Assembly: GCA_026874595.1 (NCBI GenBank)
Contig: CM049319.1
Coordinates: forward strand, 14,473,601 to 14,537,600
Direction: 5' to 3'
Origin: Sipunculus nudus
Lineage: Eukaryota; Annelida; Sipuncula; Golfingiida; Sipunculidae
Length of the DNA: 64,000 nucleotides
Below are positions 1 through 64,000 of this stretch, piece by piece (within the stretch, counting starts at the first letter, position 1; each line of letters starts with the position of its first letter). Under the pieces are notes generated by a model. It made no database searches. It worked only from the letters and a program-made list of their open reading frames with translations, and was not told where the DNA came from. The position numbers and the translations under genes were made by a program.

Positions 1-1390
1 TGCACAAAATCATGTTCTATGCCCATAATCTTTAGAAAATAGGTAACAGCAAGAAGATTTTAGAAGGAACTCATCAGATGCCAAGTTAGAAGTTTCTACG
101 TCAAACTGCTGTGACTTTTAGGGTACTCAAATCATGTATTTCACACAGTTCACAGAATATAGGTCACAATGACCTTATTTTGGATGTCAAAGGAGACATT
201 ACAATGACCTCCCTTCATATTCAGAATGATATTTCATTTCTAGAGCCAATACTTAAGGTTTTATGACCCCTTTCTGGGTGCTCAAAATTAGGTTTTCTGC
301 TTATAGCTCAAATAATACAGGTCACATTGACCTAATTTCAGGATTTCAAAGCAATTGCAAAGGACCTTCCCGGATGTCATATTTGAAGGTCTAGGGCCAA
401 CATTACAGTTTGGTGCCTTGCCTGACTGTCTGGGTGCTAATATTCATATTTTTGGCCATCTGCTTGCAGAATATAGGTCACCATGACCTACCTTCAGGTG
501 TCAAAGGAGATTTAGCTAGAAACTCCTTAGATGTTGTGTTCTAAGATTCAAGGCCTGACAGTTCCAAGTCTTGCCCTGTCTGACTGTCAGGTTGTTAAAA
601 ATCATGTTTTTGGCCAGTCGCTCGCAGAATATAGGTCATCATGACCTGATATTAGGTTTCCAAGAAAATTTGCCCAAGACTTCCCTGGGTATTACATAAG
701 AAGATTTTAGGGCTAACGGGTTCAATTTGTGCACATCTGACTTCCAGGGTGCTCAAATCAGGTTTTTTTCTATAGCTCACTAAATATAGGTTACAGTGAC
801 CGAATTTTATATTTCCAAGGACATTTACCAAGGACTTCCCTGATACATCAGAAGATCCTAGACAAAATGGATACCAGTTGTGCTCATTCTGACTGTCTGG
901 GTGCTCAAAATCAGGTTTTCGGCAAAAAGCTCGCAGAATATAAGTCACCATGACCTAGTTTCAGGTTTATGAGGAGTTTTTGCCAAAGACCTCCCTGGAT
1001 GTACAGTTGAAGTTTCCAGGTCTAATGGTTAAAATTTAAGACTATCTGACTTTCAGGGTGCTCAATTCATATTTTTTTCCTTTAGCTCACAGAATATAGG
1101 TCACGGTGGCCTAATTTCATGTTTCCAGGGACATTTATCCAGGACCTTCCTGAATGTCACATTAGAAGATTCTACACCAAATGGATACAACGTGTGCCTT
1201 GTGTGTCTCTCTGGGTGCTCAAAATTATGTTTTCGGCAAGTATCTCGCAGAAAATAGGTCACCATGACATCATTTCGGGTTACTGAGGAGAATTGTCCAG
1301 GACCTTCCTGGATGTACAATTAAAAGTTTCAAGGTCTAATGGTTACGGTTTGTGCCCTGTTATCGTCCACACTGCTTCATTTCAAGGCCT
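1..1390 (-). repeat. ~157-bp tandem satellite array, at least 8 monomers, cut by window edge
   Basis: The motif 'gaatataggtcaccatgacc' or a close variant recurs near 154, 312, 470, 627, 783, 935, 1091 and 1248, a period of about 152-158 bp. Each monomer also carries a 'gggtgctcaaaatcaggtttt' block, an 'aatttcaggtttccaaggac' block and a 'gaagattctaggtc' block. The last unit ends in a 'gttacggtttgtgccctgtta' phrase, which is shared with the pearl-like elements near 20.6, 25 and 52 kb, so this looks like the expanded core of that family in minus orientation. Divergence between monomers is moderate. The short minus-strand open frames over it share a repeated amino-acid pattern only because the array is periodic. 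It lies downstream of exon 9 of the decarboxylase, probably in its intron 9. Confidence 0.85.
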
Positions 1391-2000
1391 CAAAAATAAA
1401 GAAAAACATGCGTAAAAATATTTAAAAAAAAACGGTCGCGCTCAAAACATAATCGTAAATGTGATTTGTACAAAACTTTGTCGATACCTTGAGAGTACTA
1501 CTCTGACAAGTTTATTAACTTTTGTGGTCAATCTGTTAATATTAATAAAGGTCATTTGCATAATTATGTAAATCAGCCATATGTAAATTTGTCAATTTTA
1601 TCAAATTCTCAAGTCTATCCATCACATGTTTGAACAAGTAGCACTTTTTAAATGATGACATGATTCTAATGAATACTAATGAACATCTTTTGCCTATTTA
1701 TAACTAATTTGCATGTTTATGCCTGTTTTGCATATTAATTACCTTCCTACATGTATTCCTTGCCACTTTGATAAGTTAAGTTCTGCTGGGCGGATCAGGC
1801 TATAACTTCATATGTGTACTTACAAAGTATCAGGTAACACCTGATTAGATTTTGAGAGTCGTCTCAACAGTTCAATTATGCTAATCAGCTTAACGAGCAG
1901 TTTTCTTTGCGCTTGCCCTCATAAAATAACCGTAAATGTGATCATACTTTCAGGTACGGTAAATAGGGTGGCGCCCCCTGCCCACTCCCCTGCATCTCAC

Positions 2001-2065
2001 CTTTCAGCTCCTTTAAACAGGTGACGGTGTTCCGTGGATACCAGCGCTCCACCTCCCCATGCAGC
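2001..2065 (-). other. Copy 1 exon 9, last exon visible in window
   Basis: The acceptor is tttacag at 2066-2072 and the donor is GTGAGA at 1995-2000. The 65-nt exon encodes [21 protein letters not shown] plus AG of a split codon, equivalent to exon 9 of copy 2. No match to copy 2 exon 10 (the lysine exon) is present between 1 and 2000, where the sequence is intronic plus satellite. The gene therefore continues outside this window or is truncated by the satellite; the window cannot tell which. Confidence 0.9.
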
Positions 2066-5000
2066 CTGTAAAAGTCAAGAGACTTATTATCCGCCCTATA
2101 TTTTGAGGGGTATTCATCCGCAACATATGCCCTAATACCTGGTATCAAGTGTGATTTAAATTGGAATTTTTTAACAACTTTTTTTTATTAAAATTAAATT
2201 TAATCGAATTGAAGGAATGAAAATGTAATCAATTATAACTAAATTCGAATTGAAATTCACAGAATGAGATAAATTTGGCGGAATTGATAAATAAATGCTC
2301 CGGCTCTAACACCCCCCCCCCCCCCAAAAAAAAAAATCGTAGCTCTAGTCATGTAGCATTTAAGGATAAGAAATTCAGTGCTTACACAGGTAAAACTAGC
2401 TTTTTGTTATTGTGAATTCAACCTAAAGTTAATATAATAGACTTACTTTTTATCTAAATGTAATATAAACTAAATGAATAAATTTTGGAATTGATAGATC
2501 TTCGTAAAAATTGGTCAGGAAGTGATTTTTAATTTAAAAGTCTGCTGGAATTCATCCTAGGTTTAATGATTATCTGATAGATATAATATTTGTAATGAAA
2601 ATACATTATCCCAAAATATCTGAAAATCCAATAAATTTTGGATTGATGAAAATGTAAATCTTGGCCAATTTGTTTGCATCCATTGGAGAATTTTCAAAAT
2701 ATTAATCGTAGAGTAATTAGTAGATTTCAAATCGTTTTAGATTTTAAAAGATAATCGATTATAACTTCTAATGTCTAACGAGACCTTTATTTTCCGATCA
2801 TATTTAATAGACCCAGGCACTACCGCGTGTACACAAGTGTCTGGCTAAGCCGCCCATAAAGAATGTCAAAAATTATAACAAACAAGGTAACTTAAGTTTA
2901 TAATATAAATAAATATGTCCTTTCGATAAAAATAATTTAAAATAAGTCTTAGGCCATAAAAAAGGTATGGTTCTCAGGCATGGTGCGTGTCAATTTTAAT
3001 CCCCCGCCTTAAAAAAAATTTTTCTCTTGATTTTCAATAGAAACTTACCAATTTTGAGCTCCAGCCGCTCAGTCATTTCTTTCAAGATAAAATAATACAA
3101 GCTTGATCGGATTTCCTTTGTTATGTAGTGCTTTTAGCTGTTAAGCAAAACAATTATCATTATCATGCTCTTCCCTGATTATATGACATTTTTATCGAAA
3201 CATACAAAAACAGGAAAAAAAAAAAAACAAATCACCCTCGCACACTGATTTCAGAAAAAAAGTGCCTGAGAACCATAACATTTTTTTGGGTTTACAAGAA
3301 AGACGATTTCTATTTGGTCTGAACATTTAAAACTATTTTTGAATGGCCGAGAGCATTTGTTATTAATTTTACTTTTATTGTACGCTATCATGTTCATTAT
3401 GGTTTTTGTTTGATTGGCAGGTATAACTTAATTAAGAGAAATTCAACAAAATGGAAAATGGCGCACGTCAAGATGAAGCCAGAGATTATGTTCCTCACAA
3501 ATATCAGCCACGGGGTCAACACGGTCAAATGCTCCAAGAACGGTCGTTCCCATGGTGACGTTGACGTAAAATGGCGTCTCTCCCTGAAAATTGTAATATA
3601 TGCATGTACGAGTTATTTACTTAAGAATGTTTGTGTCATATGAAAATTCTTACCTTTAGCTAGCTCGGTGTTTGCATACTATTCGGTTAAATATTGTCAC
3701 TTTTCTACCCTTTCCTTGATCGTTGTTCCTTGATCATTATAGTCACCTTAAACTCGTCTCCTGATACAGTTACTTTAATCCATATCGATCTTACATCCCC
3801 TTAACATTGCTCCTTTTGATCATCATATATGATCATTATTATCACCTAATTATTTCTCCTAGTTTCTTCTTATATAATAATTATGACTCATCCTTGATCC
3901 TTTTGATCTTTTAATATGATAAATATTATCGCCGTTACCCTTTTTTGGTTTTCTAATGCATTTACATATGTAAATGAATTAAATGTTTGTGACAACTAAT
4001 CGATTATAAATAATCGATAATCGATAACTGATAAGCTGTTTCATGATATTTGATACGTGTTTAATAATCTATTAAACTTGGTGCATTTTCAATCAATTGA
4101 TCACAAGGTGATTATGCATGTATTCCCACATAGTTCGTAGTAAGGGGGTGTTCCTTTTTGTCAGTAACATAAGAAAGACGGAGCATAAAGTAGCAACAAA
4201 TGATAATTATCACCTTATCTTTGCTCTCTTTTATCTTTTCCTTCAGGTTCTTCAGGTCCATCCTTCCACGCTCGTCCGTCTTTACATTGTAAACCTGATC
4301 TTCACCAAGACCAAGAAAGGCAGCGCCCTCGTGTATGGAGTAGTGGCACTGCAAGTCAGACTTAAACGTGAATCTTCCTGGACTCTTTTTATAAGCCCAC
4401 GGAAAGTCACAAACCTTGTATGTGTAATATATCTGTTTCAGACACATAACCTGAGGGAGATTTTCTATGCATATCAGTATGATGGCAAAAATAGATGAAA
4501 ATATGTATCAGCTGCAAAACTCACGTATAACTATTTTCTGACCGACGATCAGCTTTGGAAAATCACGGGACTTAAAGCCGGGGAGTCATGAGTACAGACC
4601 TAAGCCGAGGAGCGGTTTGACAAATTTCTGGTCGGCCCCTATCAAGAGTGAATGTATGCAGGCTTAATGGGAAGACTGTGCCCTGCAGCCATGTATCACT
4701 GACAAAAAGTGCAACTTTGGGGGTTCCTCGGTGTTATGACCCAGAAATAGAGATGATTACACACACAGGAACCATAGGTGCGGTAAACGCCGTGACTGAG
4801 CGACACCCAGATACAAAATAACTTTATAGGAAGCGAGTGTTATACAGCCTTGTCATGATGTTCAAAATTAAAATGAAACTCTGAAGATGTACACTAATAA
4901 GAGTCAAATAAGACCGCATTAAAATGGTGGCGGGTACCCCCATCAATTTTTTTTTTTAAATCAAATTTCTACTATCTACTATTCCTTAAAGGTCACCTCT

Positions 5001-8000
5001 CATTGAATAAACTAGAATGTCGTTATACTGTAGATTACATAATTAGGGTAAGATGGTAATTTGCTTCCGTTGCGTTAGTAACACTTGGACAGATTCGTAA
5101 ACATTCGCCTGTGATCATGAACTCAGCCGGGGAATTCCACACACAAATTTATAAAATCTAACACAAAGATACACTCCATGACCAATGGTTATACGCCGTA
5201 GTCATCGTATAACTTTTTAACTTTCAATGGAATAGTTTTTTTTTTCATTTTACGGGTTTTCGCATGGTGTATTTAAGTTTTAAAACTATCGACAGCCCGC
5301 TCTTATTGATCTGAACAATCTTGGCTCTGAGCCAACCGCTTTGCGATGAAACCGAGAAATCCCTTAAAAAGCAAGATGTTTTTACATGGAAGGAGTCATA
5401 GAAAGATCGCAGATTACAACCAATGCGTAATGCGTGTGATACTAAGTTGTAGGTCCAATAGAGCTTTTTACTTAAAAAGAACAAAAAGCTTTTAAATACT
5501 ATACTGAATTTGTACCTACTTGTTCTGACGTAAAGAGGGAGAGTTTTGGTGATCCTGCCATCCCTTTAGTTCTTATCTCAGGAAACCGGAAGTGACGTGC
5601 TACACTTATACTACAGACATTTCCCAACGCGCCACCTGCAACATTCGAAATTAATACGTCTTTAAGGCTATCCCTATTTATCTAGTATTCATTTTTGTAA
5701 ACTAAAGTTATTTTAAGTCCAGGTTTCATACACTTTTTACCAAAAATATCGGATATCCGCCATCATTTTCAGTACACAAAAAAGGCATAGAAAAAAAATT
5801 GAAAAGCAAGGTAAATAATGGAATTTGCAATCAATGTTTATACCCATTATTAATTCTTTTTTCTTTATTAATGTAAAGTCCGTTTCTTTTTAAATTTAAC
5901 CAAAATATTAAATTATTTTCTATATGAGAAGTCCAAAAAAAATCAAACAGAATGAAATTTTGCCTTAAAAGACCTTTAGAGTTTTGTTGCAAGAATGTTT
6001 TAAAGATATTTGATTCAATGTATATTAATTTATTTATCTATATTATAAGCATGAGAACAATCATATGTTAACACACTTTTTTAATTATCCCAACCTATCA
6101 TAGGTGGAGATATTCGTTTTTTCGCATCATTATTTTTTATTTTATACTCGCGCTGGATATACCTAACTATGTCCAATTAATTTGACCCTGTTCCAGTGAC
6201 CTTGGCCTATTTTTCAAGGTCACACAGATCAAAAGTGCTATTTTCCAGTTTTTAACTGTCTATTTTCTTCTTATCTGTAAGAATTACAGAAAATGGATGA
6301 AAACCCCCAACTGGTTTCCAACATTTGTGGAAAACCGTGTCAGTATGACAGTTACAAGAATTAAGTCTAATTACATAATTCATTTTCATTTTTTTTACTT
6401 TATATCATAGTAAGATATTACTTGCCTGGCGTGAAGATACCATCGACTTGGTCACTAGGGTAACCGATGAACTGGTTAACCTTTTGAATCATGTAACGTT
6501 CAGCTAACACGAGAACTGGAGACACTTCAAACGTGTGACTAAAATGCATAACCCGTTACAAGTGACTAAAGGGTCAAGCTGCTCAGCTTAAAGACCCTTT
6601 GTGTTCATATGTGTGTTACCTGGCAGAAACAAATAAAGGAGATACGAGCTCGTATTCGTTTGAAAAAATGTTTGACGATTTGCTTCCGTCCACTTTGAAG
6701 GGATTAAATAGAGAACAAGTTTAAGAATAAGGAATAATTTAAACATGGACTGAAAAAAAAAATAAATGGCATTTTGAAGGAAAACTCTGTAGGTTAAGAC
6801 AAAAATGGTCAATTATGAGTTCATTAATATAATTATACATAACCTGGAATATTTAGCCCTTATTTCTGTTTAAATTACAGGTGTGAGTAAACATTAAATG
6901 AAATTGCCAAAATTATCTGGAAGACAAACATGAAAAAATACAACAAAGCACATCAACTCTCGGAATGAAAGCACAGATCAAATGTAAAGTAAAAGTAAAA
7001 TGGTCGGTAATAAATAAATGAAGGAATAAAACAAATTAGAAATCTTCATTCTAAGAAATGCAAGCCTTCACGATGCTTCTAAAAACCGGTTTTGCATTCA
7101 CTTATCCAGCCCATATTCCCAGGTTCATTCATGCATGCATAAGTATAACTGTACATTTGTGTATAAATCTTGATGACGTTTCTGAAACCGGATCTCGTGC
7201 CAGATCCAGGCGAAAACTTGAACAGTTCTTGATTAATCCATTGTCGATATGCTCTGAAAATTTCATTAGAATACGTTTAAGATTGCGTGAATTATGTTGT
7301 GAACAAACACACATACACACACACGTGGGGGAGGAACGCATGCCCTCCTGGCGGAGGTGAAAAACACCAGCAGGAAGCGGGCTGTATGGAGCTATTACTA
7401 GTGGTAGGAATTGGTTTTAAAATCATTATCGATGACTGAATTATAGAAAAAGACCGTCGATCGATTATTAATCGATTATTTTATGTACCTTCTATATTAC
7501 CTTGACATATGCTGCATATATATACTAGTACCTAAAATAATGACCCTAGGAAAATGCGTGACGTGTCAATCGGCCTTTATAATCAGAAGCGCCCCCCCCC
7601 CCTTTTCACCCGAAGCAACCTTTTTAAAAGGGTTTTAGACGAAATTTTGCGGCCTGGACCCCCCCTTTTCCGGACCTGATGACCTTTTTTTTAGGATTTT
7701 CGTAAGTCCTCCTGGATAGGAACCCCCCCCCCCCCCCTTTTTTTTCCTAAATCCTGGATCCGCCCCTGATAATGAAACCGACAATTATCCCGAATCCAAG
7801 GTCGACTTGCCGTCGGGCGACGTTGACTGCTGAAGGTTCGGTCTAAATGATGTTTGTTACTTTGTGATCGTATATATCTGACAGGATTAGATCATTTGTA
7901 TGTACATACATAATCGTTTTGAATCGGTTTTGCAAAAATACAATCGATTTCATCGACATTAAAAGAAAACGACCAATCATCAATTTGATCGATTAATCGG

Positions 8001-8938
8001 CACAGCATTAGCGTTAACCCACGGTATCATAAGCAGCAGAGCAAGCTAAGTGCAAACCAAAGTAGCAGCTATCTGTGCAGCATATGCTTTTCTCAGGTCA
8101 CCGGTATACCGTGGGTAAAACGGTGGCGGTCTCTCGGCTCTCGCTTGCTTGGTTTGGTCTGTTGGCTCCTTCAAAATTTATAGTTAAAAGAGACAACAGG
8201 GGCGGTGGTCCCAGATCACCTCAACCGTGTCTGTCTAATGACTTTTAAAACTAGATCCTAGTCCTAGATCGGCTCGGTTGCAAAACTTCGCCTCCGGCTA
8301 GCAGGTCAGAGATTACGCTGAATATTTAACAGCCGTCTCTCCCTGGCGAGTTCTCCGCCCCAGGCTGAACAAACATCATCCTAATGACGGCTGCCTTTCC
8401 TCCTGGAAGTGGGGAGTTGCCAGGGAGAGACAAAACTTGTAAAAATTTCTCCATAGCTTAAAATACTGGGTTGTTTATGTCCCTCGGATCACAGGCGCTT
8501 GAATTGCTATTAATGAAGATTTCGGTTAAATTTGTTACTTTTCTGGGTCATTTACTTATAATTATTACTTATCTGACATTTTTTCTAGCGTTTTCTAGCC
8601 TTATATATAAAATATATAATATATATTATACATATACATATATAATGTAATATATAAAATATAAATATATAATTAAAAATATACAATACCAAAATACGTA
8701 TATATATATATATATATATATAATAAATTAAATATATTTAATATAAAAATATATTTATGTAAATAATATATGTATATATATATAATATATATGAATACAT
8801 ACATACAAACAAGCATGTATATACTGTTTACACATATTTATAGATTAATATAAAATGGATATACATAATGCCTAAATTATGCTATTTTTAATATAGATAT
8901 TTGAAAGATAATATTTTATTTACACGTAAATACATTTT

Positions 8939-8993
<55 letters not shown>

Positions 8994-11900
8994 AGGGATG
9001 GGGTAATAGTAATATGTAATAATAATAAAAAAACTACAGGTTTTCAAAGTAATAGTAATATTAATAGTAATAGACAAGAAATTTTAACCTGTTATAGTAA
9101 CAGTAATCTTTATAGAACCCTTAGTAATAGAATAATAGCAATTACTTGAACTTATTACAGCCACTTGACCAAAACATATTAGGGATGGATCGTTTGATTT
9201 CATTGAAACACATAAAAGGGCTAAAAATGTAGTGTAATTGTGTTTTTCACGTGTTATAAAACACCTGCTCAAGATAAATTAAAATGTGCTAATCTAAGGA
9301 GATGCAGTAAATAAGTGGTAGCCACAAAATTCACAGACTTGTGTGTTTTGATGAATATGAATAGGTTGAATTTGAATGTTGCAAGCAAGATGAACCATGT
9401 GTCTTTAACCGTGGTGAATATGAACATACCGGAACTGGGTTGGACTGACCATCAACTGGCTAGAAATAATGCTGAACTTAGCTGAATTTTGCGCATTCTA
9501 CCATAGGATTTAAAACTAATTAATTACATTTTTAATGGAGAACAAAAATTCCTGAAGTTGCAATTTAAATATACGAACATATATTAAAGTATCACCAACT
9601 GCATGGGGGTTGGATAATGTATGGTGTTGGTCAGCATATTTTCATATCACTGTTTGAAAGTAAAGTAATAGTAATAGTACCAGAAGCCAAGTAATAGTTA
9701 TACTAATAGTAATAGATGGAAAATGTTGTAATAGTAATTGTTATAGATGGATTAAGAACTAATAGTAACAGGAATAAAACCTATGTAATAGGACCCATCT
9801 CTGATATATAAATATATATTAGACAATTTCCATATTTTTATATAATATATATGAAAATGATTTTAAAATCGTTTTATCATATGTCTTACATATATATATA
9901 TATATATATATGTAAGAAATATGATAAAACTATTTTTTTTATATATTTATATATATATAGCAGGTATAATAGTTAATTGAACAAATGTAACATAAATGTA
10001 TATTTATTAATTTAAATTGGTATTTTTTTAATATTTAAATTATGATGTGTATATATTTATAGAAAATGGTTAATTGTGTGTGATTACTTACCCATAGAAT
10101 TTCTTTTTTTTTTTTACCAATTTAATTTCAATTGGCTAACACATTTCGAATCGTTTGGTAATAATATGTTACTTTATTATTATCTATTTCTGTTCCTAAA
10201 AATATAGGAACAATAATAATAACAATAATAATTTATTTATAATAATAATTAGGCCTATAATTGTTATTATTATTATTACTATCATTATCGAATATAGCCG
10301 AAGCCTAGGCTATATGCATGCTGGGTAACTGGCTTGTACCGGAATCCAAGGACTGAGCAGTTATTTTTACCAAATATATGTAGTTTTACCAATCCTTCAT
10401 TAAGGAGGTAGAATCTCTGTAATCAATAATTACACAAAAATATAATTTTCCATTCATAAAGCCCGATAAAAGCATATGTTCAGGCCTATATCTACGCTCC
10501 CGAGGCAGCGGAAATCTTGCTCTTCTAAAGAAGCAACTGATTTTCACGCTGCCAGCTTTGACCGTTTATGATATATTTAGTCACCAGATGGCGGTTCGTT
10601 GTCCGCTGAAAAATACGTGCGTATGATGTGACAACCAGCCAACCAGATGCCAATAAACAAACACTCGACATGCATCCTGGCTCCGCCCATAGCTGCGCTT
10701 CAAGCCCCGCTTGATAAGTTTACGGTCGAATTTTAATTGCTCCCTCTGCATTATGGCATCATCGACCGATTCGATTATGACATTATGACTGTGTTAGCGT
10801 AGCCATGTATCTGTTGTCTGCAGAACTGAAACCAGCCAGCGAGTTGTGCAAGTAGCCTTTGTTGTCACGTTTCGTTTGAATTACAGCTCACCGGCCGGGC
10901 ATCCTATGTGCCCAAGGCCCTAAGCAAACCACGTCAGGGGCAATTCTCTCTGAGCCTGTGGCCTGTTACCGGGGCGATGAGCTGTCAATCAAAACCAAAT
11001 GATTATGAATGGCCCCGTGTATTTCTCGCTTGGCAGTGTCTTCCAGCACAAAGTCTCACCTGATTGGACAAAAATACAGTACTCCCCTCTGGTGTAGCAA
11101 TTCAGGATACGAGGTCATAACAAACAGCGCTTGGGATATAGGTACTAGGCCTATAGTTAAAGCGCTGTGTAAAGAGCGTAGCCTACATCCTTTAACCGAT
11201 ACTGGCGATAGTCTGTTTACATTCGCAACGTCACCTCAATGCGGGCGTAGCCTCAGTGAAACTGGGATCAAGCTAAACGAAGCACAAACAGGAGAACATA
11301 TTGATAATTTGTATCCAAAAGTTTTACTAAAACCGTTCTCTTTATGTGACAGCAAGCTCAAACGTTTGGAATCGCTTTGTTCTGTGAAAAGCTGACCCAC
11401 AACACGTGAAGCGAGGTCCGCATGGCGTATGTTGTCATGAGGGTGTCTCCGGAAGTACTCTGGAACCGGCCTTTACTACCTCCTTTCAATAGAGATAAAA
11501 CGAGACTTACGCTCCCTATAGCTAGGGGTTTATTACCCCGTGCCTGCGATCATTCTTCAAAGCCGGGCCCGATGAAACAAAATGTAATAACGTTTTAGCT
11601 GTCAATCACTCGAGTCAGCGAGGCTATCAGTGAGGTCATCAAGTGCGCCTGTTCAACCGTTCTTCTCTGTCTATACTAAACTCGCTGACACGCCTCTGTT
11701 TAAAACGTCGGTAAATGTTTAAAAATGATGATCCAAGTTTAATTTTAGTTGCTATCGAAACCATGAAACACATGCTTATTGGTGTTAAAATGGTATAATC
11801 CTGTGTCTTGTTGTTTGGCAGTAAACAGGCAGTCAAAGAAGATGCAACGGATCCGTTGCATCTTCCGTGGCTTATGTATTGTAGAAACTCTCACTGTATG

Positions 11901-13187
11901 GCTATCGGACTCAATATATGGCAGGGCCTAAAAACTCGATTCAATCGGGCTAGAAACTGACAGGCTCGCCGTTTGTTTACTTTTGTCAGCTGTCAGAATG
12001 AGTAGGCCTACGCTGTGCGCCCTCTCTTGTTTGTTACACAGAAAGGGTGTCCCTGTGATCTTTTATTTGGGGAAATTTGGGACAGTACTATAGATTGATT
12101 ACGGCAGTAATTAAATAACTTGGTGAAATAATTATGGTTCTTATGTCTACGGGGATATTTGGACGGTTTTATATAATCTAATGTTACTGTTAAAAATGAA
12201 TAACGTTGTAACCTCCTGTCACATGAGGAGAATTGTAAATAATTGAGGAACAACTAAATTTCCAAGGATATAATTGGTAATTTTTCCAGTACATCTGATA
12301 ATCGTTAACTTTGCTTAGTGTTTTATGTCTTAAACAGATTGTCAGTCATGATAGCTGATATTCTGAAAGAATTGATATCACATAATTTATATCATGTATA
12401 TATGAACTCAGCCATAGTGGAAATGGGGTAGCTTATTAGGTTTGTAGCTATAAGGTAGCTAGTTCCTTTATAATACTTGGATTTTAGGAAAATTTATTAG
12501 GAATTTCAAAATGATGGTAACATCAGGAATTTTAGAGAATTTTTGGGGTTTATTAGAGTGTTTGTGAGAGTAAACTTGGTGAGGATTTTACAGGGAGGGG
12601 AACTTCAGCTAGAATAAGTTCATAGTTGATGCGATCACACCATTTGTTAAACCAGTTCTATATTAAATGTTTTAAACTCCTAAAAAGGTCTTGTGAATAA
12701 TTATGGAAAAGCTCTTGACTGGTCAAGCGTGTGGATCATGGAAAACTAGTGTGAACAAGTTATCTTTTACAGGACGCTCTGATCCCTTTTACGATAACTA
12801 TACTTATGTCTTGTACCTATACTTAAATATAACTTGTGTGAATGGAAGTGGCAAATAATAACCACTTTGTATGTAAGTATGTTAAGGGGGCTCAAAAGCG
12901 GATCCAGGAGGAGGGTCAAGGGGGTCCGCCCCCCCCCCCTTTTTTTCCAGCTGCAACAACCTTTTTTAAAGATTTCAGAACTTCTGCATCCCCCCCCCCC
13001 CCCCTTTCGGACCTGTAGATCTCTTTTCTATTGCTTGGACCTACCCTTTTCCTAAATCCTGGATCCTCCCCTGGGGTTGCCTTTTTTGTGTGAGTATGTT
13101 TGTCAAGTAACAGATGTACGGACGGACGGACGAACAAACAAGGAGCACGCGACAGAACGGAACCCACTCCCCCATCTCCCCCCCCCC

Positions 13188-13280
<93 letters not shown>

Positions 13281-16200
13281 TAAAAAAATAATAACTTACC
13301 AGTTGGAGTTGAGAGACTCAAGTAGCCACGCACTGGCAAGACCACAGACGTCCCTCCCGGCATAAAACTGATTAAAAAATCGGGGATTCCCTGGAAATAT
13401 GTATATGTTTTAATGTTTAACATATCTCTCAACGAGAACGCAAGACATAAGACGTATTATGGTTGCCCCCATTTTTTAATACAGAGTATTGAATACCGTC
13501 TTACGTACGGACGTGGGGGAAATGGTAAGAATCCAATGTTCCATATGCCTTTTAGAAATGGTAAAATATTGACACCATATCCAATGCAGTGTTAGAATAC
13601 GTCTAAGGTAGCCATATTCAGATGTTAGAAATATATGACTATGACTCAAATGTTACACTCTTATTTACTAAGATTACTGATTAAAGAATCGGGGATTCCC
13701 TGAACATATGTATATGCATTCATGTTTAACATTTCCGTCAACGAGAACGCAAGAGATGAGACGTAGTGTAGTCCCCCCCCCCCCCCCTTTTTTTTTTTCT
13801 TTATTTTTTAATATAGAGTATTGAATAGCGTCTTACTCTAACCGTGTCCTTGAAAGTAAAAATCTTCGTGTTCAGATTTTTCCAGAACAAAAAAAAACGC
13901 CTATTAATTACCATATTCTGTATGAATTCGGTGTGGTTTCACCGATGCTGACCGGAACGCAAATAAATTTGAGTGCAGTACGAACAGAGCGCGCAGGCAA
14001 CAAAATGGTATCGATCGATACCGTATTAATTTAATAAAGAGGTGTAGTGTGAAAACGGCTTAAAATAAAAACAGTAGGAGATCTTTCGTTAGACAAGTTC
14101 TCAACACCATTTGTTTTTAATTACTCACCTGAATGCACGGAGTATTTTCTGACACGTCTGAACAATTTCAACAGTTCCTCGTGGCTGCTCCGTTCCTGCC
14201 CGACCTCCATTCCCAATATTTCCTGATTCAAAAATTAAAACAATTAAGTGTTAAAATACACTTACTGATGGGCGGGGGTGGATGGCTAGAATCCAATGTC
14301 CCATATGCCTGTAAGATATGGTATAATCTTGACACCGTATCCAATGTAGTGTTAGAATACGTCAATGGTACCCATATTCAGGTGTTAGAATATATATGCA
14401 CTGTAACCTTAAGGTTACACTCGTTATTAGCCTGCTGAGATTACAGGAAGTGTTGAACTTTGTTTATTTGGACCGGAGACGGTCATATGCTCTGATTGAA
14501 TTACGATTTAAATACAAAATTATAGTAAATATGAAGAATAGGCCTATGTATCCTCAACAAACATGTTGGATTCAATGTATCGTGGACAAGAGAAAAGTTG
14601 GCATGTAGGCCTATCCGCCCAATCTAGCTTTTTTAACATTATAAGTTTACATATTCTGTGGAGGATTTAAACTATGAGTGTAAACAGAGGTGGCGGAACT
14701 AATTTTGAAGCGGGGGGGGGGGGGGGTAAGGGGGCACCATGTTCAGAAGAAATTGTCCACAGCAACAATAAGTTATCAATATATATGAATATGTCGTTGA
14801 CGTGGAAAGCTGCACGAAGTCGCGCGAAGATTAACGAAAACATCCGACGATCTGACCATGACGTCACAGACGATTTTGGATTTGTGACGTCACGTACCTA
14901 AGGAAACGTCGAAGAGGGATAATCAAGTAAACATTGTCAGTTAACGGAAACCATGCGGCCCCTACCGTTTCATGCTCTCGTGTTCAGCATCGTTTTATTC
15001 CTTTTATATACAGTCGATCACGCTGTGTCGAAGACCGAGGAACAACAGGATAGGTATTATGCTGAAAGACAACCTCGTGGGCGGGTATGGAAAAGGACCA
15101 GCGATGAGATAGAGGCGGAACGGCAGGATAGATTTGATGCTGAAAGACAACCTCGTGGGCGGGTGTGGAAACCTATATATAGAAAGCACAAAAAGACTAA
15201 AGAACAACAGGCGGCCAGAGATGAGGAGGAGGCGGAACGGCAGGATAGAATTGATGCTGAAAGACAACCTCGTGGGCGGGTATGGAAACCTATATATAGA
15301 AAGCACAAAAAGACTAAAGAACAACAGGTGGCCAGAGATGAGGAGGAGGCGGAACGGCAGGATAGAATTGATGCTGAAAGACAACCTCGTGGGCGGGTAT
15401 GGAAACCTACATATAGAAAACACAGAAGGAATAAAGAACGACAGCGCGCCAGGGATGAGGAGGAGGCGGAACGGCAGGATAGAATTGATGCTGAAAGACA
15501 ACCTCGTGGGCGGGTATGGAAACCTATATATAGAAAGCACAAAAAGACTAAAGAACAACAGGCGGCCAGGGGTGAGGAGGAGGCGGAACGGCAGGATAGA
15601 ATTGATGCTGAAAGACAACCTCGTGGGCGGGTATGGAAACCTATATATAGAAAGCACAAAAAGACTAAAGAACAACAGGCGGCTAGAGATGAGGAGGAGG
15701 CGGAACGGCAGGATAGAATTGATGCTGAAAGACAACCTCGTGGGCGGGTATGGAAACCTACATATAGAAAACACAGAAGGAATAAAGAACGACAGCGCGC
15801 CAGGGATGAGGAGGAGGCGGAACGGCAGGATAGAATTGATGCTGAAAGACAACCTCGTGGGCGGGTGTGGAAACCTATATATAGAAAGCACAAAAAGACT
15901 AAAGAACAACAGGCGGCCAGAGATGAGGAGGAGGCGGAACGGCAGGATAGAATTGATGCTGAAAGACAACCTCGTGGGCGGGTATGGAAACCCACATATA
16001 GAAAACACAGAAGGAATAAAGAACGACAGCGCGCCTGGGATGAGGAGGAGGCGGAATGGCAGGATAGAATTGATGCTGAAAGACGACCTCGTGGGCGGGT
16101 ATGGAGAGGATGAGGGAGAGGAGGAACCATAACCTCAGGCACAGGTACCAGTAATGCCGGACTCCTCCTAACAGTCAGACCCCAGCCCTGAACACTAGTA

Positions 16201-19200
16201 TGTTGATAATTTAGAAGTTAAAATTTATCTATTATAGTTCATATCGGTGAAACGTAACTCTTTGATCATCTTTAATTTCTATTAAAAAATGTATTCCATG
16301 ATTATTTCAATCAATAACTTTATATTTATCTTTAATCTAATTATTCAAACCCCTTTTATCAATGATGGAATGCGGTTCGTTTTTGGCTGAAGTATTTATT
16401 TTATATAAGTAAAATGTAAAGTTAGTATGTAAATTGAATATTCAAGGTTTCTACTAGTTTAGACAGTTCCTTTTTTAATTTAATAATTTAGGTTCGTATC
16501 AGTGAAGACAAATCTAGGCGTTAGTACCAAAGTTGTTTATGTATTTTTTACTTATTTCTTTTAACAGTGAACACTTTTGATTATTTCTTTAGCTTGAATT
16601 GACAATTTTTGGTTCGTATCATTCAAGACAAGTTTAGGTTTAGAAGTAATTAATAGTTTACATAATATTGGTGGGTTATATGAATAAACAAATATGATTT
16701 TTTTTAGTATTTTTATGAATCCTTGATAACTGGTCACATTTATATTAATTCTGAATATGAACATATCTTACGCTGCGCTTCCTTCACTCATTAACAGTGG
16801 ATTCCCGCTGAATATGATAAATATGTATAATTTACGAGGGCGTAGAATACCTTAATTTATATATGGTATACATCTGTTGTTTCTGTTATATAAAATGCAA
16901 AAACAAGTAATGCACTGTTATACATGTTTTGTATAACAACAAATGAAATAAATGACAGTTTAACTATTGTAGGAGCGTTTTAATATACTGGATGTCCGTC
17001 TTTGCGCAAGCCTTTTTGTCCGATTTTGTGCCCGCCTGCCTGTCGATCGGTCTCATGAATAGCTTGTCCGTTGTACATTTAAGTGCCTCCGCCAGAAAGG
17101 ATTGCGTTCATTCCCTTCGTGTGTGCATGTTTGTGTGTGTGTGTTTTTACATACCATTACTCACGCAATCCTGAACGAAATATCAAGAACTTTTCATGGC
17201 TTTTCGGGAATAAGCCGAAGCGAATCGATTGGAAATTTGTGTAGATCTGGCACATAATTCGGATTCAAGAGCACCATCAAGGAATATTCACCAATGTACA
17301 GTCACAAATACACTAATGTACTAGGGGATATTGACCAAATAAGTGAATCAAAATACATGGTGGAGGCTTGCATTCCAAGGAATGCCGATTTTTTTTTTCA
17401 CCTAGGAAGTAGTGGCTATAAATGATCAACTGGGCGGTTCCTGGATTTGGAAAGGGGATGGTAGCTACCGTTCAATCGAGGGAATAATACGAAATAAAAC
17501 TATCCCAGACTCGGGGAAGATTTCAGAGGGGTAGCCTTACATATTATTGAAAAACACTGCGTGTAAAAATGTAAATTCTCACAGTAAAAGGGGGGGGGGC
17601 GTTAAATTCTTAATTAGCCCCTTAGATCCATCACAGATCGATATTTACGATGTTTCGATATGAAACGGCACGTTACGTCAATAGAGCTCCCGATTTGTTT
17701 CCTGTGCTGTATCGTAATTCGGACGAGTTACATAATACATAATTACACTTACATAATAATTGTGTCCGTTGCGGATGCATTGTTTTCATCCAGACGCCGC
17801 CGCCTCCGCGTAGGTTACTCCTCCGTAACCACTGGACGGAAATTTATTAAACTTGGAATTATGATCAGGTCACATGTGAACTGCTCCGCCCTCATTTTGG
17901 GTTGACCTCTGACTTTTCCTTTCTGAAAAACGTCCATCTGTGCGTCTGTTTTTACTCATAACACCACATATCTTGGGACTCGTTAGACCAATCTTTCGTC
18001 TATTTTTACATATAACACAACATATCTTGGGACTCGTTCAACCAATCTTGCGCCTGTTTTTACACATAACACCACACATCTTGGGACTCGTTCGACCAAT
18101 CTTGCTGAAACGATGTATGGGTGTAGCTCTTGGAAAGCTTTGTTTCATACAAAAACACCTGATGGCAACACCTAATACCATTTTTGCACAGCGTCCATCT
18201 GTTCGTCTGCCTTGTTTTAAAATCACTCCTATCACTTCAGTGGTTGGACTTATCTATCTGAAATTTTGCATGCGTATACATCTTGAATAGCTTTCTCAGA
18301 TGGGGCTACCTACATTTACTTTACGCTGCAAACATCCATGCTAATGTCTCGGCCTGATATTGTGTATGCGTATAGATCACACATAGCTTTTTATCATACG
18401 CAAAACTTGTGGCGCCACCTGCAACCATGTTTGCACAGCGTCCATCTGTCTATTTGCCTTTGGTCAAAATCACTCAGGATCAAGTGAAAACAATAACCCT
18501 CACTTCGCGTAGAGTTAACAATAAATGTTCAATCCCTAGCGCTCTTACTTATGTAAAGACACAATCCTTGCGCATGCCAAACAACACTTCCGTTCTTAGA
18601 AAAAAATGGCGTCCAATAACAGACGTACTGGTGCAGAGCGGTAGCGGCACCTGGCGTCTCTTAGAGAGACTAGTATGCGTTGTGCGCTAACCTCCACGCA
18701 CGGTTAAGTTCTATTGTGCATTAAGAATAATCCCTGCTGTCAGTGACGGATTCAAGAATATTTGTCCCGACATACAGTCAGTCACTCACTTTGCATGATT
18801 AGTTAATATGAACATCATGTGACTCGAGATCCCTTGGCACTCGTGTCTTATGTCAGCAGGCTATAATGGTTAATCCTACAATTCATGCAGGTATTTCTTT
18901 TGCAATCCAGTAATGTTAAAAAAGACCACAGCAAGTGTCGCTGCCCTATCACCGTGCATTTACAGCAATTATGGCAACAATTTTATTACGTGAGCTAGCC
19001 AAGAAAGCACGTGCATAATTTTATGTTTATATTAACAATACTGCGTCACGGATATTACATCGAAGGATATATCTACAGCTTTATCAACATTTAAGATATA
19101 TATCACGGACAAATACCTTTTGTTTGTTATATTTTGCATGGATGCTGTCGACGCATACTCTATATTTTTGCTCCATTTACTTAATTTTTGTAATTTACCT

Positions 19201-22200
19201 TTCTGAGGCTCAGTGGCTCGATTTTGGTCTAAAAGCGTGCAGTGTGAATGAAAGTGTGCATGACATCTATCCCAGACCTCCATATAGATATCTCATGTGT
19301 GGAGAATGGTTGTGCGCCTGCAGTACTCCAGAGCCGTTTACCGATACGGACATCAGCATCTGTTGCTTTGACAACACTGTGCGCATCTGTTTATTTAAAT
19401 GCAAAAGAAAACCTTAAGCGTCATCTAAATTATATTTAACCAGATACAATGCCAGAACGGGTTCAGATCCCTCTAAAAACTAGAAATATGCATTCTCGAG
19501 AATGCATGCCACCAGCATTTGGGTCGTTCTAAATGTGTCGGGGCATTCCGCAACCCGTGTTTTCATTCACTTCCTTTGTCCGTCGTCCATCCGGCCGGCC
19601 GTCCGTCCGATAACAGGGCACGTTTTGAAACCTTGGACCTATGAATCCAAAATTTTGCATACAGTTAGATGTCCCCAAAATCTCCTACCATACCGATAAT
19701 GGGGTCACTAGGACTTCGTTTCTTCGAAATATTAAGGAAAAACCTCCGTTTCCCATAAAAAAGCCATTGTTACACTTCAAGGCTGCCTAATATCGAAACC
19801 ACTGGTCTGTTTTTTATTATATTTAGTATTTTTATATTCTTCCATACATTTTCTATTAATATACCAAAAATAAGGTCAGTATTGAGTATTGTTTTGAAGT
19901 TATGGGTCCAAATATAATGCAATTTTTGAAAAATCAGGAAATTGCTGAAGCTGGAGACTTTTCTCAGGGATATAACTTTATTGAATCAAGATTCAATTGT
20001 TAATCCAAAATTAGATCTGAATTTTGCAATTTTTTTAAGTTATTAGCATAAATAAAAAATCATACCTTAAATTTTGTCCAACTTTAGCTATGGCACGTTT
20101 TTCTCATGTAAGCAATGTTGATTTAATTTTCACAGCATATATACATAAGGATTTAATCTTTTAAAATCTGAAATTTCAAAGGAATTGATTGAAAAGAGAA
20201 GCTTCTATTCAAGATTTCATTGACCATGTCAAGTGTTGTTTACATCAGGTTCCTAGTACCCACCTAGTAGTACAGCCTTCACTTGTATTATGTAACCCTC
20301 TCCAGGCAGCTTGCCTTGGCTCAGCTTTGCCACTACTAGCAGGCTTCCCCTCTGCCCTGCACTCCGACCCCCACCCCTTTAGCTGGTGCATAAACTAGAT
20401 GAATGTTAAAATTTTCTGTATTTGATTCATTCTTATTCTAGGCTGTGCTACATTTTAGATTTTGTATAGTACCACCAGGGTTACAATGATGATAGTGCCC
20501 ATTTATTGTGTCCACAAAGTAGTGTATTGCTATACTAGCTGATAAACCCGGTATACCGGGCTTTTTACCGGGGTTTGGGAGATATATTTATTGAGATATT
20601 GAATGTTGGCTCATTTTTAGCTCAGCTGACTGTAAGTCATCTGAGCTATAGGGATCACCTTTTGTCCGTCGTCCGTCCATCCGGCCGGGCGTCTGTCCGT
20701 TAACAGGGCACAAATCGTAACCGCTAGACCTGGAATCTTCTCACTTTACATCCAGAGAGGTCCATGAAAAATCTCCTCGGAAACCAGAAATTAGGTCTCT
20801 GTTACCCATATCCTTCGAGCTATGGGGCCCCAAAGTACCCCCCAGAATAGTGAAAAATTTCATACAAAAACTTCAATATCTCATTAACTACATCACTGAT
20901 GGTCATGATTTTGGCATACATATTAATCATGAGAAGTTTCATCAGTTTCTGCAGATTGGTGGCGCCACCTGTATTTTTCGATTTTTTACGAATTGTTTTC
21001 TCTATTTTTGAGACCTTTAAAAATGTGAACATCTGTTAACAGGGCACAAATCGTAAAGACTGGACCTAGAATCTTCATTCTTGTCATGCAAGGAGGCCCA
21101 TTAAAAGTGTCTTTGGAAACCTGAAATTAGGTCTTTGTTACCCATATCCTTCAAGCTATAGGACTCCAAAGTATCCCTCAGAATAATGGAAAATTTGATA
21201 CAAAAGCTGAAGTATCTGGACAACTAATCCAGAGACCACCATGCTTCTTTGTATGGATATTGACCATTTAGTGTTTTCATTAGTTTCTGCAGACTGGTGG
21301 AGCCACCTGTATTTTTTTTTAAAGTTTACGCATTTTGTCTCTATTTTTGAGATATATTAATACAGACACAATCTCAGCCTGTTGGTTAATCTGTTTGATG
21401 CTTCAGTTGAATGGTTATATACTACCATTCAGATGATAATATTTCCTTTTGCAAATCTCTTCCCAGTCAGCTGAGCGTCATGACCCATGGGTCACTTGTT
21501 TATTATAAAATTTAAAAGAAAATATAGATTTTTAGTGGGATACTCTCGGAATACGATATGTACAAATATTTTTTACTGTTATTTTGTGGCGCTGTGCTCG
21601 TGGCAAAAATCGTACCCCGGTATGTGTACTATGAAGACCTAGTCAGTGATGGTTTACATTGCGAACCGGAATGAGACACGGAGGCATACAGTGTTTCGTT
21701 GATATTTGACTGGTTTCTATCGTTGGACGTTTAAAAAATAGGTTGATGTGAGGAACACATGAAAGATTAATTAAATGTACGTTGCAAGAAAACTGTTCCT
21801 GAAGAAGGAAACAGAAATATGCATACATCGTAAGTAGCAGAAAGGGACCCAGCGGGACTCCATGCAGTGGGTCCGTATACCATTTTCAGCCACCGCAACC
21901 TTTTTTTCATCGTATCAGACATATTTAAGGCCTGAAACCCCCGCCACCAACCCAGCCCTGTACCTGAAATTGGGACCTTGAATTAGGTTTTGTCATTAAT
22001 CCTCCTGGGTTGAACTCTCCATTTCAAAAAGCGAGAAACATGTGTTTTTCTCTTTTACTGACCACGCACGTGGGTCAAATCCCTCACTGAAAGCAAGCGT
22101 TATTCATATGAACAATAGTCCTCAGTGTTAGAGGTTAAGTGACCACGATGCACGCATTCCGGTGATTGCCGAAGGCAGTTCGGCTGTGCTCGATAAAAAA

Positions 22201-23377
22201 ACGGAAAAATCACTCAAAATTATATGTATATTAAATATTATTTATTTTCATATCGCCTATGTCACTGCGGGGATAATAACCTTTAAAATGATGTATGGGA
22301 CAATATTGTACACAACGCGGTTTTAGAGAACATTGCGAAAAAACGTGAACCGAATTCCTATTTTAAGTATTAGATAGATGAAAGTGTGAATGTTCATCAG
22401 TTAAGCAATTCTTTACTTCAGAAGAGTAAAAACTTCACCAGGTGTGAAATTGACTATTAATTCCAGTAGAAAATTATAGCTGAGATAGTATTAGCACAAT
22501 GATGTTGTTTGTCCCTCATTTACCTAACAGTGTGTATACTTTATTTGAGAAGATGGTTTTATTTTATCAGATTTACTTAATCTTTTATATTGGTGAATAA
22601 AATTAAGCATGTACTGAAAGCTCCAATGTACAAAACTTTTTTATAGTGATTCAGGAAATGATCTTGAAGATGCCATGTTGTGGCATTTTTTTCTTTTAAA
22701 ACCAGTTTAAACATTTGTGATTTAAAAATAATAAAATATATGTGTATGCATATTATGACCCGTTATGAGCTATACTCTGGATAAATAATGATTGCAACTT
22801 AGAATTCTGATATTTTAACTTATATTTTCATATTTTTTTATTACAAATTTATAAAACTTGTAAATAAAAAAATGAATCTGATAAAAACTGTTAATGGAAA
22901 AAGTTGATATGCTAAAAAAAATAGGCTTAAATATAAACTTAAATGCAGTATACCCTCGAAAGAGAAATAAAGGTATTAGTCCATACTGTCCACTAGCCTG
23001 TCCATCTGTAAAATTTTCATAATCATCACAGTATCTCAAAACTTTTACTGTTTTTCTTCAAAACAGTCTTGTCAGAGTATTAGTTTTGCAATCATATATT
23101 TAGAACTTTACTATAACCAAGCAGGAGGGCTCTTTCCTCTTAGCTTCTAATATGCTTGTATATATGAAAAACCTTACAATAGAATATTTTGCATATTTTT
23201 CATTCTGCAAAAGTTTCAAACTTCAGCTGAGCGCCGTGACCCTTGGGTCCCTTGTTTTATATGGTTTTCACTTCAAATCTACGAATCAGAGTAAATGGAT
23301 GAATGCATGAAACACAAAATTCGGAGCTGATTGCCGTGAATTGGACACTTAACGAATGTACTGGACTTACATATACA

Positions 23378-23428
<51 letters not shown>

Positions 23429-23572
23429 ATATGTAACGGGTGAAAATAAAAACTAGGCCCGAATGTTGGTTCGAACCCGTAACCTGTGACACACAAGTCA
23501 GACGTTCTACCGCTTCGCCAATAAAGCAAGTTTCACTAGCAAGGCCAGTAGGAACGCTTTTGTATGTCCGGT

Positions 23573-23645
<73 letters not shown>

Positions 23646-26600
23646 TTGTGACCCTGACGGAACTTCTATGGTGAGGGGTAGGGGATCTGGCGCAGCCAAG
23701 AGGTTAAGGCACCCGACTGGAAATCGGAAGATCGTGGGTTCGATTCCTACCGGAAGTGAACCGACTTTTCAGAAGTGAACCGACTTTTCAGAAAAGTCGG
23801 TTCACTGCCGGTAGGAATCGAACCCACGATCTTCCGATACACACACGCATGCCGCCATGTGGAGTCGAAATTCCGTGACTTTATACATAATACATCCGAA
23901 ACTTTTAATACATTTAATTCTGTTATGTGTACAGATTTGAGAATTCAGCCAATGGGTTCCTTACTATGATTATTTAAGTTTTCCTTCAATACAATAATCG
24001 TCTGCTACACTTGTATAATTTTACATACCTTACTTGGTCATTAGTGGAGTTTGTAGCTTTTCCACAGAATTCCAAAATCATTCTCTTCTTGTTGGCTGCC
24101 TTTTGCCATCCAAAACAAGATGACAGTGGACTGTCCTCGTTTCAAGCGGTAACTGTGATTGACCAGCAAGCAAATCTCACATGGAGTTATAGGATAACTG
24201 TGGCAGGGCTAAAGGGTCTCAGCATCACAGCCTGGCACTGACTCCCTTTTCCCTCTCTGTATGTAAGATCATTTTTGTATAAAAATTAAAAAGTTCCCCC
24301 TAGTTGAAAGCTAGATTCGTTCCAACCCTGCCGAGCGTTACTCAATTGGTATGGTGGTGAAGGCCAAACGGATACCGTGTCTTGAGCCTCTCAGCCAATC
24401 ATACCAGCTGGCCATAACAGCGCGGGGTACCAGTCTAAGTGAGCTAATATATGACAGGATGTACCTTTAGGACTTCCGGTTGCTTGAACTCGAGCACTTT
24501 GCTTCCTCTGGCCCCGGCCTGGATCAGCTCCTCCTGGACCATCAGGTCGTGGACGTTCTGTAGAAATTCCACCTCCTCCTCAGTCACTACAGAACTCGCT
24601 AAAATAAACCAAAGATCCCCACATTAAATCAGTTTCACATAGGGTATATTTTATTGACAGTTTAGAACTACACAAATCAGTCAAATAAACCGACCGTTTC
24701 AGTAAATCTTGAAGGTGTCTTGGATCAGGCAATTACTAATTCGACGGGAAAATTCAGGCAATTTAAAAACTGACTGAATTCGTACACTGGTTGTAAGTTA
24801 AACTCATTGCTTGCTGCGCACTGCTGCTTAATATTCCTTCTGTATCTATAATTGTTGAAAGCAAAGTTTCTCATATAATAACAAGTGCGTAAGAGAAAAA
24901 ATGCGTAAACTTTAAAAAAAAATACAGGTGGCTCCACCAGTCTGCAGAAACTGATGAAACACTCCACAATCAATATCCATGCAAAGAATCATGGTGATCT
25001 CTGCATTAGTTGTTCAGATACTTCAGCTTTTGTATCAAATTGTCCATTATTCTGAGGGATACTTCGGAGTCCTAAAGCTTAAAGGATATGGGAAACAGAG
25101 ACCTAATTTCAGGTTTCCACAGACACTTTTCATGGGCCTCCTTGCATGACAAGAATGAAGATTTTAGGTCCAGTTGTTACGATTTGTTCCCTGTTGACAG
25201 ATAACCACGTCTTTAAAGGTCTCAAAAATAGAGAGAAAAAATCGTAAAAATTTGAAAAAATAGAGGTGGCGCCACCAGTCTGCAAAAACTGATGGAACAC
25301 CTCATGATCAATATGTATGCCAAATTCATTACCATCAGTGTTGTAGTTATTCAGATACTGCAGTTTTTGTATAAAATTTTCCACTATTCTGGGGGGTATT
25401 TTAGAGCCTTACAGCTTAAAGGATATGGATAACAGAGACCTAATTTCAGGTTTCCATGGAGACTTTTCATTGGTCTCCCTGTGTGTCAAGAATGAAGATT
25501 CTAGGTCCAGTTGTTATGATTTGTTAACAGATGTTTATATCTTTAAAGTTCTCAAAATAGAATTAATTCGTAAAAAAAAAACCCGAACAAATACAGGTGG
25601 TGCCACCAGTCTGCAGGAACTGATGAAACACTCCATGATAAATATCCATGCAAACAATTTTAGTGATCTCTGTATTAGTTGTTAAGATAATTTATCTTTT
25701 GTATCAAATTTTCCATTATTCTGGGGGGTAATTGGGAGCCCCATAGCTCAAAGGATATGGGTAACAGAGACCTAATTTCTGGTTTCCCAGGAGATTTTTC
25801 ACATTCTAGGTCCAACGGTTACGATTTGTGCCTGGTTAACGGACAGACGGACGACGGACAAAGAGTGATCACTATAGCTCAGATATCTTACAGTCAGCTG
25901 AGCTAAAAATACTTGAAAGATGTGTAATCTGTTTTAATCTTACATATTTGCTTGAAAAACGATAACAAATATTCTTTGACTTATTCGAATGGACAGAAAT
26001 TTAGAGGAACGCGATTAGGCCCAGATACCATCTACACTACATACACTAAGTTTCTTTCGAGGTATTAAAGGCCAAAGTACTCCTGTCTTGGTATACCCAT
26101 AAACACCAGGAAGCACTGGGCTGTATCGAACTCCTTAATATGTAAATCCTGTGTCGTCTGCTGTTGGCGTAGGTATTATGTTTTTCCCTATTTCATTTGG
26201 TTTGTCTGTTAGCAACTTTATGAAAACAGATTTTTATCAAATCTGTAGAGGGTTAGTAAATACACTCAGAGGACACTCAATTAAACTCTGGTGGTAACCT
26301 GAAACACCATGATATTTTATTGTTATTTAAAGATTTTATATGTCTTATTGTGACACAAGGTAGCCGTGACAACCCGACTCAGTAGGCAATCGGATAATTG
26401 GACTGGTAAGCCTACTCGAGTCGTGATCCAAGTTATATCTAGGAATGTATCGCAGTGGTCTTGCATCGGGTTGCATTCATATCGTGGTAAACAGCCCAAA
26501 ATCTCAAAATTATGCTTAAAAATAATGAATTTACACAATAGTATACATGTGAGCTCACAACCAAAACTGAAACACCGTCTCCATGGACACGGGTCATTTC

Positions 26601-27801
26601 CTGTATCGCCTGCAAGCTGCCTGCGTCCTGCAACCCGTGCGAGCCATGCTTGTGTTCATGCGGTCATAAAATTCAACAAACACGCCAAAGGGTTTGCCAA
26701 TGTGCTGGGTTTAAACGTAACCTGTTTTCGCTCATGTTTGGTATTAGAAAGTACACAAAAAGGCTAACGATTGGTCTGGTTTATGTTGATTGACAGTTTA
26801 CCTTTAGGCCATGAAGCATTGTCAGAAATGACGAAAATATTTGCATCGTCATTAATGCGTTCCTCAGACATAGATGTAATGACACTCTGGCGCTAGTAAT
26901 CTGGTCGTAATGCCAGAGGGTCGATATGAAGCTAGACACAAGGCTACTTCATATTAAGGAGCTAGTAACTGGAATTAAGGGGCGGCATTGCTCTGGAGAT
27001 GACCTGGGGTGTGATCGTTGAGCCATGACTGCTGTGTCATTAGAATCATCTCTGGCAACTTTTAGTTTACATATATGAACAGACATTCCACCACTTATGA
27101 CAAAACACAGACATGAACTCCAATTTGGCGCTGGGACATTAACCACGATGAACTGGTATCGGGGTAAAGCACAGGGTTCTAATCTCTGCCGAAAAGCGGT
27201 GGGAATTTCCTAGGTCGGCCCAACCCAGGCTTAGCGCTCTGCGTGCTTGACGAGAAGACTGTTACCCATGGTCGCTCATTACCCACAAAACGAGTGCGCA
27301 TTTAGGGGGTTCCGAAAGGACCTGCAGGAGTACCCAGGACCTGCAGGCGCAATACACACAGTCTGGCTGACGACAGCCTAATCGTGGGTTCCGCCCTGTC
27401 ACGTATAGTCCGAATTCCGAATTGAATTTTGGAGATGTACCTAAATAAAACTTTAAATTTTTATTTCTTTTACTTGAATTTTTACAAATAATTATTATAA
27501 CTGATATTGGCTCCAGTGGTGGCGTTTGGTAGTGTCTAGAGGTGGAAGAACCGGCCGACTTGGAGAAAACCTCCGATTTGCGATGGGCCACTACAACCCA
27601 CTCCCATAGCTATGCAGGGGATCGAACCAGGGTCGCAGGTGTGGAGAGTATAGCGATTTGCCCCTGGACTGTTCAATGCAGATGTACCAGGTACTTGTTT
27701 AAGACAGCATTAAAATGAAGGGAACTGTTATTTTCACGAAAATATATATAAAACACTTGATAAACTGAATTACCTGATGACGTCATCTTCTCTTCCGCCA
27801 T
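2001..27801 (-). CDS. Acidic amino-acid decarboxylase, GAD/CSAD/GADL1-like, copy 1 (exons 1-9, 3' part beyond window)
   Basis: Group II PLP-dependent decarboxylase, spliced on the minus strand. Exons: 27774-27801, 24465-24598, 14129-14222, 13300-13390, 6426-6538, 5520-5635, 4214-4348, 3467-3583, 2001-2065. They give 893 nt (297 residues plus 2 nt), in phase throughout. The start is the AAGATGG at 27801, with A at -3 and G at +4. Diagnostic residues: HPRFF-like NPRFFNQ in exon 4, DGIFTPGGA across exons 5/6, LFTSEQ-CHYSI across 6/7 (the His that stacks on PLP in this family), [14 protein letters not shown] in exon 8, and LHLD-AAWGGG across 8/9 (the Asp that contacts the PLP ring nitrogen). The PLP-lysine exon lies left of position 1. 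Intron 5 uses a GC donor. Intron 2 (10.2 kb) contains an antisense gene at 14953-16113. Family enzymes decarboxylate glutamate, cysteine sulfinate or aspartate to GABA, hypotaurine or beta-alanine. I cannot assign the substrate. Confidence 0.92.
4560..4800 (-). repeat. SINE-like dispersed repeat fragment (same family as 34470-34890)
   Basis: Reverse-complement phrases such as 'gtgtgtaatcatctctatttctgggtcataacaccgagg' (read in pieces) match the plus-strand block at 34640-34690. A 'ggcttaatgggaagactgt' phrase matches 34755-34775 in reverse complement. It lies in the 871-bp intron 6 of copy 1, between exons 7 and 6. No coding content is seen. Confidence 0.6.
5636..6425. other. Intron 5 of decarboxylase copy 1
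   Basis: This 790-bp AT-rich interval lies between exons 6 and 5 and holds no recognisable gene. Its donor side, adjoining exon 5 at 6425, is GCAAGT, a non-canonical GC donor. Its acceptor side at 5636-5640 is tgcag. Confidence 0.85.
7038..7380 (+). repeat. Dispersed repeat 'gcaagcctcc' family, copy 1 of 7
   Basis: The recognisable order is: a 'cattctaag(a/g)aatgcaagcc' head, 'cattcacttatccagcccatattcccagg', a 'gactgtacatttgtg' block, a 'ccttgatgacattcctgaatccggatc'-like block, and a tail ending in 'aattatgttgtgaacaaa' and an (ac)n stretch. Copies in the same or reverse orientation occur near 16960-17395, 28980-29275, 33560-33700, 48640-48840, 49100-49380 and 63085-63300. No protein is encoded. 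Its class is unknown; it is probably a non-autonomous transposable element. Confidence 0.7.
7580..7770. mobile_element. MITE-like element with poly-C tracts, hAT-type terminus
   Basis: It ends in 'aaatcctggatccgcccctg', the terminus of an inverted-repeat element also seen at 12893-13077. The interior has two long C runs, each followed by T-rich sequence, and the phrase 'ggcctggacc'. CAGGGGCGGATCCAG-like ends are common in hAT-derived MITEs of invertebrates, which is the basis for the class guess. The left terminus is degraded. Confidence 0.5.
8335..8431. repeat. Imperfect inverted repeat, 29-bp arms
   Basis: 'gtctctccctggcga' opens the left arm (8335-8363) and 'tgccagggagagac' closes the right arm (8403-8431). 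The arms pair with a few mismatches around a 39-bp centre. The block is GC-richer than its surroundings. It may be the core of a MITE or a structured RNA. Nothing else supports either. Confidence 0.6.
8700..8722. repeat. (TA)n microsatellite
   Basis: About 12 TA units in a broader region (8600-8800) of nearly pure A/T. Confidence 0.9.
8940..8992. repeat. (CA)n-(TA)n compound microsatellite
   Basis: About 15 CA units run directly into about 11 TA units and abut the left end of the element at 8993. Confidence 0.95.
8993..9805. mobile_element. Non-autonomous element with imperfect TIRs and internal TAATAG repeats
   Basis: The left end is 'aagggatggggtaatag'. The right end, reverse-complemented, is 'cagagatgggtcctatta', so the two form imperfect terminal inverted repeats. 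Both flanks are (TA)-rich. Just inside each end are runs of 'taatagtaatag' (9005-9150 and 9655-9790), in the same direct orientation. The interior has no recognisable transposase. It lies in intron 4 of decarboxylase copy 1. Confidence 0.5.
9871..9930. repeat. Long hairpin closed on a (TA)n centre
   Basis: 'gttttatcatatgtcttaca' on the left pairs with 'tgtaagaaatatgataaaac' on the right with one mismatch, and the (TA)n between them is self-complementary, so nearly the whole 60 bp can form a cruciform. Confidence 0.85.
10490..12050. other. GC-richer block inside intron 4, no gene recognised
   Basis: Base composition rises clearly above the AT-rich flanks. An open frame on the plus strand (11009-11395, 128 codons) starts [10 protein letters not shown], but it has no signal peptide or recognisable domain. 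Its start lies in 'aatggccccgtg' context, and no matching sequence occurs in copy 2. It could be an older transposon or an unrecognised exon. I do not call it coding. Confidence 0.4.
11838..11865. repeat. Perfect 28-bp palindrome
   Basis: The half-site GAAGATGCAACGGA is followed directly by its exact reverse complement, with the centre inside GGATCC. It lies near the right side of the GC-richer block. Confidence 0.9.
12893..13077. mobile_element. MITE-like element with CGGATCCAGGA terminal inverted repeats and poly-C tracts
   Basis: The left end is 'cggatccaggagg' and the right end is 'aaatcctggatcctcccc', forming imperfect inverted repeats. The interior contains 'gtccgccccccccc' and a second C run followed by 'tttcggacctg'. 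The same element occurs at 7580-7770, and a weaker relative appears near 21850-22000. No protein is encoded. Confidence 0.6.
13190..13276. repeat. (AT)n microsatellite
   Basis: About 43 AT units, interrupted once. It abuts the donor side of copy 1 exon 4 at a distance of only about 25 bp. The IYIYIY-type open frames here are artefacts of it. Confidence 0.97.
13300..13390 (-). other. Copy 1 exon 4 (substrate-domain start, NPRFFNQ motif)
   Basis: The acceptor is ttccag at 13391-13396 and the donor is TG|GTAAGTT. It encodes [16 protein letters not shown] and then [13 protein letters not shown], homologous to the GHPRFFNQL...ESLNT segment of animal CSAD/GADL1. The matching donor in copy 2 is GCAAGT. 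Confidence 0.93.
13376..13840. repeat. Direct duplication (~300 bp) spanning 5' edge of exon 4 and intron 3
   Basis: 'gattaaaaaatcggggattccctggaaatatgtatatg' (13376 on) is repeated at about 13679 as 'gattaaagaatcggggattccctgaacatatgtatatgc'. 'tttttaatacagagtattgaat' follows in both at about +100 bp. The second copy carries the first 23 nt of exon 4 with its acceptor AG, but lacks the rest of the exon. It is a decoy or decayed partial exon duplicate. Confidence 0.8.
14129..14222 (-). other. Copy 1 exon 3
   Basis: The 94-nt exon lies between acceptor gaatcag and donor GTGAGT. It encodes [20 protein letters not shown] and [10 protein letters not shown] plus one base, aligning with the helical segment before the substrate domain in the family. 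Its homologue is 47770-47863. Confidence 0.93.
14859..14892 (+). promoter_or_regulatory. Pair of perfect CRE palindromes upstream of the repeat-protein gene
   Basis: TGACGTCA occurs at 14859-14866 and again at 14885-14892, 26 bp apart start to start and 61-94 bp upstream of the ATG at 14953. TGACGTCA is the consensus CREB/ATF site. No TATA box is evident between them and the ATG. Function is inferred from sequence and position only. Confidence 0.55.
14953..16113 (+). CDS. Secreted repeat polyprotein (8 x 39-residue repeats, PRGRVW motif), candidate multi-peptide precursor
   Basis: Unrecognised 386-residue protein from one uninterrupted exon. The start context is aaaccATGC (A at -3). Residues 1-26 form a typical signal peptide with hydrophobic core [13 protein letters not shown]. 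Residues 62-373 are eight exact 39-residue units (117 bp each), each beginning [13 protein letters not shown]. Type A continues [12 protein letters not shown] and type [13 protein letters not shown], in the order AABAABAB, and both end in an acidic [11 protein letters not shown] spacer. A partial motif precedes the array (QPRGRVWKR, residues about 40-48), and the protein ends RPRGRVWRG. There are no cysteines after the signal region. The layout of cationic peptide, dibasic KK/RR and acidic spacer resembles multi-copy antimicrobial-peptide or neuropeptide precursors. It could equally be a disordered structural secreted protein. The gene is antisense within intron 2 of decarboxylase copy 1. Possible AATAAA signals lie near 16684 and 16947. 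Confidence 0.75.
   Translation: MRPLPFHALVFSIVLFLLYTVDHAVSKTEEQQDRYYAERQPRGRVWKRTSDEIEAERQDRFDAERQPRGRVWKPIYRKHKKTKEQQAARDEEEAERQDRIDAERQPRGRVWKPIYRKHKKTKEQQVARDEEEAERQDRIDAERQPRGRVWKPTYRKHRRNKERQRARDEEEAERQDRIDAERQPRGRVWKPIYRKHKKTKEQQAARGEEEAERQDRIDAERQPRGRVWKPIYRKHKKTKEQQAARDEEEAERQDRIDAERQPRGRVWKPTYRKHRRNKERQRARDEEEAERQDRIDAERQPRGRVWKPIYRKHKKTKEQQAARDEEEAERQDRIDAERQPRGRVWKPTYRKHRRNKERQRAWDEEEAEWQDRIDAERRPRGRVWRG
15136..16071 (+). repeat. 117-bp coding tandem array, 8 units with AAB higher-order pattern
   Basis: Eight head-to-tail units exist with very few differences inside each type. Types A and B differ at linked sites (cctatatat/cctacatat, aagcac/aaacac, aaaaagact/agaaggaat, caacaggcg/cgacagcgc). 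Because 117 is a multiple of three and the unit has no stops in several frames, long spurious open frames exist in another plus frame and in two minus frames. Confidence 0.95.
16960..17395 (-). repeat. Dispersed 'gcaagcctcc' family repeat, copy 2 of 7
   Basis: Reverse orientation. It ends 'ggtggaggcttgcattccaaggaatgcc' on the right and contains 'cacataattcggattcaagagcaccatcaaggaatattcacc' (read in parts) plus a (gt)n stretch near 17130. Confidence 0.65.
17945..18105 (+). repeat. 54-bp tandem repeat, 3 units
   Basis: 'cttgggactcgtt' recurs at 54-bp spacing (17973, 18027, 18081), with 'cataacaccaca' upstream of each. The period is a multiple of three, so the open frame 17940-18290 shows an 18-residue repeat. 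'gcgtccatctgt' phrases recur nearby (17930, 18190, 18435). I see no support for coding. Confidence 0.8.
19488..19507. repeat. Perfect 20-bp palindrome
   Basis: ATGCATTCTCGAGAATGCAT, centred on CTCGAG, just left of a pearl-like element. Confidence 0.9.
19545..20100 (+). mobile_element. Pearl-like element, subfamily 2 (plus orientation, boundaries approximate)
   Basis: It starts with a 'tttgtccgtcgtccatccggccggc' tract followed by 'gataacagggcacgttttg'. The core contains 'gggtccaaatataatgcaa' and 'ctgaagctggagacttttc'. The same core occurs in reverse at 50430-50945. It has the same start logic as the elements at 20616 and 25910 but a different core. Confidence 0.55.
20616..21500 (+). mobile_element. 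Pearl-like element, complete, ~885 bp, with ~335-bp tandem core
   Basis: The left end is 'ttagctcagctgactgtaag' then 'tcatctgagctatagggatcac' and a gtccgtc-rich tract. The right end is 'cagctgagcgtcatgaccca' then 'tgggtcacttgtt'. GCTCAGCTG and CAGCTGAGC form short terminal inverted repeats. The core has two tandem units: 'gttaacagggcacaaatcgt' at 20699 and about 21031, 'aggtctctgttacccatat' at about 20793 and 21130. No protein. Bivalve pearl elements share this plan of short inverted ends and a tandem core. Confidence 0.65.
21500..23350. other. Intron 2 of copy 1, no gene recognised
   Basis: AT-rich sequence with no coding signal. It contains a weak relative of the poly-C MITE near 21850-22000 and an isolated pearl-like right end, 'cagctgagcgccgtgaccct', at about 23224-23255. 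Confidence 0.6.
23380..23432. repeat. (TA)n microsatellite
   Basis: Interrupted TA repeat preceding a tRNA-derived SINE-like block. Confidence 0.95.
23450..23545 (-). mobile_element. tRNA-derived SINE-like head, minus orientation
   Basis: The reverse complement reads 'attggcgaagcggtagaacg' (an A-box-like TGGCGAAGCGG), then 'tctgacttgtgtgtcacagg', then 'ttacgggttcgaacc' (a B-box-like GGTTCGAACC). It lies between two (TA)n tracts. It does not fold into a full tRNA with an acceptor stem that I can see. Confidence 0.55.
23577..23641. repeat. (CATA)n-(TA)n microsatellite
   Basis: About five 'cata' units lead into about 25 TA units, abutting the SINE at 23685. Confidence 0.95.
23685..23760 (+). 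mobile_element. tRNA-Ser-like SINE head
   Basis: 'ctggcgcagccaagaggttaa' carries a Pol III A-box. 'ccgactggaaatcgg' gives an anticodon arm with loop ctggaaa (GGA). 'gtgggttcgattcc' is the B-box and T arm. The long variable arm of a real tRNA-Ser is missing, so I call a tRNA-derived SINE rather than a tRNA gene. A relative is at 28660-28738. Confidence 0.7.
23723..23838. repeat. 48-bp inverted duplication of the SINE B-box region
   Basis: The left arm 23723-23770 ('atcggaagatcgtgggttcg' onward) is repeated as reverse complement at 23791-23838. The ~20-bp spacer is itself a direct copy of 'gaagtgaaccgacttttc'. The arms are nearly perfect. Confidence 0.9.
24465..24598 (-). other. Copy 1 exon 2
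   Basis: The 134-nt exon follows acceptor tattttag and uses donor GTACAT. It encodes [19 protein letters not shown] and then [18 protein letters not shown]. The AGARG segment is three codons longer than in copy 2 and is the only length difference between the two genes in exons 1-9. Confidence 0.93.
24910..25912 (-). mobile_element. Pearl-like element, minus orientation, ~3 core units, inner end truncated
   Basis: The right side 'gatcactatagctcag' to 'cagtcagctgagctaaaaa' is the reverse complement of the left end at 20616. Core phrases 'cagagacctaatttcaggtttcca' recur at about 25095, 25433 and 25763 (period about 335 bp), each paired with 'ggtggcgccaccagtctgc'. The expected CAGCTGAGCG end is missing on the left. 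Confidence 0.65.
26365..26900. repeat. Dispersed segment homologous to 36950-37530
   Basis: Shared in the same order: 'gactcagtaggcaa' / 'gacccagtaggcaa', 'tagtaaacagcc' / 'tggtaaacagcc', 'caagtcatttcctgtgtcg' / 'cgggtcatttcctgtatcg', and 'attcatgcggtcag' / 'gttcatgcggtcat' then 'aattcaacaaacacgc'. It lies in intron 1 of copy 1. The open frames over it are not conserved between the two copies. Confidence 0.7.
27774..27801 (-). other. Copy 1 exon 1 (coding part) with start codon
   Basis: The ATG at 27801-27799 is in AAGATGG context. The 28-nt coding part encodes MAEEKMTSS plus one base, with donor GTAATT. The length and phase equal exon 1 of copy 2, which supports both starts. Its codons ATG ACG TCA happen to spell a perfect TGACGTCA site (27778-27785). 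Confidence 0.88.
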
Positions 27802-28358
27802 CTTCAACGTACCTTCAGATAATTTACGTCCACCTGTTGTACAGAGTGGCAGACCTGTACATAAGCAAACATGCAGTGAGAACAGTTATATATATATATA
27901 TATATAGGCCGCGCTGATTTACAAACCGGATAGAATTGCAGACCTATTTACTTGGCCCCACACAAAAACATGATAAAACCAATCGTCGTGCGTGTGACAG
28001 ATTTGCCCTACTACATGCTTTTAGGCAGGTTTGTTTCGAGTGAGCCCATTAGTGAAAGTCCTCAAAGCTTTTATGTGTATAGTGTTTACCGACCCGTGCA
28101 TTGACTGTACCATTTCTTAAATCGTCTGTTAAACTGGTTATTGTTTTTATTAGGTCTCTTGTTGGCATATAGATAAATGTGGAGTCCCGAATAAACAGAC
28201 TGACTTGTGACGGTGGCGCATTCACTTAACAGCAAAATTTGCTTGTAGCAAGCCTGTTAAGGGTCATGCTCTTTCATTCTTGTGTTTTTTATTAAATATA
28301 CATTAAAATTCCAACCTGTCACCCAATGTCTTTACCGTTGTTATCTGCCTGTACATCA

Positions 28359-28360
<2 letters not shown>

Positions 28361-28415
<55 letters not shown>
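28361..28415. repeat. (TA)n microsatellite
   Basis: About 27 TA units leading directly into the hairpin at 28411. Confidence 0.96.
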
Positions 28416-28417
<2 letters not shown>

Positions 28418-28494
28418 TGTAGGAGTAGCCATGCTGGTTCATTGTTTTATAGATGGAAAACAATGAACCAGCATGGCTACTCTTACATCTATAT
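28411..28494. repeat. 38-bp near-perfect hairpin with 8-nt loop between (AT) tracts
   Basis: 'gtagccatgctggttcattg' and 'caatgaaccagcatggctac' are exact complements inside arms 28411-28448 and 28457-28494. There is one mismatch near the base and the loop is 'atagatgg'. The flanking (AT)n can extend the stem. Confidence 0.92.
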
Positions 28495-28587
28495 ATATAT
28501 AATATATGCCGTACACCAAATAAAGCCATCAGTTCCCCCTGCTGCATGCAAAAGTCGCCGTGCCGACACGTGTAGTGGGTGAGACTA

Positions 28588-28630
28588 AGACGTCACTAAC
28601 ATGACGTCACTTCGCTGGTTCCTATAAAAG
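28588..28630 (+). promoter_or_regulatory. CRE plus TATA-like promoter signature ahead of a SINE
   Basis: ACGTCA at 28590, a perfect TGACGTCA at 28602-28609, then TATAAAAG at 28623-28630. The plus-strand SINE head begins about 35 bp further on. There is no recognised protein gene downstream. It is unlikely to serve the minus-strand decarboxylase, given its direction and its 0.8-kb distance from the ATG. Confidence 0.35.
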
Positions 28631-28659
28631 TGTACAAATACACAGTGAGGTTGGGAATC

Positions 28660-28738
28660 TGTCATGGCCAAGTGGACTAAGGCAGCCGCACCGGAAATCG
28701 GAAGATCGTGGGTTCGAATCCCACTGGCAGTGAACCAC
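28660..28738 (+). mobile_element. tRNA-derived SINE head
   Basis: 'catggccaagtggactaagg' is A-box-like, 'caccggaaatcgg' is anticodon-arm-like, and 'gtgggttcgaatcccac' is the B-box and T arm. It is the same family as 23685. The frame reading [18 protein letters not shown] over it is a spurious translation of the SINE. Confidence 0.75.
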
Positions 28739-28760
28739 TTTTCTGTGTATACTCTTTCCA

Positions 28761-28799
<39 letters not shown>
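28761..28799. repeat. (TA)n microsatellite
   Basis: About 19 TA units immediately 3' of the SINE head. Confidence 0.95.
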
Positions 28800-28802
<3 letters not shown>

Positions 28803-28979
28803 ACAGAGATATAGACAGAGAAAGACTTACCTTAACCCCTGCTGAGTTCACGGGGAAAAGAATGATTATGCCGTGGTATCATAATTCACGATATGTTGAG
28901 TGAAAATATACGGCAGACTGGCGTTCTTTCCTGGTTCAGATTTCCCCAAATTTCAAAATTCTATCAATTGCCTACGCTC

Positions 28980-29275
28980 CTGTGTGAGTGAGTGTGTTCG
29001 CAACGATAACACTGGCAATTTTAAACGGAATCTTAAGAAATTTTCAGGACATTTAGGAATGGGCCAATGAAGAATCGATTATATTTTAATGTTGATCCGG
29101 CACATATTCTGGATTCAGGAATGTCATCGAGGAATATTCACAAATATACAGTTACTTATGCACCAATAAACCTGGGAATATGGGCCGAAGAAGTGAATGC
29201 AAACACTTTTTTGGATGCTTCCCGACATGGCGGAGGCTTGCATTCCTTAGAATTACACATTTCTAGTATTCTTGT
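28980..29275 (-). repeat. Dispersed 'gcaagcctcc' family repeat, copy 3 of 7
   Basis: Reverse orientation: it ends 'ggcggaggcttgcattcc' and contains 'tctggattcaggaatgtcat' and 'gaggaatattcacaaatata'. Confidence 0.7.
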
Positions 29276-30790
29276 CTGACATGTGCACCATTTTGTCGAT
29301 CAAGTATTTGCGTTAGTGTTCAAGACAAAGGCTGTTTAATTCATCTTGCCTCTCCGTGAAAGAATGTTTTTAGACTAGTAAAATGCACTAAATAGAGCGC
29401 ATATCTTCGCCTACGCAAAACATTCCGACTGGAATTACCGGAGGGGCCTCCAAATTTTAAATTTCCCTATCACATTCTACGAAATCGGTTAGTTGAAAAA
29501 GGTTGGGGGGGGGGGGTTATAATCTGATATTACCGACGATTCTATTCTCATCTGAATTTACACTTTGTCTTCCTGGTTTTTCGGTTTTATTCATTCTTCT
29601 AGCTTTTCTCGGCTCCCTGGGCAGCATACATCCGTGATAAGGCTATTCGTTCTTCATGATATGCCTGCCGCCCATGACCATAGTACGCATTCACTCCTAG
29701 GTGGAGAGAGCGCACCCTTGTGGTAAAGTTTGTGGCTGTGAGTCTTTTCGTTGGCAATGGTCAGAACGGGACGCATTCCCACAACCTTGCAGTCACAAGA
29801 CCAGTGCCCCAACCATTTCGCCACAACATTCTAAACAGGAATGTAACACAACATCCTATAGGTAGAAAATAAAAGGGTAAAGTGCTCAAAATTTCAAAGT
29901 GGCATGGGGAATGTTAATAAATGTTACCTGTGGTGCTACAGATTGAACACAGATGTCACACTGTGGATTGGTTCCATTCTCATATCGGTTAAAAATAAAG
30001 TATCCGATATAACTGTACAAACTACGAACAACACGTCGAAGTTTGAGGGAGGACACACCTGACTGCGTCCAGTCTGAGTCCTAATATGAATAGGTGTCCG
30101 GGGATCGGGGTTGTGAATGGTGTCTGTACTGGCCAGCTATATTTTACAACAAAGACAGTATCAACAGCTCTGAGTTGTTATAACCTGACCAGAACACAAC
30201 GGTCTTAAGACACAAAGCTCACATGTGAACATTTCCAATATGAAAAAGCGAAAGTAATTCTTCTTCAAACAGGAAGTTCGTTGAAATTAAAAGATTCATT
30301 TCAGTTGCACATCGTCCCTGAACTGAATTCTAGTGGAACTGAAAAACCTGGGCATAATTAAATTTTGTGGGGTTTACAAATTTACATGACTGTCAGAAAA
30401 TCTTAGATAATATTGAACAATATTTAAGTTGTGCCTACGGAAAGAAAAAAAAGAGATATGTAAGGTTACAATAAAATTATTAGATTAATATCTTAATTAC
30501 TGTACCTGACCGGACCCCCATGACCACTAGAGAAATTCGATAATCTGGCATATAAATGTTGTGGGCATGGCAGACATTGACAGACTTGTTGCGGATCCAC
30601 AACTGTGATACGATAACATTGACGGAGAGGAGCAGAGCGGATCGGAATCACACGTCTTGGGACGAGACAATAACAGGACAGGAATGAACAAAATTTCCGA
30701 TACTTTCCGACCTTAATCTTGAATAAAAACTTGCATCCTTTTACACAGGAGAATATAGATATTTTGGACCACATTGCCGACAATGACACA

Positions 30791-31583
30791 TGTTAGTGAC
30801 GTATGGCAATGATTGTTCTGATTCCGTTACTGTAACGTTTGTTACAGATGTCTCTTTTATTGTGTGCAGCAGTCTTATATGTGTCTGTGTAGCGCTAGCA
30901 TTGTCCGTTGCCATGGGTGACGCGCGAGCTGGCCCGGCATATGTGTGGGGTCTGACGTGTAGAAACACAGCGTTCTTTGTTCTAGTATGTTCTTTGGGCG
31001 TGTGTATAATGTATTGTTGGGTTCTTTTGGATTGTTCGTGAAATGCAAAGTTCTCGGCTTGAGGTAAAAAGTTATAAATAAGGGGCTGTGATTAGAGCCG
31101 GAGAGGAGAGAGAAATATTCCAGCGGACACGGAAGAGTGTGAGTCAGTTTTGGGACCTATCCGATAATTGCAGTAGTTTCAGGGATTCTACGAACTCTAT
31201 GCAGATTTAGTGCGGCCTGTCTCCAGTTTGCTTTCGGGATTATTACAAGAATTACACTTTTGGATTACAACAGAATGATTTTGTGGTTGAATTGGACTAT
31301 TATTCTCTGAGAAGATTTATGTGAACTGTTCATCTGGATTATACGCTTTAAAGGACTTGTTGTCGCTGTGACAGTGGTGATATCAAGGTACTGTACACTT
31401 TATTTATTATACTGTGTATTTGTATTGATTTACTGTTATACTGTTGTTATACTGTGTAATTGTATTGATTTTGTGTATTGTAATGTTAGGATTGTTTTAA
31501 GAATAAATTATAATTATTTGTTACCAAAATACCACTGACTTCTTCATTCATTCCCCTAGACATTTCACGCTGCCTAGTGTTAC
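30791..31583 (+). mobile_element. Candidate solo LTR (LTR retrotransposon remnant)
   Basis: It begins TGTTAGTGAC and ends GTGTTACA (TGT...ACA termini). Inside are a TATA-like 'gttataaataagg' at about 31070 and a polyadenylation-like 'gaataaatta' at about 31500, in the right order for U3-R-U5. No target-site duplication, primer-binding site or gag/pol frame is visible. The alternative is an ordinary promoter-bearing non-coding segment. Confidence 0.4.
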
Positions 31584-31599
31584 AGATTCTGATTTTTTA

Positions 31600-33550
31600 T
31601 CTCCATAACAAAATTTATGCTCGTCACGACTACGTGATCTGTTGATATTAGGTTCCGTATCACTGTGTACTAGGGTCCGGACTTCGACTCGAGTCCGGAT
31701 TCAAGTCCATTTTTTTAAAGCCTCAGACTTGCACTATGACTCGGGAATCAGGCCAATTCCATCCCGAATACAGTCGAAAACATACTTTATAACCCAAATA
31801 ATGTCCAAATATGAGAGACATCTATGTAAATATGATGCAACATTAAAGTTAACAAAATCCAAATATAAATAAATATTAATGATATCATAAAATATCCTTT
31901 TTTTCGTATTTTGTTGATAATTTTTATTGGTCTAAAAATTTGAATGAATTTCTAAAAAGGCTCGGACGTAATTTTATTTAACTCGAAGTTCAGTTAATTG
32001 AATTTCGACTTGAACTCCGCCAAAATGGACTCCGACTTGCATATATCTTATAAAGTGGACTCGACTCAAACACTTGTTCCTTATATATCTCAGCTAGAAG
32101 GATGTTTTTTTTCTCTTACTTGTAGGATATACGCAGGATATAACTACCATATATTTAATGTAGTTATTGTTGATACTACCTTGTATCTTATTTACTTGAC
32201 AAAGCCCGCATTGATAACTCATTGGACCCGAGCACAGCAGACGATTATTACGCGCAGTGCGCAAACTCATGGAATGTTCTGCTGGCACCCTATACCGCTA
32301 GAGGGCGCTTCTACTCAATACAAACCTCTTCCAGTGAGGAATTGTGGGACGGCCAGGACTAATAGTCTCGTCTGTCAGACTTTATAACATCAAAATTTGC
32401 TACAATTCAAGAAAACACCATCTGTTTACATTTCACATGCATATGCTTAAAATATTGCTTATCCCGTGGTCCTTAAATACCACTAAAACACTCATGTTTA
32501 TGTTATTCACCTTGAAACAGTTCTGGTCCAACATATATGAACGGACTACATTCCCTCATCACTAAAATAATACCTATATACGCCGCTAGTGTATTTGAAA
32601 ACCCCGGTGCATTGTGGGTGGCAGATTTTGAAGCCCACAAACCCTAACCAGCAGAGTCATACTCTTGTGAGTCCAAAATATTTAAATGGTCCAGCCGACC
32701 CTCTTATTCCACCGTGCAGCTAGCCCGGTAAGAATTTCTCCTTACCATATATTTAGTGACTGTTACTTAGATAATGTAAAAAAGTGCGTCTGGCGTAGAA
32801 AAGCCGACTGAAAGATACTGACAGAATCCCGTGTTAGGAGAGTGTTCTATAGGCCTAGTGTTTGCCCTTAAATGATGCTTTCCCGGCGCCATTCATGACA
32901 TTTTCATAACTATTTTCTTTACCAATATGCACCTTTGACAAATCCTTTATGTAAGAAAACGAATTCGGCCGAGGAGATTTGGGTGTCGTTTTTTTTTTTT
33001 TTTGTTTGTTTATTTTGGATAAATGTGTCTTTAAAGTTCTGCATCTGTCTTGTGGGGTATACACAACGTAGGCCCTACATATATGTGGAGTAAACGGTTC
33101 TGAGGAAACAGAAGTTGTACATTTGACATGAATGATCTACATCATTAACGTTTAGATATTAAAATCACTGTACCTTTCCATGTATAATCCTTAGGATATC
33201 CAGTGTCAAGTGGTGTGGAGCGAACCCACTGACCGCATTAGACAACCTAAGCATTGCTGTTTAACGATCCTGTCTGCAATGTCACCTTCGGTGACTGATT
33301 TAGGACACAGAATGTTTTATCTCGAGATCTACAAAGACTACTGTCCCAATTTGTGTTATAAAAACCAGATAATTTGCATTTGAAGCAAAACATCTGGTGT
33401 TTTTTTTTTCTTTACAGTATGAAACTACTGCTCGGAGAAATAAAATAGTCTTCTTTTTTGTAATCTAAGAGATTTACAACATTTGGACCATCAGCCATGA
33501 CGCATTAGTGAATCTGATACATTATTTATGGTCATAACATAAGACCATAC
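31600..33550. other. Intergenic, no gene recognised
   Basis: The interval 31665-32070 contains scattered 'gactcgagtccgg' / 'gactccgacttgc' phrases that look like a degraded repeat. The rest is AT-rich with no conserved frame. Confidence 0.5.
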
Positions 33551-33559
33551 AAAATTAGA

Positions 33560-33700
33560 AATCAGCATTCTAATAAATGCATGCCTCCGCAATGTGGGAT
33601 GCTCCCAAAACTGTGTTTGCATTCACTTATTCAGCTCATTTTGTCAGGTTTATTCGTGTATATATATAAGTGACTGTACATCTGCGAAATCAAGTCTAAT
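33560..33700 (+). repeat. Dispersed 'gcaagcctcc' family repeat, copy 4 of 7 (partial)
   Basis: 'attctaataaatgcatgcctccgcaatgtggga' (in parts) is followed by 'gcattcacttattcagctcat' and 'aagtgactgtacatctg'. The 3' half is missing. Confidence 0.6.
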
Positions 33701-34469
33701 GGGTATGATTTGTGCCTTTAAGGCATGATAACAATTTTCTGTATTGTAAACAAGAGTTCCTTCCTCGCTTTGTAAGCTCTAATAGTTAACTGCAAGGTCT
33801 TAAAGTTATAATTGAACCTATTAAAGGGGCCTTCTCACATACCAGGCATATGTTTAAGATCCGTGAAGTCAATTTCTTTCTCCTAAAGATTTTATGGTAT
33901 CTAGCAATGTTCCCTTCTAAAACCGTTTTCTTACTCCAGTAGTGGACTTAAACTTGCAGCGGGAGCGATCAGTGGCGCAAAATGTAAACATAGAGCGCAC
34001 ACCACCTGGTGGCCGTACCGAGCAACTCCACAAATCAAGCTTCAGTCCGGTATTTCTTCTGTGTTACATCTCTCATGGTTCTCCTTGTTGGGAATTGTCG
34101 CGCATATACAAGATCAGATTAAAACACTGGCCAGGCAGTCTTGTTATGATAAACAAACACACGTGAACTATGTGTACTCACACACAGAATCATAGCAACA
34201 TATAAAACAGGTGACCTGAAAAGAGTAAAGCTTAGATTCCTTATGTACGGAATGAGGAATGTGTGATGCTGCATGCGGAATGCTTCTTAAGAAATCTCAC
34301 ATGAACCGGCACGGCGGTATGCATGTTTTCTATATTTTGCGCCTGGATACCATGCGAAACCGGCAAAAAATAGCTTCATGTAGTGATTCGTTTCGCCGGA
34401 TACGCATTCTGCATGCTAGATCCGCGAATAAGGATCCTTAACTTATTTATTTAGTTAATAGCGATTTTT

Positions 34470-34890
34470 TTTGGTGGAAGTAACTGCCTCCATTTTTTAA
34501 TGCTGACTTATCTAATTCTTAACCTAAGTATGTACATCTGCAGAGTTTCCATTTCGGGACTTCTTCACAGGGCGGTAGCACTCACTTCGTATCACTTTGT
34601 ATCCTGGTGTCACCCAGGCCCCTTGTCTACCGCACCTGCTGGACCTGGTGTGTAATCACCCCCATTGCTTGGTCATAACACCTAGGACCCCCCCCCCCCC
34701 CCCACCCCCCACCCCACCCCAAGACGCACTCGTGTGTGAGTCATACACGACAGTCTTCCCATTAAGCCTCAGAGCGCTCAACCTGGGTGGGGGCCCACCG
34801 TGAAAAACCTAACCGCCTCGGCTGAGATTCTTACCCATGATCTCCCGGCGTTGAGTCCTGCACTCTACCCTCTACCCCGAAGCCACAGAA
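34470..34890 (+). repeat. SINE-like dispersed repeat, long copy
   Basis: Its head 'aactgcctccattttttaatgc' with 'acatctgcagag' matches 43075-43140. The middle matches 4700-4750 in reverse. The tail 'ttgagtcctgcactctaccctctacc', read in reverse, resembles a tRNA A-box half ('ggggtagagggtagagtgcagg'). A C run at 34687-34702 is prone to sequencing error. Confidence 0.55.
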
Positions 34891-35319
34891 GTGGGTCGTT
34901 AATAGCGTTAATAGCGATTTTGTCCGCATCCCGTTTTCCGCATTCCGTACATAAGGAATCTAAGATTTTAGTCCGTTTGCCGTCAAAGCCAAGCCGCAGA
35001 ACGTTTGCTGGGGAAGCCAAAATGAACTTATAGCGTTAGATATACACATATTATGGCAAATGTTTTATGCACCACTAATGAACAGATGGGCAGTCAGATG
35101 TACAGAATAAGGACCAAGGTGTTTTCATAATCTTTCCAAAGGAATAAATTTGTATTAACAATTTTATCCATGGTCTCTTTTGAATATTTATTTATTTTTA
35201 ACCATTTTCATGTTAACGACTACGGACCTTCCCCGGCTAACAATTACCTTGCTCTGTCAACTATTAAATGTCGATCATAGCCACCCAAGTCAAATTCTAG
35301 TATAGGTCCTTCAGAGAAA

Positions 35320-35395
<76 letters not shown>

Positions 35396-35405
35396 GGAGA
35401 GAGAG
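35320..35405. repeat. (TA)n-(GA)n compound microsatellite
   Basis: About 15 TA units run into about 20 GA units. Confidence 0.96.
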
Positions 35406-36299
35406 ATTAAAAAGATGTAAACATTATAACTTGTGATGTTTTTCCGATCAAGCCGGCCTTTAAATTGATTTAAAACAGTTGTTCTTTTTCAGGTTTCCTG
35501 AGTACGTTTAACATATGATCAGATCATTGTAAATCATCCATTTATTTGATGTCTAAGTGTATGTTGGTCGTTAATCCGGTTATCAAAGCCAGTTAATGTT
35601 TAAGGGGATAAAAGGAACCTCGTTTACGTTAAATTTATTTCACACGTTCAAACACACTACCAACTGGTTAACCCGAGTTTTTATGAATAACTGATGAAAT
35701 GTTTCATCACACAACTAAGTTTCAACTTTGTGTTTATATATATCAGTATGAATAGCGGCTCCATTACGTAATCTTGTGGCACTCCCGCATTTAATGAGGC
35801 GAGGATTGCAACTCTTTGTTGACTGTTGTAACTGTATAGTCTTGTATTGAAATTAGTTTACCATGCCACATGCTGTCTATCGTGTATATCATTCATTACA
35901 CCCATATGTCAAGATTATCGGGTTTGTACAGTGACATCATTATGAAAGTATGAATGGCCACTGCAGTGTCGTTTTAAACATAGTTTCACGACTACCAGCA
36001 GGCCTAATCGGTCCAATATGAATGCATACTGAGACATTTAGTTTTACATAAGAAAGACGAAAATCCTTATGTCATTTTAATATTGTTAGCTCGGTACAGC
36101 TTTAGTAATTTATATTAACACATGGTACGTGGCTCTACTTGGTGCCTGCAGGTATATCTAACCTGTCCAAATAGAGAAACCCATGATTGTTTACATTTAA
36201 GCATGGTGGATACCGTCAGCCATTATATTTGTTCCTATGGCTCATCAAATTGATACATAAATTTTATTAAATAAGACAAGCTCAGTCTTTCTGAGTCAA

Positions 36300-36930
36300 G
36301 TCCTAAAGTAAAAGATGTAAATCCTAAACGAGCGTTGTGGAATATACCCAAGGGCAAATCGTTCCGCCAGCATAACCCTTGTGTTAGCCGACCATCACTG
36401 GCTCCAGGTTACATTGCCAATATGTTGCAACAATACAAACCTACCAGGTCCCCACGCTCATCCAGCGATAACCTTCTTACTATGCCAATAACCAGACTAA
36501 GATCTTTGGGTGGCAGGACCTTCCAGTATGCCTCAGCACATGAGTGGAATTCCTTACCGGTTACCTTTCAAAAAGTTGAAAGTCTGACTACCTTTAAAAA
36601 GGTTTTAAAAACATACCTGTATATACATGCCTATGACTGAACAAGATCATGCCATGCATTTTTAGCTTACTAGTCAGTTTTTAAGGCCATTATGCCGCAA
36701 ATATAAATAGTTTACATCCATCAGGAAAACTCACATAAGGTGTAACATCATATTTTAGTTTATTATCATTATTTATTATCGATTCAGTGTTTTAGCTATC
36801 GTTATGTATTCATCTATAAATTCATGCTGTGTCATATTAATATTATACCTCCCTCTTTTTATGTAAACCGCTTTAGAGCATGCTCTCTGTGTGAGTTTTG
36901 CGCTATAGAATTTCATGTATAATAATAATC
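36300..36930 (+). pseudogene. 5'-truncated LINE relic (CR1/L2-type), C-terminal ORF2 tail and 3' UTR
   Basis: The frame ending at 36640 encodes about 100 residues with the C-terminal signature of CR1/L2-type reverse-transcriptase ORFs: APGYIANML, then RSSS..LL..PITRLRSLGGRTFQYA, then WNSLP, then LTTFKKVLKTYLY. The reverse-transcriptase domain itself is missing. The 3' region has 'tttagagcatgctctctg' and 'ttttgcgctatagaatttc' and ends in a short (ATA)n run, as is usual for such elements. It lies about 0.9 kb downstream of the decarboxylase copy 2 stop, in the opposite orientation. Confidence 0.75.
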
Positions 36931-36949
36931 AGACTGCGTTGAACACACG

Positions 36950-37530
36950 ACCCAGTAGGCAACACTATTGCATTAGTAAGTCTACATATGTCGAGACAAA
37001 AGTCATACAGAGAAATGTACTGCAACGGTTATTCATCCTATTTCATAGATTTTGTAGTAAACAGCCGGTAATTTTTTAAATTAGGTTACGGGTGATGACT
37101 TAACACCAAAAAATACAAGTGAACTCACAAAATAAGTATAAATCCATCTCAATGGAAACAAGTCATTTCCTGTGTCGTACAAGTTGAATATCGTCTAGTG
37201 AGCCGTGCCAGACAATTTTGAATTCATGCGGTCAGAAATTCAACAAACACGCAAGAGAATTTATCAATATGCGTAGTGACAACGGAAATTATCTCGCACA
37301 TGGCTGGTGTTGTTAGAAAGTATACAAACATATCTAACGATTGGTTTAATTTATTTCAAGTGGCAGCGTACGTACTTGTAGGCCATGAGGCGTTTTCAAA
37401 AACGGCTAAAACATTTGCATCCTCATTGAGCAGCCTAACAGTGCGGTTCTTGTTTTTACTAAGCAAGGCACTCTGGTATCTCGATAGACAGTTTTATGCC
37501 AGAGCTGCGAAGTGGCGCTAGATTGGCGTC
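36950..37530. repeat. Dispersed segment homologous to 26365-26900
   Basis: This is the second copy of the segment found in intron 1 of decarboxylase copy 1. It lies between the LINE tail and the 3' end of copy 2. The open frame at 37276-37521 is not conserved in the other copy. Confidence 0.7.
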
Positions 37531-37808
37531 TCCCACACAAATGTTACACCTCCAGTTCGTCCGAAGCGTTCTATTTCTTAAAGTACTGAATCCGGGGTGT
37601 ACCCATGTAAATTTATATTATTTATATTTAATAATTAATTTATAATTAATTTTCATATAATTTATATGTTATAAATAATCTATAATCCTTTTTTAATTAA
37701 TTAACGACTATTTCCAAGAAAAAAAACTGTCATAAACACAAGCGATCACCGGATGTTTAATGACCAGTCCATTTTATGGGCTGTTGGAAAAATATAATAC
37801 ATTTAACC

Positions 37809-37988
37809 CTAAAGATCATGTCCTAGTCGATCTATTTCATCAACCACGAAATCCAGGTCTTCACAAGTGACGGCCGGATTTTTAATGACCAGTCGGAAAA
37901 AGTTGACCCAGTTCCTGGATCTGATGGGTGTGTAGCTGATCATCATCGAGCCCTTCATGACCATGCGGCGTTTTATTTCAGGAGCGAC
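37809..37988 (-). other. Copy 2 exon 13 (terminal) with stop codon
   Basis: The acceptor is ccccag. It encodes [19 protein letters not shown], then [20 protein letters not shown] and [10 protein letters not shown], then TAG. These are the C-terminal small-domain motifs of the family (VAP.IK..M...G..M..Y, NFFR.V, L..EI.RLG.DL). ATTAAA-type polyadenylation signals may lie near 37752 or 37693 on the minus strand. Confidence 0.95.
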
Positions 37989-40900
37989 CTGGGGATAATA
38001 ATTTTAAGACATTCAACTAATTAGGCAACACACGATAATACTACAATAGTTCCCACTTTCTACAGAGAATGTCTCAGTATGACTCCGAAATTTAATGGAT
38101 TGTTCCTTGAGTGTTATCCTAACCAATCACCGAATTTCAACAAAATCAGTTCAAACTTTTTCTGTAAAACTGCACACAGTTTAACCAAATGACCAAGGGT
38201 AAAACATATAATACTTCTCGGAACGTGGCGGAGGCATAATAATAATAATAATAATAGATATGATAATATTAAGAAGAAAAGGGGGGGGGATGAAAAATGG
38301 TTTTCTGAATATTGTATATATGTGTATTTAGTGCGACATATTGCATACGCCCAATCTCAACGTAACAGTAGGACCAAGGATGCTCATCTGGTAGTGTCTT
38401 ACCCCATGCAGAACTCTGTGCCAGTCGGGTGTTTCCGGTTTACCTCGGAGTCTCTTCGGTATATACCAGAAACAAATGTTTGTGTACTCAAACTGAAAAG
38501 ATGAATTAATATGCGCTATAAAATGGTGTTACAACCTCTTTTTATTAAATTAGATTTAGTGAAATCACATGATTTTTCATTCTGTTCCAACGACAAAAAG
38601 GTGACAAGCAATCAGATGACTACCTGTGGTAGACAGAGCCTGAAGCCTTCCCGATGACGTATCTGTTCCGTGATATACCTGGCATTGTCCATGGCTGTGT
38701 CGACCACGTGACTCATACCAAGGTCACCACGTGATTTCCATAACAACCAGAGTTTTAAAACATCCCCTTTCCGCCCACACTGGATCGTTTTATCCCCTGT
38801 TAAGGAAGAATGAAAATGTTACTGAACGTATATTATCGTATATGAGGAATAATGAGGACTGAGGTTTATGGGGACTTATTTGATGATTCATACCAGAATC
38901 ATCTTAGATCTGCGTAGAAACCTATAATTATGTCAGATTGATAAATATTACCTTAATAAATATTTCTCTGTTGACCTCAGATCTAGCTGCCCGGTTGTTC
39001 TCCTGGCCAGTACAAGTATTTTACAAAAAAATCACTGCAGCTGGTATCTTTGTGCCAAGTTTTAAGATTCTCATGTGGACCGAACCCCCATGCCAGGGCA
39101 AGATCTATTGGGACAAATGATAGGCCCCAGCTGCTTTTCAAGCTTTCATTCTGGCAATATCCGATGCAGGATCAAGATTATGTCATATGAAGATGCCTTG
39201 CAGAGTGTAATGGATTTAAGCGAGCTTTACCTGAATGAACCTACCCACTTGCATGGTCATTAGTGTGAACAACTTAGTTACTAATAGTCAATATTTGAAG
39301 GACTTACGTACTCTCGTCACTAATTATTTTTTCCTGGTTTACGACATCCTATAGTGATAATTATGAAAATATATGAAAAAAAATATATAAATATCATGGA
39401 TTCACGGTCGAAAGAAGAAACATGGCAGGGCAAAATGTTGCAAGGTTAAATACTAGAGCACTCATCAACGAATGGGCAAGCTACATTGGTTCTGTATCTC
39501 CTCTTTTGTAACCACTGCGTCATATTGCACTATATGCCACTTCCCTGGTGGTAATACCCAGCAAAAACAGTTCCACAAAAAGCAGTGGTTAAGTGGAAGG
39601 AATTTTAGAACCAATGTATCGCGCCCACTGCGTAAGGTGTGTATATATATGCTGGTAACACTGACCTATGTCATACCTAGTATCGTAGTATCTGTCGGTT
39701 TGATACAAGTATTCTGCCTTGGATGAGAAGGTTTTCGTCAGCAAGTCCTTGTGTTTGACAAGCAGCGCCCCACATTGTAGGGGAGCCCCTAGCATCTTGT
39801 GAAAATCCCAAAGCAGAGAATCACTCCTAAATATAAATATGAATATGTCAAAAACAGCTATCTCGCCAAGGGGACATTCTGTAATTGGTTTCACATACCG
39901 TATTCAGAAGAAAGAAACAATCATTAAAAAAGACTTCGCATATTCCATTATCACTTAAAACAGCCAGATGAGTGCCTACTGTGCCATTGTTCTTTAATTT
40001 ATTTATTTGTAATTTATTTATTTGTTATTTACACGGATCATGTAAATATTTATAATAAGTGATGCAAAACACGAATGGATAGATATAGTTAGTGTAACGA
40101 ACAGAAGGACAGAAAGACGGACACTGCGCCAGCGCACAAGTTCACAGGGTGAACTAAACAGCCAGCGCAAAATAACACTTAATACAGAGGACTATTAGAA
40201 CATAGACCCCTGTGCTGGTTTCTTACTCTGTACGTTTGACATCTTTAAATCGCTCCGCCGCGATCAGACCTTGCTATAGCCACCCCAATCCTCCGCTTGT
40301 TATATCATGCACTATTAAAAATATAATTGCACCGATAACTCACGTAGGCTCCCTGTGTGGTCCCTATTTTACACCCAACAAAACGAATATGTTGCAGTTA
40401 TTTTAGGACCAACGGTCATACAATGCGAGACGTTATCGAAAATCTGGCCAATCAAATAAATCATGTACACCTATTCCTAATTAGCATATTTTCTTACTGA
40501 TACAGTATGTTAACAATTTATTTCCTATTTCTGTGTGCTCTTCACGTTTATTACTTTCGGCAATTTTTATTGGCCGTTTTGAATTTGCTCCCATAACGTG
40601 CGAGCTCTAGCTAATTGTTCATTATACTGCAGGACGGCGGTAATTTTTCACGGGTAGCGTGTCAAATGAACGGATATCTAAACACATCTCACCGTTCAAC
40701 CCCTTTACACAGGCGACGATGCTCCGATGACACAAGTGCTCCGCCTCCCCAAGCAGCCTGAAAACTGAGGACAAATTATTTCAGGGAAGGGTGGGGCGCC
40801 TTCACAGGCGCTCGGCACAAGTAGTCACCGGTGGGCGATATTACAAGCGCCACTGAGCCCATCCTCCCTGTCACCTATCCGAGCATCCTCTTACTAATTA

Positions 40901-43900
40901 AACTTGGTTCTCTAACTTTAATAGCTCTAGATTCCGTGCTCTCACCTTACGCTTCGTTTCACTCCGCTGTAAGAGAGCCCTAGTAAAAGGTGTTTGAAAA
41001 CTGAAATATTCCAGTGGACAATAAAACTATGATATCCCGGCTAAAAAGTGTCAGATATATAACAATACAAACAAATCTTTATCATGTGGTAGCATAATGT
41101 ACAACTTTAAATTCGTTATGTCCCTTAAAGCTGCCCATTCACCTATCATTTGAAAAAAAATTTCTGGCTTTCTCTGTGTTATTATTAATGATTTAAGGGC
41201 AATTCATGTTATATAACGCCTCCGTGAAGGATGTATGAACCTGTTTATCGACGTGTTTGTAACACAGCAGTGTTTGACTAAAGCGACAAACATGTAACTT
41301 AAGGTGGTAGATTGCATATATAAACGGAGGCAGAAAGGTCACTTGTTGCAAAACGCCATTTTCAAAGCTCTTGTTTATCTGACTTGCCGCCAGATGGCTT
41401 TGTTGAATATGTTTTAATTATTTTGACGGCACACACTAATAATAAACACATTGATATAAAAAACACAAGCAGCCTGTGTGTGGTGATATCCACGTTTTCT
41501 GACCTATTTTTATAAAAGCTCAAATGGATTACCTTTAGGTTATAAAGGTCAGAAAGATGATTGGGTCCCTTTTAACGGTCGAATCAGGTAAGTCACTATC
41601 TTAAGCGGTAAAAATAAACATGTCTGGTCGGAATTTCCCTGGATTTCTCCCGAATAAAACATCATATCCTCCATCAACCTCTAGCGCAGAGTCACGATCT
41701 GTTGCTTATCCACATTCGTGACAAATCTTCTGTATGGAGAATAATGCGTCATACGTGCCACCTGGTGATTATCCCCATCTTAAGGAACACCTCCAAGACC
41801 CAGGGAAGCTAAACTTTTAAAGTGAGTACGGTTTAGGTACTAAAGCAGGATTTTCAGCGAAGTTTCTTGTTCATTCGAGTACATTAACATTTTCTGCCCC
41901 CGAATGCATAAGTTTCCATGTCATGCACACAATATTTGATTTTTTACGATTTTTTTTTCCGGTACAGAATTTACATTCTCAAGTAAACTTGAAGTTTTTT
42001 ATGCGGCGGGTATCCGTAGAACTTGATACCTACGCCGCATAATTTGCAGTTATTACGTTATCTGCCAATCAACATAAATTATGCTATAATCACCTCTAAA
42101 TGAGGCTTAAACATCTTTTTACTCTTCCTACTTGCCCGCTTCAATGTGCACTAATGCTCTTATTTACCACATGGTATGAAAGCTGACAAACAAACGAGAG
42201 ATCATGCCAAGAGATCGTCATGAACGTCCATGCATATTCAACCATCAGGAACAGGCCACATTATGCAATTGTACTCCCTAAACACAGGGATATGGAGTCT
42301 TATTAACATACGGTACTCAAGGTATAAAGCTGACCCAATAAACATATCAACCTATTTTATAAGGGGAATACTCTCAAACAACTGCATATTCACCAAACAA
42401 GTGCCGGGAGTGGCATGTGCCCGGCACTATTTTGGCCCGCAACTCTCTGCCTATCATGTTAGAAATGACGGCTTTAGACTAGAAGGGCATTTAAAGCGGT
42501 AGGTACCAGTCTATGGAAACACCTCCTTAAAACAGAACATTCTAACAGGCAAATGTTCAGTTCATTCTATTTATTTTGTTAAACTGACCAGATATTCTTG
42601 GAAATTAACATATCGCGTACTAATTTTAAAAATGAAAGTTTACTTTGTTTCTGCATCGATCATTGTCTATTAATGACTACTTTGATGGTATTGAAATGGA
42701 GGTCGGAGAAAATAATGAAAAGTGACGCACGTCCACGTGGAGCCAGAGCTTGTGTTCCTCGCAGATATCCGCCACAGGGTCAATCGGGTCAAAGGCCCCC
42801 AGAACGGTCGTTCCCATGGTGACGTTGACGTAAAATGGCGTCTCTCCCTGAAGTATTTAATATAAAATTTCCTTACACATTTAATGACGACAGTAAAGTG
42901 CCACGGGCAATAAAACAATTCATCAGGTTTTTCATACGTTATCATTATATATAGATTAGTAAAGACACATATATATATAATCACATTTACCCTATCTTTG
43001 TTCTGTTTGATTTATTATCAGTCATCATTATAATTTTTTTATCTCTAGTCCTCTGTAACAGTCCTTATAAAAGTTTATTTTTCTTGGAGGTAACCACCTC
43101 CATTTTTAATGCTAGCTTAACTAAGTTCGCACATCTGCAAAGACCAGTTCTGGTTTCGGGTCACGTGACAGAGCAGCAGCACACGCTGCCTCGTTCTAGA
43201 TCCTGTGCTCTGCCCCTTGACCACAGAAGCCGGCTTTTATCATGCCTTCATAGTTCTCTTTATCTCTTGTTATGATTACATTTTCTATGCTATTTTGGAT
43301 GGACTGCTACAATAATTATGATCACCTATCTTTGCTCTCTCTGATAGACTATTACAGAAATTACTGTCACCTTATCTTTGCTTTCATTAATCTTTTCCCT
43401 TAGGTTTTCAGGGTCCATCCTTCCTCGTTCGTCCGTCTTTACTTTGAAAACCTGATCTTCACCCAGACCAAGAAAGGCAGCGCCCTCCTGGATGGAGTAG
43501 TGGCTCTGTAAATTAGACTCATCATGAAGTTTACGTGACTCTAATTGCATATTCATATTTACTGCATCAATCCACCTTGCCTTGGTGCAAGGCTGAGAAT
43601 TACACACCAGGTGACCCGGGCTCCATACTCAGCCTTGAGTATGTTCTTATGAAATATCGTAGCGGTCCTTCTGATGTATCAGAAGGAAAGAATAAAAGAG
43701 TAATTAAGAATAAGATGCAGCTAAAACTATGTTCACTCTACCTATATATCCTTTATATATCAGTTTCCATACATGTGGAGTCTCCTGTTTATGTTATATA
43801 TGATATAACAGCATTTTATCATGAAGAGAAGAGCAGAAGACCATCACTGAATCAGCCATGTTGCTGAGGCATGAACTCTGGTCACCCATGACCTGACCTG

Positions 43901-46668
43901 TGACCTGACCTCTGGTGTACCAGAGTAATTTATTGCTAATAAATCTATTTAAAAAAATCTTATTTCATGAATAATACTTATGAGTAAATGATAATATATG
44001 GCTTCAATAAGTCCTTTATAAGTTTATGGCTATATCATTTAAGGTTTTAACAAATTTGCCTATGGAAGTTATGGAAACAATATTTACTATAATTTATTTG
44101 GAACAATAATCAGAGGACAACTTTTCTCATATCACTAAGGTCAAGGACAGGGTCATGTGACAAAAGATAAACATGACAGCATGGCAGGCTAAAAAAAACC
44201 ACAGGAGTTGAAATCTTAACAATTTCCTGATAAGGGCACTTCTACATAATTTATTTTTACTCCAGAACAGTTTATTAGCCATTATTGGTAAGAAATTTGC
44301 TAAATTGCCTCCATTTTCTCTGTTTATTTTGCAAATATCCCAATATACCCCTGCTACGCTTTTCCATAAGAGGATCCCCATAACTGAAATCTCATTTCAG
44401 TTATGAACCCATAACAACAATCCACCCAATCAGTAAGTCATGACGAATCCGAAAAGCGACATCTGTTGGTGACTATTGACATTAAATGTTTCGGTCCGTT
44501 ATACTGGCAAAGAAAGATCATTTTTAAAAGCTTAAATTGCAAAGAGACAAAATTAGAGGCGAGTAAGTTTCCTAGTGGAGGGTCTCTCATGTATTATGTT
44601 TCACTTAACAAGACTCGCATACAACAGATTTGCTTCATACATCAACTACGCAATTTAAGGACTACAACTCTAAAAACAAAAACAAAAATCATTGTGAAAA
44701 ATATGCAATGTAAAAAGGGACCACTGTTTATCCGCGGAAACGCTAGGCACCTGACAGACTGAACATTCCAGCCATACTCGCAAAATGTAAATCGTGCCAC
44801 CTATAAAAAGTGATCAGCTTTAACCTGGACATTTGTATGAAGATAATTGTGGAGATGCATCTTGGTGATATGAAAGATTGTCAACAGGCGATACACTCAA
44901 AGTGTGGCATTCGGTGATTTATCTACAACTAACAGGGTTTACAAGATTAGGGAAAGATAGCTGTTTCCCTGAGACCTCTTCTGGGATGGACTAGCTGACA
45001 TTAGGCAATCTTCAGGCTACCATTCGGATTTTGTTAAATTTTACGGGTCTATGCTGGCTATAAAAAATCATCGGGATGGTAACTGGAAGCTAGAAATGAT
45101 AGCATAGCATTCTTTGACTTTGGCCGTACCACTTTTTAAATAGCCCTAATTCACCTGACTCATATATCCGTCAACATGTTTAATACAAGTCTTGGTCACG
45201 GGATAACTTTATGAAAGATGTGGCTCTGACTCCTGAACAATATCATTGTGAAACAAAGTATCAAATTGCGGAATCCAGAAAGTGTTTTCAGAAAGGAGGA
45301 AAACTGCGTAAAATATTTTTTTTTAACGAGGTAATTTTTCATCAATTTCTTATGGTTTTAACTCTGACCCTCACCTCGCCATTTGGTCCATATCTATACT
45401 GTAGGACAGACGTAAAATATAAATCTCTGTGTAGTTGTTTTTGAGATTTTATGTATTGTTCAAAAGGGTTTGCTGGGTACGTTTCACAACCAGGTGGCTG
45501 GTACAGGACCTGAATATAGTCAGACCATTAACAGCGGAGTATCGCATTGTTATTCCGCTCCAAGTTTTGAACCTGAGATATCCCACTGTCGTTGGTCTGG
45601 TTACCTTCATTATTGGCACTGTGCAAGCCACTTGGTGGTGAAACCCAGCATACGCTGTCAGGACATGCAATAGTTCAGCCAAAGCAGAATGTAGCGCATA
45701 ACCTCTGGGTAAAGAGTGTACCTTCTGTCTTGATACAATGTATGAATCAGCCAAGACGTTTGACCATAGGTTCACCATGAAAAAGGGGAAAACAACTTCA
45801 TAGAACAACTTAGAGCGATCGCAGTGAAAAATCTCTTACTTCTTCTGACGTGAAAAGGGATAGCTTAGGTCCTCCTAACATTCCATTGGTGCGGATTTCA
45901 GGAAACAGGAAGTGACGTGCTACATTAATACTGCAGATATTGCCAAGGGCCCCACCTGAAACATACAGAATGAACACCTTCAGGGAGACTTTTAAACAAT
46001 TTATTAAAATTTGGTTTAGATGTTTTGATTGAAGTATGGATACGAAGGCAAGTTTAGAAGTTTTAATTTAGGACGAAAACACATGAACCCAAAAAATTAC
46101 CACATAAGTTTTCAATGTGTTTGCTAAAATTTTGGAAGTGTATAAAAATTTTAACTTCCGGAAAGTATATTCGAACTGGCGTCCAAAATGGCCAAGGAGA
46201 CCTTAAAAAGTATTAAAACAATTGTCTTTAACCTGAGAGCAAAAAGTATGTATATAATACCAGGTTTTTTGGGTCACGAAATCCGTCGAAACATTTTCGA
46301 TTCATAGGGTACCAGCTTGCTCCAAATGAAGGTAAGCACTGACAGCATCATAATTTAAGTGCCACTCTGTTGTTGTTTACGATAAAATTTAATTTTAAAA
46401 AAAACCTTAATAAGCATGGATACTACATTAGACTGACAAATAACTGATAATACAAGTTTTACATTCCCACTCATGCATTATTATACGACTGACCTGGCAT
46501 GAAGATACCATCGATTTGGTCACCAGGGTAACAGATGAATTGGTTGACCTTTTGGATCATGTAATATTCAGCCAACACTAAAACTGGCGAAGTCTCAAAA
46601 CTATGACTGTATGGAGTCAAAGATAAGCTGGATAAATTATTACACATAATAACAGAATGTATCACTCT

Positions 46669-46703
<35 letters not shown>

Positions 46704-46728
46704 TCTCTCGCTTACTTTCTCTTTCCCT

Positions 46729-46759
<31 letters not shown>

Positions 46760-46803
46760 TCTCTCCTTCTCTCTTTAATTCTCTTTTACTCTCTTACTTC
46801 TCA

Positions 46804-46874
<71 letters not shown>

Positions 46875-47673
46875 GCATTAAGTTTTACTGAAGTTTATAT
46901 GTAATGTGACATAGATCCGGGGATTCAGCTTAAAAAACAGCGCAATGCATAGCATTAGATTTATCAGTTTTTGTAAATTATTGAAATATTAGAAGCGTGC
47001 CTTCCAGATATAAAACTGTTTGAGCAACATAACATAAGTGAAAATTTTTATAAACATATAAGGTAGATAGAAGTTACTTGCCAGCTGACGTTAAGAGACT
47101 CGAGAAGCCATGAACTGGCAAGACCACACACGTTGAGAGCGGAAAATAGGTTATTGAAAAATCGGGGGTGGCCTGTAAAGGAATATATATAACACCCAGA
47201 CAATAAAATGCGCCTGATTTTAAGGAAAACATATATGATATAAAATACATGAATAATGAAAGTAAACTTAACATAACATGATAGAAATTTTTCAAAATTA
47301 TACATTACCGAAAGAAAGTAAAGGTGAACTCGTTTACAAGTCATTAAATATACGTATTGTTTTTATATGTTATCGATACAGATGTATTTTAAATACATGG
47401 AGCTTATTAGACAAATTGTATAAAAAGGGGCAAACTGAGATATTTTTTATTAAGGTATATACGTGTATTTCTTAAATTTTAGTTTGTACGACAGGCGGTG
47501 GTTAACAAAAACTCCGAAAACATAGTCAAACCCTCTACATATATCTTTAAACAAGGTATTTTTTGCCAAATCATTTCTCTATAAGTTCATACCTGCTGGT
47601 TGCGTCTTCTTATGAAATACGTTGTGTGTCATTTTTCTGAACTTTATGTTATCAGAGAGTTTGGTTAAACTTG

Positions 47674-47734
<61 letters not shown>

Positions 47735-50700
47735 GGATCGGTTGTTTGGCTCATACAAGACAACCTCACCTGTACGCACGGAGAATTTTCTCACCCGACT
47801 AAACATTTCCAGCAGTTCTTCGTGACCAATCGGTTCCGGCCCGACTTCCAGTCCGAGTATTTCCTGATAACATAATCAAGATATGTGTCTGATTATAAAA
47901 AGTTAGTGAAGATTGGTATATCGCAGAGGCAGAAGACGCGGACCAGAAAAAAATATTATAATAGATGTAATTTGACCATTAGAGGTGTCAGAATCCATGT
48001 ACCGTTCCCCTGTTTTAGAATCAAGCTGCCTTACTCAAAAGAAGTGTTAGAATAGAGGTGCCCTTGCCAACAGAATTGTTAGAATCCTGGCGCCCTGACC
48101 AATAAAAATGTAATCATGCAAGTGTCGTGATTAATAGTAGTGTAAGAATCAATATACTGTGTTCAGCAGAAATGTTGGTATCCATATAATGTGTTCAGCA
48201 GAAGTATTAGAATTAAAATGCCCTGACCCATAAAGTATAAGAATACTTGTGTCTTGTCTGAGAGCAGTGCTAGAATCAATATACCGTGATCAGCAGAGGT
48301 GTTAGAATCCAGTTATCACCAGTAATAGTGTTGGAATCCATCTACCGTGACCAATACATGTGTTGGATTCATTGACTGTGATAAATAGAAGTGTTAAGAT
48401 CAATATTCCGCGATTAATAGAAGAGTTAGAATCTATGGACCGCAACCAATCGCAGTGCTAGATTTAAGGTGCCATAAGAAATAGTAATTTTAGTATGTAG
48501 GTGTAGTGACGCACAGAAATAATAGTTTCCGTGTGCCGTTACCACAAATTAAATAGTACAGTAATTATTTAGAAAAAAAATCATCGCAATACCTTACAAA
48601 AACTTTGAATGAAAAACATGAGAAAATAGAAACCTGCATTTCAAGGAATGCAAGCCTCTGCCATGTTGCGGGTCTCTATTGTTGAAGACTCCTTAACCCC
48701 TGTTTGCAGTCTCTTTTTCGGCCCATATTCATAGGTTCATTAGTGCATAAGTGACTGAACATTTGTGAATATACCTTTATGATGTTCCTGAATCCGGATC
48801 ATGTGAGGGTTCCATACCAAAATTCATTCGGTTCTCCATTTAACCATTCCCGATAAAGCCTGAAGGTTTCATGACATTCCGTCCATGGGTCACACTTCTG
48901 GCGGCACCGAGGCTTTCATGCCTTTTTTTAATTGGTCGGTTTTGTTTTAATTGGAGCTCCGTGGGAGAGGCCAACTGTAAGAATGCTCTGGGGAGACGAC
49001 TACTCACTTCGGAACTGAAAGCACTGGAGACCCTCACTCCTAAGTTCTGGGCGTTTGACCGTAACCTGAACGGGTGGGCAGGCCCGCGTCGGGCACAAGG
49101 CTCAACCGTTTTGCATTCACTTATTTTTTGGCCTTTTTTCCCAGGTTCATTCGTGCATAAGTGACTGTTCATTTGTGAATATTCCTTGATGACAGTCAAG
49201 AATCCAGAGCAGATGTTGGATCCACACCGAAATCTTATCAATCCTGCCTTGGCCACTTCCCGGAATGCTCTGAGAATTGCATGAGATTCCGTTAAAGACT
49301 GCGCGAGTTATGTTGTGAACAAATCACACAGAATCACACGTACGGGAATGAACGCATACCCTATATTGTTTTTTTTCCACGACATTTTGACAGAAAAAGT
49401 GGGGCAAAGGACGGCCGGCCCGGGTTCTGACAGAAGTTGAGTGGATGTTGGTTACAGTTTGTTACATAAATATTATAAAATATATCGTCAGGTACTAGAC
49501 GCCATGTAACCCTGATAGTTCATGAAAAGACACCCAGAAAATTAACAGAAATGAAAATCATAAAATTTAAAAGTATTTAACTTCATAATGCTCATACTGC
49601 TCGGCCTTTGTTACAGAACGAACAGAAATGGACGTCTTTCATAAGTTTTACCAAATACCGACTGGTGCCTAAAAAGTTTGACAGATTATAGTATGATGGC
49701 GTACCTTTAGGACTTCCGGTTGCTGGAACTCGATAACTTTCGAACTCGCCTGGACCAGTTCTTCCTGGACCATCAGGTCATGGACCCTCTGAAGAAATTC
49801 TACCTCCTCTTTACTCACTACAGAACTCGCTAAAACAAACCAAAAATCCTTATTATAATTTTCTGTTCGTGGAACCTAACCAGTTTCAATCAATTTATGA
49901 CATAGTATAAAATTTCCTTACACCTTCAGTTTGCAGTAAAAGACTGATTGGCAAACCATCTTCAGGGTCTCGCACTTAACTGATGCCTTCAGTTTGTGAC
50001 AGAGGATACGCTCCTGGCGCAGCAGTTATATACTGCAGTCGTCCCAGATCTCCTCTCGTGTAACCGCTGTTTTGTACATTGGACACAGCTTTACAAGTAA
50101 AGAAATACAGCTCAAACAATAAAAATTATTGCAATACACTTGGGGGGGGGGGATGAGAATAATTTTACACCTGTGACTGCAGGGATGCTCGACCAATGTC
50201 GCATCACCAATAAGCTTACAGGGCTGTAGTGACCAGAGGTGGGCGGCCTACGAAATATAGCCTACGAAAATAAAATACTTCCATAACTAGCTTAACCTTT
50301 TAGCAATTATTTTCAAATTTAGAATTTGACAGATTAAATTATTATGTGTACCTGCCGTGAAAATTAAATCAAATGAACTTAACAGGGGAATAAAACGTGC
50401 AATGGTCAAAGCTGGGCAAAATTTAAGGTACTAATTGTATATTTATGCAAACGACTTCAAAACATTCCAAAATTAAGATCTTATTTGGGGTATTCAATTA
50501 AATTTTGATTAAATAAAGCTATATCCCTAAAAAAAAGTCTCTAGCTGGAAAAAATTTTCATGTTAAGTGAGTAAATATTTTTCTATATTTTTACAAAGTG
50601 CATTTTGTCTTGGCCCATAACTTTTAAAACATTTAGTAATACTGACCGAATTTCTGGTATCTATACAAGTACTTTATAAGGCAATACTTATGATAAAAAT

Positions 50701-53700
50701 AAAGAAAAAGAGATGAGTGGTTTTTATATTGGGCAGTTCTGAATGTGTATACAAATTTTAAAGGAAATATGAGGTTTTTCCGTAATTCCTCGCAATGACC
50801 CTGTTTTGGTTTGGAGATTTTGGGGACATGTTTGATGAATTTTGGAAATTAGTAAGTCGGTTTCAAAACATGCCAGTCTAACGGATGGACGTACGACGGA
50901 CGATGGACCATAACTAAAGCCCTGATTACTTATAGTCGGCTGAGCAAAAAATCTGTTTGCATTTTTTTCTTCCGCCACTTTGGATAAATGCATGGCGTCT
51001 ATATTTAAACCGGGGCTATTTAGACATGGGTAATCAGAGAACAATTTGATAATCCTCAGTTGAAATTTTTTTCTGTTTATTCTGGGGTAATATTTCCGTA
51101 GAATCGATTTCAGCTACAACACATGTTTTATTGTAAATATTTAATAAAAAATGCCTAAATTTGAATATTTGAATAATTAATTTTTATATAATAAATATAA
51201 ATCCATTGATTATTTGGCTTTTTATTGAAAAAATTAAGTTTTTTTAATTAATCAAATGCTAATAAATTATGCAAATTAGTAAAATGATTGAAATTTTAGT
51301 TATTGGTCTTACCAATAGAGTATCATCGCGGAAATAGTTGCTTATTATTTTATTTATTAACTGTAATATGTATTGTTTTCATTTTTAAAGCGAATTAACA
51401 TATTTGCGTAAATACGGTTATTTAGCAAATGATTTGTAATTGTATAAATAAATATGTACATGTCAAATAGGAATAGCGATACGAAGTAGGAAATTACTGT
51501 GAAAAGTGGCCCATTGGTCATGACGCTCAGCTGATAAGCATGAGATAATAGCCTAATTTTTTACAACTGTTGTCTTATTTAGAAGAAAATGACAGCAAAT
51601 GTTGTTAAAATTGAGAGAAGGGGCAGGAATTTGTATGCATTTGTATGCATAAAGCACATTACTTGGTGGTTCAGGGAAAATGTTGATACTAGGAATGACT
51701 GAACATTTGTTACTGGTTCAAACAGTGAAACTACTGTTTCCCGAACACAGCTTGCAGAATATAGATCACCATGACCTTATATATGGTCTGCATTTTTTTT
51801 TTCAGCTGAGCTAAAAAGAACATTTTAGGTCCAGTGGTTACGATTTGTGTCCTGATTTGGAATCGAATTTTCAATTATTTTTAGGGTTATTTTAAGCCCC
51901 ATAGCTCGGAGAACATGGGTAACATGGACCTTATTTCAGGTTTTCAAGGAGACTTTTCATGGACCTTCCAGGATGTCAAGTAAGTAGATTCTAGGTCCAG
52001 TGGTTACGATTTGTGCCCTGTCAACGAACGACCGCATCTTTAAAGTTCTCAAAATAAAGGGAATAAAATGCTGAAAATTCGTAAAAAAATATCCAGGTTA
52101 CGCCACCAGGCTGCAGAAACTAATGATACACTACAAGACAAATAAACATGCAAAGAACCATGCTGATCAATGCAGTCGCTGTTTAGATCCTCAATTTTTT
52201 AAATTATTCTTTGGGGTACTTCTGAGGCTCTTAGCTTGGAGGATATGGATAACAGAGGCCTAATGTTAGGTTTCTAAGGAGATATGTCATGGACCTCTAA
52301 GACTGCATAGGTTTTATCATCTTAACCCTTACGGTTACGATATGTACCCTGCTAACGGACGGCCTGGACGACCAGACGGCCGAATGGAAGGACGATGGAC
52401 AATAACCATCGTTATAGACCACCATGTATTTATATAGCCATGGTTTCTGGATATGAATTACTCTTTTAGAAACTTGAAGATATATGAGTAAATATATGGG
52501 TGCCAATGTTTAAGGATAAAAGACTATACTACATTTTCCTGTTAGAGTCTATTAATTTTTACAGTTAGAACATACCCAGAAACGACACTATATCCACGTC
52601 ACATGTTTACAGAAATACACACTTCCGTTTAACAGTATTCACATTGTAACAAATGTATATAAATGTATACCCTACATATTGTACTTGAAAATTTAACCTA
52701 CCGTATATACGGGAGTGAATATCTTTTATTTCGTCATATAAAAGTCTATTAATTAAATATATATAAGAACATGATAAGGGAGGCGATTTTTTAAAATTTT
52801 AACGCTCTCTTACATTAATTTATTAACGTTATTTATTAAGTGGACTACTTGAGGGTAAGACCGATTAAAATTCGGCATCTAAACAACCACACCCTCACAT
52901 AAATAGTCAATGGATGCAGTATATAGTATACGCATTGTAAACCCAACAATTATGACTATTCGATCAGGTTGCCAAGTACATATGCAATGCAGATTTTCTA
53001 ATAATATATTCACTGGATAACTAATGATGGAAACCAATTACCTAAGTAAGCAGACACTTCATTTAATCACACTTAATATATTTCCTTCTGAATTACATCG
53101 AATTTAAAAAAAGAATGCTAATCAGTATCGCTATTTCCAATGGACATACACATGAAAATGTATTTATATATGCAAATTCGTTTATGAATGATGCAACTAT
53201 GTAAATAAGCTTTAAACAATGAAAAACTTTATGTTACTGCAAAAAAGTAAACAATTGAGCAACTGTTTATGTGTCTATTACCGTTATGATATTCTAATGA
53301 AAATACCATTACCTTATATCTCAATGCTTGTCTAATTTGCATGATTTATTAGTATTTTATTTACTAAAAATTTAAGATTCTGTATAAACATACGTTATAT
53401 CTTATGAAAGTGAATTATTTTGTACCCAAAATACTTTAAACTCTCTATAAAAAGCCAAAAAAACAATAATTTATTTATTATATGAATAATGTCACTAATT
53501 TATTTATATATGCAAATTTATGCAAATTATCTGATTAAATAATAAATATATTTAGTAACATAAACCGATTCTACAGGAAAATTACTGTAGTAATCTAAGT
53601 AAAGTTTCCTTTTCAGGTTTATCGAATTGTTCTTTGGTTACACCTGTCAAAAGGGGCTGTTTTCAAGTGATATATAGGTTAGAGGGATGTATTTCCAAGC

Positions 53701-54631
53701 CCTGTATTATCATATAATGTGCACATGTTGGGTGCACCCGGGAGGTTTTTTCTATGGAGAGTTTGGCACCATGTAAGACACCAAACTCGAGATCAACACC
53801 TGAAATTTTATTTTATTCCAGAAAAACCTTGGGTTCAGTATCTCGTTTTTCCGCTCGAGACCAGCTTCTGAAGTTTACTATAGTGCACCTCAGATGTCGC
53901 CACCTGACGAGCCATGCCCACACTATCAGTACTGACACAATCTCCTCAAAAAGCACAAAAGATCTATGACTGCCTCTGAAAATATTAAAAGTCTCCTGTC
54001 TAACCCCATCTGGAACCAATATATTTTTCCTCATACATTTAATGCATTTTCTGCTGCTTACAGTATTTAATGCCTGCCGACCTTGACCGGACCCGGAAAT
54101 AGGTCCCTCTAACCTACAGTTTTAATATGGCCGCCATTTATCCATGTTGGTGGATGAAACACCGATTTTTAGTTACATTATAAATCAAAGTTTTGAAAAA
54201 GTATGTTTGAAAATCTATATGAAAATTCCACAGAAGCCAGAATTTAGACATGACAGTATACACCATAAACTCATTTACAACCAACTTATGATGATAATTA
54301 AACTTATGGCTCCTACAATGTCACAAATTTCTAGTTATATCGTTGTTTTTATGTTATGTGTGACATCAGTATGGTCATGTGAGTGAGGTCGCCATAGTAA
54401 TGTGGTCGTGTTAAGGGAGTGGTCGTTATGGCAGGGTGGCTGTAATTCCGCGGTGGGCGTAATGTCACTGTGTATGTGTTAATGGAATTGTCATTATAGC
54501 AGGGTGGTCAAGTTACCGGTTGGTCATCATACCGGGGTTGTCGTGTTACTAAGGGTGTTGGTGTTCGTCTTACAGAGGTGGTCGTTTTTGCGTATATTCT
54601 CACCTGTTGTAGTCACCATATTCCCCGCCAT
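37809..54631 (-). CDS. Acidic amino-acid decarboxylase, GAD/CSAD/GADL1-like, copy 2 (complete, 13 exons, 495 residues)
   Basis: Exons: 54604-54631, 49705-49829, 47770-47863, 47082-47172, 46494-46606, 45840-45955, 43371-43505, 42731-42847, 40693-40757, 39666-39826, 38624-38796, 38403-38492, 37809-37988 (stop TAG). The CDS is 1488 nt with all phases consistent, and the length is usual for CSAD-type enzymes (about 490-520). Fold landmarks: HPRFFNN at about 85, DGIFMPGGA at about 147, [13 protein letters not shown] from 190 (His191), [15 protein letters not shown] at about 241, HVDAAWGGG (Asp273), the PLP lysine in WDFHKML (Lys305), CFWYIP at about 413, and a C-terminal [10 protein letters not shown]. 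The usual NPHK around the lysine is DFHK here. A GC donor follows exon 4. It is a cytosolic PLP enzyme by family. Glutamate, cysteine sulfinate or aspartate are possible substrates; I cannot choose among them. Confidence 0.94.
38403..38492 (-). other. Copy 2 exon 12
   Basis: The 90-nt phase-0 exon lies between cttttcag and GTAAGA. It encodes [20 protein letters not shown] then [10 protein letters not shown], matching the family motif (V/T)NVCFWYIP.SLR. Confidence 0.94.
38624..38796 (-). other. Copy 2 exon 11
   Basis: The 173-nt exon encodes [20 protein letters not shown] then [15 protein letters not shown] and [11 protein letters not shown](K)xxQCGR..D.LK.WL.WK is a strongly conserved family block. 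Confidence 0.95.
39666..39826 (-). other. Copy 2 exon 10, PLP-lysine exon
   Basis: The 161-nt exon lies between acceptor atatttag and donor GTCAGT. It encodes [20 protein letters not shown], then LLVKHKDLL and [15 protein letters not shown]. The Schiff-base lysine is Lys305. Animal GAD, CSAD and GADL1 have WNPHK, whereas this exon reads WDFHK. The rest of the block (LQC, YLYQ-D--YD--YD-GD) is conserved. Confidence 0.95.
40694..42730. other. Intron 8 of copy 2 plus exon 9 (40693-40757)
   Basis: Exon 9 encodes [21 protein letters not shown]. The remaining 2.0 kb up to 42730 is intronic and AT-rich, and I recognise no gene or named repeat in it. Confidence 0.7.
43075..43240 (+). repeat. SINE-like dispersed repeat, short copy
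   Basis: 'taaccacctccatttttaatgc' and 'gcacatctgcaaagaccag' match 34485-34560, and 'gatcctgtgctctgcccctt' resembles the same tRNA-like tail. It lies in intron 7 of copy 2. Confidence 0.5.
44379..44405. repeat. Perfect 12-bp-stem hairpin with 3-nt loop
   Basis: CATAACTGAAAT, loop CTC, then the exact complement ATTTCAGTTATG. It lies in intron 6 of copy 2 (43506-45839). There is no poly-T tail to suggest a transcript end. Confidence 0.85.
46494..46606 (-). other. Copy 2 exon 5
   Basis: The 113-nt exon lies between catacag and the canonical donor GTCAGT. It encodes [20 protein letters not shown] then [17 protein letters not shown]. The homologous junction in copy 1 (6425/6426) has GCAAGT instead. 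Confidence 0.94.
46672..46870. repeat. (TC)n microsatellite, interrupted
   Basis: Two long TC/CT runs are separated by imperfect pyrimidine sequence, in intron 4 of copy 2. The SLSLSL-rich frame over it is not a protein. Confidence 0.96.
47082..47172 (-). other. Copy 2 exon 4, followed by GC donor
   Basis: The 91-nt exon follows ctttacag. It encodes [20 protein letters not shown] then WLLESLNVS and a split Cys codon. The donor read on the minus strand is TG|GCAAGTAAC, a GC-AG intron. Moving the boundary to a GT would break the phase with exon 5. Confidence 0.93.
47680..47732. repeat. (TA)n microsatellite
   Basis: About 26 TA units, 38 bp from the donor side of exon 3 of copy 2. Confidence 0.96.
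47980..48520. repeat. Degenerate ~37-45-bp minisatellite ('agtgttagaatcnatataccgtgaccannag')
   Basis: About thirteen degenerate units occur, each with 'gtgttagaatc', then 'tataccgtgac' or a variant, then 'cagcagaa' or 'caatagaa'. It lies in intron 2 just upstream of exon 3. One or two related units ('gtgttagaatacgtcaatgg') sit at the equivalent position in copy 1 (14351-14400) and again at 13590-13632. Confidence 0.8.
48640..49380 (+). repeat. Two 'gcaagcctcc' family repeats (copies 5 and 6 of 7) around a foreign GC-richer segment
   Basis: The first copy (48640-48840) opens 'tttcaaggaatgcaagcctc'. The second (49100-49380) opens at 'gcattcacttattttttggcc' and ends 'aattatgttgtgaacaaa'. Between them, 48880-49095 is GC-rich, and its frames have no recognisable product. 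Confidence 0.6.
50430..50948 (-). mobile_element. Pearl-like element, subfamily 2, minus orientation
   Basis: 'ggacgtacgacggacgatgg' and 'ttatagtcggctgagcaaaa' mark the end at about 50948. The core is the reverse complement of the 19880-20080 core. It lies in intron 1 of copy 2. Confidence 0.55.
51070..53590. repeat. Large AT-rich inverted repeat, arms ~51070-51490 and ~53120-53590
   Basis: 'ggaatagcgatac' (51470) pairs with 'gtatcgctatttcc' (53127-53140). 'cgtagaatcgattt' (51098) pairs with 'aaaccgattctacag' (53561 on). 'ttggctttttat' (51213) pairs with 'ataaaaagccaa' (53446 on). The arms are diverged. The centre holds the pearl-like element at 51508-52430. Confidence 0.65.
51508..52430 (-). 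mobile_element. Pearl-like element, minus orientation, ~0.92 kb
   Basis: The left end 'ggtcatgacgctcagctg' is the reverse complement of the consensus right terminus. The interior carries the 'gggtaacatggaccttatttcagg', 'gattctaggtccagtggttacg' and 'gtgccctgtcaacgaacg' phrases. The right side has 'ggacggcctggacgaccag' and 'aaggacgatggacaataacc'. It is flanked by a large AT-rich inverted repeat. Confidence 0.6.
53670..54120. mobile_element. MITE-like element with ~24-bp TIRs
   Basis: The left end is 'taggttagagggatgtatttcc' and the right end 'ggaaataggtccctctaaccta'. The two are inverted complements with about two differences. The 450-bp interior has no recognisable transposase. The open frames 53754-53969 and 53813-54034 are not convincing. 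Confidence 0.6.
54604..54631 (-). other. Copy 2 exon 1 (coding part) with start codon
   Basis: ATG at 54631-54629 in AAGATGG context. The 28-nt coding part encodes MAGNMVTTT plus one base, with donor GTGAGA. An out-of-frame upstream ATG (54648-54646, weak context) would read 11 codons and stop at 54613, overlapping the true start. Confidence 0.87.
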
Positions 54632-55473
54632 CTTCTACAATTTATCATACAGGAGGCGTTCCCTCAGAACAGCTACAACGAGACCAAATGTATAACTAAA
54701 TAAGGCTGACCCTGTACCTCTGAGTTGTCAACGGACACATTGGTCTTAATATACGGGTACATTAAGGTCTAAAATGCAAAATGGAGATTAATGAAATATT
54801 TATAGGCTATACGCAGCATATATCCAAAAGTGATTTGGCGCATAATATCATACGGCCTAGTCCAGAACTGGGCTGTTCGTTTTCCATTAGGTACCACTAA
54901 AGATCGCGGGCTTCAGTCTGACAACCATAAAATATGCATGAAGTCCTTTCTTTCTGTAATGCAATAGTACGTATCAGTAAAAAAGGAGTATATCAATACT
55001 TGTAGGCCTACCTTGGTCACAATAATTTAGTACAGAATCCGGTCTACATTTCAATCTAGCCTGTAGAGCTTTTAACGCCAAAAACATCCAAGAATAATGT
55101 TATCAGAGCAGTTATAGGCCATAGAAGAAGTACCATTAACTCTTATCTTATCATTATACTTGATGTGTTTTACACATCTCAACCTTCAGTTCACCTATAC
55201 ACGTGTATCCATGGACGACAGGTCAGCTTTCGTCACGGGCTCTCCTGCTGAGATATGACCGTAAACTGTCAGAGGACCGATATCGTCAACACGACGAACT
55301 GTTCACGTGCGACTCCATGTTTTGCCTATACGTCATACACAGTTCCGAGTTGAAGGATTTTAGAGGGTGGGTCGGGGCGAGAAGTCCTTTTTCATTCAAA
55401 GTTTTCATATTTACACATTCTCTTTACTATATTAAACTATACTAGCGGGGATTTCCTATTATATTATTCTTAT

Positions 55474-55474
<1 letters not shown>

Positions 55475-55505
<31 letters not shown>

Positions 55506-55508
55506 ATA
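55475..55508. repeat. (TA)n microsatellite
   Basis: Two short TA runs separated by 'ttata'. Confidence 0.9.
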
Positions 55509-56104
55509 CAATTGTATACAGTCATAAAGTGTTGCAAAAACTATTTATTTATATTCGCTTTACCTCAATACACGTTTCATCTTCTATCTTTTGGTTTAAT
55601 GTTTATCAAAAGCAGTTTCACCTTTCTTTCTGATATTATTTTCTATTCTTTACATGTTATATACGTACATCTTTTTTCCCATATATTACTTCCTCCAAAG
55701 GGGGGGGGGGCATCCATATTTCGTTTCATTCTACTATAATATCTTTTACTTTATAACAGGTTTTACTTCCTTCATTCACTTATCTTTCCCTCAGTTTTAT
55801 TATAAATATTCTGCTTCTCATTATTATCTCTTCCACTTTTTTTTCTAATATACACTTCCTCATATATTTTATCTTATATATCTCTTTTAATATTTATTTT
55901 TTTTTCAAAACTTTATATTACATTTTTAACCCTTACCTTATCTATTCCTTCGATACTACCACCAAAGTCTTTCTTTTTTTCTATTTACAGAAGCCACACC
56001 CAAACTTTCCGCATGATCCGTTAAAGGTAAGGCTGGCAGACAAAATTGCCAGGAACATGTTTTCTCCCTTGTGCTGTACTCTCCACAAGTAAACGCTCAT
56101 ATGA

Positions 56105-56391
56105 CACTTTTTCTATACTCTTTGGAGTACAGTCACGGCTTCCAACCATCGAACCTCCTTCATGTGGTACTCCCTATAGTTTTTTTTTTTCGTTTGTGGA
56201 ATTTTCAACTCATCCATTTCTACGATTATTCCCGGTCCTCCCATTTGGTGGCCACTATCCGAGTTACACAGATGAGTTTCATCGAACACTTGCAGTGCAA
56301 AACTGCACCCTGCAGTTAACCAGCGTTTTACGGCTACAACATGTTTCCTCTTGTATCCGTCATTGCGAGAGTCCAATTGTCCGCCAATATA
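56105..56391 (-). pseudogene. Decayed transposase fragment, Merlin/ISXO2 (IS1595)-like
   Basis: The minus-strand frame at 56113-56376 contains HQMGGPGIIVEMDELKI then a lysine-rich KKKNYREY and a following RWLEA. Merlin and IS1595 transposases have the order (I/L)GGPG..VEIDE, then KRKYNRGR, then WVFGG at the first catalytic Asp. The aligned Asp is present, but the later positions are degraded and the frame is short. Confidence is limited by the short alignment. Confidence 0.4.
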
Positions 56392-56800
56392 TGTAAGTAC
56401 TATCTCTTATATAGGGTCATGTTTGAACAGCTGAACCAGCAGCCATGACTCAACGGCGTCTTCCCATCATGCGTTTCGGTTTCCGTTTTGAACAACGCTA
56501 CCTGTACTTGTTGCTCGTAGTCTTTTCTTTGAACTGCACCATCTTCATCTCACAGTCGCATACTGGACAATTTCTTGATGCACTTTATTTATTTATTAAA
56601 TATTTATTCTCCAACAACTAAATTGAAGTAGCTATTAATGATTCTAAAATTTATGTTGATAAACCTGTATACGTTAAACTTATATACGTACACGTTATAC
56701 TTGCATAGGTATACATCTTTTGCATCACTAACCTTGCCACTAATCCTGCTGTAGCTCCCTTTACTTGAACTACATGAGTTTCACTGTCCATATAATTATT

Positions 56801-56805
<5 letters not shown>

Positions 56806-56853
<48 letters not shown>
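56806..56853. repeat. (TC)n microsatellite
   Basis: About 23 TC units. Confidence 0.96.
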
Positions 56854-56855
<2 letters not shown>

Positions 56856-57559
56856 TCAAAGAGCACACTGATTCCTCTTTACCGCTGTCTCCATATTTTT
56901 TTGTCATTAACTCTCTCTACTGGTACTCGTCGTTCCTTATACCTTTCTTTTTGTAAATTTTCAATTCTGTTTACCCACATCTTGCTTTATTTTATAATTG
57001 TCATCGGAAGACATTCCGTTCACTTCATTAAGTCTCAACCGACCTTGGTCCGAACATAGTTTTTTGTTATTAAATTTTTTTATTTCTTAATAATAACATT
57101 TCTATTTTTTTATTCTACACTATATATTTTAGACTCATTATCATCCTATCGTTAACTTACCTTTAAACCTCAATAACATATATTTCCTCATTCACTTTCT
57201 TAATGATTATTTATTCCACTTTTCTTCCAAACTAACCCTTCCCCTGTTTCACTAATTCCATTTAAAATCTAAATTTTTATAACCTCGATGTCACCCATGA
57301 TTCTCACAGGAGAGTCCGTCCTTCCCGTGTTTTACAAAATTAGTACCTATAAAGTCCAATAGAGGTCGATTCTGTTTCTTATTTCGTCAGTATTTCCCGT
57401 GGGCTTTCACATGGGATTTCACTCACAACAGCCTTAAATACCTAAACTTTTTCCTTGCCTGCAACTTGCCTTTTTGGTACAGTTGCTTACACAGACGGCT
57501 TCTGAGCGTACGGTTGTTGGTTCTAGTATCGAGATGGTGCTATCATTGCATGTTACTCT

Positions 57560-58100
57560 CAATGTATTAATAATTCATATTAGACCGGACAAAATAGCCC
57601 TATCCCCGAAAAAATGTTTTGTGGTGATTTTGCTGTACAATATGACGAACTTAACAATATATCAAAAGTTTACTAAAAATTTGACTCGGGAAAGTTGTTG
57701 ATTAAAAGATGGCGTCCAAGAGGGCCGCCGAGCCCCTTAGATGGCAATAATTCATATAGTTTTCATCGTAGAGTCGTAAATTGGTATCTGCTACTATTAT
57801 TTTTGGTCCAGAAATCCATTGGAACCAATAAAAATATCTTTACGTATTTATGTCACTGACATATTCAAGATGGCGTCTGATATGGCCGCCAAGTCCTTTT
57901 AATGGCCATAAATCCTTCATTTTTCATCGTAGAGTTGTAATATTGGTATCTTCTACTAGGTTTGTGGGGTCCAGAAATCCATTGGCACCAACATAAACTT
58001 CATTGCGGATTTATGTCACTGACAAATCCAAGATGGTATCCAAAAAAGCCGCCAGATTCTTAAAATGGCCATAAATAATTCACTTTTAATCTTAGAGTTG
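57560..58100 (+). repeat. ~162-bp tandem repeat, 3 units (dispersed family)
   Basis: 'aagatggcgtcc' or a variant recurs at about 57707, 57872 and 58031, with 'ttcatcgtagagt(c/t)gtaa', 'ggtccagaaatccattgg' and 'atttatgtcactgac' in each unit. A related block in reverse orientation is at 61660-62000. A weaker relative ('tttgggtcacgaaatccgtc') is near 46200-46310. Confidence 0.75.
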
Positions 58101-58106
58101 TAGTTT

Positions 58107-58300
58107 TGGTATCCCAGATAACACAGCCATGTTAGCCACACGTTGGACTAACATTTGCTGATTTGTTGGCCCAACGTTGTTTGCTGACGTTGAGCCAACG
58201 TTATTCTACTCATTGGCCCAACAATGGCCCAACAGTAAAAACCAGTACTTACTCAACATATTTCAGACGTTGGGCCAATAATAGTCCTAAACCAATATGA
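58107..58300. repeat. CAACGTTGG-rich short element
   Basis: Dense 'ttggcccaacgttg', 'gttgagccaacgtta' and 'ttggcccaacaatggcccaac' blocks form many local inverted repeats. Elements of this character are widespread in invertebrate genomes. It has no coding capacity. Confidence 0.6.
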
Positions 58301-61300
58301 CCAAAAATCAATGCAATATCATACACACAACACGAACGCAGCTCACAGCAGTTACTACAGCACATAGCCTGAGCCACAGGCTGTGTGTGCTGCAGTGGTA
58401 ACTGATACCCCCAGCTGCTTGCAGGGTGTAGTTGCCTAGCAACCACAGACCGTTAAGGGTAGATGGATCATGGCATTTGGTTATGGAATGAGTGATAATA
58501 AGAGTATTAAAATTTGTATCAAACACGACCTTATCTTTGCCCCAGGGTTTGTAAAATTGAAAAAGCGATAGGTTATGTTCCTGGGATTAAATATGACAGG
58601 CAACAATTTTTATATTATTGATTTAATAGATAATGGAGATGAGGAAATTTTACCCATGCACACGTTTATCACAGTCATTTTTTTAAAGCATAAACTTCAC
58701 AATGAAATATCTTGCAAATTTTTCGAAATAAAACTGATTTTTTAAAACATATCCTGATAGGAATATGTATAAATCTTGCAATGGAAAGTAAAATGAAATT
58801 TTCATGTTTATGTCTTATTTTCATGGACCTGCCCAGAAAACACTGAAAAAAATGTGCAAACGTGTGATTCCTAAAGGTGGTCATATATAGAGTTTCTGGA
58901 CTGGTCCACAACTTAAGGCTTGAGGCGAACAAAAATACCGGACCGCTTATTCCTGGACCGAATTTATAAACATTTATGCGAAACAAATGATTTCATGGAT
59001 TTATTTTCACCCTTCAAATCTTGTAACTAACCTCTCAAAGAAAGTCTCTTAGCTATGTAAATGTATCTAAAATAATGGCAGCTGGTATAGTTTAATAAAG
59101 GTGTATTATTATTATATATATATCTATTCTCGGAGACCGTAAAGGTTAATTTTTGGATATTAACCTGTGATTGAAGTGACATATTACCCTTTAGAGTCAG
59201 TGCCCCCTGTTCTGCTGCACCTTGCTGATGCTTTTTCTGATGTTTCACTTTGCATCAAAGTATAATAAGAACAATTCCTATACATTAACTACATTAAATG
59301 CAGCCCTATACTATATAAACTTTGTCAATCCGCAGCCTTCCTTACCCAGCAAAGTCTTTGATTCAACCCAGCCCCCCCCCCCCCTCATTCCTGCCCAATT
59401 TGGTTTATGCTCTAACCACCATGCCCCCCCCCCCCCCCCCCGGTACTGGACCATACAAGGACCGGACCGCTTATGTGTTGGACCGGAATTCCAGGGGGTG
59501 GTTCTGTCCTGTCCGCACCTCTAGTCATATAATATACTCATACAAGATACATTCAGACTATTAGCTTGCCTTGGATATCTATAATTGTTAAAGTCTAGTG
59601 TACACCACTATTTTAATGTTTAATATAATATATTCAGATCTGTTTTGAATATGGGGGTTTCATTAGTTCTAATCTCCATCTGATAAAATGATATAACTTC
59701 TTGTTAAATACACTTCTATTTTTCTGTTTTTCTTAGTCTCTCCTGTTTTATTCAAAATAATAAGTGAAAATAAAGCATCATATACGTGAATTAGTTGTTT
59801 CATGGTAATAACAAGTACATACAGGTATGGGAAATTTTGAGAATAGACCTTGGGTAAAGCTTCAAACTAGCTGAAATTTTAAGGAAGAGGTTTGACAGAC
59901 CATAGAGGAACAAGAAAAAATGAAATCAAACCGGTTTTGGGGGCCTCAGCTGTAGAAACTATCATTCCGGAAGAAATGGTTACTGTAAAAATTGGATTTA
60001 ATGAGTTATACCAGGTTTTATTTCTGTAAAATACACGTTTTCCCAAATTCCTGGATATTCCAAATCTTTACCTAGTTTTCTATGAAATATGCGTCCTTGC
60101 TCAGCTAATTTCTAATATAATCTAACCATTTTTTAACATAATCAGCTCAACAAAATTATCTTTCTTAACATACCAAAATTGAAATAATTGAATAAAAATC
60201 AACTGTATTAGAGTATAAAATATAGTACATGTCCCAGCTGATCCATACACCAGTAAGCTACAGTGGCCCACTGTGTTACACTGAGTGAGAAACCTGATAC
60301 CTCTGCTGTGGTGAAAACAGACCAGCGCTACACACTGCTACACAAGCAGCTCACTCAAGTCATTAAGTGGCCGTACTGGTAACTGCTGTGAGCTAGCTGT
60401 CATATTAGAAATGTAAGAGAGAACACACTTCTTCAAACATATCTTATTGTTTAAAGTCACATGCAACTTTAGGTTCAGGTATTTTTAGACCAGTCCATTG
60501 TAAAACAAGAGGCTATTTTTAGTGGGCTGATATTAAACTGTCTATGACTTTATTTCAGTACTGTTTATTTTTCTTCTACCATGTGTCTTTCTAGTTCAAA
60601 AGTGAAATTCAAAATTTTATACTGAATTAAAATTTAAAATGTCAGTTTAAAGCAAAAGCAAAACATGGGAGAGGGGAATAAATATGGATAGATACAGTTT
60701 AAGATAAGCACACTAAAACTGAAAAGTGTTTAAAATAGAGCCTTACTTAAAATTTTAAAAAATGTAAATGTTGAAACAGCAAATGAAAATGAATAAAATT
60801 GAACCAAATATGTATGCCATCAGAAAATTAACTACACCAGCTTTACAATTATATGAACTTTATGGGTTGTTATATTAATTAACACAACTTTTTAATTGAA
60901 TTTTGAATTTTTTTGCCAGAAATGCAACCTTAGATAACAACCTTTTTTGTCCATTTTGTCAGATTAAATGTTTTTTTTAGACTTTTTCCTTTGGCCAGCA
61001 AGAAATGCAATTTAATCAGACAGATACTTCTGTCATACTGCAAAGTTTGAACTAGACTGACAATCAAATTCTTAAAAAAAATATGACTTAAAGTTAATTG
61101 TTTGGTATCATGTCATATTTGTCGGTTGAGCGTCATGAACAATGGATCATAAAAGTAAGAAACTTTAATATTTGTAATGTCACACGTGTTTGGTGTTGTT
61201 TTAACTGAATGCTATATTCTATTTCCCGGAAGCTATACCTGGAGCAATGCGATCATTTCTAATGCCAGTGAGAGGGAGTGATATAGTATAGTTTGTCGTT

Positions 61301-61650
61301 CATGACCATTGATATGAAGGCCATTGATTTGGTTTCACAAATTTCATGGTGTGTGGCAAGAAAAGTACTAGTTATTCTACAACTTCCCTTCCTGGTATTA
61401 TTTAGCCGTATCTTTAACTTAACAGATATATATAGTAAACCAGCACTCCAGTGCACAAGTTAGGACACTGGAAATTACTGAATTATAAAACATGGTAATA
61501 ATGGTTTTGTCAATTTTTAGCATAAGGACATAAACAGTTGATAAATGTGATGTATGATAAAGGACAAACTATATCTACAGGTTTAAATTAATCTGCCACT
61601 TATTTTGTTGGGTCCACAAGCTTTCTTTACATTAATCTTACTAAACACAT
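58300..61650. other. 3.3 kb with no gene recognised
   Basis: AT-rich. Two C homopolymers (59371-59384 and 59425-59442) flank sequence related to 58920-58970 ('accggaccgcttat' in both). The 'gctcacagcagttac' motif at 58335 recurs inverted at about 60380. Confidence 0.5.
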
Positions 61651-61659
61651 TGTTTACAA

Positions 61660-62000
61660 AATGAAGTTTTTTGGTTCAAATAGATTTCTGGACCCCAAAA
61701 ACCTAGTAGTAAATACCAAAATTACCACCCTAAATGATAAATACTAAATGTTTCATGGCCATCTGAGGGGCTTGGCGGCCGTCTTGAAAGCCATCTTAAA
61801 ATAACAATTAAAATAACCCGAAGTCCAATTTTGGTAATCTTTTGATATATTAAGCTGATCCTATAGTACAGAAAATCACCATAAAACAATTTCTTGCAAT
61901 ATTTTGGGGGTTACTTGTATTTTGACCCGTCAATTTGGAATAATGAGCGGTATATTCAGTTTTTTAGGGTTTTAATGGGTATGAGACCCGGTGTCCTTGT
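61660..62000 (-). repeat. Inverted copy of the 57560 repeat family
   Basis: 'tttctggaccccaaaaaccta', 'atggccatctgaggggcttgg' and 'cggccgtcttgaaagccatctt' are reverse complements of phrases at 57700-57980. The match continues through 'tcaccataaaacaatttc' to about 61910. Confidence 0.75.
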
Positions 62001-62079
62001 TCTCCTTTTAATTTTCCACCGAACTGCTGCCAAGAAAAAACAAAAGTTGAAAATTAAAAGGCATTCAAAGAGGTAAATA

Positions 62080-64000
62080 CCTCCAAAATCCGGACCATGT
62101 ATACATAAAAACTTGTTTTAATGTAAATGCAAGAATACGAAGCTTTTCTGCACTTTTGTGCATTCAGTTTGAACATTTTTTTTTGTGACGTCATTTTAGA
62201 TCAACTGGAAGTTATGGCATCACCATGGGCGGATTAAGTGCCTGTGACCATATCCTTTAGCGTTCGTACCATATGTAAAAATGACACAGGAATTATACCA
62301 AGCATTAAAATGATTATATCGTTGGTGATACATTAGTGGCTGTCATTTTGGTCATTAGTATAAGAGATGCAGTAATAAGGAGATATTGATTTATGGTTCA
62401 CACTAATACATTGCACTTCATGAGCTGACACAACAAGCATGCACTGAATTGACATAACCTTTTTAGGATTAATTCAGCTAAACGAGAATTCGATTTGATT
62501 CTACAGATCATCCTTTCAGATGGACGGCAGGGGGAAATAGCATGACATTCCCGATTTCCTGTTTTCCGCCATATATTGCAATGGGTATTTCAGTCTTCAG
62601 ACATTTCAGCATAAACACGGGCAGGCCAAAGTGGCCGTATTATAGATTAGAATAGGCCATAAATATAACAGCCCGGTGAAGAAGTTGCGAACATGTGGCA
62701 AATGTCTTCAAAAGAGATTCTGAGACTGCTGTCATTTTTTCTTTTCGGATTAAGCGAGGGTAAGAATGCTTTTCTATTGTGTCATCGATAATTAGATAGT
62801 TTTTTTCACAAGTAAAGCCCAGCCCCCCCCCCCCCCCCGGGAAGGTTTTGAAATTAATACTGAGAGGAACACATTTGTTCATAACCTAAAAGCTTATTTC
62901 ACATTCGCTTTATGACTAATAAAAGATTTTGTCATTTAAAAATATGGTTAAGAAAAACGCTTTTTCATTGGAAAAAATAATTACTAAAAATGTTGCTCTT
63001 TTTTTCTATGGTTTACAAAAAGAAACTAATATTAACTTTGTACTACAAATTGAGCTTTTGAACTTATCATCTACACCTATATAGAAATCTGCATTCTAAG
63101 GAGTACAAGCCTCCACTATGTGGGTATTCACTTATTTGGCAGATATTCCCAGGTTTATTCGTGCAACTACTCCTTGGTGTCGTTCATGAATCCGGATTAT
63201 GTTCCGGATCCACACCAAAATCTAATCGATTCTTTCTTGGGCAATTCCCGAAATTCTCTGACAATTGTATGTGATTCCGTTAATGATTTCCACATGAATT
63301 AGTACATCAGCCAGAGGGTTCATCGGTACCAATCAGGTGACAATTGCTATCAATGTTTTTTTGAAAGATGTATGTTTGTAGATAATAAATATGCCTGATG
63401 GAAGTATGAAAGTGGTAGCTTTCTGTAAAATATCAGCCTGTTTTGAAATGTACTTGCAACGAAATTGCAATTTTGCGGTACATACTGTTATATATATATA
63501 TATTATTTAGGTATAACATTTTATATATTGCCTGTTTAAAAACAAATTTGATGTCAGTTGATAGTAGACATTTATGGCTTTCATCTGGTGCGTTATTCAT
63601 GTATATAGCTTTCCAAATTCCACAGATATGAATACTTTTCCTCACCCTGTATCATAGCAATTTGTGTAATTAAAGCTAATTTATTAAAAAAAACAAGGTG
63701 TATTTCTGATTAGACCTACAGTGACCAGTTTGGATTAATAATGTCTGAAGTCTTTTAGCTGAAAAAAACATGTCTGGCACCCAACTACAGTTTGTGGTTT
63801 TGGGCGTGGTCATAGAATGGTGTTATTCCGTTGTTAAGTTAGCCGATACATGTCCCATTGCCACCAAATGTCCGCAGAAAAAATTAATGCCTGGTTGATG
63901 TTATTGAGTACTTTTATGTCGCATAGCCACGCACTTTGTGAACCATGATTGGTTAATCTTCCAAATTATTCCACTCGGCTGCTATCGTTCGCCGGTATAT
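62080..64000. other. Window end, no host gene recognised
   Basis: It contains one dispersed 'gcaagcctcc' family repeat (63085-63300) and a C run at 62823-62838. No conserved frame or splice-supported exon was found. Confidence 0.5.
63085..63300 (+). repeat. Dispersed 'gcaagcctcc' family repeat, copy 7 of 7
   Basis: 'attctaaggagtacaagcctcc' is followed by 'tattcacttatttggcagat', 'gaatccggattatgttccgga' and 'tctaatcgattc', in the family order. Confidence 0.65.

Follow-up and report, generated by a model that had tools for sequence, protein, structure and literature searches.

The open reading frame at 14953-16113 on the plus strand is almost certainly a real gene belonging to a real family. 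The reading that we favour, and to which we give about an even chance, is that it has one exon, comes from a small family in rapid change, and codes for a scaffold-like secreted protein, made of strongly charged repeats, free of cysteine and functioning whole. Coordinates below refer to the window, meaning the whole 64,000-nucleotide stretch of DNA that was analysed. Within the open reading frame the following parts were distinguished.

14953..16113, plus strand: ORF of the putative secreted charged-repeat protein, 386 aa, ATG to TGA, from ORF translation
14953..15030, plus strand: signal peptide, from a hydropathy/cleavage score and a dN/dS of 0.11-0.73 in 6/6 pairs
15031..15150, plus strand: N-terminal partial unit and a 26-aa unit of a second type, the type also being N-terminal in paralog C12a
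15151..16086, plus strand: eight 39-aa units, from repeat analysis and unit comparison
16087..16113, plus strand: tenth PRGRVW motif, then RG and TGA, from translation

A sequence-only reading had described this ORF as one with a signal peptide and ten PRGRVW motifs, containing eight near-identical, cysteine-free repeats of 39 residues, and all of this was borne out. The 386 residues open with a signal-peptide-like start and hold no cysteine at all; the ten motifs are spaced by 26 aa once and by 39 aa eight times; and the eight full units fall into two kinds, A and B, in the order A A B A A B A B, with 0-3 base differences within A and 0-4 within B. The last full unit carries two R-to-W changes. 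The alternation of a cationic block with an acidic spacer was seen too: both kinds alternate a +7 block with a -4 block. One unit has GEEEAE, and DEEEAE is absent before the first two motif copies, the second of which is preceded by DEIEAE. The first PRGRVW copy heads the 26-aa unit; we considered that this unit might be a deletion of the 39-aa one and dropped the idea, paralog C12a having 26-aa units of the same type. Across the eight units no amino-acid variant was found in the 7-codon motif, four were found in the 17-codon acidic part and seven in the 15-codon stretch round the basic pairs. Charged residues make up 51% of the protein, the net charge is +32, and the G+C content of the array is 47-52%, compared with 25-44% in the flanking 300-base windows.

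The gene had also been placed antisense in an intron of a decarboxylase, and this position was upheld. The two exons concerned are as follows.

14124..14227, minus strand: exon of decarboxylase copy 1 that flanks the host intron on its 3' side, from sequence comparison
24461..24618, minus strand: exon of decarboxylase copy 1 that flanks the host intron on its 5' side, its limits taken from the BLAST match

Joined together with the next exon, these two match CSAD (6zek) with an E of 4.7e-17. They are consecutive, and the repeat gene is therefore nested antisense inside a ~10.2 kb intron of a CSAD/GADL1-like gene, copy 1. The equivalent intron of copy 2 (~47869-49700, 1.8 kb) gave no match to the repeat gene region better than E 1.3. 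The two copies of this acidic amino acid decarboxylase lie in tandem (window 3450-49849, minus strand) and their matching stretches, presumed to be exons, are 74-88% identical. The window further contains a tandem satellite with a period of 158/314 bp (270-1355), with satellite-related stretches near 20.7-21.3, 24.9-25.9 and 51.9-52.4 kb, and two tRNA-like stretches (23677-23770 and 28649-28743; Rfam RF00005), mutually 82% identical, that are probably a tRNA-derived SINE; ARAGORN found no tRNA gene.

A search of the genome (1.43 Gb in 153 contigs; 107 of 127 candidates scored) returned 17 matches at E <= 0.001, and 16 of them fall in six loci on three contigs.

C14:14.49 Mb: window locus, 386 aa
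C14:33.05 Mb: C14b, nearest relative of the window locus, 5' part reads N
C5:74.90 Mb: C5 locus, 897 aa
C12:19.31 Mb: C12 locus, 605 aa
C12:18.96 Mb: C12 locus, 685 aa
C12:18.97 Mb: C12 locus, short, 198 aa

The seventeenth match (C5:91.56 Mb), with 18% identity and 20 stops, was dropped as chance. Over the 5' part of the nearest paralog runs a block of exactly 2500 N (L010 1473-3972). When the 685-aa paralog was used as query, the 11 matches comprised the window, the three C12 loci and one leaderless fragment. A leaderless family fragment (L012 1085-1795, minus strand) lies beside the 685-aa gene, behind a poly-Leu/Ile low-complexity run, and its C-terminal end MKGWFTFV..KIF is also found in the 685-aa paralog. 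Shortened family copies occur on C12. Using three family proteins, tblastn detected no further member in C12 18.920-19.1375 Mb (~217 kb), and the 168 kb up to 19.305 Mb were covered by the genome searches only. None of the five complete family ORFs contains a cysteine, and their net charge ranges from +5 to +106. No relatives of the family were found in viral_contigs or genome_contigs, the collections of viral and prokaryote sequence.

These loci have a cassette in common at the 5' end of the gene, wherever that end can be read.

14790..14952, plus strand: 5' block (promoter/5'UTR), common to those five members of the family whose 5' end is readable
14859..14866, either strand: first TGACGTCA (CRE-type) site, at -94 in the window and -93 in four paralogs
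14885..14892, either strand: second TGACGTCA (CRE-type) site, at -68 in the window and -67 in four paralogs

In the 1.43 Gb genome, window 14790-15035 matches five places, itself and four paralogs, with 84-87% identity (all five candidates were scored). The cassette of ~240 bases, made of two TGACGTCA sites 26 bp apart, the 5'UTR and the signal peptide, starts near -160 and runs through the signal peptide, with 77-97% pairwise identity among the five loci whose 5' end can be read; to its left, homology stops at TA-rich DNA. The window as a whole has five TGACGTCA sites against 0.55 expected, a number reached in 0 of 100 shuffles. Factors of the CREB/ATF kind bind sites of this type. As for the signal peptide, the start at 14953 ranks first, on a home-made hydropathy/cleavage score and not SignalP, among the window's 64 ATG ORFs that reach 60 aa and also among its 257 ATGs with at least 40 open codons. 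By our reading the peptide would be cut after AVS, whereas the script's best cut falls after residue 20. In all six pairs that can be formed from four family members dN is below dS (C5, one codon shorter, was excluded), and dN/dS is 0.11-0.42 in the three pairs that include the window. The signal peptide is conserved and constrained. Since the cassette and the 3' flank occur at few places in the genome, in searches that skip simple repeats and very common words, we are dealing with a small gene family and not with a high-copy element. A mobile element was considered, the left end of homology being alike in all pairs while the right ends differ; the small number of copies speaks against it.

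Behind the cassette the repeats vary in number and in unit length (39 aa in the window, 20 and 39 in C5, 54 in C12a, 153 in C12b, and 26 for the second type, with which both the window gene and C12a begin N-terminally), round a module that they share. The consensus of this module spans an acidic stretch, a hinge and a basic TYRKH stretch. The whole module, and not just its peptide-like part, is common to the family. A13, R15, Y26 and H29 are invariant in twelve modules from six loci; however, the twelve rows were chosen by hand to hold the TY..H core and the counting pattern demands Y and H, making the evidence for TY..H from counts and rows circular. Independent support comes from the arrays themselves, which split into even units, none of which lacks the core. 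A single-sequence AlphaFold2 model predicts a helix of 29-32 residues in each of the eight full units, with the basic pairs inside the helices and the stretch around QPRGRVW as a joint. This model, run without an alignment, has a mean pLDDT of 69.7, which makes the helix-joint arrangement weak, and a pTM of 0.21; charged helices are easily predicted.

We then looked at codon statistics inside the repeats. The dN/dS was 0.5 in the window, 0.5 in C12a, 0.9 in C5, 1.19 in C12b and 1.43 between the window and C5, unit pairs being non-independent and possibly subject to conversion of one unit by another. In the shifted and minus frames, values for C5 and for window against C5 ranged from 0.39 to 1.63 and were often similar or lower. 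By these statistics the repeats are without clear purifying selection, meaning that they may drift. Likewise, when the repeats were tested for coding by their codons, the plus frame did not stand out, and the case for coding thus rests on promoter, leader and open frames. The 39-aa unit is open in four of the six frames, so that openness by itself is weak proof of coding. The readable family members nevertheless have long frames that are kept open: when the observed substitutions were placed at random (2000 trials), the frame stayed open in 722 trials for the 8 units of the window, 172 for the 19 of C5, 122 for the 8 of C12a and 25 for the 3 of C12b.

The C-terminus differs from that of the paralogs, as does the extent of the 3' homology.

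16109..16132, plus strand: what is left, out of frame, of the acidic C-terminal end typical of the family, to the shared TAA
16133..19568, plus strand: 3' flank, homologous to the paralog loci over several kb, with gaps; its right-hand end differs between pairs

The terminal 'VWRG' of the window ORF is set by an 8-base gap relative to the paralogs, and because of this gap the TAA that they have in common (16130-16132) lies out of frame, 19 bases past the window ORF's stop. None of 2941 random 50-mers from the window scored as high as the match of the C-terminal remainder. C5 and C12a end early for other reasons and C14b reads through to the shared stop, so that three loci out of the four that have this kind of 3' end show a disrupted C-terminus, which makes decay possible. 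In the window the change may reflect relaxed constraint at the very end of the protein, or else the onset of decay. In the 3' flank AATAAA is present at 16683 and 16947, and 16134-16940 matches five genome places, itself included, in six pieces. A 54-bp minisatellite of three copies (17936-18105) lies within the part of the flank common to the paralog loci. A remnant of the family 3' flank, 68-76% identical, was seen at L017/C12:18953753-18954566 (minus strand), and tblastn found no family ORF beside it.

The sequence-only reading had gone on to interpret the ORF as a possible multi-peptide precursor, whose cleavage could yield QPRGRVWKP(I/T)Y-type peptides. On this view convertases would cut each unit and free many copies of a neuropeptide or antimicrobial peptide round that sequence. 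The secreted, repetitive, cysteine-free and antisense-in-intron parts of that interpretation stood, but the precursor part was weakened, and we now consider it a doubtful, though appreciable, possibility. It agrees with the signal peptide, the near-identical copies and the acidic spacers. In the window a basic pair follows each of the first nine motifs (KR at 47, then RK and KK/RR) and the chain end follows the tenth; KK and RR interchange between kinds A and B, and both basic pairs are kept in 9/9 C12a units. Two CRE-type sites would suit a neuropeptide gene, CREs being linked with such genes. Moreover, R-x-x-R is present within 18 residues before the core in 40 of the 49 units counted, which leaves room for processing. 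In contrast, PRGRVW and RQPR are confined to the window locus and C14b (kept in its 3/3 readable units) and precede none of the 38 TY..H cores of the four other loci (C5 23, C12a 9, C12b 4, C12c 2). A pair at core positions 8-9 is found in 9 of these 38, all of C12a (0/23 in C5, 0/4 in C12b, 0/2 in C12c), while a pair at positions 5-6 is found in 9/9 units of C12a, 17/23 of C5, 0/4 of C12b and 0/2 of C12c; a Trp precedes the core in 22/23 units of C5 and 1/15 of the C12 loci. There is no strict R-X-[KR]-R, nor do the full units of the window hold a G-[KR][KR] amidation site (0/8; 2/9 in C12a), and on the N-terminal side the window motifs have monobasic sites only, the last copy excepted. Seven of the dibasic products would be near-neutral 34-mers of net charge -1 to +1, the others being two shorter near-neutral N-terminal pieces, one acidic 22-mer and single His residues; the clearly cationic product of cutting at runs of at least two basic residues is the last fragment, the 8-mer PRGRVWRG (+3). 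The acidic 'spacer', furthermore, belongs to the shared module as much as the 'peptide' does. Cleavage sites are thus mostly not kept in the paralogs, and it is the presence of PRGRVW/RQPR in two loci only, together with a basic pair in just 9 of the 38 other units, that weakens the precursor. A secreted structural protein, which had been named as the main alternative, is in our judgement the better reading.

A product acting whole might also be a defence or reproductive effector, a secreted cationic repeat protein binding microbes or gametes. We think this unlikely: the conserved signal peptide in front of repeats with a dN/dS of 0.9-1.43 (C5, C12b, window against C5) and the positive net charge of all five complete ORFs would fit, but high ratios can also come from relaxed constraint or from gene conversion among units, the ratio is 0.5 within the window and within C12a, and nothing ties the gene to immune or gonad expression. 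It is less probable still that the window copy is a decaying or dispensable duplicate on its way to becoming a pseudogene. The C-terminal frameshift, the other disruptions in C5 and C12a, the shortened copies on C12 and the near-neutral codon statistics of the repeats point that way; the main frame, however, is open across 386 codons, and both the promoter and leader, 84-87% identical to the paralogs, and the low signal-peptide ratios of the window argue against it. Finally, a non-coding tandem repeat open by chance would account for a unit open in four frames, for a codon test that does not prefer the plus frame and for a period divisible by 3, which chance alone gives once in three; yet the array starts right behind a signal peptide that recurs with its promoter in four other loci, and the paralogs have open frames of 897, 605 and 685 codons, which makes this explanation very improbable.

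For the favoured reading, that of a charged repeat protein working whole, we propose the following mechanism. bZIP factors of the CREB/ATF kind would switch the family genes on together in one secretory cell type, and the signal peptide would be removed, the protein remaining whole. Each module would form one charged helix of ~30 residues, with QPxGxVW as a flexible joint, so that the protein would be a string of rods whose basic and acidic parts alternate. As a multivalent polyampholyte it would be expected to bind mineral or polymers that are sulfated or acidic, and to self-associate; the Tyr and His that recur in every array unit are candidate cross-linking or metal-binding positions. The number and length of units would tune reach and valency, which would explain their free variation between paralogs. 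Tentatively, the family may represent a new kind of animal gene for multi-copy secreted peptides or effectors, with one conserved leader cassette. If so, a leader made of a twin CRE-type promoter, 5'UTR and signal peptide drives a freely changing body whose unit measures 20 to 153 residues and is built about a fixed TYxxH core, and one secretory programme would deliver fast-diversifying multivalent products. What was an isolated odd ORF is now one member of a small gene family whose promoter block, leader and module are defined. With its conserved leader cassette and a body in which the units change in length and number, the family offers a clean example of the origin and diversification of secreted repeat proteins, and the charged helix-joint module, in which Tyr and His are constant, could be used as a model polyampholyte.

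The earlier remark that no named family was recognised agrees with our searches of Pfam, the PDB and the open literature. Among 5.39 million open papers, none contained the module sequence string or any of six family strings. The module profile had no match in the PDB; the whole protein had 20 weak ones (best E 0.033), nearly all to ribosomal protein eL42, and these look compositional. Three Pfam matches passed the curated cut-offs, namely Phage_tail_S (PF05069), DUF1412 in the +2 frame and Phage_Arf in C5, and all were set aside. For Phage_tail_S the whole protein scored 28.4 bits but single copies stayed under the 24.3 cut-off (a 52-aa piece from the N-terminal part reached 18.1 bits and one module 14.3, with E <= 0.1 in 3 of 12 modules), so that a weak resemblance remains; for DUF1412 and Phage_Arf no single stretch passed the E limit and the matches were taken as sums over repeats. 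Passing a curated Pfam cut-off is misleading for tandem repeat proteins such as these (window 14953-16113, L009 2928-5618). Two queries against PHROGs each had a single weak match (E 0.0016 and 0.068), with no stretch passing.

Three known systems are close enough in layout to be compared. Like the molluscan multi-copy neuropeptide precursors (PMC4200219, PMC5996578, as far as their available text describes them), the window ORF has an N-terminal signal peptide, here by a home-made score, with repeated copies and basic pairs; unlike them, its full units have no amidation site, the C-terminal Gly being common though not universal in such precursors, and the basic pairs are not kept in most paralogs. 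Neuropeptide precursors carry mono- or dibasic cleavage sites flanking each peptide; in the window the basic pairs stand on the C-terminal side. GRVW and RVWKP do not occur in the main text, as available, of these two papers. The apidaecin-type precursors of proline-rich antimicrobial peptides are pre-pro-polyproteins with many near-identical copies, as is the window ORF, and in the available parts of PMC11549390 and PMC11678341 they are likewise secreted, with tandem copies and acidic spacers. The window ORF differs in having neither the RREAEPEAEP spacer (no EAEP is present) nor the PRPPHPRL end (PMC11549390, same parts). Proline-rich antimicrobial peptides are there given as 14-49% proline, some with PRP motifs (PMC11678341), whereas the window unit has 2 Pro in 39 residues and no PRP; an assumed released peptide of 11 residues would have 2/11. 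The third system is that of the molluscan shell matrix and mantle secretome proteins with repetitive low-complexity domains (RLCDs), as described in the available part of PMC4897951. These are usually Gly/Ala-rich, with most repeats around 10 aa and others of 75-200 aa, whereas the window protein is R/E/K-rich, with Gly at 3.1%, Ala at 8.5% and a 39-aa unit. It does have the signal peptide and the tandem repeats of biased composition that go with RLCD proteins; acidic repeats are among the kinds described, and the mantle repeats are thought to vary by slippage (PMC4897951, same part). Like the family reported here, these proteins are secreted, lineage-restricted and built of modular repeats.
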